Assembly: GCF_014701235.1 (NCBI RefSeq)
Contig: NZ_AP022873.1
Span: 868,001 to 932,000 of the forward strand
Source of the DNA: Dissulfurispira thermophila
Lineage (GTDB): Bacteria; Nitrospirota; Thermodesulfovibrionia; Thermodesulfovibrionales; Dissulfurispiraceae
Direction of reading: 5' to 3'
Length of the DNA: 64,000 nucleotides
In this document: in pieces, positions 1 through 64,000 of the stretch
How positions within the stretch are numbered: position 1 is the first letter of the stretch
Layout of the letters: each line of letters begins with the position of its first letter
Notes under the pieces: generated by a model
What the model saw: only the letters and a program-made list of their open reading frames with translations
Databases searched by the model: none
Told to the model about the DNA's origin: nothing
Translations under genes and position numbers: made by a program

Positions 1-383
1 ATAAGGGAGCTTCTGAGATAAGCAAAAGAGTTGGCAGACTATACGGATGGCAGGCAACATCAAAAGAGGTAGATGGAGAGATCTTTGATGATATTACAAG
101 GACATTTATGATGAATGAGGATAACAGGAAGTTCTTTGAAGAAAATAATCCATATGCCCTTGAAGAGATTGCAAGAAGGTTAATTGAGGCTGCAGAAAGA
201 GGGCTATGGGAGCCGGCACCTGATGTAAAAGATGCACTAAAAAAGATATATATTGAGATAGAAGGTTGGATTGAAGAAAAGATGGGCGATATCAAGGGTG
301 AGTTTCAAGGTGGAAGCATTGATATTATAACAAAAGAAGAGGTTGAGGGCTGGAAAAAAAAGATGATGGAGGTTCTTAAATGA
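1..383 (+). CDS. CobN/BchH-type metallochelatase large subunit, C-terminal end (partial)
   Basis: The open frame enters from the left edge and ends at a TGA at 381-383; about 127 residues are visible. It resembles the extreme C-terminus of cobaltochelatase CobN / magnesium chelatase H: a [14 protein letters not shown] stretch, then [26 protein letters not shown], the region in which this family carries an ENNPWA-like motif. The large subunit binds the tetrapyrrole and the metal. The stop overlaps the start of the BchI-like ATPase by four bases (ATGA) and a BchD-like gene follows, so this is probably a conventional cytoplasmic, ATP-driven three-subunit chelatase. Which metal it inserts (Co, Mg or Ni) cannot be told from this end. 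A second CobN is encoded at the end of the locus. Confidence 0.85.
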
Positions 384-1390
384 TTTTCCCTTTTACAGCA
401 ATAGTAAATCAGGAAAAGATGAAGCTTGGATTGATCCTTAATGTGATTGACTCATCCATTGGTGGTTTATTGATAATGGGTGAAAAAGGAACGGCAAAAA
501 GCACTGCAGTTCGTGCATTAGCTGAGCTTTTACCAGAAATAGAAGTATCTTGTGAATGCAGATTTAATTGTGATCCCAAAGGATATTTATGCAGTGAGTG
601 CAAGGAAAAATTATTGCAAGAAGGGGGGCTTCAAACGGAGAAAAAACGCATGCGGGTAGTTGAACTTCCTCTCGGTGTAACAGAGGACAGATTGGTAGGG
701 ACCCTTGATATTGAACACGCAATTAAAAAAGGTGAAAAGAGATTTGAGCCCGGGATCCTGGCTGGTGCCAACAGAAATTTTCTTTATGTAGATGAGGTAA
801 ACCTCCTTGAGGACCATATTGTTGACCTTCTTCTTGATTCTGCAGCAATGGGTGTAAATACCGTTGAAAGAGAAGGTATATCATTCTCACATCCTGCAAG
901 GTTTATTCTGGTTGGAACAATGAACCCGGAGGAAGGAGAGTTAAGGCCTCAATTACTTGATAGATTTGGTCTTTGTGTAAGTGTTGCTTCAATAATGGAT
1001 AAAAACCAGAGAATTGAGATTCTAAAAAGAAAGGCAGCTTTTGATTTAAATCCGGAAGAGTTTGCAGAAGAATGGAAAGAGGAACAGGGAAGATTAGCAA
1101 AAAGAATAGTTACAGCCAAGGAAAGGCTAAACTCTATTAAGGTGGATGATGAAATACTGGAAAAGATAGTATCAATCACATCTAATCTGAATCTTGATGG
1201 ACACAGGGCGGATATTGTGATATTAAAGACAGCGAGGGCTCTTGCCTCATTCAGAGAAAAAGATGCGATTACAAGAGACGAGATAAAGGATGCAGCAGTG
1301 ATCGCATTAAGACATAGGCTTAAAAGACTACCCTTTGAGGATATCGAAGAAGAAGGGAAAAAACTAAATCAAATCTTTGCAGAGTTTTAA
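380..1390 (+). CDS. bchI: Chelatase AAA+ ATPase subunit, BchI/ChlI-like
   Basis: This 336-residue AAA+ ATPase of the magnesium/cobalt chelatase I family forms rings with the D subunit and drives metal insertion by the H/N subunit. Walker A is GEKGTAKST (residues 34-42) and Walker B is FLYVDEVN (D138, E139); the family [20 protein letters not shown] segment follows. It has a five-cysteine insertion (C58, C60, C64, C71, C74), seen in many BchI homologues. The ATG overlaps the upstream stop by four bases and has GGAGG seven bases ahead, so translation is coupled to the CobN-type subunit. The alternative name CobS is less likely, because CobS lacks this cysteine insertion and pairs with CobT. Confidence 0.92.
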
Positions 1391-1391
1391 G

Positions 1392-3230
1392 ATGAACTTT
1401 AGTGACTTCATAGGACACGATGATGCTAAGTTAAGCTTGATACTAAACGCTATAGATCCAAACTGTGGCGGGGTAATATTTGTTGGTGAAAGAGGCACTG
1501 GCAAATCAACCCTTGCAAGACTTTTAAAAAATATACTGCCTGATGATACTCCTTTTGTGGAGATGCCTCTCAATGTTACTGAAGATGCGCTTTTAGGCGG
1601 TATCGATATTGATGCCACGATTAGAACAGGCAAGAGGGTCATTCAGAAGGGATTATTAAGCAGGGCAAATAATGGATTTTTTTATATTGACGATATAAAC
1701 CTTTTACCTCCACACATACTTTCAATTATCCTTGAGGTTCAAAATAGAGGCAAGGTTGTTATTGAAAGAGAAGGCTTCTCAATCAAAGAGTCTGCAAGAT
1801 TTATAATCCTTGCGACAATGAACCCGCAGGAAGGCTTAATTTCGCCACATATGCTCGATAATTTTGGCATGTGTGCATTCTTTGAATCCCTTAAAGATCC
1901 TGCAAAAAGAGTGAGTATCTTAAAGACGCAGCTTGGGCTTGCACAGAGTGAGTCAGATAAGGGTTTGCTGAATAAGATTGGTACTGCCAGAATGAATTTA
2001 GAAAAGATTAAGGTCATAAAAGAGATCAAAGAGTACATTGTAAAACTCTGTATGGATAGCAATATCTCAGGACATAGAGGCGAGATATTTTTATTCTATG
2101 CTGCAAGGGCTTATGCAGCATATATGGGTGAAAGTAGTTTAAAAAAAGAGCATGTTGACACAGTTTTGCCTTTAGTCTTTATTCACAGGCAAAGAGTTCT
2201 TGAAGAGAAAAAGCAAGAGCAGAAAGAAATAGATCACCAGAGCAGAGAGGAAAAACAGGAAGGAAATAGAGACCACGAACAGGGTATGGAACAACAAAAC
2301 AAAGATAATGAAAGCGAAGATGAAAGTAAATTTAATACTAATATGGAGCAAAGAGAAAGCCTGCCAGATGAAGAAATATTTGATGTTGGTGAGAGCTTTA
2401 AGACTAAAAGGTTACTCTTTAAAAAAGACCAAAAGATCAGGGTTGCGACTGGCAGAAGGACAAAGACTAAGGTAAAAGGCAGAAGTGGTAGATATGTAAA
2501 GAGTTTGATGAACTCAAGGATAAAAGACATTGCCATAGATGCAACTATCAGGGCAGCTGCGCCTTTTCAAAGAGCAAGAATGATTCAAGGAAATAGAGGA
2601 GATTCTACTATCATCATAAAAGACGAGGACATAAGGTATAAGCAGAGAGAAAAAAGAATGGGGCATCTTGTTATATTTGTGGTAGATGGATCAGGCTCAA
2701 TGGGCGTGCAAAAAAGGATGGTAGAGACAAAGGGGGCTATAAAATCTCTTCTCATGGATTGCTACCAAAAAAGAGACAGAGTTTCTTTGATTGTTTTCAG
2801 AAAAGACAAAGCAGAGGCAATTTTGCCACCAACATCAAGTGTTCAATTGGCATCAAAAAAACTAAAAGAAATCCCCACAGGCGGTAAAACACCGCTTGGA
2901 GATGGTCTTTTAGAGACCTATAGGTTGATAAAGAATGTTTCAATAAAAGAACCAGAAACGAGATTTATAGTAATCCTAATCTCCGATGGTAAGGCAAATC
3001 AAAATTCTACTAAATTAAGCGTTGAAGAGGAAATAGAAAGAATTTCATTATCACTCACAGAATTACCCTATGTTGATTTTATAGTAATTGACACAGAAGA
3101 AAAGGGAAAATTCTTAACAACAGATTATGCAAAAAAAATTGCCTCATATCTTAAGGCAGATTATTACACTATAAAAGATTTAAAGGTAGAAGATTTAACA
3201 GAGATTGTAAAGGTGGCAAAAAAGGAGTAA
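1392..3230 (+). CDS. bchD: Chelatase subunit D-like: AAA+ domain plus VWA domain
   Basis: About 612 residues. The N-terminal half repeats the BchI fold, with Walker A GERGTGKST (about residues 32-40) and FFYIDDINLL as Walker B. A highly charged Glu/Lys/Gln-rich linker follows (about residues 270-330). The C-terminal half is a von Willebrand A domain whose MIDAS motif DGSGSMG begins at D432, with later TPLGDGL and ISDGKAN segments. This is the ChlD/BchD layout; the D subunit bridges the I ring and the large subunit. An in-frame ATG at 1377 lies inside the previous gene. I prefer 1392 because MNFSDFIGHDDAKL then aligns with the start of the BchI-like protein. Confidence 0.9.
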   Translation: MNFSDFIGHDDAKLSLILNAIDPNCGGVIFVGERGTGKSTLARLLKNILPDDTPFVEMPLNVTEDALLGGIDIDATIRTGKRVIQKGLLSRANNGFFYIDDINLLPPHILSIILEVQNRGKVVIEREGFSIKESARFIILATMNPQEGLISPHMLDNFGMCAFFESLKDPAKRVSILKTQLGLAQSESDKGLLNKIGTARMNLEKIKVIKEIKEYIVKLCMDSNISGHRGEIFLFYAARAYAAYMGESSLKKEHVDTVLPLVFIHRQRVLEEKKQEQKEIDHQSREEKQEGNRDHEQGMEQQNKDNESEDESKFNTNMEQRESLPDEEIFDVGESFKTKRLLFKKDQKIRVATGRRTKTKVKGRSGRYVKSLMNSRIKDIAIDATIRAAAPFQRARMIQGNRGDSTIIIKDEDIRYKQREKRMGHLVIFVVDGSGSMGVQKRMVETKGAIKSLLMDCYQKRDRVSLIVFRKDKAEAILPPTSSVQLASKKLKEIPTGGKTPLGDGLLETYRLIKNVSIKEPETRFIVILISDGKANQNSTKLSVEEEIERISLSLTELPYVDFIVIDTEEKGKFLTTDYAKKIASYLKADYYTIKDLKVEDLTEIVKVAKKE

Positions 3231-3236
3231 TGAACC

Positions 3237-3440
3237 ATGTGCGAATCTAATGCTTATATTGAAGAAAATGGTAATGAGACCTTGTTTCTTGAAACAGTTG
3301 ATATTATAAGACCAGAAGGGATGAATATTTATTTAAGAGACTTTTGGGGACAGGAAAAGGTCTTTAAAGGCAGGATTAAGGAGATATCGCTTTTAAAACA
3401 TAGGATTGTTCTTGTAAGACAGGAGTGTGAAGATGTCTAA
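3237..3440 (+). CDS. CooT-like small nickel-binding protein
   Basis: A 67-residue protein beginning MCESNAYIEENG, with the family pattern: Met-Cys start, an ETVDIIRPEGMNIYLRDFWGQEKVF core, then GRIKEISLLKHRIVLV. CooT-family proteins are small dimers that bind nickel through the N-terminal cysteine; in Rhodospirillum CooT serves maturation of nickel CO dehydrogenase. It starts seven bases after the BchD-like stop, with AAAGGAG upstream, so it is in the same operon. Its place between a chelatase and a probable nickel/cobalt uptake operon supports a trace-metal role. Metal binding is inferred from the family. Confidence 0.8.
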   Translation: MCESNAYIEENGNETLFLETVDIIRPEGMNIYLRDFWGQEKVFKGRIKEISLLKHRIVLVRQECEDV

Positions 3441-3690
3441 TAAGTCTAATAAAAATCTTGATGACATGAGCATTGATGAGCTTAAAAAAGAGCTTGAGTT
3501 TGTTAAGGAGTGTATGGAGGATGAGGAGCAAATCCTTAATTTTATGCTTCATAAGACCTCTTTGCACTTAGGTGGTGCAGAGGTAAAGGCAATGCAAGAA
3601 GAATATGAAGAAAATCGCAGTGAATATCTTGAGCGGATTAAAGAGATTGAGTCTTTGATAAGGCAGAAAGGGCATGTGGATAGTTTATAG
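3433..3690 (+). CDS. Hypothetical small acidic coiled-coil protein
   Basis: About 85 residues. I do not recognise the family. It is rich in Glu and Lys and reads as one or two long helices (DELKKELEFVKECMEDEEQILNFMLH, then EYEENRSEYLERIKEIESLIRQK). ATG 3433 is chosen because AGGAG at 3421-3425 is seven bases upstream; a GTG at 3427 would be too close. It overlaps the CooT-like stop by eight bases, so it is translationally coupled. Confidence 0.7.
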   Translation: MSNKSNKNLDDMSIDELKKELEFVKECMEDEEQILNFMLHKTSLHLGGAEVKAMQEEYEENRSEYLERIKEIESLIRQKGHVDSL

Positions 3691-3958
3691 TTTAGGCAAT
3701 AGGAAATACTGGTATGCATCAACTGAGGAATTGATTGAACTATCAAGGGTATTTGCAGAGCATATGCATTGTGACATATCAGAGGGCTTTATAAATAGCC
3801 TTGTCAACGGCTGGTATATGATGAGTGATAGTTATATAGAGCGTCTGAAAGACACTTTAGACTTTATACTGTCAAAAGAAGTTGTGGATGAAGCAACTGT
3901 AATGAGCTTAAGCATGCTTCGGGATGTATTAGAAGGTGGCAATGTAGTATTAGGCTGA
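3674..3958 (+). CDS. Hypothetical small protein
   Basis: This 94-residue product (MWIVYSLGNRKYWYAS...) is of unknown family. It has no signal peptide, membrane segment or cysteine pair. It overlaps the preceding small gene by 17 bases and is the last gene before the structured leader at 4033, so it probably ends the chelatase operon. Length and overlap are typical of a real coupled gene, but no function can be given. Confidence 0.6.
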   Translation: MWIVYSLGNRKYWYASTEELIELSRVFAEHMHCDISEGFINSLVNGWYMMSDSYIERLKDTLDFILSKEVVDEATVMSLSMLRDVLEGGNVVLG

Positions 3959-4032
3959 AAAAGAAAGGAGGTGGTAGGGCATTAGGTTCAAGGTTTAAAG
4001 TTTAAGATTCAAAGTTCAAGGCTTAAAAGACA

Positions 4033-4122
4033 GGGCAGGGACTCCTCGCCAAAGGTTTCACCCCTGCCCGGAAGGAGACGCTGTGAACGCCCCCTTATTT
4101 TGATTTTATCAGAAATGGGGGG
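4033..4122 (+). promoter_or_regulatory. Structured 5' leader, candidate Moco/Tuco-like riboswitch
   Basis: The leader of the first TonB receptor gene can fold strongly. GGGCAGGG (4033-4040) pairs perfectly with CCCTGCCC (4062-4069). CTCC (4042-4045) in that loop can pair with GGAG (4074-4077), giving a pseudoknot or an alternative fold. CCCCC (4090-4094) can pair with GGGGG (4117-4122) shortly before the GGAGG of the gene. The strings ACTCC..GCC, AAAGGTTTCACC and GGAAGGAG recall, from memory, the molybdenum/tungsten cofactor RNA, especially the short form. No covariance model was run, and the downstream genes look nickel/cobalt-related, so the class is uncertain although the structure is clear. 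Confidence 0.4.
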
Positions 4123-4156
4123 TGAGAGGGAAATTGATTTGAGGAGGTTTTAGGTA

Positions 4157-6151
4157 ATGAGATTAATTATATCTATTTTTTTGATGTTTTGTGTGTCTAT
4201 TTCTCAAATAGTCTATGCGAAGGTAACAACTATTGATGAGGTGGTTGTAGAGGGTGAAGCTATTGCAGAAGATAAAGCTAATATTTCTGTTAAAAGTGAA
4301 ACACTCCCAGCTTCTGTTAATGTGATAACCAAAGAAGATTTAGAAAAAATGCCTATAAGACATTATTTAGATATGTTTAGAAAAACCCCTGGAATGATTA
4401 CAAGTCATTATGGGCAGGGTGATATTGCAGACGGCTTTGGCATGAGGGGGTATCAGAGTGGGCATGGAAGCGAGGTTGCGATATTTGTTGATGGTGTGCC
4501 TATAAATATTCCTCATCATAGTCATTCACACGGCTTTGCTGATATAGGTTGGCTTGTGCCTGAAATGATAGAGCGGATAGAGGTTATAAAAGGACCATTT
4601 TCAGCCCTTTACGGAAACTTTGCGCTTGGAGGGGTTATTAACATAATTACAAAAAAATCTGATAAGACTCCAATCATCGGTGCAGAGTTGGGCAGTTATG
4701 ATGCTTATCGGGGGATTACAACTATTTCAAGATCGGACTGGAAACCAACACCATTTCTACTTTATGAGGCGTATACAAAAAACGGATATAGGGATAATTC
4801 TGATTATACCCGATATAATCTTTTTAATAAGCTCACAGTGCCTTTATTGAATGGCAAGCTTTCAATCAGGGTACATTATGTCAACAGAGATTGGGGAGCT
4901 CCTGGTTATCTTTCAGTTGATGATGTGAAGAATGGGACGCGTAAGAGAACAGATGCTATAAATCCTACAGATGGGGGTAATAGTGAATATTATAACCTTG
5001 TTTTAAATTATACGCCAAGCAGTGGAGAGGCTGGCCCTCATGCTACATTGTATGCAGCTTCTGAAGATTTGAATCGTTATGCTACTTTCCCTCCAAGCTC
5101 ACAGAGATTAGAGCATAATGAGCGTGTATTTTATGGATGGAATTTGCTTTACAATTATATGCCAAATAAAAACCTTTCTCTAATTTTTGGAACAGATGGA
5201 AGATACGACAATGGTGACAGACAAAGATATAACACAACTAATAGAGTCCAAACCTCTACAACTCAGAACTGGCACATTGAGGAGACGAATATAGGGCTAT
5301 TCTTTCAAGGACAATACAGGCCTGTGGATTTTCTGAAGGTTGTAGGTGGACTTCGTTATGACATTTTTAGGTTTGACATTGAAAACAAAATAAGACCCGG
5401 CAATTCAGGTAGTGGCGATACCTCTATTTTCAGTCCTAAAATAGGATTTGTTATAGCGCCGATTAAAAATCTAAATATCTTTGCAAACAAGGGATTGGGA
5501 TTCAGGTCTCCAGCAGCAGATGAAATGTCACCTCCTGATAAAGATTATAAGAATTTTAATCTTAAACCTGCAAAGGTTGATACATGGGATATCGGATTTA
5601 ATACACTATTGTTTGACAAGCTCCATCTCTTGTTTGATTATTATCAGACAGATATGGAAAGGGAGATCAGAAATGTGGGTGCTGATACAATTAATATTGG
5701 CAAGTCTAAAAGGGATGGTTATGAGATAGAAGCAAAAATTTATGCTACAAATGACCTTGTTATATACTCCAATTATGGTTGGGTAAAAGCTAAAATAAAA
5801 AATCCTGATACAACAGGTGAAGATAAGATAACAGGTGTGCCAAAAAAATATATTGGCACTGGAGTAGAATGGCAGCATAGTTTTGGCAAAGATAAAAGAT
5901 TGTTAATAGATCTTGGTTATCAATATTTAGGCAAGGCTCCTTTAAATGCTGCCGGTACAATATATCGCCCTCCTGTTGACCGCTATATGACAAAGGCAAC
6001 ATATAATATCAAGGAATGGTCGTTATTTGCAGAATCAACCTATCATCCTAAAAAGTATGCATCTGAAGGAATGTTTCTTATAGGGGGTGTTCCTGTTTAT
6101 GACCCAAAACCTGTGTGGGATGTAACTGCTGGAATAAAATACAAATTTTAG
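4157..6151 (+). CDS. TonB-dependent outer-membrane receptor, probable Ni/Co
   Basis: A 664-residue precursor with signal peptide (about residues 1-21, ending VYA), a TonB-box-like TIDEVVVEG, a plug domain (SVNVITKEDLEKMP to GGVINIITKKS) and a 22-strand-type barrel ending in Phe (GIKYKF). In the plug loop a histidine cluster HHSHSHG (residues 120-126) could touch a metal. The two following genes encode DUF4198 and NikL-like proteins, which accompany nickel/cobalt transporters, and a CooT-like gene lies upstream, so a nickel or cobalt complex is the likeliest substrate. GGAGG stands nine bases before the ATG. Regulation is probably through the structured leader. Confidence 0.85.
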   Translation: MRLIISIFLMFCVSISQIVYAKVTTIDEVVVEGEAIAEDKANISVKSETLPASVNVITKEDLEKMPIRHYLDMFRKTPGMITSHYGQGDIADGFGMRGYQSGHGSEVAIFVDGVPINIPHHSHSHGFADIGWLVPEMIERIEVIKGPFSALYGNFALGGVINIITKKSDKTPIIGAELGSYDAYRGITTISRSDWKPTPFLLYEAYTKNGYRDNSDYTRYNLFNKLTVPLLNGKLSIRVHYVNRDWGAPGYLSVDDVKNGTRKRTDAINPTDGGNSEYYNLVLNYTPSSGEAGPHATLYAASEDLNRYATFPPSSQRLEHNERVFYGWNLLYNYMPNKNLSLIFGTDGRYDNGDRQRYNTTNRVQTSTTQNWHIEETNIGLFFQGQYRPVDFLKVVGGLRYDIFRFDIENKIRPGNSGSGDTSIFSPKIGFVIAPIKNLNIFANKGLGFRSPAADEMSPPDKDYKNFNLKPAKVDTWDIGFNTLLFDKLHLLFDYYQTDMEREIRNVGADTINIGKSKRDGYEIEAKIYATNDLVIYSNYGWVKAKIKNPDTTGEDKITGVPKKYIGTGVEWQHSFGKDKRLLIDLGYQYLGKAPLNAAGTIYRPPVDRYMTKATYNIKEWSLFAESTYHPKKYASEGMFLIGGVPVYDPKPVWDVTAGIKYKF

Positions 6152-6163
6152 GGAGGCTAAAAA

Positions 6164-6862
6164 ATGATTTATAAGATAGTAGTTTTTTTTACATTGGTGC
6201 TTGTGATTGCTTGTAATGCCTTTGCCCATGATGCATGGATTGAGAAAAAAGATGGGCAATTTATCGTACTTTATGGACATGGCGGTAAAACCGAAACTTA
6301 TGATGCAGCCAAAGTTAAAGAAGTGAGGGCATACGGGATTGACAGCAGTATCGTTCAGGTGGCAATCGGAAAAGAAGGTTATCCTGTAATAATAAAACCC
6401 AATGGCAAAGTAGCCCTTATCTCTCTTTTCTTTGACAACGGTTTTTGGTCAAAGACGCCTGACGGCTATAAAAACAAGCCTAAAAAAGAAGTGCCTGATG
6501 CTGTAGAGTCATCTCATTCCATAAAATACAGCAAGGCTATTTTAAAGTGGAGCAACAGATTTTCAAAACCACTTGGCATGCAAATGGAGATAGTTCCTTT
6601 AAAAAATCCGTTTTCACTTAAAGCAGGAGATAAGCTTCCCTTAAAGGTCTTTCTTGACGGCAAGATAGCAGAAGGGGTTTCAATCAATGCCGGAAGTTAT
6701 CACAAGGACGATATGAAAACAGATAAAAATGGCATGGCAGAGGTAGAGATTGAAAAGGCAGGGTTTCAGATAATAGCAGCAAGCATAAAAATCCCGCTTA
6801 AAGACAATCCAAACGTAGATTTTTTATCTATCTCTGCTAATATCACCTTTGAGGTAAAATAA
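6164..6862 (+). CDS. DUF4198 family periplasmic protein (NikK-like)
   Basis: A 232-residue exported protein. After a signal peptide ending NAFA the mature chain starts HDAWIEKKDGQF, with an exposed histidine as in DUF4198 proteins. An Ig-like second half contains AEGVSINAGSYHKDD and TDKNGMAEVEIEKAG. Family members accompany nickel and cobalt importers and are thought to bind metal in the periplasm. It starts 12 bases after the receptor stop and overlaps the next gene (TAATG), forming a compact three-gene unit. Confidence 0.82.
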   Translation: MIYKIVVFFTLVLVIACNAFAHDAWIEKKDGQFIVLYGHGGKTETYDAAKVKEVRAYGIDSSIVQVAIGKEGYPVIIKPNGKVALISLFFDNGFWSKTPDGYKNKPKKEVPDAVESSHSIKYSKAILKWSNRFSKPLGMQMEIVPLKNPFSLKAGDKLPLKVFLDGKIAEGVSINAGSYHKDDMKTDKNGMAEVEIEKAGFQIIAASIKIPLKDNPNVDFLSISANITFEVK

Positions 6863-7299
6863 TGTCTAAAATTTTATATGCAATAATGCTTGTGCTTCTG
6901 ATTTATTCAGGGGCACAAGCCCATTCTATTCACTATCAGGTAGAAAACAAGGGTATTAGTGCAAGGATATTTTATTCTGCCAATGACCCTGCAAGCTATT
7001 CAGGGTATGAGATATTTGGTCCCGGCGATAAAATTCCCCATCAAAAGGGTAGGACAGATAAAAATGGTTTTGTCTCTTTTCTGCCAGACCGTGCAGGGAC
7101 ATGGATTATAAAAGTCTTTGGCGAATCTGACCACGGCTATCACGGAGCGCAAATAGAAGTGAATGTAGATGAAGGCATGTTCATGGAGTCTTTCAAAAAA
7201 CCATTGGCAGCTACGCATACAAAGCTAATTATTGGCATTGGATTGATGGGATGGATATTTGGAGCAATGGCGTTGTTTAAAAGAAGAAAAGATATCTGA
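6862..7299 (+). CDS. NikL-like small periplasmic protein with C-terminal anchor
   Basis: This 145-residue product has a signal peptide ending AQA, a mature start HSIHYQVENKGI with two early histidines, an Ig-like domain containing GRTDKNGFVSFLPDRAGTW, and a single C-terminal membrane helix (LIIGIGLMGWIFGAMALF) followed by a basic KRRKD tail. That layout matches the NikL component of ECF-type nickel transporters. No NikM or NikQ/O partner is encoded here, so the inner-membrane transporter must be elsewhere or different. Its start overlaps the preceding stop (TAATG). Confidence 0.72.
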   Translation: MSKILYAIMLVLLIYSGAQAHSIHYQVENKGISARIFYSANDPASYSGYEIFGPGDKIPHQKGRTDKNGFVSFLPDRAGTWIIKVFGESDHGYHGAQIEVNVDEGMFMESFKKPLAATHTKLIIGIGLMGWIFGAMALFKRRKDI

Positions 7300-7340
7300 A
7301 ATAGCTTATCTATTTTGATAGGATATGATATAATGATTTT

Positions 7341-8111
7341 ATGCAAACAGTAGAAAAAGATAAATATCAAATAGAGACCTTTGAGGACATTTTAAATGTC
7401 TTGAGGGAGAAGCCTGACTGGCGCGAAGAGTTAAGAAGAATTATCCTTACAGATGATCTTATGAATCTACCAAAGAGGTTTGAGATATTTATAAGAGATG
7501 ATTTTAAACCACTTCAAGTCAAGGTAGATAAAATAGAGCAGGATGTTGGGGTTCTAAAGCAGGATGTTGGGGTTCTAAAGCAGGATGTTGGGGTTCTAAA
7601 GCAGGATGTTGGGGTTCTAAAACAGGATGTTGGAGTTCTAAAGCAAGATGTTGAGGTTTTAAAACAGGATGTTGAGGTTTTAAAACAGGATGTTGAGGTT
7701 TTGAAGCAGGATGTTGCATCATTAAAAGAGAGTGATTTTGAGAGGACTGTTAGAGAGAAGGCGCCTGCATATTTTGGAAGGCTCATCAGGAGGTGTAGGG
7801 TTATAAGCTTTGAGACATTAGCGGATAAGCTTGAGGATGCTGTTGATATTAGCTTGATAAGTGATAAAGACAAAGACAATGCACTTCTTTTAGATGCAGT
7901 TGTATCTGGGAAGCTGAAGACTGGCAAGGATATAATACTTGCTGTAGAGATCTCTCTAAAGGTTGATGTAGAGGATGTCCAAAGGGCTGCCCAGAGGGCT
8001 GATATAGTTAGCAAGGCACTTAGGACCGAGACCATAGGTGTTGCTATAGGTAAAGATAGGACACAAAAAGCAGAGGTTAAAGCAGAAGAATTAAATGTAA
8101 TCCTTATATAG
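7341..8111 (+). CDS. Coiled-coil protein with predicted PD-(D/E)XK-like C-terminus
   Basis: A 256-residue protein. Residues 67-129 consist of nine heptads, mainly QDVGVLK and QDVEVLK, a perfect coiled coil. The C-terminal 120 residues (LEDAVDISLISDKDKDNALLLDAVVSG, then ILAVEISLKVDVEDVQRAAQRADIV) resemble the nuclease-like tail of DUF3782-type coiled-coil proteins; the Glu in VEIS would be a catalytic candidate. The function of such proteins is unknown. It lies between the Ni/Co uptake operon and the cobalamin riboswitch with no evident link to either, and may be a single-gene unit. Confidence 0.7.
   Translation: MQTVEKDKYQIETFEDILNVLREKPDWREELRRIILTDDLMNLPKRFEIFIRDDFKPLQVKVDKIEQDVGVLKQDVGVLKQDVGVLKQDVGVLKQDVGVLKQDVEVLKQDVEVLKQDVEVLKQDVASLKESDFERTVREKAPAYFGRLIRRCRVISFETLADKLEDAVDISLISDKDKDNALLLDAVVSGKLKTGKDIILAVEISLKVDVEDVQRAAQRADIVSKALRTETIGVAIGKDRTQKAEVKAEELNVILI
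7539..7727 (+). repeat. Nine 21-bp tandem repeats inside a coding region
   Basis: Nine head-to-tail 21-base units of the type CAGGATGTTGGGGTTCTAAA(G/A). Units 1-4 are almost identical, 5-8 have drifted slightly (GTTGAGGTT), and the ninth is divergent. The period equals one heptad, so unit gain or loss keeps frame and only changes coiled-coil length. Near-identity of the first units points to recent slippage or recombination. Confidence 0.95.
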
Positions 8112-8179
8112 AATGGAGGTGATGTGTAATCATAAATATCAAATCTAATATTTAGAATTCAAAATTTAAAAATTGTTAT

Positions 8180-8400
8180 TTGGCTGGATGTCAGGGAAGA
8201 GAGGTGCAAAACCTCCGCTGCCCCGCAGCCGTGAAGGGAACGAAAGCCCAGTTTCAAGAGGTCTCCAAAAAGTCAGAGACCTTTTGGATCGCAAAGAAGC
8301 CACTGTCATGAGTAATATCATGATGGGAAGGCGGGCGAGTAGGCCAAAGATAAGCTTAATGCCCTGAGCCGGAAGACCTATCCGAGCCAAAGAGTCCAGA
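8180..8400 (+). promoter_or_regulatory. Cobalamin riboswitch
   Basis: The 337-base gap before btuB contains the cobalamin aptamer hallmarks in order: GGGAAGAGAGGTGCAAAACC (8194-8213), CCGCTGCCCCGCAGCCGTGA, AAGCCACTGT with a following ATGGGAAGGCGGGCGAGTAGG, and AATGCCCTGAGCCGGAAGACCT (the box before closure). No U-rich terminator follows; a small AGAG/CTCT hairpin lies near 8390-8410 before GGGAGGAAAAG and the ATG, so translational control is likelier. It should shut off btuB and the following operon when adenosylcobalamin is plentiful. Confidence 0.95.
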
Positions 8401-8448
8401 GATTCTCTGAACAAAAATCCAAATCAAAATTTCCCGAGGGAGGAAAAG

Positions 8449-10464
8449 ATGAAAAGATTTTCGTCATTTGTTGTTACATTTCTATTTTTAACCTTTAGCT
8501 ATTTGCCATTTACTCTTAACCTGTCTGCTATTCCTGTCTTTGCAGAACAGAAGACCGCATCGCTTGAAGAAATCGTAGTAACTGCAACAAAGATTGAAGA
8601 ACCCAAAAAGGATGTTCCTGCACCTGTCCATATAATCACTCAAGAAGACATAAAGAATTCTACTGCAAGGAATGCCGGTGACCTCATTTCAGAGGCAGCA
8701 ATTGGGCATGTGCACAAGTATCCAGGCACGCTTACAGGCAGGATTGCATTGAGGGGATTAACTACAGATCTTTTCAGTGATTTAAAAAGCAGGGTGCTTG
8801 TTCTCATCAATGGACATCGTGCAGGCACTGTGAATTTAGCAAAGATACCTGTAGAGGACATCGAAAGGATTGAGATAGTTAAAGGGCCTGCATCTGTTCT
8901 TTATGGTTCTTCTGCAATGGGTGGTGTTATTAATATCATTACCAAAGAGGGCAGAGAGGGTTTCCATGGCTCTATCGGTAGTGAAATCGGCTCATGGAGA
9001 TACTGGAAGACGCAGGCTGAACTGAGTGGAAAGAGAGGGGCTTTTGACTTTTATTTGACTGCAAGCCGTTCTTCTTCAGGTGATTTTGAGGCAAAGGATT
9101 ATGGAAAGATTCAGAATACAGGATATGACGATGAAACAGTATCAGCCCGTTTTGGATACAAATTTTTTGACAGCCATCATATATCCATAGGTTTTCAGCA
9201 CTGGAAGGGATTGGAGATTGGCTCACCAGGCGCCAGGTACTCTCCTGACCCTGATAATTATTCAGACAGGGGACGGGACGGCTTTGACATTAGATATAAA
9301 ACAGCAGACTTCGAAGCTAAATATTATCTTATCAAAGATAGGGATGAATGGCACGGAGGCATGACATCCGGCATAGGGAATTCAAATATTACCCTAACAA
9401 AAACAGATACACAGGGGACAAGCATCCAGAAGACATTTGCCATAGGTGATCACAGAGTGATCTTTGGAGGGCAATGGGACAGGATAGAGGTTGATAGCTC
9501 AAGAAACACGGGCGCGCCTTATAATCCAAACTCAAGATACGACAGCTATGGCGCATTTACAGAAGGTAGGTTAAGTCTTTTCGATAAAAAACTTCTTTTA
9601 AGTGCAGGGCTTCGTTATGACTATTTTGAAAATGAGATACTTTCAACCCAGGGTATAATAAGCTTGAAACCGAAGAAGGAAGATATTGACCATGTGACTG
9701 CAAGAGGTGGAGTTGTTTATAAGCTTACAGATGAAATAAGCCTTAAAGGCAATATAGGCACAGCATTCCGCTCACCGGCGCCTGACGAACTTGCTACGGA
9801 TTATGTATCTTCATGGGGAACACGATATATAGGAAATCCTAATCTAAAGCCTGAAAAGAGCACATCCTACGATGCAGGAATTGAATATTCAAAAGATTTA
9901 TTCAAGGGCGGTTTAATCTTCTTCCATACAGATTTCAAAGACAAGATATTAGGTTATTATGACAGCATACTTAAAGCACAGACATTCAAGAATGTTGATG
10001 GTGCAACACTTCAGGGTATTGAAGCAAATCTTTCTTATGATATTGGATTGGCTTCTGGCCTTGATTTATCCATAGAGCCTTTTACGAACATTACCTATCA
10101 CACAAAGTATTCAAGCAAGGACGAACTTGAAATAGGCAAATATGGGAAAACACTTCTTTATACTCCTAAGTGGACAGGCGCCTTTGGAATAAAGGCAGGC
10201 AAGGAACGGTGGGATGTAAGGTTTATTGCAAATTATATAGGTGATGAAAAGGTGCAGGATTGGGATTTTAATTCGCCAACATACGGAAAAGCTATAGACA
10301 AAGGCGATTTTACAGTGGTGAATCTGAAAGGCTCTTATAGGCCAATAAAGAATCTCGAAATCACTGTATCTGTAGAAAACCTCTTTGACAGGGCATATGA
10401 GTATGTGTTGGGTTATCCAATGCCAGAGAGAACATTTATTGGAGGTGTTAAATGGATATTTTAG
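8449..10464 (+). CDS. btuB: BtuB-like TonB-dependent cobalamin receptor
   Basis: A 671-residue precursor with a signal peptide ending VFA, a TonB box (SLEEIVVTATK), a plug domain (PAPVHIITQEDI to IEIVKGPASVLYGSSAMGGVINIITK) and a barrel ending in Phe (GGVKWIF). The cobalamin riboswitch directly upstream and the CbiZ gene overlapping its end identify the substrate as a corrinoid. An AGGGAGGAAAAG site precedes the ATG. It differs clearly from the first receptor of the window and lacks that protein's histidine cluster. Confidence 0.92.
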   Translation: MKRFSSFVVTFLFLTFSYLPFTLNLSAIPVFAEQKTASLEEIVVTATKIEEPKKDVPAPVHIITQEDIKNSTARNAGDLISEAAIGHVHKYPGTLTGRIALRGLTTDLFSDLKSRVLVLINGHRAGTVNLAKIPVEDIERIEIVKGPASVLYGSSAMGGVINIITKEGREGFHGSIGSEIGSWRYWKTQAELSGKRGAFDFYLTASRSSSGDFEAKDYGKIQNTGYDDETVSARFGYKFFDSHHISIGFQHWKGLEIGSPGARYSPDPDNYSDRGRDGFDIRYKTADFEAKYYLIKDRDEWHGGMTSGIGNSNITLTKTDTQGTSIQKTFAIGDHRVIFGGQWDRIEVDSSRNTGAPYNPNSRYDSYGAFTEGRLSLFDKKLLLSAGLRYDYFENEILSTQGIISLKPKKEDIDHVTARGGVVYKLTDEISLKGNIGTAFRSPAPDELATDYVSSWGTRYIGNPNLKPEKSTSYDAGIEYSKDLFKGGLIFFHTDFKDKILGYYDSILKAQTFKNVDGATLQGIEANLSYDIGLASGLDLSIEPFTNITYHTKYSSKDELEIGKYGKTLLYTPKWTGAFGIKAGKERWDVRFIANYIGDEKVQDWDFNSPTYGKAIDKGDFTVVNLKGSYRPIKNLEITVSVENLFDRAYEYVLGYPMPERTFIGGVKWIF

Positions 10465-11300
10465 TCATGAGAGGATTTAAAAAGTATTTAATTGGGCTGA
10501 TTGTCTTAATGATACTCATTCCATCATTTGTCATGGCAGGGGATATTCCCCTGCCTGCAGAACTTGGTGCAAAGGCATTTGTGCTTAAGGGAGAAAGGGA
10601 AGGATTATGGGAGAAAAGTTTGATTGTTAAGTTTCCTGAAAGACGGAGAGTATTGTCCACAAACGATGGTTTTGTTGATGCAAGGGCTGTTGTGAATCAT
10701 TCTGCCCATCCAGAATTATGGAAAAGGGTATGTCAGGAGATGAAGACAAAGGATGAGGTTGGTGGGAAGGTTTATTCGAGAAAAATACAGGAAAGGATCG
10801 CAGAAAGGCTCGGCATAAGGAGCGAAGACATTGCACAGATGGCAACTGCTGCTGATATGGATAATCTCGCTGTCGTGACTAAGACTTTAAAGCCATTTGT
10901 CGTCACTGCATTGGTGACGGCAGGCGCAAAGACAAATGCCTTGCGGACAGGTGTTGATGAAGGCACACATGTTGAAGGCGACGTGCCAAAGGGAACGGTG
11001 AATATTATTATCCTCACAAATGCAAGGCTTACAGACGGCGCAATGGCAAGGGCAATAATCACAGCAACAGAGGCAAAGACAGCAGCCTTTGAGGATTTAA
11101 AGGTTCCGAGCAGCTACACAAAGGATGTTCAGGCAACAGGTACAGGAACAGACAGTGTAATTGTTGTATCAGGCACGAAAGGGCCACAGGTAACTTATAC
11201 CGGTGGTCATAGCCGCATCGGCGAATTGATAGGCAAGGCGGTTTATGAGGCTGTTGTTGAGGCGATTGGAAAACAGAATGGATTTAGAAAAAGCAATTGA
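10452..11300 (+). CDS. cbiZ: CbiZ-family adenosylcobinamide amidohydrolase, apparently exported
   Basis: CbiZ cleaves the aminopropanol arm of adenosylcobinamide and of some cobamides so that salvaged corrinoids can be rebuilt. The family core is clear: TALVTAGAKTNALRTG, GTVNIIILTNARLTDGAMARAIITATEAKTAAFEDL, ATGTGTDSVIV, and the C-terminal GGHSRIGELIGKAVYEAVVEAI. Unusually it begins with a signal peptide (FKKYLIGLIVLMILIPSFVMA, cleavage before GDIPLP), so the enzyme should act outside the cytoplasm. The ATG at 10452 has GGAGG six bases upstream; an in-frame ATG at 10467 keeps the signal peptide too. It overlaps btuB by 13 bases. Confidence 0.88.
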   Translation: MDILVMRGFKKYLIGLIVLMILIPSFVMAGDIPLPAELGAKAFVLKGEREGLWEKSLIVKFPERRRVLSTNDGFVDARAVVNHSAHPELWKRVCQEMKTKDEVGGKVYSRKIQERIAERLGIRSEDIAQMATAADMDNLAVVTKTLKPFVVTALVTAGAKTNALRTGVDEGTHVEGDVPKGTVNIIILTNARLTDGAMARAIITATEAKTAAFEDLKVPSSYTKDVQATGTGTDSVIVVSGTKGPQVTYTGGHSRIGELIGKAVYEAVVEAIGKQNGFRKSN

Positions 11301-11360
11301 AGGATAGTAGGGAATGTCATGATTTGGAGAGATAGCATTAAAGTTTTAGTGAGGTGAAAT

Positions 11361-12143
11361 ATGGATTTAAACATCATTTTATGGATTGTGGGAATGCTTT
11401 TCAGTCTTGGCATATTTGCTGTTAAGGTTGGATTCGGTCTTGGCTTTAGCGGAATGAAATGGAAGGGTGTGCTTCTAACCCTTTCCCTGTATCTTATGCT
11501 GTTTGTTGCTATAGCCGTGCTTTCAGAGCATTTGATAAAACTCCTTGAGCCTGTTTTGAAAAAAGGGCCATATCTCCATGCGCTTATGGCAGCAGGGATG
11601 ATTGCATGGGGAATATATTTAGTGCAACAGAGCAGTAGAGCGACAGAGCGACAGATAAAAATTCAGGCTGAAGGCTTAAGGCTGAAGGAAAAATCAGAAA
11701 TCGGAAATCTAAAATCCAAAAACTCTTTACTCGTTACTCATCACTCTTTACTTTTATTGATCCCCTGTCCTGTATGTCTTTCCGCAATGACATTTTCCAC
11801 ATGGGCGGCTCTGAGCGTGATTAAACTACCGTCTCTCATTGTGGGCATAGGACTGGGTGTTATCTTTGCCCTTTTGACCCTTACAATTGTGGGTCTAACC
11901 CGCATCAAACAGACTTCAAGCCCTGAAGTCAGTCTGGGACTGGGCATGATTGCAATTGGGCTTTATTTCATGGCTTCTCTGTATCTTCCTGCCAAGATTG
12001 AGGAGGCAAGGGGGATGTATCAGTCATTTCTTACAGAGGGCAGCAATATTGCCCTGAATAATAATATCGGCGTATTTGCACTGCTTTTTGTTGCCTTGGT
12101 TATTGGTTATCTTACAAATAAAAACCGGGAGGTTAAGAAGTGA
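11361..12143 (+). CDS. DUF2162-like integral membrane protein
   Basis: This 260-residue protein has about six or seven membrane helices. Between helices 3 and 4 a hydrophilic stretch (about residues 92-125) is encoded by low-complexity repeat sequence, followed by LIPCPVCLSAMTFS, whose CPVC pair sits at the start of a helix. It matches proteins annotated as DUF2162 putative transporters, which as I recall lie beside ExbB/MotA-like, DUF2149 and CobN genes in methanogens and some bacteria. It has an AGTGAGGTG site before the ATG, and its stop overlaps the GTG of the next gene. Substrate unknown. Confidence 0.75.
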   Translation: MDLNIILWIVGMLFSLGIFAVKVGFGLGFSGMKWKGVLLTLSLYLMLFVAIAVLSEHLIKLLEPVLKKGPYLHALMAAGMIAWGIYLVQQSSRATERQIKIQAEGLRLKEKSEIGNLKSKNSLLVTHHSLLLLIPCPVCLSAMTFSTWAALSVIKLPSLIVGIGLGVIFALLTLTIVGLTRIKQTSSPEVSLGLGMIAIGLYFMASLYLPAKIEEARGMYQSFLTEGSNIALNNNIGVFALLFVALVIGYLTNKNREVKK

Positions 12144-12829
12144 ATATATTTGCAGGTCTTGAGACATTTCTCTATGTAATATCATCTGCCCTTTTTTATC
12201 CGGTAGTTGCAGGGCTTGTGCTTCTTACACTCTGGATAGTTATCTCTTTTGGCGGCTTTTTAAGGGAGTACATAGATAGAAGGCAGGGGAATTCTTCTGT
12301 ATTAAACAGGTATAAAAAGACTCTTGAATCTGAAATTCAATTATTCCATGTCATTGCGAGGTATGGAGTCCCGAAGCAATCTCAAAATGAGATTCCTCGC
12401 TTTGCTCGGAATGACAGCAAACAACATAATGATACCCTCGATATAAGACTTGAAAGGTTTCTTCAGGAGGCAGAACTCGGACTCATTAAATCTCTTGATA
12501 AAATCAGGTTTGCTATCAGAGTTGGTCCTGCCCTTGGATTGATGGGAACACTGATCCCGATGGGGGTATCCCTTTCTGCCCTTGCGCAGGGTGATATGCC
12601 GAAGATGGCAGGAAGCATGGTTACGGCATTTACCACAACTGTTGTGGGACTTGCCTGCGGTGTGGCTTCATATCTTATGTCTATTGTAAAGGAAAAGTGG
12701 ATAAGGGCTGACATGAGGGAGATGGAGTATATGACGGAACTGACGTTAAGAAATTTAAAATTAGAAAAAGAGAAGTTTTATGAGACTTCCCAGTGTGCCA
12801 ATGAGGGTAGCTATGACAAAGAGATATAA
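12140..12829 (+). CDS. MotA/TolQ/ExbB-family proton channel protein
   Basis: A 229-residue protein with the three-helix ExbB/TolQ plan: helix 1 at about residues 18-40, a cytoplasmic loop, then IRVGPALGLMGTLIPMGVSLSALAQGD and SMVTAFTTTVVGLACGVASYLMS, the conserved family core. Such proteins form the proton channel of ExbBD, TolQR and MotAB motors. It starts with GTG overlapping the DUF2162 stop (GTGA), with GGGAGG seven bases upstream. Residues about 70-92 are encoded by an in-frame REP-like repeat in the cytoplasmic loop. The ExbD-like partner is probably the DUF2149 gene after the antisense insert. Confidence 0.9.
   Translation: MNIFAGLETFLYVISSALFYPVVAGLVLLTLWIVISFGGFLREYIDRRQGNSSVLNRYKKTLESEIQLFHVIARYGVPKQSQNEIPRFARNDSKQHNDTLDIRLERFLQEAELGLIKSLDKIRFAIRVGPALGLMGTLIPMGVSLSALAQGDMPKMAGSMVTAFTTTVVGLACGVASYLMSIVKEKWIRADMREMEYMTELTLRNLKLEKEKFYETSQCANEGSYDKEI
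12349..12416. repeat. REP-like palindrome inside the exbB-type gene
   Basis: The element starts TGTCATTGCGAG and ends GCTCGGAATGACAG, with GAAGCAATCTC and GAGATTCCTCGC between: the two halves pair as a hairpin. Related copies lie at 25273, 29068, 53048, 55484, 57037 and 61454. Here it is read through as HVIARYGVPKQSQNEIPRFARNDS in the cytoplasmic loop without breaking the frame. Confidence 0.88.
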
Positions 12830-13036
12830 TTTGTCTATTCTTTTATTTACTTCGCCAAATTTCTTATCAATTTCACTAACTTTCTCATCAATTTTTTTAT
12901 CAAATTTTTTATCTAACTCTTTAATATCTGTTTTTAGCTCAATAATCTCCCTGTGGATAATATCCAGCTCCCTGAATACAAATGCAAATGGGTCTGCCTT
13001 AAACTCATATGTTTTTTGTTCGATTGCCTCTGGCAT
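12761..13036 (-). CDS. Small coiled-coil protein with C-terminal membrane helix (antisense)
   Basis: A 91-residue product on the opposite strand between the ExbB-like and DUF2149 genes. It has an N-terminal MPEAIEQKTYEFKADPFAF segment, a long charged coiled coil with DKKFDKKIDEKVSEIDKKFGEVNKRIDK periodicity (in two pieces), and a C-terminal hydrophobic helix (LYLFVIATLIGTLGSLIKLLFF). The clean coiled-coil-plus-helix design argues for a real gene. Its end overlaps the end of the ExbB-like gene by 69 bases, tail to tail. No clear ribosome binding site is seen. Function unknown. Confidence 0.62.
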   Translation of the reverse strand: MPEAIEQKTYEFKADPFAFVFRELDIIHREIIELKTDIKELDKKFDKKIDEKVSEIDKKFGEVNKRIDKLYLFVIATLIGTLGSLIKLLFF

Positions 13037-13072
13037 GACTTTATGCTATCAAGATAAAGGGGGTCTGTCAAT

Positions 13073-13411
13073 ATGAGATTTCTGAAGAGACACAGAAGAT
13101 TTGATAAATACGAGCAACCCCTTGAAGATCCAATCTCAGGGGTCGCCAATCTCTTTGATGCAAGCGTTGTCTTTATTGTGAGCATGATGATTGCTCTTTT
13201 CATGGCGTATAACATGCTTGATCTGCTTGATCCTAAATCAGAGGTGACGATTACAAAAAAGACTGCCGATGGAAAGATAGAGATAGTAACAAAGAAGGGC
13301 AAAGAGATAAGGGTACAAAAAGTGACAGATAAACGACTAAGCGGTGAAGGACGCCGACTCGGAACAGCGTATCAATTAAAGGATGGGAGGACTATTTATG
13401 TGCCTGAGTAA
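13073..13411 (+). CDS. DUF2149 family protein, ExbD-like topology
   Basis: This 112-residue protein has a short basic cytoplasmic start, the family segment DPISGVANLFDASVVFIVSMMIALFMAYNML (one membrane helix beginning with an Asp), and a periplasmic tail of about 60 residues. This single-helix layout with an acidic residue at the membrane parallels ExbD/TolR/MotB, so I infer it is the stator partner of the ExbB-like protein. It overlaps the frame of the following cobN. A small antisense gene separates it from the ExbB-like gene. Confidence 0.8.
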   Translation: MRFLKRHRRFDKYEQPLEDPISGVANLFDASVVFIVSMMIALFMAYNMLDLLDPKSEVTITKKTADGKIEIVTKKGKEIRVQKVTDKRLSGEGRRLGTAYQLKDGRTIYVPE

Positions 13412-16400
13412 GCTAAACCTTTTTATATTTTTTTATTTCTTTTTTGTCTTGAATCTTAAAGTATATGAGAAAACTCAATGCACTGATTACAGCAATAAAT
13501 GCTACCAGTGCGATCACATCAGTTGGATAAATTTCCATTTATCTCCCCCCTATTCTTTATCAGATATCAGAAAATACCCTAAATATAACAACAAAATTCC
13601 TAATATAGAGGCAATTATAGCACTGAGTAATCTAATCTTTTCCGCGAAGATTGAACTGATTGCAACAGCAGTAAGAAGGTATTTAGCAAGGTCAAAAACT
13701 ACCTTTGCAACTTCTTTTCTACCGTCTATTTTTTGCGTATTTAACACTATCATTTTATTTATCTTTTGTCAAACTGCCCATGCCGAGCCTTTAAAGATAA
13801 GCCTTCTTCCTGGTGACACACATACAAAGACCGCTGTAGAGGCGATTAAGGCAGTCAGGAGTCAAGGGGTTGAAGATATTTCATTGCATGTCTATCCATT
13901 AAAAGGCATTCGAAATGAAGACCTTGAATATCTCAAAAATTCAAAGCTAATAATCGTAAATATAATGGGCAGACAGATTGTAGACGCTGTTAAATCGGAG
14001 ATTCAGTATGCAATAAAAAACGGCGCAAAGGTCTATGCTGTAGCAGCAAGCGGTTCTTATAATAATGAGATGAAAGCTCTCGGCATAATGGTAGATAAAA
14101 AGATTGAAGAATACTATCAAGAGGGAGGGTCAGAGAATTTTAAAAATATGATTTTTTATGCCTTAAAGAAGGATTTCGGTTTTGACATTTCTTATGGCAA
14201 AGCGATCAAGGTTGCGGAGTTTGGAATATATGACTATAAAACAAAGAGGATTTTTGGAGACTTTGAAGAATTTAAAAAGGTCAATGGTCAGAGAGACAGG
14301 CATTGGATTGGAATAGTATTTTACAGAAATACTATTGTATCAGGGCAGACAAAGCATATAGACGCTCTGGTTGAAGGTCTTGAAGAAGAAGGCTTTAATG
14401 TCCTGCCTGTGTATGGCTGGCCGTCTGAAACTGCGATTGAGAAATTTTTCTTTGATGAAAACGGTAAGAGTCGTGTAGGGCTTGTAGTTGCAATGGGTAT
14501 GAAGATCGGGATAAATCCAGAGATAGCTATACCTATTCTAAGCAGGCTTGGTGTGCCTGTAATCAATGCTATCACTCTGTACAGTCAATCAAAGGAGGAA
14601 TGGGAAAAATCTCCTTCAGGTCTTGATATTTTCGAGAGGGCATGGCAGATAGCTGGCACTGAAATGGCTGGAATTATCCAGCCCATTGTTATTGCCTCAA
14701 AGGAGAGAATGATTGATAAAGAGACAGGCATTGAATACATAGAAGAAAGGCCGATCCCTGAAAGGATAAAGAGGCTTGTTGACAGGGTGAAGGCATGGAT
14801 AAATCTTCAGGATAAGGCTAACAAAGATAAGAGGCTTGCCATCATCTATTACAATTATCCCCCGGGCAAGCAGAACATCGGTGCATCGTACCTTAATGTG
14901 CTTCCTGAGAGTCTGTGGGAGATATATGAAAGACTTAAGGCTGAAGGCTATAGGCTGAAGGCTGAAGAAATGACGAAAGAGAGGCTGTTTGAGGATGTGC
15001 ATAATTATGCCAGAAACATCGGCAACTGGGCTGCTGGTGAGATTGATAGACTTGCAAGGAGTGGTAAGCCAATACTTATTCCTGTTGACACTTACAAAAG
15101 ATGGTTTGAGGAATTGCCTGAAGGATTAAAAAAGGCGGTTATCAAAGACTGGGGCAAGCCTGAAGACAATAAGATGATGTCATGGACAGGTGCGAGTGGG
15201 ACGAAATATATCGTTATTCCTGCTATAAGATACGGAAATATCCTTTTTACACCGCAGCCATCAAGGGGATGGGAGCAGGATATAAAGAAACTCTATCACG
15301 ATGTAACCCTTGCACCCCATCATCAATATGTAGCCTTTTATCTATGGCTGAAGAATGAATTTCAGGCAGATGCCATTGCCCATATCGGAACACACGGAAC
15401 CCACGAATGGCTTTCGGGAAAAGAGGTCGGTTTTACCAACGAAGACCCGCCGGAGGCATTGATTCAGGATTTACCTAATATCTATCCATACATTGTTGAT
15501 GATGTTGGCGAGGGACTTCAGGCAAAGAGAAGGGGGATGGCAGTTATTATTGATCACATGACACCGCCCTTTGATAAGGCAGGGATGAATAAGGAGTTAA
15601 AAGAGCTTTCTGCCCTTATTAGTGATTACAACAATGCAAAAGAAAAGAGCCCGGCCATTGCTGAGTCAAGGCTCGGTGAGATAAATACTCTGGCAAAGAA
15701 GATGGGCATCCTTAAAGATATTGGCCTTATGGATATAAAGACAATGGATGATATAGAAAAACTCGATGACTATATAAAAGAAATTGGTGAAAAGGTTACG
15801 CCCTTCGGGCTCCACACCTTTGGCAAGTCTCCAGAAGAAAGATATATAAAGACAACGGCAGAGGCGATTGTTTCTATTGAAAGGGATTTGAGCAAGGAAG
15901 AAAAAGAAAAAAGGATTGCAGAACTTGAAAGCAGAATAATCCAAAGTGGACAGAGAGAACTTGACTCTTTTATTGCTGCACTTTCTGGCAGATATGTTCC
16001 TGCAGGTCAGGGCAACGACCCTATAAGAAGCCATGATTCTCTGCCAACAGGCAAAAACTTCTACTCCTTTGATCCCACAAGGATACCAGCAAAAGGAACA
16101 TATGAGATGGGGGTAAGGTTAGCAAAAGAACTCATAGAAGACTATAAACAAAGGCACGGCATTTACCCTGACAAACTCACATTTGTTCTATGGGCCGTTG
16201 AGACCATAAGGCATGAAGGGGTGATGGAGTCCCAGATTATGTATCTCATGGGCATAAAGCCGAAATGGGATGAAAGGGGCAGGGTGATTGGCGTTGAGGC
16301 AGTCCCACGCTTTGAACTTGGCAGACCTCGCATTGATGTAACCATTGTCCCATCAGGGCTTTACAGGGATTTGTTCTCAAACCTTATGGCTCTGCTTGAT

Positions 16401-17648
16401 AAGGTGGTGGCAATGACAAAAGAACAGAATGAAGAAGACAACATACTCCGTGCAAATGTGCAAAGGACGAAGAAGATGCTTATGGAAAAAGGGATTCAAG
16501 AAGATATGGCAGAAAGGCTTGCTACTGTGAGGATATTCACCGAACCTCCAGGCGCTTATGGGACGGGACTTTCTAATGTGATACCCCTTTCTAACACATG
16601 GGAAAATGAAAAGCAGGTTATTGATGTCTATTTTATGCGGATGAGCCACATGTTCGGGCAGGGATTTTGGGGGAATAAAATTGGGAATGAGGAGTTAGGA
16701 GTTAAGAGTGATGAAGATGTGAGTCTTACAATCTTTAAAAATGCCCTTTCCGATACAAAGGTAGTGGTTCACAGCCGTTCAGGTAATGTTTATGCAACTC
16801 TTGATAACGATGATTTTTTCCAGTATCTTGGCGGAACTGCAATGGCAATCCGTGCAATTGACGGCAAGACACCTAAAGTTTATGTTACAAATATGTCCAA
16901 TCCAAAACAGCCAAAACAGGAGACCCTTGAAAAATTTATGGGCAGTGAGATGAGGAGCAGGTATCTTAATCCAGAATGGATAAAGGCTATGATGAAAGAA
17001 GGATATGCAGGTGCGAGATTTATTGATAAGGTTGTAGAACATCTCTGGGGATGGCAAGTGACAGTGCCAGAGATAGTAGATTCAGCAAAATGGAATGAGA
17101 TGTATGAAACCTATGTTCTGGATAGAAACGGACTTGGTATAAAGGAGATGTTCAGGCAATCAAAGAATATGTGGGCATACCAATCCATTGTAGCAAGGAT
17201 GCTTGAGACAGTCAGAAAGGATTATTGGAGGGTTGATAAAAAGATTATTGAGACTCTCGCAAAGGAATATGCAGAAAGTGTTAAGGAGGTTGGTCTTGCA
17301 TGCTGTGACCACACATGCAATAATCCAATGCTTACAAGATTTACAGCATCTGTTTTAATCTCAGTGCCTGGATTGAAAAATCAAGCGAGTGGATTTATGA
17401 AGGCATTGGATAAAATTAAAAATCCAGAACAACAGAGCAATAGCGTAGAAGTTCGTAAGCCTTCAGTCTTAAGCCTTCAGCCTAAATTAGCTCCTGATGG
17501 AAGAGGCAAAGGGGTGGAAGGCTATGAAATGCAGGATGTGAGTGCAACTGCTGGTGCATCATCTGCGCCAATTCCTTATCTTTTCCTTATCGGTTTTCTC
17601 GTGTTTATCGGGCTTATTGCATGGGGATTCAGGAAGAGGTCTTTGTAA
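13398..17648 (+). CDS. cobN: Exported, membrane-anchored CobN-like metallochelatase subunit
   Basis: A CobN/BchH-family protein of about 1,290 residues past its signal peptide. Family landmarks include GTHGTHEWLSGKEVGF, DPPEALIQDLPNIYPYIVDDVGEG, LWAVETIRHEGVMESQIMYLMG and PPGAYGTGLSNVIPLS. The mature chain probably begins at AEPLKISLLPGD (about 13785) after a hydrophobic segment ending QTAHA. The C-terminus carries a membrane helix (YLFLIGFLVFIGLIAWGF) and a basic RKRSL tail. Both ends place the catalytic body in the periplasm. ATG 13398 has GGGAGG seven bases upstream and overlaps the DUF2149 stop, but the first 115 codons look like antisense of small genes, so the true start is unsettled. 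No ATP-driven partner lies in this operon; the neighbours are motor-like. Confidence 0.85.
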   Translation: MCLSKLNLFIFFYFFFVLNLKVYEKTQCTDYSNKCYQCDHISWINFHLSPPYSLSDIRKYPKYNNKIPNIEAIIALSNLIFSAKIELIATAVRRYLARSKTTFATSFLPSIFCVFNTIILFIFCQTAHAEPLKISLLPGDTHTKTAVEAIKAVRSQGVEDISLHVYPLKGIRNEDLEYLKNSKLIIVNIMGRQIVDAVKSEIQYAIKNGAKVYAVAASGSYNNEMKALGIMVDKKIEEYYQEGGSENFKNMIFYALKKDFGFDISYGKAIKVAEFGIYDYKTKRIFGDFEEFKKVNGQRDRHWIGIVFYRNTIVSGQTKHIDALVEGLEEEGFNVLPVYGWPSETAIEKFFFDENGKSRVGLVVAMGMKIGINPEIAIPILSRLGVPVINAITLYSQSKEEWEKSPSGLDIFERAWQIAGTEMAGIIQPIVIASKERMIDKETGIEYIEERPIPERIKRLVDRVKAWINLQDKANKDKRLAIIYYNYPPGKQNIGASYLNVLPESLWEIYERLKAEGYRLKAEEMTKERLFEDVHNYARNIGNWAAGEIDRLARSGKPILIPVDTYKRWFEELPEGLKKAVIKDWGKPEDNKMMSWTGASGTKYIVIPAIRYGNILFTPQPSRGWEQDIKKLYHDVTLAPHHQYVAFYLWLKNEFQADAIAHIGTHGTHEWLSGKEVGFTNEDPPEALIQDLPNIYPYIVDDVGEGLQAKRRGMAVIIDHMTPPFDKAGMNKELKELSALISDYNNAKEKSPAIAESRLGEINTLAKKMGILKDIGLMDIKTMDDIEKLDDYIKEIGEKVTPFGLHTFGKSPEERYIKTTAEAIVSIERDLSKEEKEKRIAELESRIIQSGQRELDSFIAALSGRYVPAGQGNDPIRSHDSLPTGKNFYSFDPTRIPAKGTYEMGVRLAKELIEDYKQRHGIYPDKLTFVLWAVETIRHEGVMESQIMYLMGIKPKWDERGRVIGVEAVPRFELGRPRIDVTIVPSGLYRDLFSNLMALLDKVVAMTKEQNEEDNILRANVQRTKKMLMEKGIQEDMAERLATVRIFTEPPGAYGTGLSNVIPLSNTWENEKQVIDVYFMRMSHMFGQGFWGNKIGNEELGVKSDEDVSLTIFKNALSDTKVVVHSRSGNVYATLDNDDFFQYLGGTAMAIRAIDGKTPKVYVTNMSNPKQPKQETLEKFMGSEMRSRYLNPEWIKAMMKEGYAGARFIDKVVEHLWGWQVTVPEIVDSAKWNEMYETYVLDRNGLGIKEMFRQSKNMWAYQSIVARMLETVRKDYWRVDKKIIETLAKEYAESVKEVGLACCDHTCNNPMLTRFTASVLISVPGLKNQASGFMKALDKIKNPEQQSNSVEVRKPSVLSLQPKLAPDGRGKGVEGYEMQDVSATAGASSAPIPYLFLIGFLVFIGLIAWGFRKRSL
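13413..13538 (-). CDS. 41-residue small membrane protein (antisense)
   Basis: The product has one membrane helix (VIALVAFIAVISALSFLIYF) and a basic tail (KIQDKKEIKKYKK), the classic positive-inside small membrane protein. The ATG at 13536-13538 (reverse) has a very strong GGGGGGAG six bases upstream, and the stop of the 67-residue gene at 13550 lies just ahead of it, so the two form an operon opposite to cobN. Function unknown. Confidence 0.6.
   Translation of the reverse strand: MEIYPTDVIALVAFIAVISALSFLIYFKIQDKKEIKKYKKV
13550..13753 (-). CDS. 67-residue two-helix membrane protein (antisense)
   Basis: The product reads as a soluble start (MIVLNTQKIDGRKEVAKVV), then FDLAKYLLTAVAISSIF and LSAIIASILGILLLYLGYFLI as two hydrophobic helices, ending DKE. 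It resembles the small DUF6722-type membrane proteins, though I am unsure of that name. Its start lies opposite the signal peptide coding region of cobN, and it is followed after 11 bases by the 41-residue gene. Its composition looks more protein-like than the overlapping + strand frame. Confidence 0.58.
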   Translation of the reverse strand: MIVLNTQKIDGRKEVAKVVFDLAKYLLTAVAISSIFAEKIRLLSAIIASILGILLLYLGYFLISDKE

Positions 17649-19158
17649 CCCATTGGATTATTTTATCAACCATTGCCCTTATAGTTGCCTCTTTTGGCAT
17701 AATGGATACTTTTAATCCTGCCTTTTCTATTGCCTTTGCAGTCACAGGGCCTATGACGGCTATGGTTACATCTTTTAGAATCTCTATTGCGTCCTCACCT
17801 ATTATCTCTATGAAATTATTGAAGGTTGCAGCGCTTGTAAATGTTGCAATAGAAATCCTTCCCTCTTTTAAAAATCTCTTTAGCCTCTTGCCATGCTTTT
17901 CAGGCTTTATTGCACGATATGCAGTAGGTGTGTCTATTTCTCCGCCAAGCTCTCTCACCTTCTCTGGAAATACCTCCCTTGCAACCTCGGCACGGGGTAA
18001 AAGGATTTTCAATCCCTTAAGGTTGAAGTCTGAAGTCTGAAGGCTGAAGGCTTTTATCAATCCTTCTGCATTGAATTCTTCTGGGATAATGTCCACTTTG
18101 ACTCCATAATTTCTTATCGCCTCAGCAGTCTTTGTGCCTATGGCACATATTTTGATTCCTCTTAAATCTCTAATATCCCTGTTTTTATCAAGAAGTCTCT
18201 GCATGAAATATTTAAATCCATTTATGCTTGTAAATATAATCCAATTGTATGTTTCTATCTTATCTATTGATTCATCTAATTCCTTGTAACTTTCAGGCGG
18301 CACTATCTCTATGGTTGGAAACTCGAATACCTCTGCCCCTAAATCTTCGAGGGGCTCATAGTCTTTTGTATATTCTCTTGTGATTAAAATCCTCTGACCA
18401 AATAGGGGTTTATTTTCATACCATTTTAGTTTATCTCTTAATTTGACTACATTCCCAACAACCATCACAGCAGGAGGTTTGATATTTTCTTCTTTGACAA
18501 GCCCGGCAATATCTTTCAGATTGCTGACAACTGTTTTCTGGTCAGGCCTTGTTCCCCATCTCACAACTGCAGTTGGAGTATCAGGAGACTTACCATGATC
18601 TATAAGCCTTGAAGTTATGGCACTGATGTTTTTAACACCCATTAAAAAAACAAGGGTATCAAAACTATTTGCGAACTTTGTCCAGTCTATAGAACTTTCA
18701 GGTTTTGTTATATCTTCATTGCCTGTAATAACAGCAAAAGATGAAGAATATTTCCTGTGAGTAAGTGGAATGCCTGCATATGCAGGTGCAGCAATCGAAG
18801 AACTGACACCGGGTATTATCTCAAATTCTATGCCCTCATTTACAAGAACTTCTGCTTCTTCACCGCCTCTGCCGAATACAAAGGGATCACCGCCCTTTAA
18901 TCTGCATACGATTTTGCCTTCTTTTGCCTTTTCAATGAGTGCCTGATTAATCTCATCCTGTGTCATTGCATGGTGTCCGCCCCTTTTACCAGCATATATG
19001 AATTCAGCTTCATGGCTTATATAATTCAGCATCTGTGCGTTTAGATGGAAATCATAGACTACAACCTCTGCCTTCTGCAGGCATCTTAAACCCTTTATTG
19101 TAAGAAGCCCTATATCCCCTGGTCCAGCCCCGATTAAATATACCTTTCCTTTTTTCAT
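17629..19158 (-). CDS. cobA-hemD: Uroporphyrinogen-III C-methyltransferase / uroporphyrinogen-III synthase fusion
   Basis: A 509-residue fusion. The N-terminal half (about 1-240) is the SUMT methylase CobA, which makes precorrin-2: VYLIGAGPGDIGLLTIKG, CRLKGGDPFVFGRGGEEAEVL, EIIPGVSSSIAAPAYAGIPLTHR. The C-terminal half (about 255-509) is HemD, which closes and flips ring D to give uroporphyrinogen III: ILITREYTKDYEPLEDLGAEV, NWIIFTSINGFKYF, TFTSAATFNNF. This fusion is common in anaerobes and feeds corrinoid and alternative haem synthesis. A repeat-derived FSLQTSDFNLKG lies in the HemD linker (about 18020-18050). Its end overlaps that of cobN by 20 bases, tail to tail, and its start abuts hemC. 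Confidence 0.95.
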   Translation of the reverse strand: MKKGKVYLIGAGPGDIGLLTIKGLRCLQKAEVVVYDFHLNAQMLNYISHEAEFIYAGKRGGHHAMTQDEINQALIEKAKEGKIVCRLKGGDPFVFGRGGEEAEVLVNEGIEFEIIPGVSSSIAAPAYAGIPLTHRKYSSSFAVITGNEDITKPESSIDWTKFANSFDTLVFLMGVKNISAITSRLIDHGKSPDTPTAVVRWGTRPDQKTVVSNLKDIAGLVKEENIKPPAVMVVGNVVKLRDKLKWYENKPLFGQRILITREYTKDYEPLEDLGAEVFEFPTIEIVPPESYKELDESIDKIETYNWIIFTSINGFKYFMQRLLDKNRDIRDLRGIKICAIGTKTAEAIRNYGVKVDIIPEEFNAEGLIKAFSLQTSDFNLKGLKILLPRAEVAREVFPEKVRELGGEIDTPTAYRAIKPEKHGKRLKRFLKEGRISIATFTSAATFNNFIEIIGEDAIEILKDVTIAVIGPVTAKAIEKAGLKVSIMPKEATIRAMVDKIIQWVTKTSS

Positions 19159-20135
19159 CAGCTTGCGATCTCACCGTTTATGGATGGATTATTTCTGCTG
19201 TAAACCTCATTAAGTATCTCCCTCGCACCTCTTGAAAGTAAATCTTCTGCCAGCTTGATTCCGATATTTTCTGCATCATTCGGTATGCCTTCTATATGAC
19301 CTCTTATAATTGTATCCCCTGAAACGCTTCCCACAAGCCCATCCATTAAAACTCTGCTGTCAATTAATCTGGCATATGCTGCGATAGGAACCTGACATCC
19401 ACCTTCGAGTTTTTTCAGAAATACCCTTTCTGCCCTGACACATATGGAAGTTTCCGGGTGGTTCAATGGTGCGATGAGATTGTTTATGAATTCATCATCA
19501 ATCCTGCATTCAATTCCTATTGCTCCCTGACCTATAGCAGGAAGGCTTACTTCAGAGGGAAGGATCTCAGTAATCCTCTCCGCCCATCCGAGCCTCTTAA
19601 CACCTGCAGCAGCAAGGATTATTGCGTCAAACTGTCCCTCATCCAGTTTCCGCAGCCTTGTATCGAGATTTCCACGGAGTTGCTCTATCTTTAAATCAGG
19701 CCTTATACTGAGCAATTGACATGAGCGTCTGAGACTACTTGTGCCGATAGTCGCACCATGCGGCAGGTCTCTAAAATTTGAAATTTGAAATTTGAAATTT
19801 GAAATTCGTGATAGGAATGCATCTCTCGGATCCTCTCTTTTTGTTATCACTGCGAGATGTAATCCTTCGGGAAAATCTGTTGGCACATCTTTCATGCTGT
19901 GCACAGCTATGTCTGCCTCATTCCTTAAAAGTGCTTCTTCAATTTCTTTTACGAAAAGCCCCTTGCCCCCTACTTTTGCGAGAGGGACATCTAAAATCTT
20001 GTCGCCTGTGGTCTTTATTTTATTAAGCTCTATTTCTAATGTGGGATAGAGTTTTTGCAGTTCAGACTTAATCCATTCAGCCTGCCAGAGCGCAAGCTTA
20101 CTGCCTCGAGTGCCTATAATAATTTTATTCTTCAT
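19158..20135 (-). CDS. hemC: Hydroxymethylbilane synthase (porphobilinogen deaminase)
   Basis: HemC polymerises four porphobilinogens into hydroxymethylbilane in the cytoplasm. Landmarks are GTRGSKLALWQAEW near the start, the Asp-containing VHSMKDVPTDFP, GTSSLRRSCQL and EGGCQVPIAAYA, whose cysteine holds the dipyrromethane cofactor. An insertion of ISNFKFQISNF after AFLSR is encoded by a TTGAAAT tandem run. ATG 20135 is preferred over 20147 because GGAG lies about seven bases upstream; MKNKIIIGTRGS is then the usual family start. It overlaps the hemA end. Confidence 0.95.
   Translation of the reverse strand: MKNKIIIGTRGSKLALWQAEWIKSELQKLYPTLEIELNKIKTTGDKILDVPLAKVGGKGLFVKEIEEALLRNEADIAVHSMKDVPTDFPEGLHLAVITKREDPRDAFLSRISNFKFQISNFRDLPHGATIGTSSLRRSCQLLSIRPDLKIEQLRGNLDTRLRKLDEGQFDAIILAAAGVKRLGWAERITEILPSEVSLPAIGQGAIGIECRIDDEFINNLIAPLNHPETSICVRAERVFLKKLEGGCQVPIAAYARLIDSRVLMDGLVGSVSGDTIIRGHIEGIPNDAENIGIKLAEDLLSRGAREILNEVYSRNNPSINGEIAS
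19777..19806. repeat. Seven-base tandem run inside hemC
   Basis: About four copies of TTGAAAT in tandem. Seven bases is not a multiple of three, but the total added length keeps the hemC frame and yields the peptide ISNFKFQISNF at a surface-loop position. Similar low-complexity inserts occur in several other genes of the window. Confidence 0.85.
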
Positions 20136-21399
20136 TCTCATCTCCATTTATTCCATACAATTTTTTTATCATGGCTATCAGTTCATCCCTGTCATCTGTA
20201 TCTTCTTTTAGAGCTACTGTTGGCGGGTGTATGAGCTTGTTGATTATAGCTGTCGCCATGTATTCTACTGCCTTCATTTTTTCTACATCAATTTCAGGGA
20301 ATTTATTCTTGAATTTCTCTATTTCTTCAAGTTTTATTTCCTCTGCCTTTTGTCTTAAAGCCACAATAGTCGGCACTGAATCAAGAGATGACATCCATTT
20401 TACAAACTTTTCAACTTCTTCATCTATTATTTTTTCTGCTTTTTCTGCTTCTTTTTTTCTTTCGAGCATATTAGTGTCTACAACACCTTGTAAGTCATCT
20501 ACATCATAAAGATATATGTTGTCTATTTTGTTTATTTCAGGATCTATATTCCTTGGCACCGAGATATCTATTACAAATACTGGCTTGTGCCTTCTTTCTT
20601 TCATTACCTTTTGCATCTGTTCTTTATGAAGGACATAGGTTGGCGCACCTGTTGAACATATAACTATGTCAGTGCATACCAGTTCATTTAAGAAATCTTC
20701 AAATCTTACTGCCTTTCCATTAAACTCCTTTGCCAGTTCACATCCGCGTTCGTATGTCCTATTTGCTACCTTGACTTCAGTAACACCATTGTTTACGAGG
20801 TGACGCGCTGCAAGTTCTGCCATTTCTCCTGCACCCAAGAGCATGAATGATTTTCCAGAAAGGTCTGTGAATATCTTTTTTGCAAGCTCAACGGCTGCAA
20901 AGCTTATGGATACTGCATTTTCAGCAATCCTTGTTTCTGTCCTTACCCTTTTTGCAGTAGATATTGCCTTTTTCATTAATTTATTCAGAAGGACGCCTGT
21001 TGTCTTTTTACTAAGTGCAAAATCAAAGGCATCTTTAAGCTGACCGAGTATTTGTGGCTCTCCTACAACCATGGAATCGAGGCTTGAAGCAACTCTTAAT
21101 ATATGTTTTATGGCATCAGTATCGGTGTGTATATAAAGAGATTTCTCAAAATCAGTTTTTTGTATATTATGGAATTCTGAAAGGAAATTTTTAATGTTCT
21201 CTACTGCTGATGCAGTGCTGCTTACGCATGTATAGAGTTCTACTCTGTTGCATGTTGACAGCACTGCAACTTCCTTTACCTCTGGTATTTTCTTTAAGCC
21301 AAAAACTCCCTCTTCGAGCTTATGCCCGTTGAAGGCAAGCTTTTCCCTTGTTTCAACATTAGCAGTTTTATGATTTAGTCCTATAATGAGAATTTTCAT
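20125..21399 (-). CDS. hemA: Glutamyl-tRNA reductase
   Basis: A 424-residue HemA catalyses the first step of C5-pathway tetrapyrrole synthesis, reducing glutamyl-tRNA to glutamate-1-semialdehyde. Visible landmarks: MKILIIGLNHKTANVETREKL, the catalytic cysteine in LSTCNRVELYTC, GEPQILGQLKDAF, the NADPH-binding LLGAGEMAELAARHL, and the C-terminal dimerisation helix region. The open frame extends upstream to 21549, but that extension is antisense-like sequence within ccsB; the start at 21399 overlaps the ccsB stop by four bases, the standard arrangement. Confidence 0.96.
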   Translation of the reverse strand: MKILIIGLNHKTANVETREKLAFNGHKLEEGVFGLKKIPEVKEVAVLSTCNRVELYTCVSSTASAVENIKNFLSEFHNIQKTDFEKSLYIHTDTDAIKHILRVASSLDSMVVGEPQILGQLKDAFDFALSKKTTGVLLNKLMKKAISTAKRVRTETRIAENAVSISFAAVELAKKIFTDLSGKSFMLLGAGEMAELAARHLVNNGVTEVKVANRTYERGCELAKEFNGKAVRFEDFLNELVCTDIVICSTGAPTYVLHKEQMQKVMKERRHKPVFVIDISVPRNIDPEINKIDNIYLYDVDDLQGVVDTNMLERKKEAEKAEKIIDEEVEKFVKWMSSLDSVPTIVALRQKAEEIKLEEIEKFKNKFPEIDVEKMKAVEYMATAIINKLIHPPTVALKEDTDDRDELIAMIKKLYGINGDENEE

Positions 21400-22220
21400 G
21401 AGAATGTATGCAGACTCTTCAAAAGTAGATTGACGCCAAAGAATGTAAAAAGTATTGTTAAAAACCCTATTATTGACAGAATAGCTGCCTTTTTCCCCCT
21501 CCATCCTGCAGTAAGTCTTACATGAAGGACAAGTGCATAGATAAACCATGTTATGAGTGACCAGACTTCTTTAGGATCCCATCTCCAGTAACTACCCCAT
21601 GCACTTTCTGCCCATAGCGCTCCTGTAATTATGGCAAGGGTAAGGAGAGGAAATCCGATAGTAATAAGTCTATAATTTATCTCGTCCAGAACCTGGAGGC
21701 TTGGGAGTCTCTTGAAAAGTTCGCCTAAATGTTTTGATTTCAGATAATGTTCCTGTAGTAGGTACATTGTCCCTATACCGCATGCCACTGCAAATGCAGC
21801 ATTTCCTAAAAAAGCCAGAAAGGTATGAACAGGAAGCCAGTAACTCTGGAGCACGGGTGTAAGAGGGCTGATTTCCCTTGGAAAGATTGATGAAGATAGC
21901 ATTAAGATAAAGACTATGGGTAGGATAAATGCCCCTATTATACCAATTTTATATCTATGCTCAAGGAAGAAGAATATTAAAACAATGCACCATGCAAAAA
22001 AAGAAGACGCCTCATGCATACTTGTTATTGGCAATTGGCCTGCAGTAATATATCTGAAAACTATACTTATAGAATGTGTTGCAAATCCTGTTATAGTGAT
22101 AAATAGCATCAGTCGAGAGGATTCTTTTCCACCTTTAAATATGTCAACAATACCTATAATTGTTGCAGCAAAATAAAAGGTGAGAGCTATTTCAAAAAAT
22201 ACAATGCCCATTAGAAGCAA
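21396..22220 (-). CDS. ccsB: Cytochrome c biogenesis protein, CcsB/CcsA (haem handling) family
   Basis: This 274-residue protein has eight membrane helices and the tryptophan-rich WGSYWRWDPKEVWSLITW segment with nearby histidines, the haem-handling signature of CcsA/CcsB/CcmC proteins in system II cytochrome c maturation. In related anaerobes it sits just upstream of hemA, as here. It is needed for the many c-type cytochromes encoded later in the window. ATG 22211 (MGIVFFE) is an alternative start; both overlap the end of the upstream gene. Confidence 0.9.
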   Translation of the reverse strand: MLLMGIVFFEIALTFYFAATIIGIVDIFKGGKESSRLMLFITITGFATHSISIVFRYITAGQLPITSMHEASSFFAWCIVLIFFFLEHRYKIGIIGAFILPIVFILMLSSSIFPREISPLTPVLQSYWLPVHTFLAFLGNAAFAVACGIGTMYLLQEHYLKSKHLGELFKRLPSLQVLDEINYRLITIGFPLLTLAIITGALWAESAWGSYWRWDPKEVWSLITWFIYALVLHVRLTAGWRGKKAAILSIIGFLTILFTFFGVNLLLKSLHTFS

Positions 22221-22906
22221 CCGAGTTCACAATTTTTTATTTTGATTTTCAGTTTATTTGCAGCCTTACCAATCTCTTTGTAATGGACTCCGAGTTCTTC
22301 AGCAATCTTTCTTGCATCGCTGCATGTAATCATGCCTTCATTAGACCGTGTTTTTAAAATGCTTTCTATTTCTTTTTTCCTTACTATCATTTCTATGCAG
22401 CCTATTAACTCGTGTATGTTTTTTGAAGAGTAATGCAATGGCCTTTTTTCAATAACAATATCAGCCTGTTTCAGCACCCTGCTGGCCGAAGGCTTAATGT
22501 TTTTATTAGAAACATTAGTTATAAATACTACAACATCAGGCTCTAAAAACTCAATTGCGCTATTGCCCTCGATGATTATACAGTCAAGATGAGAGAGTCT
22601 GCCAATTGCTATTGGCATGACATTATTTATCTCGTTTGCAGGTGATTGAACCCATAAGACCTCTTCTGCCCCAGCATCAAATAGCCTTCTGGTATCTTTA
22701 TCTTTCTGATATAAAATATTTTTGTCATCTATAATCGATGTATAAAAGGCTGTTTTTGTATATTTTATAGCACCATATTTAGGTGAATGGGTGAATGGGT
22801 AGATGGGTGGATGGGTTTTGAAGTATCTTAAGATTGCAACTGCCAGGGTTGTCTTACCAGCACCGCTATGGGCGCCTCCGATGCCAATGAGAAGAGGATG
22901 TTTCAT
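22211..22906 (-). CDS. MobB-like P-loop GTPase
   Basis: A 231-residue protein starts MKHPLLIGIGGAHSGAGKTTLAVAIL, with a P-loop GAHSGAGKTT. LDCIIIEGNSAIEFLEPDVVVFI corresponds to the MobB family Walker B region. The C-terminal 70 residues (SNEGMITCSDARKIAEELGVHYKEIGKAANKLKIKIKNCELGCF) look like a small helix-turn-helix or metal-binding tail with cysteines. MobB proteins assist molybdopterin dinucleotide cofactor formation; the C-terminal extension makes a different role possible. A repeat-derived THPPIYPFTHSP loop lies near residue 32. Confidence 0.72.
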   Translation of the reverse strand: MKHPLLIGIGGAHSGAGKTTLAVAILRYFKTHPPIYPFTHSPKYGAIKYTKTAFYTSIIDDKNILYQKDKDTRRLFDAGAEEVLWVQSPANEINNVMPIAIGRLSHLDCIIIEGNSAIEFLEPDVVVFITNVSNKNIKPSASRVLKQADIVIEKRPLHYSSKNIHELIGCIEMIVRKKEIESILKTRSNEGMITCSDARKIAEELGVHYKEIGKAANKLKIKIKNCELGCF

Positions 22907-22911
22907 GTGTA

Positions 22912-25230
22912 TTATGCTTCGATTGCTGTCTCCTCTTTTTTTACCTCTTTTTTGTAATCACAGCCTTTATTAAGGCAGACATGAAATAACTCCCCTGATT
23001 TGTTCCGTTTTTCTACAAGGAATGGTGCATTGCATTTGGGACACTGCTCTGGCACAGGCTTATACCACATCGCAAACTTGCATTCCGGATAATTACTACA
23101 ACTCCAAAATGTCTTGCCTCTTTTTGACCTTCTTTCTACAATATCTCCTTTGTCCAGAGGACATTTTACACCTGTTGAAATAGGCTTTGTATTTTTGCAT
23201 TCAGGGTATTTTGAACATGCAAGGAATTTCCCGAACCGCCCACTTTTTATGATCATTGGGGAGCCACATTTTTCGCATATATCTCCTGTTAAGATTTGTT
23301 CAGCTTGTTTACTGTTGTCACCTTCTAACGGCTTTGTATTTTTACATTCCGGATAACTTGTGCACGCCAGGAATCTTCCGTGTCTTCCCCATTTTATAAC
23401 CATTGGAGAACCACATTTTTCACAGATATTTTCTGTAGGTATATCTTGTGGCTTTATTTTTTCCTTGTCTTTTGATGCCTCTGCCAGATCTTTGCTGAAG
23501 GGTTTATAAAAATCTTTTACAACCTCTACCCATTTCATTCTGGCATTTTCTATAGCGTCAAGTTCGTCTTCCATTTTTGCTGTAAATCCTATATCTATAA
23601 GCTCTGGGAATTTTTCTACAAGAAGGTCATTTACAATGATCCCGAGTTCCGTAGGTACAAAGCGCCTTTCCTCATTTTTCTCGACATATTTTCTGTCCTG
23701 AATTGTGCTAAGTATTGCTGCATATGTACTCGGTCTTCCGATACCTTTTTCTTCAAGGGCTTTCACTAAAGTAGCCTCTGTATATCGTGGTGGAGGTTGT
23801 GTGAAATGCTGTAAAGGTTTTATTTCAAGCTGTTTGAGGATTTCTTTTTCTTTTAGCGGAGGTAAAATTCCGCCTTCTTCTTCCTCTATTTCATCTTTAC
23901 CCTCTGTATACAATGCCATAAATCCGGAAAATCTTATGACAGTGCCTGATGCCCTGAATTCTGTTCCTTCACTTATATCCCCTGAACCCTGACTTTTGAC
24001 TTCTATTATATATGTTGTCTGCTCCAATTGTGCAGGAGACATCTGACTCGCAATGAACCTATTCCATATAAGGGCATATAGATTGTATTGATCCTTGGAT
24101 AAAAATTTTTTTACGACCTCTGGAGATTTATTAGCATATGTTGGCCTTATTGCTTCATGTGCCTCCTGTGCACTCCCCTTGCTTTTGTAATGGGGTGGTT
24201 TTTCAGGGATATAATCACTTCCAAATTTTTTCTCTATCAAGTCCCTTGCCCACTCCTGTGCTTCTGGTGCTACACGAAATGAGTCTGTTCTCATATATGT
24301 AATAAGACCTACAGAGCCTTCGTCTCCAAGTTCTATTCCTTCATAAAGCTGCTGGGCTATCATCATGGTCTTCTTTGCAGGGAATCTGAGCCTGCGCGCT
24401 GCTTCTTGTTGCAAAGTACTTGTAATAAATGGAGGAGAAGGAGATCTTTTTCTAATCTTTTTTTCTATTTTTGAGAGGTAAAGTTCCTTGTTTTTAATTT
24501 CATCTGCAATTTGTTGTGCAGTGTCTTCATTAGTAATGAGAAAACGATTTCCTTCTTCAGCATCACGGTTGATAACAAGAAAGTCATTATATTTATGAAG
24601 CCTTGCCCAGAACTGTGCTCCATTTGCTTTTGGAGTTAAAAGAACTTCTATTGTCCAGTATTCCTCTTTGTTGAAAGATTCTATTTCCCTTTCTCTGTCT
24701 ACTATAAGTTTTACTGCAACCGATTGAACTCTTCCCGCGCTCAGTCCCCTTCTGACTTTTTTCCACAGAAATGGGCTAAGATTATAACCCACAAGTCTGT
24801 CAAGAATTCTGCGGGCTTGTTGTGCTTCAACCTTAGCCATATCAATTTTGCCGGGATTCTGTATGGCCTCTTTTACAGCGCGTTCTGTTATCTCGTGAAA
24901 TGTGACTCGATATATCTTTCTGGAATTTTTCGTGGGTTTTACTTCTTCTGCTATGTGGTATGCAATAGCCTCTCCTTCCCTATCAGGGTCTGTTGCTATG
25001 TATATCTTATCAGCCTTTTTCGCCTCACTTTTTAGTTCTTTTATTACTTTCTCTTTGCCCGGAATAATTTCGTAATGCGGCTCAAAATTATTATTGATAT
25101 CTACTCCAAGCTCTTTTTTAGGAAGGTCTTTTATATGTCCGATTGATGCCTTAACACCAAATTCTTTGCCCAGTATTTTATTGATAGTCTTTGCTTTTGC
25201 AGGTGACTCTACTATAACAAGTGATTTCAA
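22912..25230 (-). CDS. topA: DNA topoisomerase I
   Basis: A 772-residue type IA topoisomerase that relaxes negative supercoils. The TOPRIM domain opens MKSLVIVESPAKAKTINKIL and carries TDPDREGEAIAYH; the active-site region is SVGLITYMRTDSFRV, and EKGIGRPSTYAAILSTIQ is a family motif. Four zinc-finger-like modules fill the C-terminus; the third (GVKCPLDKGDIVE) lacks the second cysteine of its first pair. Full length and start agree with the family. Confidence 0.97.
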   Translation of the reverse strand: MKSLVIVESPAKAKTINKILGKEFGVKASIGHIKDLPKKELGVDINNNFEPHYEIIPGKEKVIKELKSEAKKADKIYIATDPDREGEAIAYHIAEEVKPTKNSRKIYRVTFHEITERAVKEAIQNPGKIDMAKVEAQQARRILDRLVGYNLSPFLWKKVRRGLSAGRVQSVAVKLIVDREREIESFNKEEYWTIEVLLTPKANGAQFWARLHKYNDFLVINRDAEEGNRFLITNEDTAQQIADEIKNKELYLSKIEKKIRKRSPSPPFITSTLQQEAARRLRFPAKKTMMIAQQLYEGIELGDEGSVGLITYMRTDSFRVAPEAQEWARDLIEKKFGSDYIPEKPPHYKSKGSAQEAHEAIRPTYANKSPEVVKKFLSKDQYNLYALIWNRFIASQMSPAQLEQTTYIIEVKSQGSGDISEGTEFRASGTVIRFSGFMALYTEGKDEIEEEEGGILPPLKEKEILKQLEIKPLQHFTQPPPRYTEATLVKALEEKGIGRPSTYAAILSTIQDRKYVEKNEERRFVPTELGIIVNDLLVEKFPELIDIGFTAKMEDELDAIENARMKWVEVVKDFYKPFSKDLAEASKDKEKIKPQDIPTENICEKCGSPMVIKWGRHGRFLACTSYPECKNTKPLEGDNSKQAEQILTGDICEKCGSPMIIKSGRFGKFLACSKYPECKNTKPISTGVKCPLDKGDIVERRSKRGKTFWSCSNYPECKFAMWYKPVPEQCPKCNAPFLVEKRNKSGELFHVCLNKGCDYKKEVKKEETAIEA

Positions 25231-25272
25231 TTTCTACACCCCTATATAATTTCTTCTAATAACATTTTTATA

Positions 25273-25340
25273 TGTCATTGCGAAGAGACAATGTCCCAAA
25301 GCAATCTTAAAGCGAGATTTCTCGCTTAGCTCGGAATCAC
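25273..25340. repeat. REP-like palindrome upstream of topA
   Basis: A copy of the TGTCATTGCGAA...GCTCGGAATCAC palindrome, between topA and the small gene at 25353. It has the same internal GCAATCTTAAAGCGAGATTTCTCGC design as the copy in the exbB-type gene. It could fold in RNA between two co-directional genes. Confidence 0.8.
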
Positions 25341-25352
25341 AATAGAAGGATA

Positions 25353-25637
25353 TTAGTTCCATGTGATCTGTCTTCCTTTTCCGAAGACGAAGGCGTATAT
25401 CTCTTCAATATCCATTTCTGTTTCTTTCATCAAGATATATGAAAGAAGTGCTTTTATAGTATCAAGTTCTGCATCATCTATGTATCGGGACAATTCCATG
25501 GTCATGAGTTCTTCTTTTACCATAAGAAAATCTATGTCAAAAACGCCGATTTTTTTTAATGCATCATCTGCATCATAACCTTTTTCTATGAGATCTCTTG
25601 CGAGTAGTCGCAAAATATCTATAAATCTCTTTGCCAA
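25353..25637 (-). CDS. Hypothetical small helical protein
   Basis: This 94-residue acidic, mostly helical product (MAKRFIDILRLLARDLIEKGYDADDALKKIG...) sits between dprA and topA, the position often held by smg/DUF494 genes. I cannot match its sequence to Smg with confidence. It starts 12 bases after the dprA stop, so it is in that operon. Confidence 0.7.
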   Translation of the reverse strand: MAKRFIDILRLLARDLIEKGYDADDALKKIGVFDIDFLMVKEELMTMELSRYIDDAELDTIKALLSYILMKETEMDIEEIYAFVFGKGRQITWN

Positions 25638-25649
25638 TGTTCCCTCCTA

Positions 25650-26768
25650 CTATATAATATAGAATCTCTTGCCTTCAGATTGTTTTACTATACCCTTTAT
25701 TTCGAGATTAAGTAGTATGCCAAGCACTTTTCCTGGCTGCATTTTTAGTTCTCTGGAAATTATATCTACATGCTTTGGCTCGCTATCCAAAATATTACAT
25801 ATTGCCTTTTCTTCATCGTTTATTTCAAGTCCTTTCAGATTTATCGAAATGTCTTTTTCCAATAAGCTGCTTGCAGAACCTCTAATGCCTTTAAGATGAG
25901 GTGCAATATCTTCGAGTATGTCTTCGGTTTTCTGCACGAGCTTTGCACCTTTTTTGATAAGTTCGTGCGTGCCTTCAGAGTTTGATGAAGTTATATTTCC
26001 TGGCACTGCAAATACATCTTTTCCTTGCTCTAATGCACAGCTTGCTGTTATGAGCGAACCACTTCTTGCTGTCGCCTCTACAACAAGTACACCAAGAGAA
26101 AGCCCGCTTATCAATCTGTTTCTCTGCGGAAAATTTTCTCTATTTGGAGGTGTCCCCATAGGAAATTCGCTTATAACACATCCTTTTTCTGATAATTTAT
26201 TGAATAATCCTTTGTTCTCAGGAGGATAGGGATTATCGAGGCCTGATCCAAGCACTGCTATGCTTCTGCCGTTTGCATTCAATGCACTTTCGTGAGATAC
26301 CGCATCTATACCGCGTGCCATTCCGCTTACTATCGTGATGCCGCAGAAAGCGAGTTCTGATGCGATTTTTTCTGTAATTTTTTTCCCATAGGGTGTCATG
26401 TTGCGTGAGCCTACTATGGCAACTGCATATTTATCTTTTTTCATAAGACTGCCTTTGACATAAAGTATAATAGGTGAGTCATCTATATATCTCAGGCTTT
26501 CGGGATATTCTTCATCAATATATTTGATTATCCTGACATCGTGACTTTTGATATTACTTATTTCTTTTTCTACTGCATCCCATGAGTTGAAATTCAAGAT
26601 AGACTTTATCTTGGATTCATTTATTCCATCCACATCTTTTAACTCATTTAAACTTGCTTCAAATACCCTCTGAGGTGTCCGAAAGGCAGAAAGTAGCCTT
26701 TTTGAAGTAATAGGACCAATTTCTTTTATAATGGTCAGAGCAATCCAGTATTTTAAATCATCGGACAT
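25650..26768 (-). CDS. dprA: DNA-processing protein DprA
   Basis: A 372-residue DprA/Smf, which loads RecA on incoming single-stranded DNA in transformation. The Rossmann-like core is intact: VGSRNMTPYGKKITEKIA, VSGMARGIDAVSHESAL, AVLGSGLDNPYPPENK, FPQRNRLISGLSLGVLVVEA and GSLITASCALEQGKDVFAVPG. An N-terminal helix-hairpin-helix-like segment and a C-terminal winged-helix-like region are present. It lies directly after argG in the same direction. Confidence 0.96.
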   Translation of the reverse strand: MSDDLKYWIALTIIKEIGPITSKRLLSAFRTPQRVFEASLNELKDVDGINESKIKSILNFNSWDAVEKEISNIKSHDVRIIKYIDEEYPESLRYIDDSPIILYVKGSLMKKDKYAVAIVGSRNMTPYGKKITEKIASELAFCGITIVSGMARGIDAVSHESALNANGRSIAVLGSGLDNPYPPENKGLFNKLSEKGCVISEFPMGTPPNRENFPQRNRLISGLSLGVLVVEATARSGSLITASCALEQGKDVFAVPGNITSSNSEGTHELIKKGAKLVQKTEDILEDIAPHLKGIRGSASSLLEKDISINLKGLEINDEEKAICNILDSEPKHVDIISRELKMQPGKVLGILLNLEIKGIVKQSEGKRFYII

Positions 26769-26771
26769 CTG

Positions 26772-27965
26772 TTAGTTGCCTAATAACTTCTTTACCTTTA
26801 ATCTCAATGCATTAAGTTTGATGAATCCTTCTGCATCTTTCTGGTTATATATCTTTTCTGCCTCGAAGGTTGCCAGTTCAGGATGATAGAGCGATTTAGG
26901 GGATTTCCTGCCGACAACTATGCAGTTTCCCTTATAGAGTTTTAATCTTACTGTACCAGTAACATCTTTCTGAATGAAATCTATTGCTGTTTGGAGCATT
27001 TCTCTTTCTGGTGAAAACCAGTAGCCATAATAAATCAATTCTGCATATTTTGGAATAAATGAGTCCCTGATGTGCAGTGCCTCTCTGTCCAGTGTAATGG
27101 ATTCAAGTGCCCTGTGTGCTATATGAAGAACAGTACCTGCAGGAGTTTCATAAACACCCCTTGACTTAATCCCAACATATCTATTTTCTACTATGTCTAT
27201 TCTTCCAATGCCGTTGTCTCCTGCGAGTTTATTGAGTCTCTCAAAGAGGTCAACAGGCGAGACGAGTTCTCCATTTATGCCTACAGGATTTCCATTTTCA
27301 TAATGGATATCTATATATAAAGGCTTATCAGGCGCCTTTTCAGGCGATACCATCATAGTATACATATCTATAGGTGGTTCCGACCATGGGTCTTCGAGTA
27401 TGCCGCCTTCATAGCTGATATGAAATATGTTTCTGTCAGTGCTGTAGGGTTTCTCTTTTGTAGCAGGCACGGGTATCCCATGTTTTTCAGCATATTCTAT
27501 CAGTGACTGTCTTGAATCAAATGACCATTCTCGCCACGGAGATATAACTTTTATGTCAGGCTTAAGTGCATAATAGGTGAGTTCAAATCTTACCTGATCA
27601 TTGCCTTTACCTGTTGCACCGTGCGCTACAGCATCTGCGTTTTCTTTTATTGCTATGTCAATCTGCTTTTTTGCTATCAGAGGTCTTGCTATGGATGTAC
27701 CGAGCAGATAGGTGCCTTCGTATACAGCATTTGCCCTGAGCATCGGAAATATGTAATCTTTTACAAATTCGTTTCTTAAATCCTCTATATATGCCTTTGA
27801 TGCCCCTGTAATAAGAGCCTTTTCTTTTATTGCTTGCAAATCCTCACCCTGACCAAGATCTGCGCAAAAGGCTATTACCTCTGTTTTATATGTCTCTATA
27901 AGCCATTTTATGACAATGGATGTATCAAGACCGCCAGAATATGCGAGTACAACTTTTTTTGCCAT
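26772..27965 (-). CDS. argG: Argininosuccinate synthase
   Basis: A 397-residue enzyme joining citrulline and aspartate with ATP in arginine synthesis. The ATP pyrophosphatase motif is [15 protein letters not shown] at the N-terminus; further landmarks are [36 protein letters not shown] and SPEKAPD. Length and start are normal and GGAGG stands before the ATG on this strand. It is probably the first gene of the argG-dprA-hypothetical-topA run. Confidence 0.97.
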
Positions 27966-28086
27966 TTCATTCCTCCATGATGAATTTAGCTTCTGTCTAT
28001 CGCCTTTTTTAGTTAATTTATTTACATTATCATAAACCTGAATTCAAAGTGAAATGCAGTATAATGTTCTTGTATGTGCTGAAAAT

Positions 28087-28317
28087 CTACTTTTTAATTG
28101 TAAATCTGAAGATGCCATTTTCTTCTTTTACGCTTATCAACTCCAATCCAAGTCTTCTGCAGAGGGCGGAAATGTCCAATTTAGAACCTTTGTCATTGGA
28201 TATTACCTCGATAATCTGACCTGTTCTCATAAGGTCAATTGCCTTTTTGGTTTTCATAATATGCATAGGGCAATAAAGCCCCTTTAGGTCTAAAACAATA
28301 TCGGGCTTAATAGGCAT
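28087..28317 (-). CDS. TusA-family sulfurtransferase
   Basis: A 76-residue protein with the family signature LDLKGLYCPMHIMKTKKAI, in which the Cys-Pro cysteine carries persulfide sulfur. TusA-like proteins relay sulfur to tRNA thiolation, molybdopterin synthesis or dissimilatory sulfur pathways; neighbours do not settle which applies here. A single gene by spacing. Confidence 0.9.
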   Translation of the reverse strand: MPIKPDIVLDLKGLYCPMHIMKTKKAIDLMRTGQIIEVISNDKGSKLDISALCRRLGLELISVKEENGIFRFTIKK

Positions 28318-28497
28318 AAATTATAGTTAACATATTGTAGAGAAAAATTTCTATTGCACATAGGTGTGCTGTGCTTGCCTATAATATAAATAGCAAGGGG
28401 GGTGTCCCCCCCCTCGCAAAGTCTTTTTTTAAATTTTTTTTACTGATACCATTATGCAAAAACTCAGCCTGAGTTATGCAAATATTACATTTTTAGC

Positions 28498-28782
28498 TTA
28501 TTTCATTTTTTTTGCAAATTCATCTGCTGCAATTGCCGGTAGTGTGAGAAGTTCAACTGACCCCCTTGCGCCAAGTTCTACAGACATTTTCATGACCGTT
28601 TCATTATCAGGCGCTTCTACAATATTTACGAAATCATACGGCCCTAATACTGCATATTGTTCCTTTACCTTTACACCCATTGCCTCCAGTTCCTTGTTGA
28701 CCTCAAATATTCTTCCCGGCTTCTCTTTGATAGTCTTTCTCCCTTCATCTGTCAATTTACTAAGGATTACATAGTAAGCCAT
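28498..28782 (-). CDS. GYD-domain protein
   Basis: A 94-residue protein with the GYD-family pattern: YYVILSKLTDEGRKTIKEKPGRI, then the Gly-Pro-Tyr-Asp signature in YAVLGPYDFVNIVEAPDNETV and GSVELLTLPA near the end. Domain function is not known; the fold resembles a ferredoxin-like dimeric alpha/beta barrel. AGGAGG precedes the ATG on this strand. Confidence 0.88.
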   Translation of the reverse strand: MAYYVILSKLTDEGRKTIKEKPGRIFEVNKELEAMGVKVKEQYAVLGPYDFVNIVEAPDNETVMKMSVELGARGSVELLTLPAIAADEFAKKMK

Positions 28783-29038
28783 GGCTTTCCTCCTATAAAG
28801 ATTTTTATTTATTGTTACAAGGTAACAATCTGAGGCGATTTTTTCTAACAGGTTTGGGGAATAGGTTTGCTTTGCAGGCTTCGATGAGAAGCGATTTCTT
28901 GTTCTGTAATAATTTTAAAATGTTTCGTTGCATAACAGCAACACCTGCTTAATTGAGTGTATGAAAATTCTATACACCAAGTTTATAACAGATATAGTAT
29001 AAATTTCTAAATAATATAGCTCTATAAAAATATTAAAT

Positions 29039-29167
29039 CCTGAAATTGCCGATTGAAACTGCCATCGCGAGCGAAGTGAAGCAATCTCATGAGATTGCCA
29101 TGCACCTTTCGGGTGCTCGTAATGACAATCAGTGCAATGTTTTATCACTTCTATCGGCAATTTCAGG
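29039..29167. repeat. REP-like element nested in a 15-bp inverted repeat
   Basis: CCTGAAATTGCCGAT (29039-29053) is exactly complementary to ATCGGCAATTTCAGG (29153-29167). Between them lies a REP-family core (GCCATCGCGAGC, GAAGCAATCTCATGAGATTGCCATG, GGTGCTCGTAATGAC). The nested structure looks as if one palindrome had inserted into another or had gained outer arms. Confidence 0.88.
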
Positions 29168-29217
29168 TCAAATACTGAGGTTTAACTATAAGGATGTGCC
29201 CATGAGAGGACAGGAGA

Positions 29218-29300
29218 CAGACTTTTATTTGGTGAATCGGTGAAGTGGTGAATGGGAAAAACATTAACCTATTCACCTATTCACCCCTTCACCATTTTTT
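29218..29300. repeat. Heptamer palindrome shared with the amiC signal peptide region
   Basis: GGTGAATCGGTGAAGTGGTGAATGGG and CCTATTCACCTATTCACC with CCTTCACC form an imperfect hairpin of GGTGAAN units. The left end CAGACTTTTATTTGGTGAA (29218-29236) recurs exactly, in reverse complement, at 43744-43762 inside the amidase gene, so this is a dispersed element. Confidence 0.85.
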
Positions 29301-29301
29301 C

Positions 29302-29331
29302 TTGACTACGGATTGTGGACTTGAATAGATA
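29302..29331 (+). promoter_or_regulatory. Possible sigma-70 promoter of panC
   Basis: TTGACT (29302-29307) is followed after 17-18 bases by ATAGAT/TAGATA (29325-29331), about 26 bases before the panC ATG. The match to consensus is moderate, and no other promoter-like pair is visible in front of panC. Confidence 0.35.
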
Positions 29332-29356
29332 TAGACTCTTTGTATAAATTAATGTC

Positions 29357-30205
29357 ATGGAAAATATAAGAATTCCAAGAATAATGAGGGAGACATCAAA
29401 GAGGCATTTGCACAATGGCAGGACAATAGGTTTTGTTCCAACGATGGGCGCCCTTCATGAAGGCCATATTAGTCTTATAAAGAGAGCAAAAAGCGAAAAT
29501 GATATTGTTGTTGTCAGCATATTCGTAAACCCTACCCAGTTTGGACCTAATGAGGATTTTGATAAGTATCCGAGGGATTTAGAAAGAGATATGGAAAAAC
29601 TCAGAAAAGAGGAAGTGCATATTCTTTTTATGCCTGATGTTGGTGCAATGTATCCTGAAGGTTTTTCTTCATATATAACAGTAAGAGGTTTATCAGATAA
29701 ACTATGCGGAGTTTTTAGGTCTGGGCATTTTACAGGTGTTGCAACAATAGTCTGTAAGCTCTTTAATATAGTAAAACCAACTGCAGCATATTTTGGTCAG
29801 AAAGATTTTCAGCAAGCAGTTATCATTAAAAGGATGATAGAAGACCTTAATATGGATGTAAATTTGATTATTTGTCCAACTGTGAGAGAAAATGACGGGC
29901 TTGCAATGAGTTCGAGGAATGTGTATCTGAGTAAAGAAGAAAGAATAGCAGCGACTGTTATTTTCAGGACACTACTTTCTGCATCACAGGCAATAAAATC
30001 TGGTATAACAAATCCTGTAGATGTAAGCAAGCATATGCATGATATGCTCATGGCCGAACCTCTTATTTCTGAAATACAGTATGCTGGTGTCTATGATGTC
30101 AATACATTTGATGAGTTAAATGAATTTAAAAAGCAAAATCTTATTGCAGTGGCAGTAAAAATTGGTAGCACAAGGCTAATTGATAATATTATAGTAGAGT
30201 TTTAA
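29357..30205 (+). CDS. panC: Pantothenate synthetase
   Basis: A 282-residue enzyme condensing pantoate and beta-alanine with ATP. It shows the HIGH-like GFVPTMGALHEGHISLI, VSIFVNPTQFGPNEDFDKYPR, FRSGHFTGVATIV, YFGQKDFQQAVIIKRM and GLAMSSRNVYLS motifs. Length is normal. A Shine-Dalgarno site is not obvious. Its stop overlaps that of the DUF488 gene on the other strand by four bases. Confidence 0.96.
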   Translation: MENIRIPRIMRETSKRHLHNGRTIGFVPTMGALHEGHISLIKRAKSENDIVVVSIFVNPTQFGPNEDFDKYPRDLERDMEKLRKEEVHILFMPDVGAMYPEGFSSYITVRGLSDKLCGVFRSGHFTGVATIVCKLFNIVKPTAAYFGQKDFQQAVIIKRMIEDLNMDVNLIICPTVRENDGLAMSSRNVYLSKEERIAATVIFRTLLSASQAIKSGITNPVDVSKHMHDMLMAEPLISEIQYAGVYDVNTFDELNEFKKQNLIAVAVKIGSTRLIDNIIVEF

Positions 30206-30621
30206 TTGGGTATCCAGACCTTTCCTTTATCTATTATATGTTCGACGATCCATCCCCTTTTATGGAGTTCTCTTGCTATCCATCGTCTGTGGCACTTCCA
30301 TGGAAATCTTTCAGCGCATATTATTACAGAATTATCAATAGCAGACTTTTCCAGTTTATCTATGCCGTTTCTGAAATCATCAGTATCTGCATATGCTTCA
30401 TATCCACCTTTTCTGAATCCCCCGAGTTCTAATCCAAGAAAGATGTATTTTATTCCCTCACTTTTTAGGAGTTTTTGTAGGTATTCTTTATTGAATGTTT
30501 GCAGCTTGCTTTTTGGAAAGCGTCTCACATCAATGACAGCTTTTATATCATAAAATAGTAGGATTTCTATAAAATCCTCCTCGCTTCTTCTGCTTGTACC
30601 AAGAGTATATATTTTTTTCAA
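30202..30621 (-). CDS. DUF488 family protein
   Basis: This 139-residue protein has the DUF488 pattern: KIYTLGTSRRSEEDFIEIL, AVIDVRRFPKSK, YIFLGLELGGFR and the C-terminal CAERFPWKCHRRWIARELHKRG, where the CxxxxxxCHR-like segment is the family signature. Its function is not established. It overlaps the glgC stop by four bases, so it is co-translated with glgC. Confidence 0.9.
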   Translation of the reverse strand: MKKIYTLGTSRRSEEDFIEILLFYDIKAVIDVRRFPKSKLQTFNKEYLQKLLKSEGIKYIFLGLELGGFRKGGYEAYADTDDFRNGIDKLEKSAIDNSVIICAERFPWKCHRRWIARELHKRGWIVEHIIDKGKVWIPN

Positions 30622-31871
30622 AGTTTTCTAAAATCTGTTCCCTTGGGAATAACTACAATACCATTTGGGCTCACATCAAATTTTTTCTTGTCTTCGTTCA
30701 GATTATATCCAATTACTGTCTCAGGGGGTATATATACATCTTTATCTATGATAGCCCTTTTTACTTTTGCATATCTTCCTATCTCTACATTTTCCATGAG
30801 GATGGATTCCTTTACAGATGCCCAACTGTTTACCCTGACATTTGGAGATAGTACTGAATTTTGTACCCTCCCACCACTTATTATGCATCCATCACAAACA
30901 ATGGAATCGAGTGCTATACCGAGTCTTCCACCTTTTTCTTCCTGTGCAAAAACAAATTTTGCAGGAGGATTCTGACATTGGTATGTCCTTATAGGCCAGT
31001 CTTTGTCATAAAGGTTTAACAGTGGATCTACAGAGACAAGATCCATGTTTGCCTCCCAATAAGCATCTATTGTACCAACATCTCTCCAGTATTTAGCCTC
31101 TTTTTTATTTTTATCCTTGAAATTATATGCAAAGAGTTTATTTGATTTAATCATATCGGGTATTATGTTTTTGCCAAAATCATGTGCAGATGCCTTTTCA
31201 GCATCTTCCTTGAGTTCTTTTATAATTTCCTCTGTATTGAATATATAAATGCCCATAGATGCAAGACATTGTTCAGGATTGCCGGGTATTGTCCTTGGTT
31301 TTTTTGGTTTTTCCTCGAACCCTATGATTTTCCACTCACTGTCAACTTCCATGATGCCAAATGATGAGGCGATTTTTTGGTCAACCTCTATTGCTGCAAC
31401 TGTTCCAACAGCCTTTTTGCTTATATGAAAGGCGAGCATTTCTGAATAGTCCATTTTGTATATATGATCACCTGATAGGATGAGTAGATATGGTGGCCTT
31501 TTTTTTTCAATAAAATAGATATTCTGATATACAGCATCTGCTGTTCCTGCATACCAACTTTCGCTTACCCTTTGTTGAGGTGGAATAGAGATGATAAACT
31601 CATCGAGTTCTGGATTAAACAGGTTTTGCCATCCAAGTGCAAGATGTCTGTCAAGAGAGAGGGATTTGTATTGCGTAATTACTGCTATTTTCCTTATATC
31701 GGAATTGATGCAATTGCTAAGTGTAAAGTCTATAATCCTATATTTACCACCAAATGGAACAGCAGGTTTTGCCCTGTGGATTGTCAAAGGATGCAGGCGC
31801 TCCCCTTTACCACCTGCGAGTATGATGGCAAGTACATCTTTCATGTTAGTTTTTTTAATAGATATCCCCAT
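30618..31871 (-). CDS. glgC: Glucose-1-phosphate adenylyltransferase
   Basis: A 417-residue enzyme making ADP-glucose for glycogen. Landmarks: VLAIILAGGKGERLHPLTIHRAKPAVPFGGKYRIIDF, the sugar-binding LSGDHIYKMDYSEML, FEEKPKKP and the left-handed beta-helix C-terminus (ISGGRVQNSVLSPNVRVNS, then ENVEIGRYAKVKRAIIDKDV). Start 31871 gives nine extra residues before MKDVLAII; the second Met (31844) is an alternative. It diverges from fabG. Confidence 0.95.
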   Translation of the reverse strand: MGISIKKTNMKDVLAIILAGGKGERLHPLTIHRAKPAVPFGGKYRIIDFTLSNCINSDIRKIAVITQYKSLSLDRHLALGWQNLFNPELDEFIISIPPQQRVSESWYAGTADAVYQNIYFIEKKRPPYLLILSGDHIYKMDYSEMLAFHISKKAVGTVAAIEVDQKIASSFGIMEVDSEWKIIGFEEKPKKPRTIPGNPEQCLASMGIYIFNTEEIIKELKEDAEKASAHDFGKNIIPDMIKSNKLFAYNFKDKNKKEAKYWRDVGTIDAYWEANMDLVSVDPLLNLYDKDWPIRTYQCQNPPAKFVFAQEEKGGRLGIALDSIVCDGCIISGGRVQNSVLSPNVRVNSWASVKESILMENVEIGRYAKVKRAIIDKDVYIPPETVIGYNLNEDKKKFDVSPNGIVVIPKGTDFRKL

Positions 31872-32203
31872 GACAAAAAATATAGCAAGAAAAGCTTAAG
31901 GTGTCAATAATTCCAATCCATAGCCCAAAGCGAATAGGCTGAAAGCTCAAAGCTCAAGGCTGAAAACCTTTCTTTGAGTTTTGAAGCTTTGAGCTTTTGA
32001 ACTCTTGCCGCTTGATGCTCAACGCTTGACGCATTTTGTGGCATAGACAAAAATGACTGGAAAATGGGGGCGGTTCTCTGCTACAATGATAGCCGACTTT
32101 GATCTGAAAGCTGAAAGCCTTTCTTTGAACTTTGAGCGTGAATCGTCATGCGCTCGACTCTCGACGCATGGAGCTTTGATACTTATTTTTATGTGGAGGT
32201 TTT
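31872..32203. other. 332-base divergent gap with low-complexity arms
   Basis: No gene is supported here. Most of it (31921-32030 and 32100-32180) is AAAGCTCAAGGCTGAAA-type sequence with near-complementary stretches such as CTTTCTTTGAGTTTTGAAGC and GAGCTTTTGAACTC, giving large imperfect hairpins. Promoters for glgC and fabG must lie in it but none stands out; TGGAGG precedes the fabG ATG. Confidence 0.7.
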
Positions 32204-32938
32204 ATGAATGGACATACAGCCCTAATAACTGGTGGGGGTCGCGGCATTGGTAAGGCTATAGCAGAAACACTTGCAAGACAAGGAGTGAATATAGTTGTTG
32301 TTGATGTAAATATGGATATAGCAAAAGAGACCTCTTTGGAACTTGAAAAAATGGGTATCAAGAGTATCGCACTGAAGGCAGATGTTTCTAACTCGTCTGA
32401 TGTTGCTGCGATTTTTGAAAATGCTGTAAGGGAATTTGGTAAACTTGAGATACTCGTTAATAATGCTGGAATTACAAAGGACGGCCTTTTATTGAGAATG
32501 AAGGAAGAAGATTGGGATGCTGTAATAAATATCAACTTAAAAGGGACTTTTCTTTGCTCTAAGGAAGCTGTTAAAGTTATGTCAAAGCAGCGATATGGCA
32601 GGATTATAAATATTGCCTCTGTCGTTGCGTTTATGGGTAATCCCGGGCAAGCTAATTATAGTGCTTCCAAGGCTGGGATAGTAGGACTGACAAAGACAAT
32701 TGCAAAAGAATATGCGAGCAGGGGGATTACTGTAAATGCAGTTGCGCCCGGTTTTATTACAACGGCTATGACAGATGCATTGCCTGAAAATGTAAAGCAG
32801 GAGATGCTTAAGACAATCCCTATGAATAAGTTTGGGACAGTTGAAGATGTTGCTAATGCAGTTGCATTTTTTGCATCACATGAATCGGGTTATATAACAG
32901 GTCAGGTGATACATGTAAATGGCGGTATGTACATGTAA
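32204..32938 (+). CDS. fabG: 3-oxoacyl-ACP reductase
   Basis: A 244-residue short-chain dehydrogenase of fatty acid elongation. It has the cofactor motif TGGGRGIGKAIAETLA (third Gly conserved), NNAGITKDGLLLRM, the catalytic Tyr-Lys in YSASKAGIVGLTK with the upstream Ser in IASVVAFMG, and the C-terminal GYITGQVIHVNGGMYM. It heads fabG-acpP-fabF-rnc. Confidence 0.96.
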   Translation: MNGHTALITGGGRGIGKAIAETLARQGVNIVVVDVNMDIAKETSLELEKMGIKSIALKADVSNSSDVAAIFENAVREFGKLEILVNNAGITKDGLLLRMKEEDWDAVININLKGTFLCSKEAVKVMSKQRYGRIINIASVVAFMGNPGQANYSASKAGIVGLTKTIAKEYASRGITVNAVAPGFITTAMTDALPENVKQEMLKTIPMNKFGTVEDVANAVAFFASHESGYITGQVIHVNGGMYM

Positions 32939-32989
32939 ATAGCTTATAGCTGATAGCTGTCAGCTAAAATCTTTGTGACGGAGGTAATA

Positions 32990-33220
32990 ATGGTAGAGGA
33001 AAAAGTAAAGGAGATTATATCTAAACAACTCGGTGTTGACCAATCAGAGGTTACGCCTGAGGCATCATTTGTCGAGGACCTCGGTGCAGATTCTCTTGAT
33101 ACTGTTGAGCTTGTTATGGCATTTGAGGAGGCATTTAATATCGAGATACCAGATGAGGATGCAGAGAAGATAGCAAAGGTCAAAGACGCAATAGAGTATA
33201 TTAAGAATAAAGTAGGATAA
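32990..33220 (+). CDS. acpP: Acyl carrier protein
   Basis: A 76-residue acidic ACP; the phosphopantetheine serine lies in [19 protein letters not shown] 32990 is preferred to an in-frame GTG at 32975 because GGAGG lies at 32980-32984. Its stop overlaps the fabF start (TAATG), coupling the two. Confidence 0.97.
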
Positions 33221-34467
33221 TGGAAAAAAGAAGAGTAGTCGTTACAGGACTTGGACTTGTTACGCCTATAGGCATAGGAGTGCAGGCATCATGGGAGTCT
33301 GCACTCGAAGGCAGGTCTGGAATAAGTAAGATTACCCAGTTTGATGCCTCTCAACTGCCTGTGCGTATTGCTGGTGAGGTTAAGGGATTTGACCCGTCTC
33401 TCTATATAGAAGCCAAGGAAATAAAGAAAATGGATAGGTTTATCCACTTTGCCATAGCTGCTGCCACAATGGCTATGGAAGACTCGGGTCTTAAAATTAC
33501 AGATAATAATGCTGATAGGGTTGGTGTCATTATTGGTGCTGGTATGGGAGGTCTTCCTGCAATCGAACATTACCATAGAATATATCTTGAAAAGGGATAC
33601 AGGAGGATATCTCCCTTCTTCATCCCTATGCTCATTATTAACCTTGCATCTGGGAATGTCTCTATAAAATTTGGTGCAAAGGGGCCTAATTCTGCTGCTG
33701 TTACAGCATGTGCAACAGGCAGTCATTCTATAGGAGACGCCTTTAAGATAATTCAGCGCGGAGATGCTGATGCCATGATCGCAGGGGGAACAGAGTCTGT
33801 AATAACTCCACTTGGAGTTGGTGGATTTGCTGTTATGAAGGCATTATCAACGCGAAACGATGAACCTGACAAGGCAAGTAGGCCGTTTGATGCGGAAAGA
33901 GACGGTTTTGTTATGGGCGAAGGCTCTGGCGTAGTAATCCTTGAAAGTCTTGAAAGTGCTATTAACAGAGGGGCAAAAATATATGCTGAGATCATAGGCT
34001 ATGGAATGTCAAGCGATGCCTATCACATTACAACACCTGCTCCCGATGGAGAGGGTGCGGCAAGGTGCATGAAGGCAGCTATAAAAGATGCCGGAATTAA
34101 ACCCGAGGATGTAAATTATATCAATGCGCATGGGACATCTACAAAATATGGAGATGAGCTTGAGACCGCAGCAATTAAGACGGTCTTTGGCGAACATGCA
34201 TACAAATTATGTGTGAGTTCGACAAAGTCAATGACAGGGCATCTGCTTGGCGCTGCAGGTGGAGTGGAGGCAATTTTTTCTATATTAAGTATCTATAATA
34301 ACATTGTGCCGCCAACAATAAATCTTGAAAATCCTGACCCTGAATGTGACCTTGATTATGCACCAAATAGGGCAAAACAGATGAATGTTGAGTGTGCGAT
34401 GTCTAATTCATTCGGTTTTGGTGGAACCAATGCCTGCCTGTTATTCAGAAAATATAGAGATGCTTGA
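33220..34467 (+). CDS. fabF: 3-oxoacyl-ACP synthase II
   Basis: This 415-residue condensing enzyme has the catalytic Cys in [15 protein letters not shown] and the two histidines in [14 protein letters not shown] and [11 protein letters not shown]. The start [18 protein letters not shown] is canonical, and the end [14 protein letters not shown] is complete. It overlaps rnc by eight bases. Confidence 0.97.
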
Positions 34468-35137
34468 GGACTTATTAGGGTATCGTTTTAACAATAAGGA
34501 ACTATTATTAGATGCCCTAACGCACAAATCATACCATCATGAGAAACCAGATAAAGCACCCCGATACAATGAGAGACTTGAGTTTCTTGGTGATTCTGTT
34601 TTGGGTCTTGTTATAGCAGAGTCACTTTTTTGCTATAACATCTTATTAACAGAGGCAGATATGTCTAAGATGAAATCATACCTTGTCAAAGAATCCATGC
34701 TTTTTGAGATAGCCTCAAGGCTTTCACTTGGGAAATATCTTAGGCTCGGCAGAGGTGAAGAATCAACAGGAGGAAGACAAAAAAAATCTATCCTCTCTGA
34801 TGCTGTGGAAGCCTTATTTGGAGCCATATTTTTAGACAGCGATTATAAAACCGCAAAATCTGTGATATTGAGGCTTTTCAGCGATAAGATTGATAGAATT
34901 ATCTCTAAAAAAGAAGGACATGATTTTAAGAGCGAATTGCAAGAGAAAACTCAGAGCCTTTTTGGTGTTCTTCCAGAATACAAAATTGTCAAGCAGGAAG
35001 GGGAAGAACACAAAAAGATTTTTACTGTAGAGGTTTATATAAACGGTCAGTTGTATGGTGGAGGCACAGGGAAGAGCAAGAAGGATGCACAAATGAATGC
35101 AGCAAAAGAGGCAATTAAAAAATTAATAGATGAATAA
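34460..35137 (+). CDS. rnc: Ribonuclease III
   Basis: A 225-residue double-strand-specific RNase. The signature is [18 protein letters not shown], the second acidic site is [14 protein letters not shown], and a dsRNA-binding domain ends the protein ([23 protein letters not shown]). ATG 34460 ([16 protein letters not shown]) is the natural family start; the frame extends upstream inside fabF. The end overlaps the next gene by eight bases. Confidence 0.95.
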
Positions 35138-36392
35138 AAAAATCATCTCATGGTGTTTATTTGATTTTGCCAATTCAAGCTATTCTGCTGTTATAGCCGC
35201 TGTAATATTTCCTGTCTATTATGCGAATGTGATAGTCGGCAACGAAACAGGCCTTGGGGATCTATGGTGGGGAAGGGCAATAGCAGTAAGCATGGCAGTT
35301 GTAGCAATAAGCTCTCCATTTCTTGGCGGAATAGCAGATTATGCAAGGATAAGAAAGAGGCTACTCATCTTTTATAGCATTTTATGTATTTTGTCTGTCT
35401 CTTTATTTTATTTTCTTCACAAAGGAATGGTTATCGAAGGATTTATCCTTATTATCCTTGCAAATATAGGCATGGAAGGCGGACTCGTCTTTTATAATTC
35501 ATTTTTACCAGAGATAACCGAAACAACACATCGAGGTAGGGTATCAGCGTGGGGTTTTGGAGTTGGGTACGCAGGTTCGATAGTTTCGCTTTTATTAGCA
35601 ATGCTTCTTGTAAATAAAGGACTTGTAAATATTACATGGCCAATGGTCGCACTGTTCTTTGGTGTTTTCTCAATACCAGCATTTTTGTTTCTACCTAAAG
35701 ATAAACATGGAGATTTTACAAATGGGACTTCCTCTCCTTTATGTAGTGCAGCAACAGATGGTCTTATATATACATGGAAGACATTTAAGAAAATCTGGAC
35801 TAACAGGGAACAGAGAAAATTTTTAATAGCATATCTTATTTATGAGGATGGAGTGAATACAGTTATAGTATTTTCAAGTATCTTTGCTGCAACAACCCTT
35901 TTATTTAGACCTGAAGAATTAATAGGTATGTATCTTATTGTTCAGACTACAGCACTTATCGGTGCTTTTCTAATGGCAAGACCAATAGATTATTGGGGAC
36001 CTAAAAAAGTGATTATCATGTCTCTGGTCATGTGGGTTACGGTATCAATTGCAGCATTTTTCGTTCAAACTAAAATGCAATTTTTTATAATCGCTTCTAT
36101 TGCAGGTTTAGGTCTCGGGACTATTCAGGCAGCGAGCAGGGCATTTTATACACAATTCATCCCTGCTGAAGAAGAATCAGAGTATTTTGGTGTTTATTCA
36201 TTTATAGGAAAATCATCAGCCATATTAGGCCCACTTGTTTTTGGATATTTATCTTCAACCTTTGGAAGCCAGAGACCTGCGGTGCTGTCAGTAGCTTTGT
36301 TTTTTCTTGCAGGCTTGATTATAGTTAAAAGAGTAAAAGGCGGAATGCCAAATGTCGAGGTGTCGGGTAAGACAATAGACGAAAGAATCTGA
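35130..36392 (+). CDS. MFS transporter, UMF1/Atg22-like
   Basis: A 420-residue protein with about twelve membrane helices and the start motif SWCLFDFANSSYSAVI typical of the UMF1 family of major facilitators, related to yeast Atg22. The loop ADYARIRKRLL matches the MFS loop 2-3 pattern. Substrate unknown. It overlaps rnc and probably ends that operon; the gene after it is on the other strand, one base away. Confidence 0.9.
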   Translation: MNKKIISWCLFDFANSSYSAVIAAVIFPVYYANVIVGNETGLGDLWWGRAIAVSMAVVAISSPFLGGIADYARIRKRLLIFYSILCILSVSLFYFLHKGMVIEGFILIILANIGMEGGLVFYNSFLPEITETTHRGRVSAWGFGVGYAGSIVSLLLAMLLVNKGLVNITWPMVALFFGVFSIPAFLFLPKDKHGDFTNGTSSPLCSAATDGLIYTWKTFKKIWTNREQRKFLIAYLIYEDGVNTVIVFSSIFAATTLLFRPEELIGMYLIVQTTALIGAFLMARPIDYWGPKKVIIMSLVMWVTVSIAAFFVQTKMQFFIIASIAGLGLGTIQAASRAFYTQFIPAEEESEYFGVYSFIGKSSAILGPLVFGYLSSTFGSQRPAVLSVALFFLAGLIIVKRVKGGMPNVEVSGKTIDERI

Positions 36393-37781
36393 CTACTGTC
36401 TAATGGTTGTGCTGCTGAAGGCTAATGAAGTGGCTATTTTTCTTGCAAAGTCTGAAAGTGTTTCATCTCTTGCACCAAAGATAATGTAGTTGTCCCATTC
36501 ATTCAATCTCTTAGAAATTTCATTTCTATTATCAATTACCTCAACAGATTTCCCTCTTGCCCTTATTCCATCTGCAATATCATGGCTTGAGATATCTTTG
36601 CTAACTGTACCACCTGCATAGAATATTGGCAAAAGTATGAGATGATCAGAATCCCTGATGTTTTTTACAAAGGCATCTATATATGCGGTTTTCATCATCC
36701 TTGTTGGTGCAAATCCGTGTGGCTGGAATATGTAGCAGACACTATTTCTGAGATTTTTTACTGTCTGCATAAGGGCTGATATTTTATGCGGGTTGTGTGC
36801 ATAATCGTCTATTACAAGATGATTATCATTATTTAGATGAATATCAAACCGCCTTTCTATTCCGTTGAATTCGTGCAAGACATCAGCAATATCTCTAAGT
36901 GGTATCCCCATCTCAGACAGCATAGCTATACATGAAAGAGCATTATAGAGATTGTATTTACCGGGAATTGAAAGGCTGAATTTAAAACCTTTCAAAAAGA
37001 AATTTGTATTAAATGGCTTATAAAAAATATTTTCTGCCTTGTAATGCGATGGCATATCAATTGAAAAAGTTATTATTTTTTCTTTTGACCTGTGATTTCT
37101 GACTTCTAACATCTGCCCTCTGAGGTTATTATCATCTGCATTGATAATAATTTTGTCTGCTGTATTTTTTATAAAGATCTCAAACATAGCAGCAGTTTTT
37201 TCTATTGGGTGGTGGTCTAAATCAAGATTTAATATTATCGAGTGCATTGGTTTATAATTAACAATTGTTCCATCTGATTCGCATGCCTCTATAATAAGAA
37301 AATCAGAATTGCCTGTTATTGAATTCCCGGGATTTGTCTCTGTCCTGAATTGTTTTACTCTTCCTCCACCTATAAAATTTGGTTTTAACCCAAGTCGTTG
37401 CATCAGGAATGCAAGCATTCCGGATGTAGTTGATTTCCCGCTTGTACCTGCAACTGCTATTGTCTTAAAGTCTGATACTATCTCAGCAAGATACTCGGGT
37501 CTTGTCTTTATAGGGATTTTTAATGACTTTGCTTTTAAAAAATCAGGCTGGTCATGTTCAACTGCTGTGCTAAATACCGAAAGATCAAAAGAACTGTCAA
37601 TTCCGTGGCCATCTTGAGGAACTATACATATGCCTTTTGATTTGAGTGAGTTACATAAAGGATGATATGGATTATTATCAAATGCCCTATCTGATCCAAA
37701 GATAATATGACCTTTGTCTGCCATAAAGCTGGCTATTGCTGATACACCACTTCCGCCTATGCCTGAAAAAAAGATTTTCAT
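36393..37781 (-). CDS. Mur ligase, MurC/Mpl type
   Basis: A 462-residue UDP-N-acetylmuramate ligase-like protein. The N-terminal FFSGIGGSGVSAIASFMADKGH binds the UDP-sugar; the ATP motif is TIAVAGTSGKSTTSGMLA; NLDLDHHP and the C-terminal FNGIERRFDIHL with DDYAHNPHKISALM are Mur landmarks. MurC makes the first peptide bond of the stem, Mpl recycles tripeptides; with no other mur genes nearby, Mpl-like recycling or a MurC paralogue are both open. Confidence 0.87.
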   Translation of the reverse strand: MKIFFSGIGGSGVSAIASFMADKGHIIFGSDRAFDNNPYHPLCNSLKSKGICIVPQDGHGIDSSFDLSVFSTAVEHDQPDFLKAKSLKIPIKTRPEYLAEIVSDFKTIAVAGTSGKSTTSGMLAFLMQRLGLKPNFIGGGRVKQFRTETNPGNSITGNSDFLIIEACESDGTIVNYKPMHSIILNLDLDHHPIEKTAAMFEIFIKNTADKIIINADDNNLRGQMLEVRNHRSKEKIITFSIDMPSHYKAENIFYKPFNTNFFLKGFKFSLSIPGKYNLYNALSCIAMLSEMGIPLRDIADVLHEFNGIERRFDIHLNNDNHLVIDDYAHNPHKISALMQTVKNLRNSVCYIFQPHGFAPTRMMKTAYIDAFVKNIRDSDHLILLPIFYAGGTVSKDISSHDIADGIRARGKSVEVIDNRNEISKRLNEWDNYIIFGARDETLSDFARKIATSLAFSSTTIRQ

Positions 37782-37810
37782 TATTTATGTAATGTGGTTA
37801 ATATAATAAC

Positions 37811-39511
37811 ATGACAGGTTATGCAGGAAAAAGTATAAAGGTTGATTTAACAAAAAAAGAGGTATCCATTTTTGATACTCCTGTGGAGTTATGTAATGAA
37901 TATCTTGGTGGAAGGGGTATTGGTGTCAGGATGATTAGTGACAGGATTACCTATGATTATAACTCTCATGATATGCCGCTGATATTTGCAACAGGACCTC
38001 TTGTTGGCACTTCAGCACCTACATCAGGTAGGATGTCTGTTATATCACGTTCGCCTTTGACAGGAACAGTGTTTGACTGTTCTGTTGGAGGAAAATTTGG
38101 GACAGAATTGAAGAAAGCAGGTTTTGATTTTATCGAGATTGTTGGCATATCGGATAAATGGGTTTTGTTAGAAATAGACAATGGCAATGTTGCAATAAAA
38201 GACTCACCTAATTTATATGGTAAAAACATATCTGATGTGAGATCTATTCTTGATGGGAGAGGTTCTTATGCATCTATCGGCATGGCAGGTGAAAAGCAGG
38301 TCAGATACGCATCTATTGTTTTTGATGGGCATTATTGTGCAGGCAGAGGTGGTCTCGGTGCTGTAATGGGTGCAAAAAAACTCAAGGCAATAAAGGTAAA
38401 AGGAGATGGGAAAATACCTGTTGCTGATCCTGATGGACTTAAGTTAGCAAGGCAGGAGATAATGAGGCTTTTGAGGGCATCTCAGGCAGTGTTTGGTGAA
38501 TTTGGACTTTCTGAGTTTGGGACTGCTGCACTTGTGGATTTGATTCATGCACGGCGAATGGAACCAACCCATAATTTCAGAGAGACTATGTTTTCTGATG
38601 CTTCAAAGTATTCAGGTTATAACATGAAGATTTATTACAAGGCTAAAAAGGCAGGATGTGCAGGATGCCCTGTCTTATGCAAGAAGATTGGTGCTAATGG
38701 AGAGGTTATCCCTGAATTCGAGACAGTATCTCACTTTGGGGCACTGAATGGATGTAATGACCTATCTGCTATCGTAGAAGCAAACAGGATATGTAATGAG
38801 TACGGGATTGACACGATAACTGCTGCTTCTACTATTGCATGTTATTCAGAGATAAATGAGAGATTTCTTTCTCCTGATGAGATGATTAGATTACTTGTTA
38901 ATATTGGGATGAGAGATGAAGGTATAGGAGATATGCTTGCAGAGGGTTCTTTAAGATATGCCACATTAAAAGGACATCCTGAATTAAGCATGTCTGTGAA
39001 AGGACTTGAACTGCCTGCATATGACCCAAGAGGTGCATATGGAATGGCACTGGCATACGCAACATCAAACAGGGGTGGATGTCATTTGAGGGCATATCCT
39101 ATAAGTCATGAGATATTGAGAAAGCCTGTTTCAACAGATAGATTTTCATTTGAAGGAAAGGCTCGGATGATAAAAATAGCCGAAGACCTCAATGCAGTTA
39201 TAGATTCTCTCACTGCATGCAAATTTGTATTTTTTGCAGCAAGTCTTGAGGAGTATGCAAAGGCTATCAATGCAGTAACAGGAGAAAATTATGATGTCCA
39301 ATCTTTGCTTAAGATTGGCGAAAACATATGGAATCTTGAAAGGCATCTGAATGAGTTAAATGGCTTTACTAAATCGCATGATGACTTGCCTGAAAGGTTT
39401 TTTAGAGAAGGTGGTACATCAAGCAGGAATATCAGAATACCGCCTATTGATAGAGAAAAATTTCTTAAGGCAAGAGAGAATTATTATCGAATAAGGGGCT
39501 ATAGCAAGTGA
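37811..39511 (+). CDS. Aldehyde:ferredoxin oxidoreductase family protein (tungstopterin type)
   Basis: A 566-residue AOR-family enzyme, oxidising an aldehyde with a W- or Mo-pterin and a [4Fe-4S] cluster. Landmarks are the start GYAGKSIKVDLTKKEVS, the family NEYLGGRGIGVRM and TGPLVGTSAPTSGRMSV, and the cluster cysteines in AGCAGCPVLCKK with a later Cys in SLTACKFVFF. It heads a two-gene unit with the class II aldolase-like protein (four-base overlap). Tungsten use would fit a Tuco-like leader elsewhere in the window. Confidence 0.92.
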   Translation: MTGYAGKSIKVDLTKKEVSIFDTPVELCNEYLGGRGIGVRMISDRITYDYNSHDMPLIFATGPLVGTSAPTSGRMSVISRSPLTGTVFDCSVGGKFGTELKKAGFDFIEIVGISDKWVLLEIDNGNVAIKDSPNLYGKNISDVRSILDGRGSYASIGMAGEKQVRYASIVFDGHYCAGRGGLGAVMGAKKLKAIKVKGDGKIPVADPDGLKLARQEIMRLLRASQAVFGEFGLSEFGTAALVDLIHARRMEPTHNFRETMFSDASKYSGYNMKIYYKAKKAGCAGCPVLCKKIGANGEVIPEFETVSHFGALNGCNDLSAIVEANRICNEYGIDTITAASTIACYSEINERFLSPDEMIRLLVNIGMRDEGIGDMLAEGSLRYATLKGHPELSMSVKGLELPAYDPRGAYGMALAYATSNRGGCHLRAYPISHEILRKPVSTDRFSFEGKARMIKIAEDLNAVIDSLTACKFVFFAASLEEYAKAINAVTGENYDVQSLLKIGENIWNLERHLNELNGFTKSHDDLPERFFREGGTSSRNIRIPPIDREKFLKARENYYRIRGYSK

Positions 39512-40710
39512 TAAGTCTGCTAAATAAATACCTTGATAAGCTCGAATTTCAAGGACTTGCATGTAAAGGTAATGCCATATTTTTAGCTCTTGATGCAGAA
39601 TTATTTTCAAATAAACCTATCAAAGGTGATGTTTTAGAATTAAGCAAGATTTTTGATTTAATGAATATAAATACAATTCTTTATTCAGAGCCTGCTGAAC
39701 CTTACTGGAGCATTATTAAAGAATTGGTAAAAGGGCAAGAGAAAATAGTTCCGATGGACTGCGAGACCCGGACATTTTTTCACGATATTCCTGTTATTAA
39801 TGAATTCTCATCAGATGAGATAGCAAAGGCGTTATCGCACAGGAAATCAGCAATCATCAGGAGTAAAGGAATTGTTACATATGGAACCGTGACACCTGAA
39901 CAGGCATTTGTTTCATTTAGTTCCACTTGTTTTTCTACATTCGTTAAATATTTTTATGATGGCATGATGTATTTTGAAAAATGTTATTTAAAAGGTTTAT
40001 TGCATGATAAATGTTATGTCGAAGGTTTTAATAATATAGTCAAAAAACTTCAACCTTTAGTCTTCAGCTTTCAACCTCTTACATTGAAAAAACCAAAAAC
40101 AGAGGATGATGTCATAAAAATACTTGCTGAGGCAGGCAGGGCAGTTGTCGAACACAAGCTTGTAGATTCATATTTCGGAAATATCTCCTATATATATGGA
40201 AACAATATTTATATAAGCCAGACAGGGAGTTCTATGGATGAGCTTGAATGCTGTATTGATGCAGTTCCGCTTGATGGCTCGTCTTCTGTTGGGATTACAG
40301 CATCTTCAGAGTTGTCAGCACATAAGAACATCTATGCTGTAACAGGGGATAATGCTATACTTCATGGACATCCAAAGTTTGCTGTAATAATGTCTATGTA
40401 TTGTGAAAAAAAGGATTGTTCTTATTACGGTGATATGGATTACTGTTACAGGAAATGCAGGGAGAAAAGATATGTGGCAGATATACCTGTTGTATCAGGA
40501 GAGATAGGGACAGGTCCAACAGGGCTGGTGAATACTGTTCCAAAGGCGATGAAAGATAGTAGAGGTGTTATTGTTTTCGGACACGGGGTTTTCACGTCAG
40601 GAAAAGATAATTTTCAAAACCCATTTGATATGCTTGTAGATATTGAGAACAAGTGTAGAAATGAATATTTCAAAATGGTGCAGAAATATCTTTCAACATC
40701 TCCTCAATAG
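39508..40710 (+). CDS. Double-domain class II aldolase/adducin-like protein
   Basis: A 400-residue protein with two aldolase-class-II-like halves. The first (about 1-165) is degenerate, with RSKGIVTYGTVTPEQAFV but no clear metal histidines. The second (about 205-400) has GNISYIYGNNIYIS, SAHKNIY, the metal-binding HGHPKFAV, and FGHGVFTSGKDNFQ. Between them KLQPLVFSFQPLTLKK is repeat-derived. It overlaps the AOR by four bases, so it may make or channel an aldehyde substrate, for instance by aldol cleavage; this is inference. Confidence 0.78.
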   Translation: MISLLNKYLDKLEFQGLACKGNAIFLALDAELFSNKPIKGDVLELSKIFDLMNINTILYSEPAEPYWSIIKELVKGQEKIVPMDCETRTFFHDIPVINEFSSDEIAKALSHRKSAIIRSKGIVTYGTVTPEQAFVSFSSTCFSTFVKYFYDGMMYFEKCYLKGLLHDKCYVEGFNNIVKKLQPLVFSFQPLTLKKPKTEDDVIKILAEAGRAVVEHKLVDSYFGNISYIYGNNIYISQTGSSMDELECCIDAVPLDGSSSVGITASSELSAHKNIYAVTGDNAILHGHPKFAVIMSMYCEKKDCSYYGDMDYCYRKCREKRYVADIPVVSGEIGTGPTGLVNTVPKAMKDSRGVIVFGHGVFTSGKDNFQNPFDMLVDIENKCRNEYFKMVQKYLSTSPQ

Positions 40711-41602
40711 TAATTCTTACTGACTCTCCGAGTGCATCTAAATCATATCCCCCTTCGAGTGTAAAGACAACAGGTTTGTCAATGCTTGATAATATGCCAT
40801 GCACTATTTCTCTTATGCCTTCGCTTGAGATTTTGATGGTGGATAATGGGTCCTCTGCGCGTATGTCATAGCCTGCCGATACAAGGATAATATCAGGGGC
40901 GAAATTTTTTACAAGTCCATGCAGTATGTCATGATAGACATGCATATACTCCTTGTCTCCTGAGCCTCCTCGCATAGTAATATTGTAAGTAAATCCTTTG
41001 CCCTTTCCGATGCCTATTTCAGACTCCTTGCCTGTTCCGGGATAGTGCGGATATTGGTGAGTGCTGAAATAAAAGACGGTGTCGTCCTCTTCAAATATAT
41101 GCTGTGTTCCATTTCCATGATGGACATCGAAGTCAATGATAAAAACTTTTTTATAACCAATCTTCTGAGCATATCTTGCCCCTACTGCAACATTATTGAA
41201 TATGCAGAAGCCCATTGCCTTTTCTGACTCTGCATGGTGTCCAGGAGGTCTAACAGCACAGAAGGCTCTATGGATTTCATTTGATTTGCATCTATCCACT
41301 GCCTCCATTACTGCTCCCACTGCATACAATGATGCCTCAAGGCTGTCTTTTGACATGTAGGTATCTCCATCAAGATAACCAACGCCGAAGTTTTTAATCT
41401 TTTCGATGTAATTGTTCGTATGCGTGAGGGCAATGTCATCATAGGTTGCCTTGCGCGGCTTGATATGGATAAGTTTATTCCATAAATCAGAATTTTTTAG
41501 TGCATTTAAAACAGATATTAGCCTTTCTTTTGTTTCAGGATGCCATGGGGGTGTCTTATGCATCAGGAATATGTCATCATATACAAATCCAACCTTCTGC
41601 AT
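40670..41602 (-). CDS. Histone deacetylase/AcuC family protein
   Basis: A 310-residue zinc amidohydrolase of the HDAC superfamily. It shows RPPGHHAESEKAMGFCIFNNVAVGA (catalytic His pair), IDFDVHHGNGTQHIF (zinc Asp and His), LVSAGYDIRAEDPL and TLEGGYDLDALGES. Bacterial members deacetylate acetyl-lysine or polyamines; the substrate here is unknown. It converges with the aldolase-like gene, overlapping by 41 bases. Confidence 0.94.
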   Translation of the reverse strand: MQKVGFVYDDIFLMHKTPPWHPETKERLISVLNALKNSDLWNKLIHIKPRKATYDDIALTHTNNYIEKIKNFGVGYLDGDTYMSKDSLEASLYAVGAVMEAVDRCKSNEIHRAFCAVRPPGHHAESEKAMGFCIFNNVAVGARYAQKIGYKKVFIIDFDVHHGNGTQHIFEEDDTVFYFSTHQYPHYPGTGKESEIGIGKGKGFTYNITMRGGSGDKEYMHVYHDILHGLVKNFAPDIILVSAGYDIRAEDPLSTIKISSEGIREIVHGILSSIDKPVVFTLEGGYDLDALGESVRITIEEMLKDISAPF

Positions 41603-41682
41603 AAAAAGATTATACTATAAAGTGCCTTTATTTTTGATATAATTTTTAGTGCACATAAGATTATTCATGTGGGAGAATGGTT

Positions 41683-43302
41683 ATGAATAAACAATTTGGC
41701 GAGATGTTTCCTGAAGAAACAAAAAAAGTTCTTATGGATGCCTTTAAAGAGCTTAAAGATAAGGTTTTGCTGGAGGCATTTGTAAGAGATGATGATAATG
41801 ACCAGTTCAGTGCATTTACATCAGAATTTCTGAAAGGTATATCCAGACTCACAGATAAAATTGATATAGAAATTTATAAGTCGAGCGATGGAGTTACAAA
41901 GAAAAAGGGAATAACAAGGTTCCCAACTATTCTTATTAATCCTGATAAATATATGGTTAGTTATGTAGGTGCTCCGTTCGGCGAAGAGGCACGTACATTA
42001 ATAATGGCAATAATACTTGCTTCTACAAATGGGACTATATTTTCTGATGCTGCGTTGAAGAGGCTGTTTGAATTAAAGGAACCAAGGCATATTCAGATAT
42101 TTGTATCACCGAGTTGTCCTTACTGCCCACAGCAGGCATTAAATGCAGTCTCTGCTGCTATTGCAATGCCTGATATTATAACTGTAGAGATTATAGAGAT
42201 GTATGAAAACAGAGATTACATAGACAAATATCATATTATTACTGTGCCATTTACTGTTATAAACGATATTCCCATTGGCACCGGAGTAAAACCTCCGGAA
42301 ATATTTGTAGAGGAGATGCATAATCTCTCGCCTGTTAAAAGGGCATTTGCTCCGATGGCAGGCGAGGCTGTTAATGTTGATTTAGCAATCATCGGGGGAG
42401 GGCCTGCAGGACTTACTGCAGCTATATATGCAGGAAGGAGCGGACTCAAGTCTGTGGTTTTAGAAAAGGCTACTGTTGGCGGTCAGGTTCTTGTCACACC
42501 AGTTGTTGAGAACTATCCTGGTTTCAGCCAAATAGCAGGAAAGACTCTTGTGGATATAATGTATCAGCAGGCGTTGCGATATACCCATATTCTTGAAGGA
42601 GAGGATGTTATTGATGTAAAGAGGGCTGATGAGGTATTTGAGCTAAAGACAAACAGAAGAATATACAATGCAAGAGGCATAATAATTGCCACAGGAGCCG
42701 AACATAAAAAACTTGATGTAGCCGGTGAAAAAAGCCTCTATGGCAGAGGAGTAAGTTATTGTGCAACATGCGATGGATATTTTTTTAAGGATGGCAAGAA
42801 AGTCATTGTAGTAGGAGGTGGCAATACGGCTGTCACAGATGCATTGTACCTACACAGCATAGGGGCAGAGGTGTCATTGGTTCACAGGAGAGACAGACTG
42901 CGTGCAGAGGCATTTCTCCAGAAGAGTTTGTCGGATAATAAAATCCCTGTTTATTGGAATACGGTGGTTAAAGAGATAATAGGTGCAAACCATGTGGGTG
43001 CTGTCAGGCTACAAAATCTCAAAGATAATTCTATAAAGGTCCTAGAAGTGGACGGTGTGTTTATTGCTATAGGATATGTGCCTAATAATGAGATTGCAAA
43101 GATACTTGGCCTTAGGCTCGATTCCGAAGGTTATATCAAGGTTGATTCAAGGCAGAGGACATCTATGCATATGGTATATGCTGCAGGTGATATAACAGGT
43201 GGCATTAAACAAATAGTTACTGCTGTTGGACAGGGAGCTATTGCAGCAATCACGGCATTTGAAGACCTCTCTAATCCATATTGGAAGAAAGGGGATAATT
43301 AA
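41683..43302 (+). CDS. AhpF-like thioredoxin-fold/thioredoxin reductase fusion
   Basis: About 539 residues. Residues 1-225 hold two thioredoxin folds; the first has no active cysteines, the second has CPYC (C145, C148). The rest is a thioredoxin-reductase module: FAD site IIGGGPAGLTAAIYAGRSG, redox pair CATC (C360, C363), NAD(P) site VVGGGNTAVTDALYL, and AGDITGG. This is the AhpF architecture, which feeds electrons to peroxiredoxin AhpC; no ahpC is adjacent. ATG 41683 fits GGGAG better than 41677. Confidence 0.9.
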   Translation: MNKQFGEMFPEETKKVLMDAFKELKDKVLLEAFVRDDDNDQFSAFTSEFLKGISRLTDKIDIEIYKSSDGVTKKKGITRFPTILINPDKYMVSYVGAPFGEEARTLIMAIILASTNGTIFSDAALKRLFELKEPRHIQIFVSPSCPYCPQQALNAVSAAIAMPDIITVEIIEMYENRDYIDKYHIITVPFTVINDIPIGTGVKPPEIFVEEMHNLSPVKRAFAPMAGEAVNVDLAIIGGGPAGLTAAIYAGRSGLKSVVLEKATVGGQVLVTPVVENYPGFSQIAGKTLVDIMYQQALRYTHILEGEDVIDVKRADEVFELKTNRRIYNARGIIIATGAEHKKLDVAGEKSLYGRGVSYCATCDGYFFKDGKKVIVVGGGNTAVTDALYLHSIGAEVSLVHRRDRLRAEAFLQKSLSDNKIPVYWNTVVKEIIGANHVGAVRLQNLKDNSIKVLEVDGVFIAIGYVPNNEIAKILGLRLDSEGYIKVDSRQRTSMHMVYAAGDITGGIKQIVTAVGQGAIAAITAFEDLSNPYWKKGDN

Positions 43303-43377
43303 AAAAATCTTGATAAATTCTCAATCATAGGCTATGATTTTTATAAATAAAAAAACGGATATTAGTGAGGTGAAGAT

Positions 43378-43602
43378 ATGATTACCAGAGAACAAGTAGA
43401 AACTGTTTTAGATAAAATAAGGATTGGACTCAAGACAGAGGGCGGTGATATTGAATTAATTGATATAAAAGACGATATAGTATATGTAAGGTTGGTGGGT
43501 GCATGCGGCACATGCCCTATGTCTACCCTGACAATGAAAAATTGGGTGGAGACAACAGTAAAGAAAGAGATACCGGAGGTCAAAGCTGTTCAGGCGATAT
43601 GA
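43378..43602 (+). CDS. NifU C-terminal (NFU) domain protein
   Basis: A 74-residue NFU domain with the cluster-carrying CxxC in GACGTCPMSTLTMK. Such proteins deliver Fe-S clusters. It is preceded by GTGAGGTG before the ATG, and its stop overlaps the amidase ATG by four bases. Confidence 0.94.
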   Translation: MITREQVETVLDKIRIGLKTEGGDIELIDIKDDIVYVRLVGACGTCPMSTLTMKNWVETTVKKEIPEVKAVQAI

Positions 43603-45068
43603 ATAAAGACAGAAATCAGAAGACAGATGACAGAAAACAGAAGTCAGAAGACAGAAGCCAGATGACAGACTTTCAGAAAATGGTGAAGGGGTCAATAGGT
43701 GAAGATGTGAAGAGTTTCATTCACCTATTTACCGCTTCACCGCTTCACCAAATAAAAGTCTGTGTTCTGTTTTCTGTGTTTTGTCTTTTGTCTTTTGTTC
43801 TTTTATCTCCTTCCGTAAGCAAATCAGAAGATCTAATCGAGGTTAAAGGGCTCAGACATTGGGCTACTGCTGAATACATAAGAGTTGTTATCGACCTATC
43901 AGGACCTGCTGAATTCAGTAAAGGGAAGTTATCAAATCCAGAGAGGCTTTTTTTTGATATAAAAAATGCAAAATTACTAAAAGGTATTCAGACCAATTTT
44001 GCAATTGGTGCAAAACCTGTAAAGGCTGTCAGATTGGGACAGTTTACTCCGGATATTGTAAGAATTGTCTTTGACCTCGAAACACCTGATTATGACTTTA
44101 AGGTTTTTAGTCTTGAGGATCCTGCAAGGCTTGTAGTAGAGTTATCTTCCAAAGTTGGGATTGAAGACAAAAAAGATATTAAGACAGAGGCTAAGGTAGA
44201 AGATAAACAAGATAAGACAGAAGGCAGGAATATAGGAAATAATTTTATTTCCAGAAAGATTGTTATAGACCCTGGACACGGCGGTCATGACCCGGGTGCA
44301 GTTGGTCCAGGGGGGCTTTTTGAAAAAGATGTGGTTTTAGATATTGCACTGAAGGTCAGGGATATCATAAAAAATGAATATCCATTTTATGATGTTGTTC
44401 TGACAAGGGACAAGGATATTTTTATTCCATTAAAGGACAGGGCAAAGATTGCTAATGATATCGGTGCTGATCTTTTCCTATCCATTCATGCAAATGCAAG
44501 CCCTAATAGATATGCAAGGGGAATAGAAACATATTTTCTCAACTGGACAGATGATGAAGAGGCATTAAGGGTTGCTGCAAGGGAAAATGCTATATCTGTA
44601 AAGAAGATGAAACAGGTGCAGAGCGAGCTTGGTTTGATATTGGCTTCTTTAGAGAGGGACAGAAAAAGAGACGATTCCATCAAGCTTGCAGGAAGTGTAC
44701 ATGCCTCGATGGTTGCAAATATAAGACCACAGTTTCCAAAAACAAATGATCTGGGTATTAAAAGTGCGTTATTTTATGTGCTTGTTGATGCAGAAATGGC
44801 ATCTGCTCTTGCAGAAGTATCTTTTATAAGCAATCCCGAAGAAGAGAGATTGTTATCTGATGATTCTTATAGGCAACAACTCGCTTATTCATTGGTAAAG
44901 GGGATAAATGCTTATTTTGATTCTTCTCCTCCACAGCATAAAGTGGTTTATCGCATATCACATAGTGAAGCAAAACCTCATGCTTCTAATAATAAAAAGT
45001 CTCCTGATAGAAAATTATCGAATGGGAAAAAAAACAAATCGAAAAGAGTTAAATATGTTCGCAGATAA
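43599..45068 (+). CDS. AmiC-type N-acetylmuramoyl-L-alanine amidase (AMIN + Amidase_3)
   Basis: A 489-residue periplasmic hydrolase that trims cell-wall peptides at division. The start MNKDRNQKTDDRK is hydrophilic and repeat-derived, followed by a hydrophobic signal segment (CVLFSVFCLLSFVLL) encoded by the other arm of the repeat. An AMIN domain follows (residues about 85-190), then Amidase_3 with zinc ligands in VIDPGHGGHDPGAVG, the Glu in GLFEKDVVLDIAL, FLSIHANAS and a final EVSFISNPEEE. The ATG overlaps the NFU stop. A basic tail (KKNKSKRVKYVRR) ends it. Confidence 0.93.
   Translation: MNKDRNQKTDDRKQKSEDRSQMTDFQKMVKGSIGEDVKSFIHLFTASPLHQIKVCVLFSVFCLLSFVLLSPSVSKSEDLIEVKGLRHWATAEYIRVVIDLSGPAEFSKGKLSNPERLFFDIKNAKLLKGIQTNFAIGAKPVKAVRLGQFTPDIVRIVFDLETPDYDFKVFSLEDPARLVVELSSKVGIEDKKDIKTEAKVEDKQDKTEGRNIGNNFISRKIVIDPGHGGHDPGAVGPGGLFEKDVVLDIALKVRDIIKNEYPFYDVVLTRDKDIFIPLKDRAKIANDIGADLFLSIHANASPNRYARGIETYFLNWTDDEEALRVAARENAISVKKMKQVQSELGLILASLERDRKRDDSIKLAGSVHASMVANIRPQFPKTNDLGIKSALFYVLVDAEMASALAEVSFISNPEEERLLSDDSYRQQLAYSLVKGINAYFDSSPPQHKVVYRISHSEAKPHASNNKKSPDRKLSNGKKNKSKRVKYVRR
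43605..43805. repeat. Palindromic low-complexity element coding the amiC signal peptide
   Basis: The left part is made of GACAGAA/AGTCAGA-like units, the right part of TCTGTGTT/TTTGTCT-like units, largely complementary to each other, with a GGTGAA/TTCACC section between. Left arm codes a basic hydrophilic stretch, right arm the hydrophobic core. The piece 43744-43762 is shared in reverse complement with 29218-29236. Confidence 0.85.
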
Positions 45069-45146
45069 AAAACTTGACAAAAAAGAACCTTATAATTAAA
45101 ATTTGACCAAAATAATTTACAAAAAATTTACTTCAGGAGGCATGTC

Positions 45147-46526
45147 ATGGGGGATACAAAAGACAAGAGAATTAGAAGTATCGTATTGGTTTTATCTTTA
45201 TTAATTACTGCATTAATCTTATCCTTTTATCTATCAGAAAATAATTCTGTTGTAAATGCTCAAAACAAAGAATCATGTGTTACAGATAAGTGCCACAGCA
45301 AGATGGGAAAGGACAAGTTTGTTCATGGTCCTGCAGCAGTAGGGGACTGTCTGGCCTGTCATACTGGTGATGCAACGAGGCATAAGGAGTCTCCGGCAAG
45401 AAATAAATTCGCACCAATAAAAAATGTTGGAGAATTGTGTTATAAGTGCCATGATAGAGTGGATACCAAGAAAGGCGTACATAAGCCGGTCAAAGAAGGC
45501 AATTGCTCAAAATGCCACGACCCCCACCAATCACCTTACAGATACCAACTTCGCGGAGACGGCCAGAATCTCTGCTTTATGTGCCATGATAAAAAGATTG
45601 CCGCTGGAAAATTTGTTCACGGTCCTGTTGCAGTCGGAGGATGCTCAATGTGTCACAATCCTCACCAGACAGATTTCCCGAAATTATTAAATGCATCAGG
45701 AAATGATGTCTGCTTTATATGTCATACAGATAAGGCTGAGGCGTTTAAGGGCAAGAAATTTGTCCATAAGCCTGTCCGTGAAAAGTGTACCAATTGCCAC
45801 AGCCCTCACGCAGGCGACTATAAATATAATTTCAAGGCAGATGGTTCGCAGGAATTATGCTTCGGATGTCATAAGGATAAAAAAGAATGGATAGCTAATG
45901 TAAAAAACAAACATGGCGGTCTTGAGACAGATAAAAAATGTCTTGCATGTCATGACCCGCATGTCTCTGATTATGTGAAGCAGTTAGTAAAAGAGCCTAT
46001 GGATGTATGTATGAATTGCCATGACAAACCCCTTGATACCCCTAACGGGAAGATTGTTGATATGAAATCATATTTAGCAAAGTACAAAGACTGGCATGGT
46101 CCTATAAAGCAGAAAGATTGTTCGGCATGTCACAATACTCATGGTTCTGATAATTTCAGGATACTCAGGAAATACTTCCCGCCAGTATTTTATGCACCAT
46201 TTGATCTCAAAAATTATGAACTTTGCTTTAACTGCCACGAAAAGACCCTTGTTCTTGATGCAAAAACAATTACACTGACAGGGTTCAGGAATGGCGACCA
46301 AAATCTTCATTTTGTGCATGTGAATAAAGCGATTAAGGGACGAACATGCAGGGCGTGCCATGATGCACACGCAACCAATAATCCGAAACACATAAGGGAT
46401 GCTGTGCCTTTCGGTGCATGGGGATTACCCGTAGGATTTCAGAAGAATGCAAACGGCGGCTCATGCCTTCCGGGCTGTCACCAGAAATTCGAATACAACA
46501 GGATAAACCCAGTTAAAAACAGATAA
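45147..46526 (+). CDS. Multiheme c-type cytochrome, 13 CXXCH plus two atypical motifs
   Basis: A 459-residue protein with an N-terminal membrane helix or uncleaved signal (SIVLVLSLLITALILSFYL). I count 13 CXXCH motifs, from CLACH to CRACH, many followed by NP/DPH and a distal histidine, plus one CX4CH (CVTDKCH) at the N-terminus and one CX3CH (CLPGCH) at the C-terminus. Repeated FVHGP(V/A)AVG.C..CH units point to internal duplication, as in doubled-CXXCH proteins. It is probably a periplasmic electron carrier. CAGGAGGCATGTC precedes the ATG. Confidence 0.92.
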   Translation: MGDTKDKRIRSIVLVLSLLITALILSFYLSENNSVVNAQNKESCVTDKCHSKMGKDKFVHGPAAVGDCLACHTGDATRHKESPARNKFAPIKNVGELCYKCHDRVDTKKGVHKPVKEGNCSKCHDPHQSPYRYQLRGDGQNLCFMCHDKKIAAGKFVHGPVAVGGCSMCHNPHQTDFPKLLNASGNDVCFICHTDKAEAFKGKKFVHKPVREKCTNCHSPHAGDYKYNFKADGSQELCFGCHKDKKEWIANVKNKHGGLETDKKCLACHDPHVSDYVKQLVKEPMDVCMNCHDKPLDTPNGKIVDMKSYLAKYKDWHGPIKQKDCSACHNTHGSDNFRILRKYFPPVFYAPFDLKNYELCFNCHEKTLVLDAKTITLTGFRNGDQNLHFVHVNKAIKGRTCRACHDAHATNNPKHIRDAVPFGAWGLPVGFQKNANGGSCLPGCHQKFEYNRINPVKNR

Positions 46527-46540
46527 ATAAAAATAGGTCA

Positions 46541-46660
46541 AGGTTGAGGAAAGACAGAAGCCAGAAGACAGACTTTCAGAAGGAAAATAGGCTTAAGGCT
46601 TTAGGCTTAAGGCTGTCCTCTGTCTTTTGTTCTCTGTTCTTAGCCTTAACCTTTTCTTTT
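46541..46660. repeat. Palindromic element at the start of the TPR gene
   Basis: GGTCAAGG-TTGAGGAAAGACAGAAGCC units on the left face TCTGTCTTTTGTTCTCTGTTCTTAGCC on the right around a GGCTTAAGGC core that is itself self-complementary. It spans the TTG start and codes most of the signal peptide. The 15-mer GACAGACTTTCAGAA is shared with the amiC element. Confidence 0.8.
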
Positions 46661-47113
46661 GTGCCTATTGTCTATGCCCAGCAGGAAAAGGCAGTCTCTC
46701 TCTATAATGAGTCTGTTAAACTGTTTGAAGATGGCAATATAGACAGGGCAATAGAGGCCATTAAAGAAGCAATTAATGCAGACCCGAATTATCCTGAGGC
46801 TTACGACCACTTAGGTTATATACTTCTAAAAAAAGGACGGGTTGACGAGGCAATAAATGCCTTCAACTCAGCGCTGAAAATAAATCCTCGAATGCGCACA
46901 TCAAAAACAGGGATAGGCCTTGCTCTGATAAAAAAGGGTGACCTGAAAGGCGCAGAGTCTATTCTTAAAGAGGCTTTAATACTCAATCCCTATCCATCGA
47001 TGACGCATTATGTACTTGGGCTTGTTTATGAAAAACTTGGAGATTATGAAAAGGCCATAATGCATTACAAAGAAGGCATAAAGACCTATAAGGTGAGGAT
47101 AGGGAAGGAATGA
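46544..47113 (+). CDS. Exported TPR protein
   Basis: A 189-residue protein starting with TTG at 46544. A repeat-derived basic segment (KDRSQKTDFQKENRLK) and hydrophobic segment (SSVFCSLFLALTFSFVPIVYA) form the signal peptide. About three TPR units follow (AVSLYNESVKLFEDGNIDRAIEAIKEA, then YPEAYDHLGYILLKKGRVDEAI, and so on). It overlaps the next gene by four bases; with the TPR tail there it may scaffold cytochrome assembly (inference). Confidence 0.82.
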   Translation: MRKDRSQKTDFQKENRLKALGLRLSSVFCSLFLALTFSFVPIVYAQQEKAVSLYNESVKLFEDGNIDRAIEAIKEAINADPNYPEAYDHLGYILLKKGRVDEAINAFNSALKINPRMRTSKTGIGLALIKKGDLKGAESILKEALILNPYPSMTHYVLGLVYEKLGDYEKAIMHYKEGIKTYKVRIGKE

Positions 47114-48219
47114 AGGCATCCTTTGAAAGAGAGAGAATACTGATTGTACAGGCAATAGTGTTTATTGCTTTGATCGCCGGCTCTTTTATTTATACTGCTA
47201 CTGCACAGGCATTGCTCCAGATAGGGACACAGGCGCCTGAGTTTACACTTAAGGACATAGGAGGTAGAGATGTAAGTCTTTCCCAATATTCACAAAAAAA
47301 AGCGGTTGTTATTCTGTTTTGGTCAACATGGAGCGCCAAATCTCCCAATGCCCTCAAGAGATTTGAAGCCTTTTATAAAAAATATAAGGACAAAGGAATA
47401 CAGGTGCTCGGAGTTAATGCCGACAGCCAGACTATTTCAAATGAAGACATGGAGAAAATAAAAAAACTTGTTAAAGATTTTGATATTACCTTCCCAATGC
47501 TTATGGACAGGGGTTTAAAGACATTTCACGAATATAGTGTTATAGCACTTCCATCTACGATAATCATATCCGATGGCAAGATAGCCTATGAACTCCCAGG
47601 ACTGCCGCTTGTAGGCACAGAGGATATGTTTGATTATCTCCTTTTACTTGCAGGCGAGCAGCCTAGAAAAAAGATGGAGCCAAAATATAAGCCAAAACAT
47701 GATGCAATAGCAGATACAAACCTCGGAAGGGGATTTGTAAAGAGAAAAAAATACGATATGGCATACCCGCTATTTAAGAAGGCTATAGAGAAGGATCCGA
47801 AGTATATGCTTCCGTATGTGGAGCTTGCAAAGCTTTATGAACTGGAAGGTAAAAACAAGGAGGCTGAAGAGATATTTAAGAACGCTCTTAATATAGAACC
47901 TGGAAATGTGGCTGTTATGAGCGAATTTGGCTATTTTCTTACAAAGCTCGGCAGGATAAAGGAAGCCATTGAAATCCTTGACAGAGCAGTGAAAAAGAAT
48001 TCTTATACGCCGGCTTATTATTATCATGCCTATGCCCTTGCAAAAAATGGACAGTTAAAGGATTCTCTCGGTGCTTTTGAGACTGCCCTCTCAATGAACC
48101 CTTATGATCCAAAACTATACTCATTGAGAGGAGAGATTTATAAGGACAGCAAGATGCTAAAAGAGGCTGCATCTGATTACAAAAAAGCTCTTGAGCTTAT
48201 TCTGAAAATAAAAGAATAA
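47110..48219 (+). CDS. TlpA-like thioredoxin fold without active cysteines, plus TPR tail
   Basis: A 369-residue exported protein. Residues about 35-175 are an AhpC/TlpA-type thioredoxin fold (GTQAPEFTLKDIGGRDVSLSQY, LFWSTWSAKSPN, ALPSTIIISDGKIAYELPG). Where the family normally has WCxxC the sequence reads WSAKS, so disulfide chemistry is not possible. Four TPR units follow (about 200-365). It sits among multiheme cytochrome genes, so a chaperone or haem/thiol-delivery scaffold role is possible. A decayed copy follows immediately. Confidence 0.88.
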   Translation: MKASFERERILIVQAIVFIALIAGSFIYTATAQALLQIGTQAPEFTLKDIGGRDVSLSQYSQKKAVVILFWSTWSAKSPNALKRFEAFYKKYKDKGIQVLGVNADSQTISNEDMEKIKKLVKDFDITFPMLMDRGLKTFHEYSVIALPSTIIISDGKIAYELPGLPLVGTEDMFDYLLLLAGEQPRKKMEPKYKPKHDAIADTNLGRGFVKRKKYDMAYPLFKKAIEKDPKYMLPYVELAKLYELEGKNKEAEEIFKNALNIEPGNVAVMSEFGYFLTKLGRIKEAIEILDRAVKKNSYTPAYYYHAYALAKNGQLKDSLGAFETALSMNPYDPKLYSLRGEIYKDSKMLKEAASDYKKALELILKIKE

Positions 48220-48222
48220 AAG

Positions 48223-48673
48223 GTGAAGATCAATAAAGAGATAATAGCAAAAATTTCCCTTACGCTGTTGCCTTTTTCTTTATTTCTTTGCCTTTACCTT
48301 TTTGCTCTACCTATTTCTACACAGGCGTTGCTCACCACAGGGACACAAGCGCCTGATTTTACACTCAAGGATATAGATGGTAGGGCTGTTAGCCTTTCAC
48401 AATATTTCCAGAAAAAGGCGGTTATAGTCCTTTTCTGGTCCACAAGGTATAAAGTTGAATTCACATGGGGCTATCTATTATTATTATGCCTATGCACTTG
48501 CAAAAAATGGACAGATAAAGCAAACAATGGATGCCTTTGATAAGGCGATTGCTATCAGTCCACATGAGCCGATGATTTATTTATTGAGGACTGAAGTATT
48601 TGAGGGCAATAATATGTTAAAGGAATCAACCTCTGATTACAGAAGGGCGCTTGAGCTTATTCTGAAGAACTAA
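48223..48673 (+). pseudogene. Decayed duplicate of the thioredoxin-fold/TPR gene
   Basis: The first 75 codons from GTG 48223 repeat the start of the preceding gene (GTQAPDFTLKDIDGRAVSLSQYFQKKAVIVLFWST). After about 48450 the sequence jumps to the last TPR units (YAYALAKNGQIKQTMDAFDKAIAI to RRALELILKN) but in a different frame, so about 230 codons are missing and the join is frameshifted. This is a tandem duplicate wrecked by an internal deletion. Confidence 0.88.
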
Positions 48674-48740
48674 AATTAATTGCTTAGCAAATAAAAAACA
48701 AAAATATTGCTGAACTGTAATGCTTATATAAGGGGGGAGC

Positions 48741-49718
48741 TTGAAAAAACTGTGTATAATTTTTTGTCTTTTTTTCTCTCTTGTTTCGGCATTTGCTTTT
48801 GATTCAGGGAGATTCTCCATAATTAGTCCTTTTGATTATAGTATGGTCGAAGGCGAACTGAACACTGTTGTTATAAAATTAAGCAGCAATATAGATGCAA
48901 TCTCTATTGCCAGGAATGGAGAAGAGATATTTAAAGTAACCAATATTAAAGGCAAGGAATATTTATGCAAAACAATTAAGCTTGGGTTTGGCCCAAATGA
49001 AATAGTTGTAAATGCCTTTGAAGGCAGTAAGGTTGAGTCCAGAAAGGTTACGGTTTTTTACAGGTCGGATATATCGAGGGAATTCAGGATTAATCCTCCA
49101 GAATTTCAGAAAAAGCCATTTCACAGGGAAGATAATGAAAAGGTATGTGTTTCATGCCATAATATGAAGATATCAGAAAAGGACATAAAACCACAGATGC
49201 CAGTTGATTCTATGTGTTATCCATGCCATAAAAAGATAACAGAATATGGCTATGTCCATGGTCCTGTTGCTACATGGAATTGTTTATCATGTCATGAGCA
49301 AAATGCAAAACCAGTAAAATATGTTACCCGCCAACCAGAGAAAGAATTATGTTTTGTGTGCCATAAGGAAAAAAAGGAGGAGTGGATGTCTAAGAAATAC
49401 TGGCATGGACCCACTGCAACAGGAAAGTGCAGCATATGCCACAATCCTCATGCTACAGACAATATTTCATGGCTTAAAAAACCATCGTGGGATTTGTGCG
49501 TTACATGTCATGAGGATAGGGCGTCGGGGAGACATGTAATTGCCGGATTTGTTTTTGGGTCTTCACATCCTACAAAGGGCAGACCCGATCCACTGCGCCC
49601 TGGAAAGAAGCTTTCGTGCGCAAGCTGTCATAACCCCCATGCCGCTAATTCAAGGGCTTTATTTGCCAACGATACCATTAGCCCTGGCAGTTTGTGTCAG
49701 ATGTGTCATAAAAAATAG
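48741..49718 (+). CDS. Eight-heme c-type cytochrome with Ig-like N-terminus
   Basis: A 325-residue protein. TTG 48741 is the start, with GGGGGAG just upstream; MKKLCIIFCLFFSLVSAFAF is a signal peptide. Residues about 22-110 form an Ig-like domain (FSIISPFDYSMVEGELNTVVIKL), then eight CXXCH motifs (CVSCH, CYPCH, CLSCH, CFVCH, CSICH, CVTCH, CASCH, CQMCH), with the YVHGPVATWNCLSCH unit repeating as in the 45-kb cytochrome. It directly precedes the heme-motif histidine kinase, suggesting co-transcription. Confidence 0.92.
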   Translation: MKKLCIIFCLFFSLVSAFAFDSGRFSIISPFDYSMVEGELNTVVIKLSSNIDAISIARNGEEIFKVTNIKGKEYLCKTIKLGFGPNEIVVNAFEGSKVESRKVTVFYRSDISREFRINPPEFQKKPFHREDNEKVCVSCHNMKISEKDIKPQMPVDSMCYPCHKKITEYGYVHGPVATWNCLSCHEQNAKPVKYVTRQPEKELCFVCHKEKKEEWMSKKYWHGPTATGKCSICHNPHATDNISWLKKPSWDLCVTCHEDRASGRHVIAGFVFGSSHPTKGRPDPLRPGKKLSCASCHNPHAANSRALFANDTISPGSLCQMCHKK

Positions 49719-51227
49719 ATGATGAATATATTTAAAAGTGTAAGATTCAGACTGCTGATATTATCGCTTCTTGCTGTATTTGTTATTACATCTGTTATTG
49801 TCATGTCGGATGTGATAGATACAAATGAAAGACTCATTGAAGCCCAAAAGGAAAAGGCAGTGTTGTTATCCGATACAATCAAACAGAGCATAATGCTGCT
49901 TATGCTCGAGAATAGATGGAAAAAACTCCAGACATTAATAGAAGACTTATCGAAAAGCAATCCTGAATTAAAAGAGGTGAGGATATTTCATCCTATTTCA
50001 GGTCGTATCATTATTTCTAACAAAATCGAAGATGTCGGGGAGAGGATATATGAAAAAGACTGGAATAGATTTGTAAAACAAGAAGAATTTCCGTTTATAA
50101 TAAAAAAGTACGGCAGTATGTTTGCTACCCGTGTGTTATCAATTAAAAACATGCCGCCATGCCATAAATGTCATTCTCCCGAGCAGAAAACACTGGGAGT
50201 CCTTGATGTTGAGATTTCCCTTGCAGTTGCCCAAGAATCCATAAAGGCATCAACATATAAACATGTCACAGGGCTTGTCGTAGGATTTGTCATAATAAGT
50301 TTGATATTTCTTATTGGTGGTGAAAGACTCATCAATGCCCCTTTAAGAGAATTAACAGATGTGATGAAAAGGGTGGAATCAGGAGATTTGTCAGTCAGGG
50401 TAAAAGAAAACAAAAAGGATGAATTTGGATATCTATCAAGAGCATTTAATCATATGATAGATGCATTGGAGTCTGCAAAAAAGGAAATAGAGCGATGTCA
50501 TATGGAGCAGATGGAAAGGGCATCAAAGCTTGCATCACTTGGAGAGATTATATCGGGGATAGCGCATGAGATAAAAAATCCTCTTGCTGGCATAAGCTGT
50601 GCTATTCAGGTATTTAATGCAGAATTGAGTGACAATGACAGTAAAAAATCTGTTATTCTTGAGATTTTAAATCAAGTAAACAGGCTTGATAGGATAGTCA
50701 AGGACCTTTTGAGCTATGCAAAACCAAAACCTCCGATGTTAGTACCGTCAAAGCTTCACGAAATTTTAGATAAAGCACTTTTCTTTGTTTATCCAGAGGC
50801 AAAAGGGCGAAACATAGTTATTGATAATCGAATTGACAGTGAGATCCCTGAGATACTTGTTGATCCTGATCAAATACAGCAGGTGTTTTTGAACATGATT
50901 ATAAATGCTGTTCATGCAATGCCAAACGGCGGCATGCTTATAATATCAGCATCTAAGAAAGACAGACAGGAACTACAAGATGTGATAAAAAGGCAGCTAC
51001 AGGATGAGAAGTTTATAGCTATTGAGTTTCAGGATACAGGCAAGGGTATATCACCAGAGGACTTGCCGTATATATTCGAACCATTTTTTACAAAAAAGAC
51101 AAAAGGGACAGGTCTCGGATTATCTATAAGCAGGAAGATTATAATGGAACACGGCGGTGGCATTAGTGTAAAAAGCGAACTTGGTAAGGGAAGCATATTT
51201 ACGGTATACTTACCGATGAAAGATTAG
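49719..51227 (+). CDS. Sensor histidine kinase with periplasmic c-heme motif
   Basis: A 502-residue kinase. Membrane helices lie at about residues 12-30 and 183-200, enclosing a periplasmic domain that contains one CXXCH (C148-H152, CHKCH) in a Tll0287/PAS-like setting. HAMP follows (about 200-255), then HisKA with SGIAHEIKNPLAGI (H283) and the ATPase domain (DTGKGISPEDLPYIFEPFFTKKTKGTGLGLSI). A covalent haem would let it sense redox state or a gas. It starts one base after the eight-heme gene and is followed by the NtrC-type regulator. Confidence 0.94.
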   Translation: MMNIFKSVRFRLLILSLLAVFVITSVIVMSDVIDTNERLIEAQKEKAVLLSDTIKQSIMLLMLENRWKKLQTLIEDLSKSNPELKEVRIFHPISGRIIISNKIEDVGERIYEKDWNRFVKQEEFPFIIKKYGSMFATRVLSIKNMPPCHKCHSPEQKTLGVLDVEISLAVAQESIKASTYKHVTGLVVGFVIISLIFLIGGERLINAPLRELTDVMKRVESGDLSVRVKENKKDEFGYLSRAFNHMIDALESAKKEIERCHMEQMERASKLASLGEIISGIAHEIKNPLAGISCAIQVFNAELSDNDSKKSVILEILNQVNRLDRIVKDLLSYAKPKPPMLVPSKLHEILDKALFFVYPEAKGRNIVIDNRIDSEIPEILVDPDQIQQVFLNMIINAVHAMPNGGMLIISASKKDRQELQDVIKRQLQDEKFIAIEFQDTGKGISPEDLPYIFEPFFTKKTKGTGLGLSISRKIIMEHGGGISVKSELGKGSIFTVYLPMKD

Positions 51228-51249
51228 GTTAAGGTTAAGGAGGCAATGA

Positions 51250-52635
51250 TTGATTCAGGCAAAGATTCTTGTTATAGATGATGAAAGCTTTATAACATGG
51301 TCACTTAAACAGCATCTTGAAAAAGAGGGGTATGAAGTTTTCACTGCTGAATCAGGTGAAGAAGGACTTGAAGTATTCAGGACAGAACTGCCTGACATCA
51401 TTCTCCTTGATATTCACCTTCCGGGGATAAATGGTCTCGAGACCCTTGAAGCTATAAGAAAAATCAATAAAGAAGTTATTGTAGTTATCATAACTGCCCA
51501 TGGAGATATAGAGACAGCAGTTTCTGCTATAAAATTAGGGGCGTATGATTTTGTAGAAAAACCTTTTGATCTAAACAGGATATCTGTTCTTGTTAAAAAG
51601 GCATTGGAAACTATAAACCTGAAAAGAGAGGTTACATATCTCAGGGAAGAACAATATGACAAATATAGTTTTAACAATATAATAGGCTCGTCTAAGGCTA
51701 TGAAAGATGTCATAGCCCTTGCAAAGAAGGTGGCAGAGAGCGATGCCAATATCATACTTATTCAGGGAGAGAGTGGCACAGGTAAAAACCTCATAGCACG
51801 GGCTATTCATTATCACAGCGCAAGGGCATCTGAACCATTTGTCGAGGTTACATCTACAGCTATTCCTGATACGCTGATCGAGAGTGAGTTGTTTGGCTTT
51901 GAAAAGGGTGCTTTTACAGATGCAAAGGCATCTAAAAAGGGACTTTTTGAGCTTGCCAGCGGCGGTACTCTCTATCTCGATGAGATAGGAGATATTAAAC
52001 CTGCTACACAGGCAAAATTGTTGAGGGTTATCGAGGAAAAGACATTCAAAAGGATAGGTGGGCTTAAGGATATAGTTGTGAATGTAAGAATTATTGCTGC
52101 CACAAACAAGAATCTTGAAAATGCGGTTAAAGACGGTACTTTTAGGGCAGACCTTTATTACAGACTCAAGGTTATTCCTATATTTATACCACCATTGAGA
52201 GAGAGAAAAGGTGACATAATCCCTCTCGCTATGCATTATATCAGGCTTTTTAACAGGGAATTTAAGAAGAATGTAAAAGGCATTTCTCCTGAGGCTGAAA
52301 AACTACTTATGAATTATCCATGGTACGGCAATACAAGAGAACTTAAAAATGTGATAGAAAGAATATGCATCCTTGAAGATACAGATATCATATATCCTGA
52401 GCATATACCATCAGAACTTGTTGATTATGTTGGTAACGCGGAAGTTCCAACTGCAGAAGAGGAAAAGGCATCATTCAATATTCCTCCTGAGGGGCTTTCA
52501 CTTAAGAATGTAGAAAGAGATTTGATCACAAAGGCACTCCAGATGGTTAATGGTAACCAGACAAGGGCTGCGAGACTGCTCGGCATATCGAGAGATGCTC
52601 TCAGATATAAGATGCAGAAGTTCGGACTGCTGTGA
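51250..52635 (+). CDS. NtrC-family sigma-54-dependent response regulator
   Basis: A 461-residue regulator. Receiver domain with phosphoacceptor D54 (IILLDIHLPG); AAA+ domain with Walker A GESGTGKN and the sigma-54 contact GAFTDA (about residue 221), GGTLYLDEIGD and a Fis-type helix-turn-helix at the end (NQTRAARLLGISRDALRYKMQKFG). Start is TTG 51250 with AAGGAGG six bases upstream. Partner of the preceding kinase. Good sigma-54 promoters at 54535 and 61374 are its probable targets. Confidence 0.95.
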   Translation: MIQAKILVIDDESFITWSLKQHLEKEGYEVFTAESGEEGLEVFRTELPDIILLDIHLPGINGLETLEAIRKINKEVIVVIITAHGDIETAVSAIKLGAYDFVEKPFDLNRISVLVKKALETINLKREVTYLREEQYDKYSFNNIIGSSKAMKDVIALAKKVAESDANIILIQGESGTGKNLIARAIHYHSARASEPFVEVTSTAIPDTLIESELFGFEKGAFTDAKASKKGLFELASGGTLYLDEIGDIKPATQAKLLRVIEEKTFKRIGGLKDIVVNVRIIAATNKNLENAVKDGTFRADLYYRLKVIPIFIPPLRERKGDIIPLAMHYIRLFNREFKKNVKGISPEAEKLLMNYPWYGNTRELKNVIERICILEDTDIIYPEHIPSELVDYVGNAEVPTAEEEKASFNIPPEGLSLKNVERDLITKALQMVNGNQTRAARLLGISRDALRYKMQKFGLL

Positions 52636-52640
52636 AGATA

Positions 52641-52682
52641 GGTTGAGGCTAAGGTTTAGAAGTCTCAACCTCAACCTTAACC
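52641..52682. repeat. Hexamer palindrome between convergent genes
   Basis: GGTTGAGGCTAAGG (52641-52654) faces CCTCAACCTTAACC (52669-52682). It sits exactly between the ends of the regulator gene and the four-heme gene on the other strand, so it could act as a stem loop at both 3' ends. No U-run follows. It belongs to the AGGTTA-type family described in the findings. Confidence 0.8.
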
Positions 52683-52683
52683 T

Positions 52684-53031
52684 TTACTTCTTATGGCATT
52701 GGTTGCACAGAATAATAGTTTCCATCCTTAGCATTAAGGGGTCTGTAGAGTGCTGATCATGGCATGTAATACAGGTGATTTTTCCATCTTTTGTCAGGGG
52801 AAGATTTTTAGGCACAGGAAATTTTGGGATGATGTCAACCTTATGTTCTCCTGCCTCTATCCTTTCCCTGTGGCATGTAACGCACAGTTCAGTAAGAGGT
52901 TTTTTTACTGGTCCCCCGCTATGTGATATATGACATGCTGTGCATTCTTTTGTCTGGAGTGCAAAAGTCTGGTGAGATACCATTATTGGTATAAAAATTG
53001 ATAAAACAAAGATAAAAATAATATGTTTCAC
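52684..53031 (-). CDS. Small four-heme c-type cytochrome
   Basis: A 115-residue precursor with a signal peptide (HIIFIFVLSIFIPIMVSHQTFA) and four CXXCH motifs (CTACH, CVTCH, CITCH, CNQCH) with histidines at HISHSGG, CHRER and CHDQHS. The size suits a periplasmic c3/c7-like electron shuttle. Start is GTG 53031; no strong ribosome site is seen. It is the only cytochrome here on the minus strand and lies opposite the 5' end of the first NHL gene region. Confidence 0.9.
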   Translation of the reverse strand: MKHIIFIFVLSIFIPIMVSHQTFALQTKECTACHISHSGGPVKKPLTELCVTCHRERIEAGEHKVDIIPKFPVPKNLPLTKDGKITCITCHDQHSTDPLMLRMETIILCNQCHKK

Positions 53032-53047
53032 CTAGAAATACCTTATC

Positions 53048-53112
53048 TGTCATTCCGAGCGAAGCGAGGAATCTTGTCTTTGAGATTGCTTCGCCTTTGG
53101 CTCGCAATGACA
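53048..53112. repeat. REP-like palindrome
   Basis: TGTCATTCCGAGCGAAGCGAGG at the left and TTCGCC-TTTGGCTCGCAATGACA at the right pair into a hairpin around GATTGCTTCG. It lies just upstream of both the minus-strand cytochrome and the NHL protein gene. Confidence 0.88.
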
Positions 53113-53160
53113 TTTTTATTCTCTTTTATGAGCCGATGGCTCAATATGATAACCCATAAA

Positions 53161-54264
53161 ATGTTATTTGCAAAAATCTTACCACAAAAAATAGAACAGG
53201 TAAAGATAAAAAAACAGGTTAAGGTCAAGGTTGAGGTTAAGAAAAACAAACAGAAAACTACTTCCTTAACATTAGCCTTAGCCTTAACCTTAACCTGTCT
53301 TTTGTTTTCTTGTGCTCCTAAGACAGAGCAGATCGAATTATTCTGGCCCCAGCCGCCTGACGAGCCAAGGATTAAGTGGGTGGGATGGATAAGGGGAGAG
53401 AAGGATGTCGTTGGAGAAACAGGCAAGGATTGGTTGATGAGGTCTGTGATTGGTGAGGGCACAGATGTGCTACTTGCAAGGCCATACAGTGTCTTTGCTT
53501 CAAATGGCAGGATTTATGTGGCAGACACAGGAGGATCTAAAGTAGCAATATACGACACTATTAATAAGAAAGTGCAATACATAGGTAAAAAAGCAGGTAT
53601 TGGTAGTCTCAGTAAGCCAATTGGTGTGGCTGTAGATAGTGAAGGCAATATTTATGTAACTGACTCGTTACAGGATAGAGTTATAGTCTATAACCAAAAT
53701 GGTGACTACAAATACACACTTAATAAAAAAGGACAATTCAAACAGCCAACAGGAATAGCTATCAATGAATCTCTTGGAAGAATATATGTAGTTGATACGC
53801 ATAAGCACAATGTTACTGTAATGAATAAAAATGGTGATGCACTCTTTGAATTTGGCAAGAGGGGGAGTAATGAGGGTGAATTTAATTATCCCGGTAATAT
53901 TTATGTTGATAAGCAAGGGTTGGTTTATGTTAGCGACACTCTGAACTTTAGGGTGCAGATATTTGATGCTGATGGTAGATTTATTAAGCAGATAGGAGCG
54001 ATCGGCGACACACCCGGAAGGCTTGCAAGGCCAAAAGGTGTTGCAGTTGACTCTGATGGAAATATATATATAGTGGATGCTGCATTTAATAATGTTCAGA
54101 TATTTGATAAACAAGGGAATTTACTACTCTTCTTCAGTTCAATGGGTATAGGACCCGGTAAATTATGGCTTCCAGCAGGCATGCATATAGATGAAAAAGA
54201 CACCATTTATATAGCTGACCAATTAAACAGGCGCATAGCCATATTCCAATACATTAAAAAATAG
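53161..54264 (+). CDS. NHL-repeat beta-propeller lipoprotein 1
   Basis: About 367 residues. A basic Val-Lys repeat (QVKVKVEVKKNK) and a Leu-Thr/Ala stretch (LTLALALTLTCLLFSC) form a lipoprotein signal ending at the lipobox cysteine. Then comes WPQPPDEPRIKWVG, a motif shared by all three NHL proteins here, and about six NHL blades (units such as IYVADTGGSKVAIYD, IYVTDSLQDRVIVYN, LVYVSDTLNFRVQIFD). The start is uncertain: 53161 is the ATG before the basic region, without a clear ribosome site. Likely a surface or periplasmic scaffold for the electron-transfer locus. Confidence 0.85.
   Translation: MLFAKILPQKIEQVKIKKQVKVKVEVKKNKQKTTSLTLALALTLTCLLFSCAPKTEQIELFWPQPPDEPRIKWVGWIRGEKDVVGETGKDWLMRSVIGEGTDVLLARPYSVFASNGRIYVADTGGSKVAIYDTINKKVQYIGKKAGIGSLSKPIGVAVDSEGNIYVTDSLQDRVIVYNQNGDYKYTLNKKGQFKQPTGIAINESLGRIYVVDTHKHNVTVMNKNGDALFEFGKRGSNEGEFNYPGNIYVDKQGLVYVSDTLNFRVQIFDADGRFIKQIGAIGDTPGRLARPKGVAVDSDGNIYIVDAAFNNVQIFDKQGNLLLFFSSMGIGPGKLWLPAGMHIDEKDTIYIADQLNRRIAIFQYIKK
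53215..53311. repeat. AGGTTA-type hexamer palindrome coding a lipoprotein signal
   Basis: The left arm CAGGTTAAGGTCAAGG with TTGAGGTTAAG codes Val-Lys dipeptides; the right arm CCTTAACATTAGCC with TTAGCCTTAACCTTAACC codes Leu-Thr/Ala dipeptides. The flanks AGAAAACAAACAG and TGTCTTTTGTTTTCT extend the complementarity. The six-base period equals two codons. Confidence 0.88.
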
Positions 54265-54659
54265 CCTCAACCTTGACCTTAACCTCAACCTGTTGTTATT
54301 TCCCTCACTAATTGCGTGATATTGCGCACTTCATGAGTTCACGATTCATAGATCAAAGTTCATAACTCAAAGTTCATGGCTCAAAGTTCATAGCTCATAG
54401 TATGCCGTCATTCTCGTGGAAACTGGAATGTAGTTGTTTTTTTAGATTTTTTTTACTTCTCTGGGTTCCTGTTTCTACAGGAATGGCATTTTATTGCCAC
54501 AAATCATGTGCTATAAACTATGAACTTTTTTATCTGGCATAAGGTTTGCATTTTATTCTTATTAAGAAATTTTGAAATTAATTATCGGGGGTGAAGATAA
54601 TGACCAATATGATTGAAAAGACAATAATTCTTAAAACCAAGAAAGGGGAGGTGAGTAAG
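54265..54659. other. 395-base gap with repeats and the sigma-54 promoter
   Basis: It holds a CCTCAACCTTGACC-type hexamer run (54267-54293), the near-repeat TTGCGTGATATTGCGCA (54312-54328), tandem CAAAGTTCATRGCT units (54351-54400), a GTCATTCTCGTGGAAA/CTACAGGAATGGC palindrome (about 54408-54488), the sigma-54 promoter at 54535, and an unneeded in-frame upstream extension of the cytochrome gene. Confidence 0.8.
54535..54550 (+). promoter_or_regulatory. Sigma-54 (-24/-12) promoter
   Basis: TGGCATAAGGTTTGCA matches the consensus TGGCAC-N5-TTGCW with the obligatory GG and GC and exactly ten bases between them; one mismatch at the C of GGCAC. It is 110 bases upstream of the four-heme OmcE-like gene, in a gap headed by no other gene, and downstream of the NtrC-type regulator gene. 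Confidence 0.82.
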
Positions 54660-55349
54660 ATGAAAGGAAAGATCTTAATAGTAATGGTAGTAGCAATTGC
54701 ACTCTTATGTGCAGGTGTTGCACTGGCAGGCATTTCAGCCACAAAGCATAACCTGTCTTCAACAGGTCCTGGCACAGTTAAGGCAAGTGCAGGACAGCAG
54801 AATGATGAAATCTGTGTATATTGTCATACTCCTCACTTTGCTAACACAGGCTTTACAGGAGCACCGCTGTGGAACAAAGCAACTCCAGCAGGCAGTTATA
54901 CCATGTATGGGACAACTATAGCAGGCACAACTCCTGATGCAACACCTAATGGTATTACAAAGGCATGTCTTTCCTGCCATGACGGCGTAAGCGCTATCAA
55001 CTCAATCGTTAATGAGGCTGGCTCAGGAAAGAGTGGACCTGCTAATGTAGCATTCGGTACAACAGCAGCAGGAACAGCATTCACAATGCCTGCAGGTGCA
55101 ACAAATCTCGGCACAAGCCTTGCTGATGACCATCCAGTATCAATCACTTATACTGCTGGTAAGGCAAGTCTTAACCCAACAACAACAACACTTACAGGCT
55201 GGACAGGTGCAAGCACAATTGCTGACTTATTAAGAAATGGTAAGGTTGAGTGCTCAAGCTGCCACGACCCACATACAAGTGCTACAAGCTTATTCTTAAG
55301 GGTGTCCAACTCAGGAAGTGCGCTTTGCCTTGGCTGTCACGGCAAATAA
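54660..55349 (+). CDS. Four-heme c-type cytochrome, OmcE-like (candidate nanowire subunit)
   Basis: A 229-residue precursor: signal peptide ending VALA, mature start GISATKHNLSSTGPG, and four CXXCH motifs (CVYCHTPH, CLSCHDG, CSSCHDPH, CLGCH) with long Gly/Ala/Thr-rich loops between. Size, heme count and the ISATKHNLS...CHTPH...LWNK pattern recall Geobacter OmcE, the four-heme subunit of extracellular filaments. The ATG 54660 has GGGGAGGTGAG upstream; a frame extension to 54591 is not needed. It is driven by a sigma-54 promoter and closed by a terminator, so it is a single-gene unit, suiting high expression. Confidence 0.86.
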   Translation: MKGKILIVMVVAIALLCAGVALAGISATKHNLSSTGPGTVKASAGQQNDEICVYCHTPHFANTGFTGAPLWNKATPAGSYTMYGTTIAGTTPDATPNGITKACLSCHDGVSAINSIVNEAGSGKSGPANVAFGTTAAGTAFTMPAGATNLGTSLADDHPVSITYTAGKASLNPTTTTLTGWTGASTIADLLRNGKVECSSCHDPHTSATSLFLRVSNSGSALCLGCHGK

Positions 55350-55363
55350 GAGTAAATTACGAT

Positions 55364-55394
55364 AAAAGGGGGAGTTATTCTCCCCCTTTTTTTT
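55364..55394 (+). terminator. Rho-independent terminator
   Basis: GGGGGAG (55368-55374) pairs perfectly with CTCCCCC (55380-55386) across a five-base loop, followed by eight T. It lies 15 bases after the four-heme gene stop. Confidence 0.93.
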
Positions 55395-55483
55395 GAGTTT
55401 TAAATTTGACATATATATGGTAATATCATAAAAAGTTTACAGTTTACAGTTCACAGCCTAAGTAATAAATTAGGATTTTAAGC

Positions 55484-55563
55484 TGTTATTGCGAGGGCGT
55501 TAGCCCGAAGCAATCTCAAAAGTTGCTAAAAAATAGATTGCTTCGTTTTACTCGCAATGACAA
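55484..55563. repeat. REP-like palindrome
   Basis: TGTTATTGCGAGGGCGTTAG at the left and ACTCGCAATGACA at the right, with GAAGCAATCTC and AGATTGCTTCG complementary inside. Intergenic, between the terminator and the ribbon-helix-helix gene. Confidence 0.88.
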
Positions 55564-55596
55564 TTAGTCAAACTGTGAACCGTGAATTATTCTGGT

Positions 55597-55782
55597 ATGG
55601 AAAAAACAACAATATATCTTGATAAAGACATAAAGATGCACCTGCTCGAAATGGTTGCCGATATAAGTAAAAAACAGGGTAAACGGGCTGCCATGTCTGA
55701 TATAATACGCGATGCATTGAAAGAATATTTAGAGAAACAGGGGAGGCATCTAAATGATGAGGGCAAAACAAAGAAAAGCTAA
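55597..55782 (+). CDS. Ribbon-helix-helix (CopG-like) DNA-binding protein
   Basis: About 61 residues: a beta-strand start MEKTTIYLDKDIKMHLLEM, then DISKKQGKRAAMSDIIRDALKEYLEK, the ribbon-helix-helix pattern of antitoxin-like or local repressors. No ribosome site is obvious; GTG 55582 is an alternative start. It overlaps the next gene by 29 bases, so it may control the NHL/PpiC operon. No toxin partner is adjacent. Confidence 0.78.
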   Translation: MEKTTIYLDKDIKMHLLEMVADISKKQGKRAAMSDIIRDALKEYLEKQGRHLNDEGKTKKS

Positions 55783-56881
55783 GATTAAGGTTGAGGTTAA
55801 GGTTAAGGTTAAGAAAAAAAATATATTTTTTAATTGGTTGCTTTTCTTAGTCTCAACCTTGGCCTTAATTTGTCTTCTGTCTTCTTGTGCACCGCCAGCA
55901 GTTAAAGAAGTTAAACTTATCTGGCCGTCACCTCCTGAGGAGCCAAGGTTGGTATATCTTAATAGTTATAAAGGTGAAAGCAATTTTAAAAAGAAGAGTT
56001 TCTTCGAGACTATTATTGGAGAGGCAGCATTCAGCACTGAACTCCAGAAGCCTTATGGTGTTACCGCCTATGGTGATAAGATTTATGTTACAGATACGCA
56101 GAGTGCTGTTGTATTTGTCTTTGATATAAAGGAGCAAAAGGTAAGTTTTATGGGACACAAGGATCTTGGTAAACTCGCACTTCCAGCAGGTGTTGCTGTT
56201 TCATCTGACGGTATTATTTTTGTGTCTGATGCAAAACAAAAGAGGGTTTTTGGTTATGATGCAAATGGGAATCTGAAGATAGCCATTGGGAAAAAGGATG
56301 AGTTTAAAAATCCGGGAGGCATTGCTATAAACAATGATATTGGAAGGCTCTATGTAGTTGACAGTTATGGGCATATGATTCATGTGTATTCTACCAAGGG
56401 TGAACCACTCTTCACCTTTGGTAAGAGAGGAGATGGCGATGGAGAATTCAACTATCCATCTAATGTTGCTATAGAAAGAAAAACAGGCAATGTCTATATA
56501 GTGGATACTCAGAACTTCAGGGTGCAAGTTTTTGACAAAGATGGAAAATTTATAAAAAGATTTGGACAGATCGGTGATGTGCCGGGTACTTTTACAAGAC
56601 CAAAGGGTATTGGCATAGACAGTGAAGGACATATTTATGTAGCTGATGCAGCATTTGATAACCTGCAGATATTTGATGATAAAGGGCAGATACTTCTTTT
56701 TATTGGAGGTCCTGGACACGAGCCCGGATACTTCTGGCTTCCAGCAGGTGTATATGTGGATGAAAAAGACAGGGTGTATATTGTTGATTCCTTTAACCAC
56801 AGGGTGCAGGTGCTTCAATATCTGAGTGAAAAGTGGAAGAGGGAAAATCCTGAAAAATATAAAGAATACCTGCTGAAATAG
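55754..56881 (+). CDS. NHL-repeat beta-propeller lipoprotein 2
   Basis: A 375-residue protein. Basic KIKVEVKVKVKKK, hydrophobic WLLFLVSTLALICLLSSC with lipobox cysteine, then IWPSPPEEPRLVYLN and about six NHL blades (IYVTDTQSAVVFVFD, LYVVDSYGHMIHVYS, IYIVDSFNHRVQVLQ-like units). It is paralogous to the proteins at 53161 and 60197. It overlaps the ribbon-helix-helix gene and is followed by ppiC. Confidence 0.9.
   Translation: MMRAKQRKAKIKVEVKVKVKKKNIFFNWLLFLVSTLALICLLSSCAPPAVKEVKLIWPSPPEEPRLVYLNSYKGESNFKKKSFFETIIGEAAFSTELQKPYGVTAYGDKIYVTDTQSAVVFVFDIKEQKVSFMGHKDLGKLALPAGVAVSSDGIIFVSDAKQKRVFGYDANGNLKIAIGKKDEFKNPGGIAINNDIGRLYVVDSYGHMIHVYSTKGEPLFTFGKRGDGDGEFNYPSNVAIERKTGNVYIVDTQNFRVQVFDKDGKFIKRFGQIGDVPGTFTRPKGIGIDSEGHIYVADAAFDNLQIFDDKGQILLFIGGPGHEPGYFWLPAGVYVDEKDRVYIVDSFNHRVQVLQYLSEKWKRENPEKYKEYLLK
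55782..55875. repeat. AGGTTA-type palindrome coding the signal of NHL protein 2
   Basis: AAGATTAAGGTTGAGG with TTAAGGTTAAGGTTAAG forms the left arm (Val-Lys code) and CTTAGTCTCAACCTTGGCC with TTAATTTGTC the right arm (Leu/Thr/Ala code), around an A/T-rich centre. Same design as at 53215. Confidence 0.85.
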
Positions 56882-56926
56882 TTCACGGCTCACAGATGAC
56901 AGATAACAGTAGGAGTTGAAATAAAA

Positions 56927-58084
56927 GTGCAAAATTGCAATTCAAAGTTCAGAAATTACTCCAGGAAAATGTCATTCGCACCACAGAAAATCTGCGACTT
57001 TCTGTGGACCCCGTTGCGAGACGAAACCTCCTCGCTTGTCATTGCGAGACTAACGAAGTTAGCCGAAGCAATCCGACCTGAAAGGTCGTTGCGAGGGCGA
57101 AGCCCATGGCAATCTGTAACGAGACTCTTCGCTTCACTCGGAATGACAGTTCTTTTAATTTTGAATTTTGCTATTTCTTTTGCTGCTAATGATTTGAAGG
57201 AGAGCAAGGTTGTAGCAATAGTGAACGGCGCGGCGATCACTCGTGCTGATTTAGATATGGAGATAAACAGGTTATTACCTCAAGAACTTTATCATCGCAG
57301 CGTTACACCTGAAAAACAGGCAGAGATAGAAAAAAAGGCGATTGAGAATCTCATAAATGCAGAACTTTTTTTTATGGAAGCAAAAAGGCAAGGATTTAAA
57401 ATTGACAATGCAGAAGTTAAAAAAAGACTTGATGCTGTTAAAGCCTCTTATCAGAATAAAAAGGCATTTGAGGATGCATTAAAAAGAATCGGAATGACTT
57501 TTGCTGTCTTTGAGGAAAAGGTCAGACAGGGCATGATGGTCGAAAAGCTCATTGAAAAGGAAGTGAAGCTCTCACTTACCGATAAAGACCTTGAGGAATA
57601 TTATAAAAAGAATCCTGAAAAGTTTAAAGAACCCGAGGCAGTGAGACTCAGATATGTATATATAAAGATAAATCCATCGGAACCTGATGGAAAGAAAAAG
57701 GCAAAGGAAAGGGCAAAAGAGGCATATTCAAAGATCAAGTCAGGAACTGACTTTGCACAAATTGCGCAGACTTATTCCAATGATATGAGCAGGATTAAAG
57801 GTGGTGATGTGGGTTTTGTCCACAGAGGTACAATACCGCAGGATATCGAAAAAGTGGCATTTGCTTTAAAGGCTGGACAAGTGAGTGAAATCCTCGAAAC
57901 TGATACAGGATATCACATCATAAAGGTTGAAGAAAAGCGGGCTTCAAGGCATGTTTCGTTTAAGGAGATAAAGGATAAGCTCAAAAGAGAGCTTACAGAA
58001 TCAGTTCAGAAAGAGAGAATGGAAGGTCTCATTAAAAGGCTGAGAGAGAACGCAAAGATACAATATGTCTCTAATTCGGGGTAA
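56927..58084 (+). CDS. PpiC/SurA-like peptidyl-prolyl isomerase with repeat-derived N-terminus
   Basis: Starting at GTG (AGGAG 11 bases upstream) the product has 385 residues. Residues 1-70 are arginine-rich and encoded by a REP-like element, then MTVLLILNFAISFAAND gives a signal core; translation might instead begin at the ATG at 57143 that the repeat supplies. A SurA-like chaperone region follows, and a parvulin domain (about 245-340: VRLRYVYIKINPSEP, GTDFAQIAQTYSND, GGDVGFVHRGTIP, GYHIIKVEEK). It probably folds the barrel or the filament cytochromes of this locus. Confidence 0.88.
   Translation: MQNCNSKFRNYSRKMSFAPQKICDFLWTPLRDETSSLVIARLTKLAEAIRPERSLRGRSPWQSVTRLFASLGMTVLLILNFAISFAANDLKESKVVAIVNGAAITRADLDMEINRLLPQELYHRSVTPEKQAEIEKKAIENLINAELFFMEAKRQGFKIDNAEVKKRLDAVKASYQNKKAFEDALKRIGMTFAVFEEKVRQGMMVEKLIEKEVKLSLTDKDLEEYYKKNPEKFKEPEAVRLRYVYIKINPSEPDGKKKAKERAKEAYSKIKSGTDFAQIAQTYSNDMSRIKGGDVGFVHRGTIPQDIEKVAFALKAGQVSEILETDTGYHIIKVEEKRASRHVSFKEIKDKLKRELTESVQKERMEGLIKRLRENAKIQYVSNSG
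57037..57149. repeat. REP-like composite inside ppiC 5' region
   Basis: TTGTCATTGCGAGACTAACG at the left and CTTCGCTTCACTCGGAATGACAG at the right, with an extra GTCGTTGCGAGGGCGAAGCCC unit in the middle. The right end contains an in-frame ATG of ppiC. A separate hairpin CCACAGAAA/TTTCTGTGG lies just upstream (56979-57004). Confidence 0.85.
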
Positions 58085-58086
58085 GT

Positions 58087-59778
58087 GTGTTGAGGGGAAT
58101 ATGGATTTATGTAATGATAGGCACTACTATATGCATGGTTAGCTTTATGTTACCTTTGATAGTATTTGCACAGCAAACAGGCGGTCTTTCTGGTCTTATT
58201 CAGTTAACATACCAGAAAGATAGAAATAAAGATATTGATGCTGAGTCTGAAAAGAATTCATTTATTCAGGAGTACAAATTGCAATATCAGGGACATGTTT
58301 ACAGTCCGAGACTTTTAATGTATAGCATAGGCGGGACATTTAGGAAAGAGGATTCTGATACAGAGGAGTCCCGTGCTGGAAAGACTTCAACAAAGACAAA
58401 GAGCAAGGATTATAATTTCAAACTCGATTTTATTCAGGGTACAAAATACCCTTTTACACTATTTAAAGAAAAAGTGGAGTTGCCTACATGGACGATTCAG
58501 CCTGATCAAACATTTCAGACAAAACAGACATCAGACAGATATGGGCTTTTTGGTAATGCATTCTTAGGGAAAGGCATAAACGTGCGGTATGATATTCGTC
58601 AGGACAATACAAAATCTGTAGGGCAGACAGAGACAACAGATAGGAGAAACAGGAGTTTTATGTTTGGCGTTGACAGCAGGAAGGAAGATAAATTTGTAGA
58701 TGCTTCATATAATTATCAGCATAACTTTGAGAGAAGTAAAAACGAATTTGAGGCAATTAATGATGCTAAACTTTCATGGGGGTTGAGAGGCAAGACTACA
58801 AATTTTAATATGGATATGAGTTACAATGATAATAGTTTTACAGAGTTTACAACCTCAACAGCTAATATGAACCTGAATTATACCCCTTCATCTGATTTTA
58901 ATTCTAACTTTAGTATTTATGGCAACAAGATAGAGCAAAAAGAAAATAAAGGATACTTCACAACATTTTTTGGAAATACAACATATAAGATTAGCCCTTA
59001 TCTTACAACGAACCAAAATCTTATGCTATATAAAAGCACAGGAGATTTTGGCAATGATAGCACTCAGTCATTAACCCTTGGTCTTATATTTACAAAACAA
59101 GCACCAGCAGGGATTACTTATTCTGCAGATACTTCAGTGAACGGGACTGCACAGCAGTCAAATACAACAAAAGACAGGAATTCGATGTTTTATTCTCTGG
59201 GTGCTCGAGTATCAAAATTTTTTGAGAGCATAAATTCAGAGGCTAATGCAGGCAGTTCATATTATTATTATCATTCATCTTTGGGTGGAAAAACTACGAG
59301 GTATGCATTTAATGCAGGTTTTATCAGCCGCTTCATAAAGAACATGACACTTCAGAGTCTTCTTAATTTTTCAGAAGAAGATACCATTGGCGATGAGATA
59401 GAAGGGGCATCTTCAGAAACAAAGACAAGGCATCTTATTTCTGACAATTCTATAGGCTATTTTCTACAGCTTGGTTACAGAGGGAGCCTTGATGCTAAAA
59501 TCGGCACAATTTTTGAAAGAGGCACATTGCCAAGGACATTTAGATATGCAAACCTAACTTTTAGATATGCCATCAGGAGAGATTTATCAGCAAATGCTGG
59601 ATTGAACTTTTATAAGGAAAGTGTTAACAGTACTCGGACAATTACAGGCTTTTTAGGTGTAGAATATAAATTGAGGGGCATTATAATGAATCTTAAAAAT
59701 GAGTTGTGGAAGGAGAGGGGACCTCAGGGAGTCAAGACGCGTTCTTCCACATTCTTACAGGCATCGAGACCGTTTTAA
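58087..59778 (+). CDS. Outer-membrane beta-barrel protein of the cytochrome locus
   Basis: A 563-residue precursor with a signal peptide (MIGTTICMVSFMLPLIVFAQQ). Nearly all the mature chain is alternating amphipathic strands with aromatic girdles (YSPRLLMYSIGGTFRKE, FVDASYNYQHNFERSK, NFNMDMSYNDNSFTEF, LSANAGLNFYKESVN), ending near a Phe (ASRPF). Length suits about 24 strands. I do not recognise a named family. It starts three bases after ppiC (GTG) and could be a porin-type sheath of an outer-membrane electron conduit or an export gate for filaments; this is inference. Confidence 0.8.
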   Translation: MLRGIWIYVMIGTTICMVSFMLPLIVFAQQTGGLSGLIQLTYQKDRNKDIDAESEKNSFIQEYKLQYQGHVYSPRLLMYSIGGTFRKEDSDTEESRAGKTSTKTKSKDYNFKLDFIQGTKYPFTLFKEKVELPTWTIQPDQTFQTKQTSDRYGLFGNAFLGKGINVRYDIRQDNTKSVGQTETTDRRNRSFMFGVDSRKEDKFVDASYNYQHNFERSKNEFEAINDAKLSWGLRGKTTNFNMDMSYNDNSFTEFTTSTANMNLNYTPSSDFNSNFSIYGNKIEQKENKGYFTTFFGNTTYKISPYLTTNQNLMLYKSTGDFGNDSTQSLTLGLIFTKQAPAGITYSADTSVNGTAQQSNTTKDRNSMFYSLGARVSKFFESINSEANAGSSYYYYHSSLGGKTTRYAFNAGFISRFIKNMTLQSLLNFSEEDTIGDEIEGASSETKTRHLISDNSIGYFLQLGYRGSLDAKIGTIFERGTLPRTFRYANLTFRYAIRRDLSANAGLNFYKESVNSTRTITGFLGVEYKLRGIIMNLKNELWKERGPQGVKTRSSTFLQASRPF

Positions 59779-59808
59779 AGACAGGTTAAGGTCAAGATTA
59801 AGGTTAAG

Positions 59809-60213
59809 ATGTATAAAAGTTTTAAGGATATGAGATTATGGAGAGAGGCTATGGATGTTGCAGTTGAGATATTCTCATTAACAGAAAATTTACCATGGAA
59901 AGAAGATTACGGTTTTACATCACAGGTTAGACGGGCTGCGCTCAGTATTTCCGGAAATATTGCGGAAGCTTATGGTAGGAATCATACTTCTGATAAGATA
60001 AATTTCTATTATATAGCAAGAGGTTCAATTACTGAACTGCAAAGCCATTTGGAATATGGCAGAAGAGTCTGGTAGTTAGATGGACAGAAGTCAAATGAAA
60101 TTGATTGTAGACTCGCTAAACTGCATAGCGATTTAAACAAGGTAATAGTTACCTTAAGAAATAACATGAGCTTAGAAAGAAAGGTTGGTAATAACAATGA
60201 GATGGTATCATAA
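59809..60213 (+). pseudogene. Four-helix-bundle (S23/IVP-like) gene with an in-frame stop
   Basis: The first 88 codons (YKSFKDMRLWREAMDVAVEIF, then QVRRAALSISGNIAEAYGR) are the standard start of this small helical family, often found as rRNA intervening-sequence proteins. TAG at 60073-60075 interrupts it at GRRVW, but the same frame runs on with 45 codons (LDGQKSNEIDCRLAKLHSDLNKVIVTLRN...) that match the usual last helix, to TAA 60211. So the normal length of about 130 residues is broken by one nonsense codon. It follows an AGGTTAAGG repeat and overlaps the next gene start. Confidence 0.72.
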
Positions 60214-61258
60214 ATTTATTTTTATTTTCTTAACCTTAACCTTATCCTTATCCTATTCCTTTGCCATGGGACCAAAGGTTGAAAAGAAAAAAGAGCATAT
60301 AGTCTGGCCACCTCCTCCATGGAAGCCAAAAATAGAATTTTTATACACCATAACAACACCTGATGACATGCAGATTAAAAAGGGTTTTTTCCGTCGTTTA
60401 TGGGAGTTTATCGCAGGCGAGTCCAAAAAGGGAGTTGTAAAGCCATTTGGTGTTTTTGCAGATGACAGTGGCAGGGTATATGTTACAGATACAGGTGACC
60501 AATCTGTGCATATTTTTGATCCAAAAGATAATAATTATTTTGTCATAGAGGGGATAACCCAAAGGTATCGCCTTACTTCGCCAATTGGCGTGGCAACAGA
60601 TGCTGAAAGAAATATCTATGTTTCTGATTCAGTTATGAGAAGGGTATATGTCTTTAATGAAAAGGGAAAGTTTATCAGAGAGATAGGCTCTGATGATATT
60701 ATGCAGAGACCTACGGGTATTGCCATAGATAAAACATCTGGCATTCTCTATGTAGTGGACACTCTTGCAAGTAATATCCTTGTTTATAGTCTTGATGGCA
60801 AATATATAAAAACAATTGGTGAGCATGGGGGCGGCAAAGGGCAGTTTAATCGTCCAACATTTATTGCCATTGGAAAGGATGGAAATTTATACATAACAGA
60901 CACAATGAATGTGAGGGTGCAGATAATTGATAAGAACGGAAAGTTTGTTGGTAAATTTGGCAAAAGAGGCGATGCCACAGGGGACATGGCAAACCCGAGG
61001 GGAATTGCCCTTGACAGCGATGGACATATTTATGTTACAGACACTATTCTTGAGGCAGTGCAGATATTCGATAAGTCAGGACAGCTTCTCCTTGTCTTTG
61101 GCAGAAGAGGGACAGACAGTGGTGAGTTTTCGATTCCAGCAGGTATAAGTATTGTTAATGACAATATATATGTGGCAGATTCTTATAATATGAGGATACA
61201 GGTATTCAGGTATCTGAAGGGTTCGCAATTAAATAACAGTGCGCAGCAGAAAAAATAG
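60197..61258 (+). CDS. NHL-repeat beta-propeller protein 3
   Basis: About 353 residues. A signal peptide with core IFIFLTLTLSLSYSFA (again encoded by a CTTAACC run) is followed by IVWPPPPWKPKIEFL, the motif shared with the other two NHL proteins, and about six blades (VYVTDTGDQSVHIFD, IYVSDSVMRRVYVFN, LYITDTMNVRVQIID, IYVADSYNMRIQVFR). Unlike its paralogues it has no lipobox cysteine, so it should be soluble in the periplasm or outside. ATG 60197 is preferred to an upstream in-frame TTG. Confidence 0.9.
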   Translation: MRWYHKFIFIFLTLTLSLSYSFAMGPKVEKKKEHIVWPPPPWKPKIEFLYTITTPDDMQIKKGFFRRLWEFIAGESKKGVVKPFGVFADDSGRVYVTDTGDQSVHIFDPKDNNYFVIEGITQRYRLTSPIGVATDAERNIYVSDSVMRRVYVFNEKGKFIREIGSDDIMQRPTGIAIDKTSGILYVVDTLASNILVYSLDGKYIKTIGEHGGGKGQFNRPTFIAIGKDGNLYITDTMNVRVQIIDKNGKFVGKFGKRGDATGDMANPRGIALDSDGHIYVTDTILEAVQIFDKSGQLLLVFGRRGTDSGEFSIPAGISIVNDNIYVADSYNMRIQVFRYLKGSQLNNSAQQKK

Positions 61259-61307
61259 GGTATCATTCCTGCGATGCGAGTGCATGGAGTTATTATTAAG
61301 GAATTAG

Positions 61308-61332
61308 ATTCCCGTTTTCATGGGAATGACGC
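61308..61332. repeat. ATTCCCGTTTTCATGGGAATGACGC element
   Basis: A short hairpin-forming piece (TTCCCGTTTTCATGGGAA) related to the longer GTCATTC...GGAATG palindrome at about 54408-54488. Both lie upstream of the sigma-54 promoters. Confidence 0.7.
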
Positions 61333-61373
61333 AAAAGTAATTGAGTAGAGAGAAGTGTTAGGGACAGAATAAG

Positions 61374-61389
61374 TGGCACTAAATTTGCT
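61374..61389 (+). promoter_or_regulatory. Sigma-54 (-24/-12) promoter
   Basis: TGGCACTAAATTTGCT is a full match to TGGCAC-N5-TTGCW with correct spacing. It lies 62 bases upstream of the ten-heme gene in a 192-base gap with no other promoter-like site. Confidence 0.88.
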
Positions 61390-61450
61390 TTAATAGCTTT
61401 CGAGAGGTGTGTATTGATAAGAGATTTTTTAATAACTAAAGGGGGTTTAG

Positions 61451-63565
61451 ATGTTATTGCGAGGAGCGGCAGCGACAAAGCAATCTCATAAGACTAAAAA
61501 TATCTTGTTGATTTTACTGGCTATCTTTACCTTAATCTTAACCCTTGTGAGTCTTTCTTACGCAGGCATTGCTAACACAAGGCATAACATGTCTGTCAGC
61601 GGTCCTGGTGGTATAAAGGCAACTACCGAGACAGAGATATGCGTGTTTTGCCACATACCCCATAATGCACAGCCGGGCAGACCTTTATGGAACCACGACA
61701 TGCCTGGTTCTGCCTATACTATGTACACAAGTGAATATCTGATAAGGGCAGGCTACACTGTCCCGAGTGGACTTGGAACAACTACTGGCACTCCTGGAAT
61801 GCTTTCAAGACAGTGCCTGAGTTGTCATGACGGAACAGTAGCAGTAGGTGCTGTCTATATGGTCAGGGGGACGATCCTCGGAAACAATCTTATAGCAATG
61901 TCAGGTGTATCTGGTAGCGGAGCAATACCCTCAACTGCCACAGGCTACATAGGCACAGACTTGAGGGCACATCATCCTGTGGGTATTGAATATAACACAG
62001 CAATAACCATAAGTTTTGGCTCAGGATCAAGGACTATGGAACTTGTAACAAACCCAACATCAAATGCTATGAGGCTTTATGCAATAGGTGCAAAGACTTA
62101 TGTTGAATGTTCTTCATGTCATGACCCGCATTTAGAGAATACCAAATTTTTAAGGGATACCACCGGAGCAAACCTTGCGGCAAAGATAAGCAATACATGC
62201 ACTGCATGCCATGATAAGTCAGGGTGGTCAGGAAGTATTCACCAATCAAGCGGGTTATCATATTCAGATGCAAGCGTGAGCACAACCTTTGGCACAGGCA
62301 CAATATCATCCCTTGTCTGCATGAACTGCCACAGAACGCATAAAGGACTTGGCACACCCTATCTTTTAAGACAGGCTGAAGAGACTACATGTTTTCAGGG
62401 TGCTTCAAGTTTAACTAACGAGACAGCATGTCACGGCTCGAGTTCTACAGCCACGACAAATAGGATACAGACTGTTATAACGAGGACATATAAACATCCT
62501 ACAACAACAATTTCAGGAATTCATACAGACCTTGATGTCCTTTATCCATTAGGCGGAACTCCGGCCGGCAGTAAGGGTCTTGACTGGGCATCTTCAAAAC
62601 ATGCTGAGTGCGTTGACTGTCACAACCCACATGAGGCAAAGAATACGCCAGCACGTGTGGCTACAAATGCGTGGTATCCATCAACCATTACCAACACATC
62701 CAATCAGACATCAAACTCTGGTGCACTCACAGGTGTTACAGGCGTGGAACCTACATGGCCGTCCATCTGGACAGTCCCTACTACATTCACCACTCAGAAG
62801 TCATCAGCAAATGAATACCAGATATGCTTTAAGTGCCATTCATACTGGGCATTGAGGAGTGCTTCAGGAATTACAACATATACCACTGCTTCAGGTGCTA
62901 CAGTAACAGACCAGGCAATGGAGTTTAATACTAATAACAAATCTGCTCATCCTGTTGTGGTGGGATTGAACAGCCAGACAGGCTCTTACTCACCTAAGGC
63001 ATTAGGCACTTCTCAGATGTCATCACCGTGGACGAATGTAGGCAATCAGACAATGTATTGCTCTGACTGTCATGGCACTGATAATGAGGCATCGGGAGAC
63101 CCTAAAGGACCGCATGGGTCGAGCTATAAATATATGCTAAAAGGAACAGGAAAATATTGGCCATATAAATCTGACGGAACTACATTATGGAGATTAAATT
63201 CTACTGATGCTCAAAATAGCCAACTTTTCTGCAGAAACTGTCATCCTATTTGGAATACCAATGGCGTCCATAGCAAAGGGGATCACAATAGTAAAAATTA
63301 TACAATAGGAGGACAAAGTGGAACAGGCGTTCCATGTGTTGGATGTCATTTGGTTATTCCGCACGGAGGTAAGAGGTCAAGGCTTATCGCATATGGCTAT
63401 CAGGCAACATCTCCTGATGTGAGTCCATATATCATAAATACAAATACAGCGGTTTTAAGGGGGTTCAAAAAAGCAAGCGGACCAAATAACTATTCGAAAT
63501 CCAATTGCTATTCCACATATAGCGGCTGTACAACGCATGGTTCTATTACAGGCGCTGACCCGTAA
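61451..63565 (+). CDS. Ten-heme c-type cytochrome with OmcE-like N-terminal module
   Basis: A 704-residue exported protein. The first 16 residues are encoded by half of a REP-like element, then a signal core (ILLILLAIFTLILTLVSLSYA). The mature start GIANTRHNMSVSGPG with CVFCHIPH, CLSCHDG and CSSCHDPH matches the OmcE-like protein at 54660. I count ten CXXCH motifs in all (further CTACH, CMNCH, CVDCH, CFKCH, CSDCH, CRNCH, CVGCH). In addition CX12CH (CFQG...TACH) and a C-terminal CX6CTTH segment are present. The loops are rich in Thr/Ser/Gly. Likely an extracellular conductor made of the filament module plus six hemes. Confidence 0.9.
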   Translation: MLLRGAAATKQSHKTKNILLILLAIFTLILTLVSLSYAGIANTRHNMSVSGPGGIKATTETEICVFCHIPHNAQPGRPLWNHDMPGSAYTMYTSEYLIRAGYTVPSGLGTTTGTPGMLSRQCLSCHDGTVAVGAVYMVRGTILGNNLIAMSGVSGSGAIPSTATGYIGTDLRAHHPVGIEYNTAITISFGSGSRTMELVTNPTSNAMRLYAIGAKTYVECSSCHDPHLENTKFLRDTTGANLAAKISNTCTACHDKSGWSGSIHQSSGLSYSDASVSTTFGTGTISSLVCMNCHRTHKGLGTPYLLRQAEETTCFQGASSLTNETACHGSSSTATTNRIQTVITRTYKHPTTTISGIHTDLDVLYPLGGTPAGSKGLDWASSKHAECVDCHNPHEAKNTPARVATNAWYPSTITNTSNQTSNSGALTGVTGVEPTWPSIWTVPTTFTTQKSSANEYQICFKCHSYWALRSASGITTYTTASGATVTDQAMEFNTNNKSAHPVVVGLNSQTGSYSPKALGTSQMSSPWTNVGNQTMYCSDCHGTDNEASGDPKGPHGSSYKYMLKGTGKYWPYKSDGTTLWRLNSTDAQNSQLFCRNCHPIWNTNGVHSKGDHNSKNYTIGGQSGTGVPCVGCHLVIPHGGKRSRLIAYGYQATSPDVSPYIINTNTAVLRGFKKASGPNNYSKSNCYSTYSGCTTHGSITGADP

Positions 63566-63679
63566 GAGTGGGAAAAAGAGACAGGGTGCTTTTTGTTTGA
63601 TTTGTCCATAAAATCTGCTGTTTTACAGCATAAAACTTAAACAGGGTTCGATAACAAGAAAAAAATTTAAAGGTTTGTT
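63566..63679. other. Short gap with a small hairpin
   Basis: TGCTGTTTTACAGCA (63616-63630) can form a five-to-six-base-pair hairpin but no T run follows, so I do not call a terminator. Nothing else is recognised. Confidence 0.5.
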
Positions 63680-63925
63680 GTGAAGATAAATTTTTCAAGA
63701 CATGCGAGAAGAAGGATAAAACTTTATAGCATAGATGAAGGGGATGTAAGGAATATAATAGAGACAATGCTGTTGGACATTGGTGCAGATGTAGGTAAAT
63801 ATGAGAAGATTAATTATTCGTTATCAGAAAAATACGGGTATCCATTAAAGGTTGTGTTTTTAGTGGAAGGTAAGGATATAATTGTTATAACAGCATATCC
63901 TTTGAAAAGGGAGAAAAACCGATGA
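63680..63925 (+). CDS. DUF4258-domain small protein (toxin-like)
   Basis: An 81-residue basic protein, start GTG 63680 with AAAGG upstream. INFSRHARRRIKLYSIDEGDVRNII and the C-terminal VVFLVEGKDIIVITAYPLKR follow the DUF4258 pattern, related to BrnT/RelE-like folds. The stop overlaps the following DUF2283 gene by four bases (ATGA), the common DUF4258-DUF2283 pairing that resembles a toxin-antitoxin module; activity is not proven. Confidence 0.82.
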   Translation: MKINFSRHARRRIKLYSIDEGDVRNIIETMLLDIGADVGKYEKINYSLSEKYGYPLKVVFLVEGKDIIVITAYPLKREKNR

Positions 63926-64000
63926 AGATATATTATGACAAAGATGTGGATGCCGCTTACATAAGGCTTTCGGATGAAAATCCTTCTGGTGTCGTAGAAA
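63922..64000 (+). CDS. DUF2283-domain protein, N-terminal part (partial)
   Basis: Only 26 codons are inside the window: MKIYYDKDVDAAYIRLSDEN and on, the usual DUF2283 start (YD..VDAAYI.L). It runs off the right edge. The partner of the DUF4258 gene, coupled by an ATGA overlap. Confidence 0.78.
   Translation, partial: MKIYYDKDVDAAYIRLSDENPSGVVE

Follow-up and report, generated by a model that had tools for sequence, protein, structure and literature searches.

The window analyzed here, a stretch of 64,000 nucleotides, carries a cluster of genes with metal- and corrinoid-related functions, and the element described below is the leader of one of its receptor genes. As the preliminary description had placed it, the element lies immediately 5′ of a gene encoding a TonB-dependent receptor (4157 to 6151; Pfam PF00593 and PF07715), the first after the leader, which is followed by genes encoding a DUF4198 protein of the NikK type (6164 to 6862; PF10670) and a NikL-like protein (6862 to 7299; NCBIfam NF058648, E value of 1.7e-9, below the family cutoff), all on the plus strand, as is the leader. 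The names NikK and NikL are given to such genes in nickel transport (PMC545781), and NikK is used here by analogy. Directly 5′ of the leader, at 3986 to 4027, a 14-bp AT-rich repeat, GTTCAAGGTTTAAA, is present in three head-to-tail copies, and AT-rich filler of this kind precedes several related leaders. ChlI/ChlD-like genes lie near the leader-bearing receptor operons (380 to 3230 in the window), and two CobN-like chelatase genes flank these operons at 13383 to 17648 in the window and at 11563 to 15001 in L009, the locus of the second leader copy in this genome. An open reading frame encoding tandem copies of a coiled-coil-type heptad, GVLKQDV, lies at 7341 to 8111, between the NikL-like gene and a cobalamin riboswitch (RF00174; 8169 to 8400, 56.7 bits). 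This riboswitch is 5′ of a second TonB receptor gene (8449 to 10464) and a CbiZ gene; the adjacent genes for corrinoid import thus have a known RNA switch of their own.

The whole element comprises a hairpin (P1), the helices P2 and P3, a conserved tail, and a G-rich strand, and it spans about 4029 to 4129 (4030 to 4128 in the match of model R2, introduced below); the limits first given, 4033 to 4122, caught the element but not its full extent. P1 (4033 to 4069) has perfect 8-bp arms at 4033 to 4040 and 4062 to 4069, a stem already recognized in the preliminary description, and an interior in reverse-complement orientation relative to the usual one. The 5′ strand of P2, AAGG (4072 to 4075), pairs with CCUU at 4093 to 4096 in a helix that covaries in relatives, and the inner P2 pairs C4079-G4089 and G4080-C4088 close a reduced P3 loop, CUGUGAA (4079 to 4089). 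The 3′ strand of P2 overlaps the CCCCC of an alternative stem, B (4088 to 4124), in which CGCCCCC (4088 to 4094) pairs with GGGGGGUG (4117 to 4124); this stem belongs to the minimum-free-energy fold, excludes P2, and corresponds to the CCCCC...GGGGGG complement 5′ of the ribosome site that had been noticed earlier. The tail, AUUUUAUCAGAAA (4103 to 4115), is the most conserved block 3′ of P2 in alignments, and the Shine-Dalgarno sequence of the receptor gene, AGGAGG, is at 4142 to 4147. Both the tail and P2, which covaries and has its 3′ strand in common with the CCCCC stem, had been overlooked; of the three helices named at that time, two need revision. The proposed CTCC/GGAG pseudoknot did not hold up: its letters are complementary in the window, but GGAG is absent in L098 and L101, CTCC is absent from the P1 loops of L009, L098, and L100, and among the five closest members only the window copy has both halves together. 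The single-sequence fold of the window leader has a stability at shuffle level (z = −0.53), and the case for structure therefore rests on comparison, not on the window sequence alone.

We searched for relatives with DNA sequence, patterns, and models, both in the order and among 230 genomes of its class and 395 genomes of its phylum. Clear members numbered 23; they come from 19 genomes, every one of them in the order of the window, and their records bear the names Thermodesulfovibrio sp. and Nitrospiraceae, with one labelled Nitrospinota. Model R2, for which 15 members were used and the window copy and its closest kin were left out, recovers the window leader with an E value of 1.6e-10 in 326 kb searched and 1.1e-9 in the whole genome of the window, and its best match in 23 unrelated genomes has an E value of 0.003. 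A 24th, diverged member (L154; R2 E value of 3e-5) precedes a receptor-DUF4198-NikL operon. Those weak matches outside the order that were inspected resembled ordinary terminators or coding sequence. Carrier genomes hold one or two copies. In the genome of the window (2.37 Mb, one contig, 100% complete), the second copy lies ~14 kb upstream; the TonB receptor gene that follows it is a different one, and its operon includes FecBCD-like, ABC, and CobN-like genes. The 3′ two-thirds of the two leaders are 98% identical over 108 nt (window 4045 to 4151 versus L009 4875 to 4982), a closeness that the receptors do not share; it looks as though copying or conversion of the leader took place separately from the genes. 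Two nearly identical copies in one genome, together with the invertibility of P1, would suit a selfish palindromic repeat (REP or MITE) lying beside these genes by chance, but copies are few, the adjoining genes are always of the same kinds, the element keeps one overall orientation, and P2/P3 covary, all of which makes such a repeat highly improbable.

According to Pfam, 16 of the 23 members lie directly 5′ of genes encoding TonB-dependent receptors. Four others precede a gene whose product matches Phenol_MetA_deg (small, outer-membrane type), followed by cbiM, which in L150 runs off the contig and was identified by eye; the remaining three are at contig ends, each after exbD. Wherever the downstream gene is readable (20 of 20 members), it is a TonB receptor gene or a CbiM operon, and receptor operons often go on with DUF4198 (NikK-type) and NikL-like genes. 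The distance from the end of the tail motif to the start codon is 21 to 41 nt across members, and the element is at a fixed place in the 5′ leaders of genes with related functions, as expected of a cis-regulatory RNA. The links to NikK/NikL-type genes, CbiM, and NikR agree with the earlier impression that the downstream genes are nickel/cobalt-like; they indicate nickel or cobalt instead of tungstate or molybdate, whose import had been suggested as well. Some receptor operons carry FecBCD-type transporter and CobN-like chelatase genes and could be devoted to another metal or to a tetrapyrrole. These genes lend some weight to a riboswitch for a different ligand, such as a cobalamin precursor, heme or another tetrapyrrole, or a metallophore complex. 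However, the BtuB-like receptor next door in the window is served by the separate cobalamin riboswitch, and the NikR, NikK/NikL-type, and CbiM links favor nickel or cobalt, leaving a different ligand as a minor contender.

We aligned 21 cores by sequence alone with MAFFT (A4); in P2 (outer and inner) and P3, 9 of the 11 pairs have changed in a compensatory manner. Compensatory cells in these helices numbered 20, versus 8.6 in shuffles, with none of 500 shuffles reaching as high a count, and versions of P2/P3 slid by 1 to 3 columns gave about half of that count or less. The P2 pairs are AAGG/CCUU in the window, UACG/CGUA in L098, UGAGG/CCUCA in L100, CGGAA/UUCCG in L106, GGGCGGGAA/UUCCCGCUC in L148, and GUGUGGGAA/UUCCCAUAC in L153, and P3 is longer in relatives (UGnn..nnCA) than in the window. 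In an alignment-free swap test, which permutes partner strands between members and corrects only partly for relatedness, 14 of 50,000 permutations were as good as the observed P2 pairing (9 of 50,000 without close relatives), and the signal in the receptor group alone was modest (1,236 of 50,000; 374 of 50,000 without close relatives). When 30 matches, some of them weak, were aligned by fitting to the model, a procedure that favors the model, 16 of 22 pairs had compensatory changes. RNAalifold predicted zero pairs on the sequence-only core alignment, probably owing to register slippage of the short P2 strands, and we therefore used the named-structure counts and swap tests instead. Altogether, the compensatory changes in P2/P3 among the collected homologs, detection by a model trained without the window copy, and the constant place before import genes support the original notion of a regulatory RNA. 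From these comparisons, we estimate a probability of about 0.8 that the element is a cis-regulatory RNA of a new family acting in a nickel/cobalt-uptake context.

Receptor-type members carry, after AUUUUAnCAGAAA, a G-rich strand and then the ribosome site, and in these members a CCCC is common to the 3′ strand of P2 and to stem B, where its partner is GGGGUG. Since this strand is shared, P2 and stem B cannot coexist. Stem B covaries too: in the receptor group, 25 of 50,000 swap permutations were as good (546 of 50,000 without close relatives). The computed stability of B alone usually exceeds that of P2/P3 (−19.4 versus −3.6 kcal/mol in the window), and P2 is transcribed before stem B is complete, which suggests a cotranscriptional choice between folds. 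Exclusive and covarying folds, of the kind that an aptamer with a competing structure would have, are thus found in receptor-type members, while stem B is absent in three cbiM-type members (L148, L150, and L153), of which L148 and L153 have the strongest P2; the P2/B toggle is therefore not universal, and the platform differs there. Given that no intrinsic terminator was found at the leader, we prefer translational control. P2/P3 would form first in transcription, a ligand or bound factor would set whether it persists or yields to stem B, and the choice between P2 and B would alter 30S access to the nearby ribosome site. Candidate ligands are Ni2+, Co2+, or a nickel complex. It seems fairly probable that the element exerts riboswitch-type control over the translation of nickel (or cobalt) uptake genes in response to nickel status or a related signal; that it senses nickel or cobalt directly is a more tentative proposition.

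The conserved order of the fold is hairpin P1 (GGGCAGGG...CCCTGCCC), P2 enclosing P3, and then the AUUUUAnCAGAAA motif. P1 is nearly invariant in sequence and pairing across members, and the spacing of its arms ranges from 16 to 28 nt. The P1 interior is ACCUUUGGCGAGG or near it in many members, and in the window and L101 it is the reverse complement, CCUCGCCAAAGG: the inverted interior has an alignment score of 29 reversed versus 9 forward, and 0 of 2,000 shuffles reach 29. In these two copies, models R1 and R2 additionally hit P1 on the minus strand. In L009, L098, and L100, the interior is longer and diverged, and its orientation is ambiguous by score. Short inverted repeats can invert through recombination or template switching between their arms, and it is plausible that the P1 inversion arose in this way. 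Either function tolerates inversion or these copies are altered. The inverted P1 offers a naturally occurring test of which portion of the RNA is important. The window copy, with its inverted P1, 4-bp P2, and reduced P3, is among the least typical members and may be a degenerate or altered one. Swap tests for pairing of the P1 loop with P2, the tail, or the Shine-Dalgarno region were mostly at chance; pairing of the P1 apex with the G-rich strand reached 97 of 20,000 in one version and was not reproduced with a wider ribosome-site region.

A hairpin that is almost constant in sequence and yet tolerates inversion is not what one would expect if its loop formed a precisely shaped ligand pocket, and it might instead be the binding site of a regulatory protein, such as an RNA-binding repressor or antiterminator. 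We saw no regulator gene common to the surroundings of all members, though, and NikR binds DNA and is missing in most carriers; we consider a protein site a weaker candidate than a ligand-responsive RNA. The same inverted repeat, with an interior found in both orientations, could also behave as an orientation-free site in DNA, that is, as an operator or promoter palindrome. Against such a DNA element, the pairing of P2 is kept while its sequence varies freely, unlike an operator, and the P1 arms vary in spacing. Furthermore, the leader has no sigma-70 promoter match, and the NikR operator, GTGTTAC-N13/14-GTAACAC (PMC545781), was not found near the leaders at 0 to 1 mismatches, with scattered matches only at 2 to 4 mismatches. 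We therefore regard control at the DNA level as unlikely.

A cmscan search against all of Rfam (Rfam 15) found no family at the window leader or in 18 relatives. The Moco RNA model (RF01055; membership above 36 bits) gave no match at the leader up to an E value of 10, its best score in the genome being 11.7 bits elsewhere, and the NiCo riboswitch model (RF02683; membership above 37 bits), which had been named as a check, likewise gave no leader match (best, 13.3 bits elsewhere in the genome). The cobalamin riboswitch model matched only the neighboring site described above. The preliminary comparison with Moco/Tuco RNAs had drawn on G/C-rich motifs that proved superficial: although both are structured 5′ leaders of metal-related genes, helices and genes differ, and since RF01055 is negative and the linked genes are not for molybdenum or tungsten, a variant of that riboswitch can be practically dismissed. 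The other option then raised, a new metal-sensing class, now appears to be the better one. The NiCo riboswitch, reportedly the subject of Furukawa et al. in 2015, is likewise an RNA leader on metal-transport genes in a nickel/cobalt context. It switches on exporters (PMC7266159), whereas the family described here precedes importers and receptors and has another fold. Cobalamin riboswitches also occur 5′ of TonB receptors and cobalt importers but have no conserved core in common with this element. Searches of the open literature turned up no account of an RNA of this kind, and PMC2864571 mentions neither nickel nor TonB. The family is not in Rfam, and an earlier description could exist elsewhere.

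Nickel import is controlled by proteins such as NikR, and the described nickel-responsive riboswitch governs export, so an RNA on importers would fill a regulatory gap where NikR is missing. The NikR regulon (nikMNQO, nikK, and nikL) contains the same kinds of genes and responds to nickel, but there a protein acts on DNA operators (PMC545781). Among the 19 carrier genomes, 16 lack NikR (the complete genome of the window and 15 of the other 18); the three with NikR have it in a leader's cluster, with nikR directly upstream of the leader in G144 and G172 and ~2 kb upstream in G139. Across the order, NikR occurs in 36 of 176 genomes, and its frequency in leader carriers (3 of 19) versus others (33 of 157) does not prove exclusion; in the two families with most leaders (f1 and f9), no genome has it. 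Nickel import in this order may thus be under an RNA switch instead of the usual NikR repressor. Going further, the element could conceivably represent a riboswitch class that would be the first to control import by sensing nickel (or cobalt), standing in for NikR across much of the order and tolerating inversion of its most conserved hairpin, a possibility that we hold only tentatively. An element common to receptors and CbiM-type importers would help to assign the metal of uncharacterized TonB receptors, and an orphan RNA with 23 members and a covarying structure is a defined object for ligand tests. The genome of the window also has a cbiM operon without the element, whose leader (L112, 9990 to 10110) contains a U-tract hairpin, GCCACGAAGGC..GCCTTTGTGGCTTTTTT, and a similar hairpin lies upstream of a weak candidate in L105.
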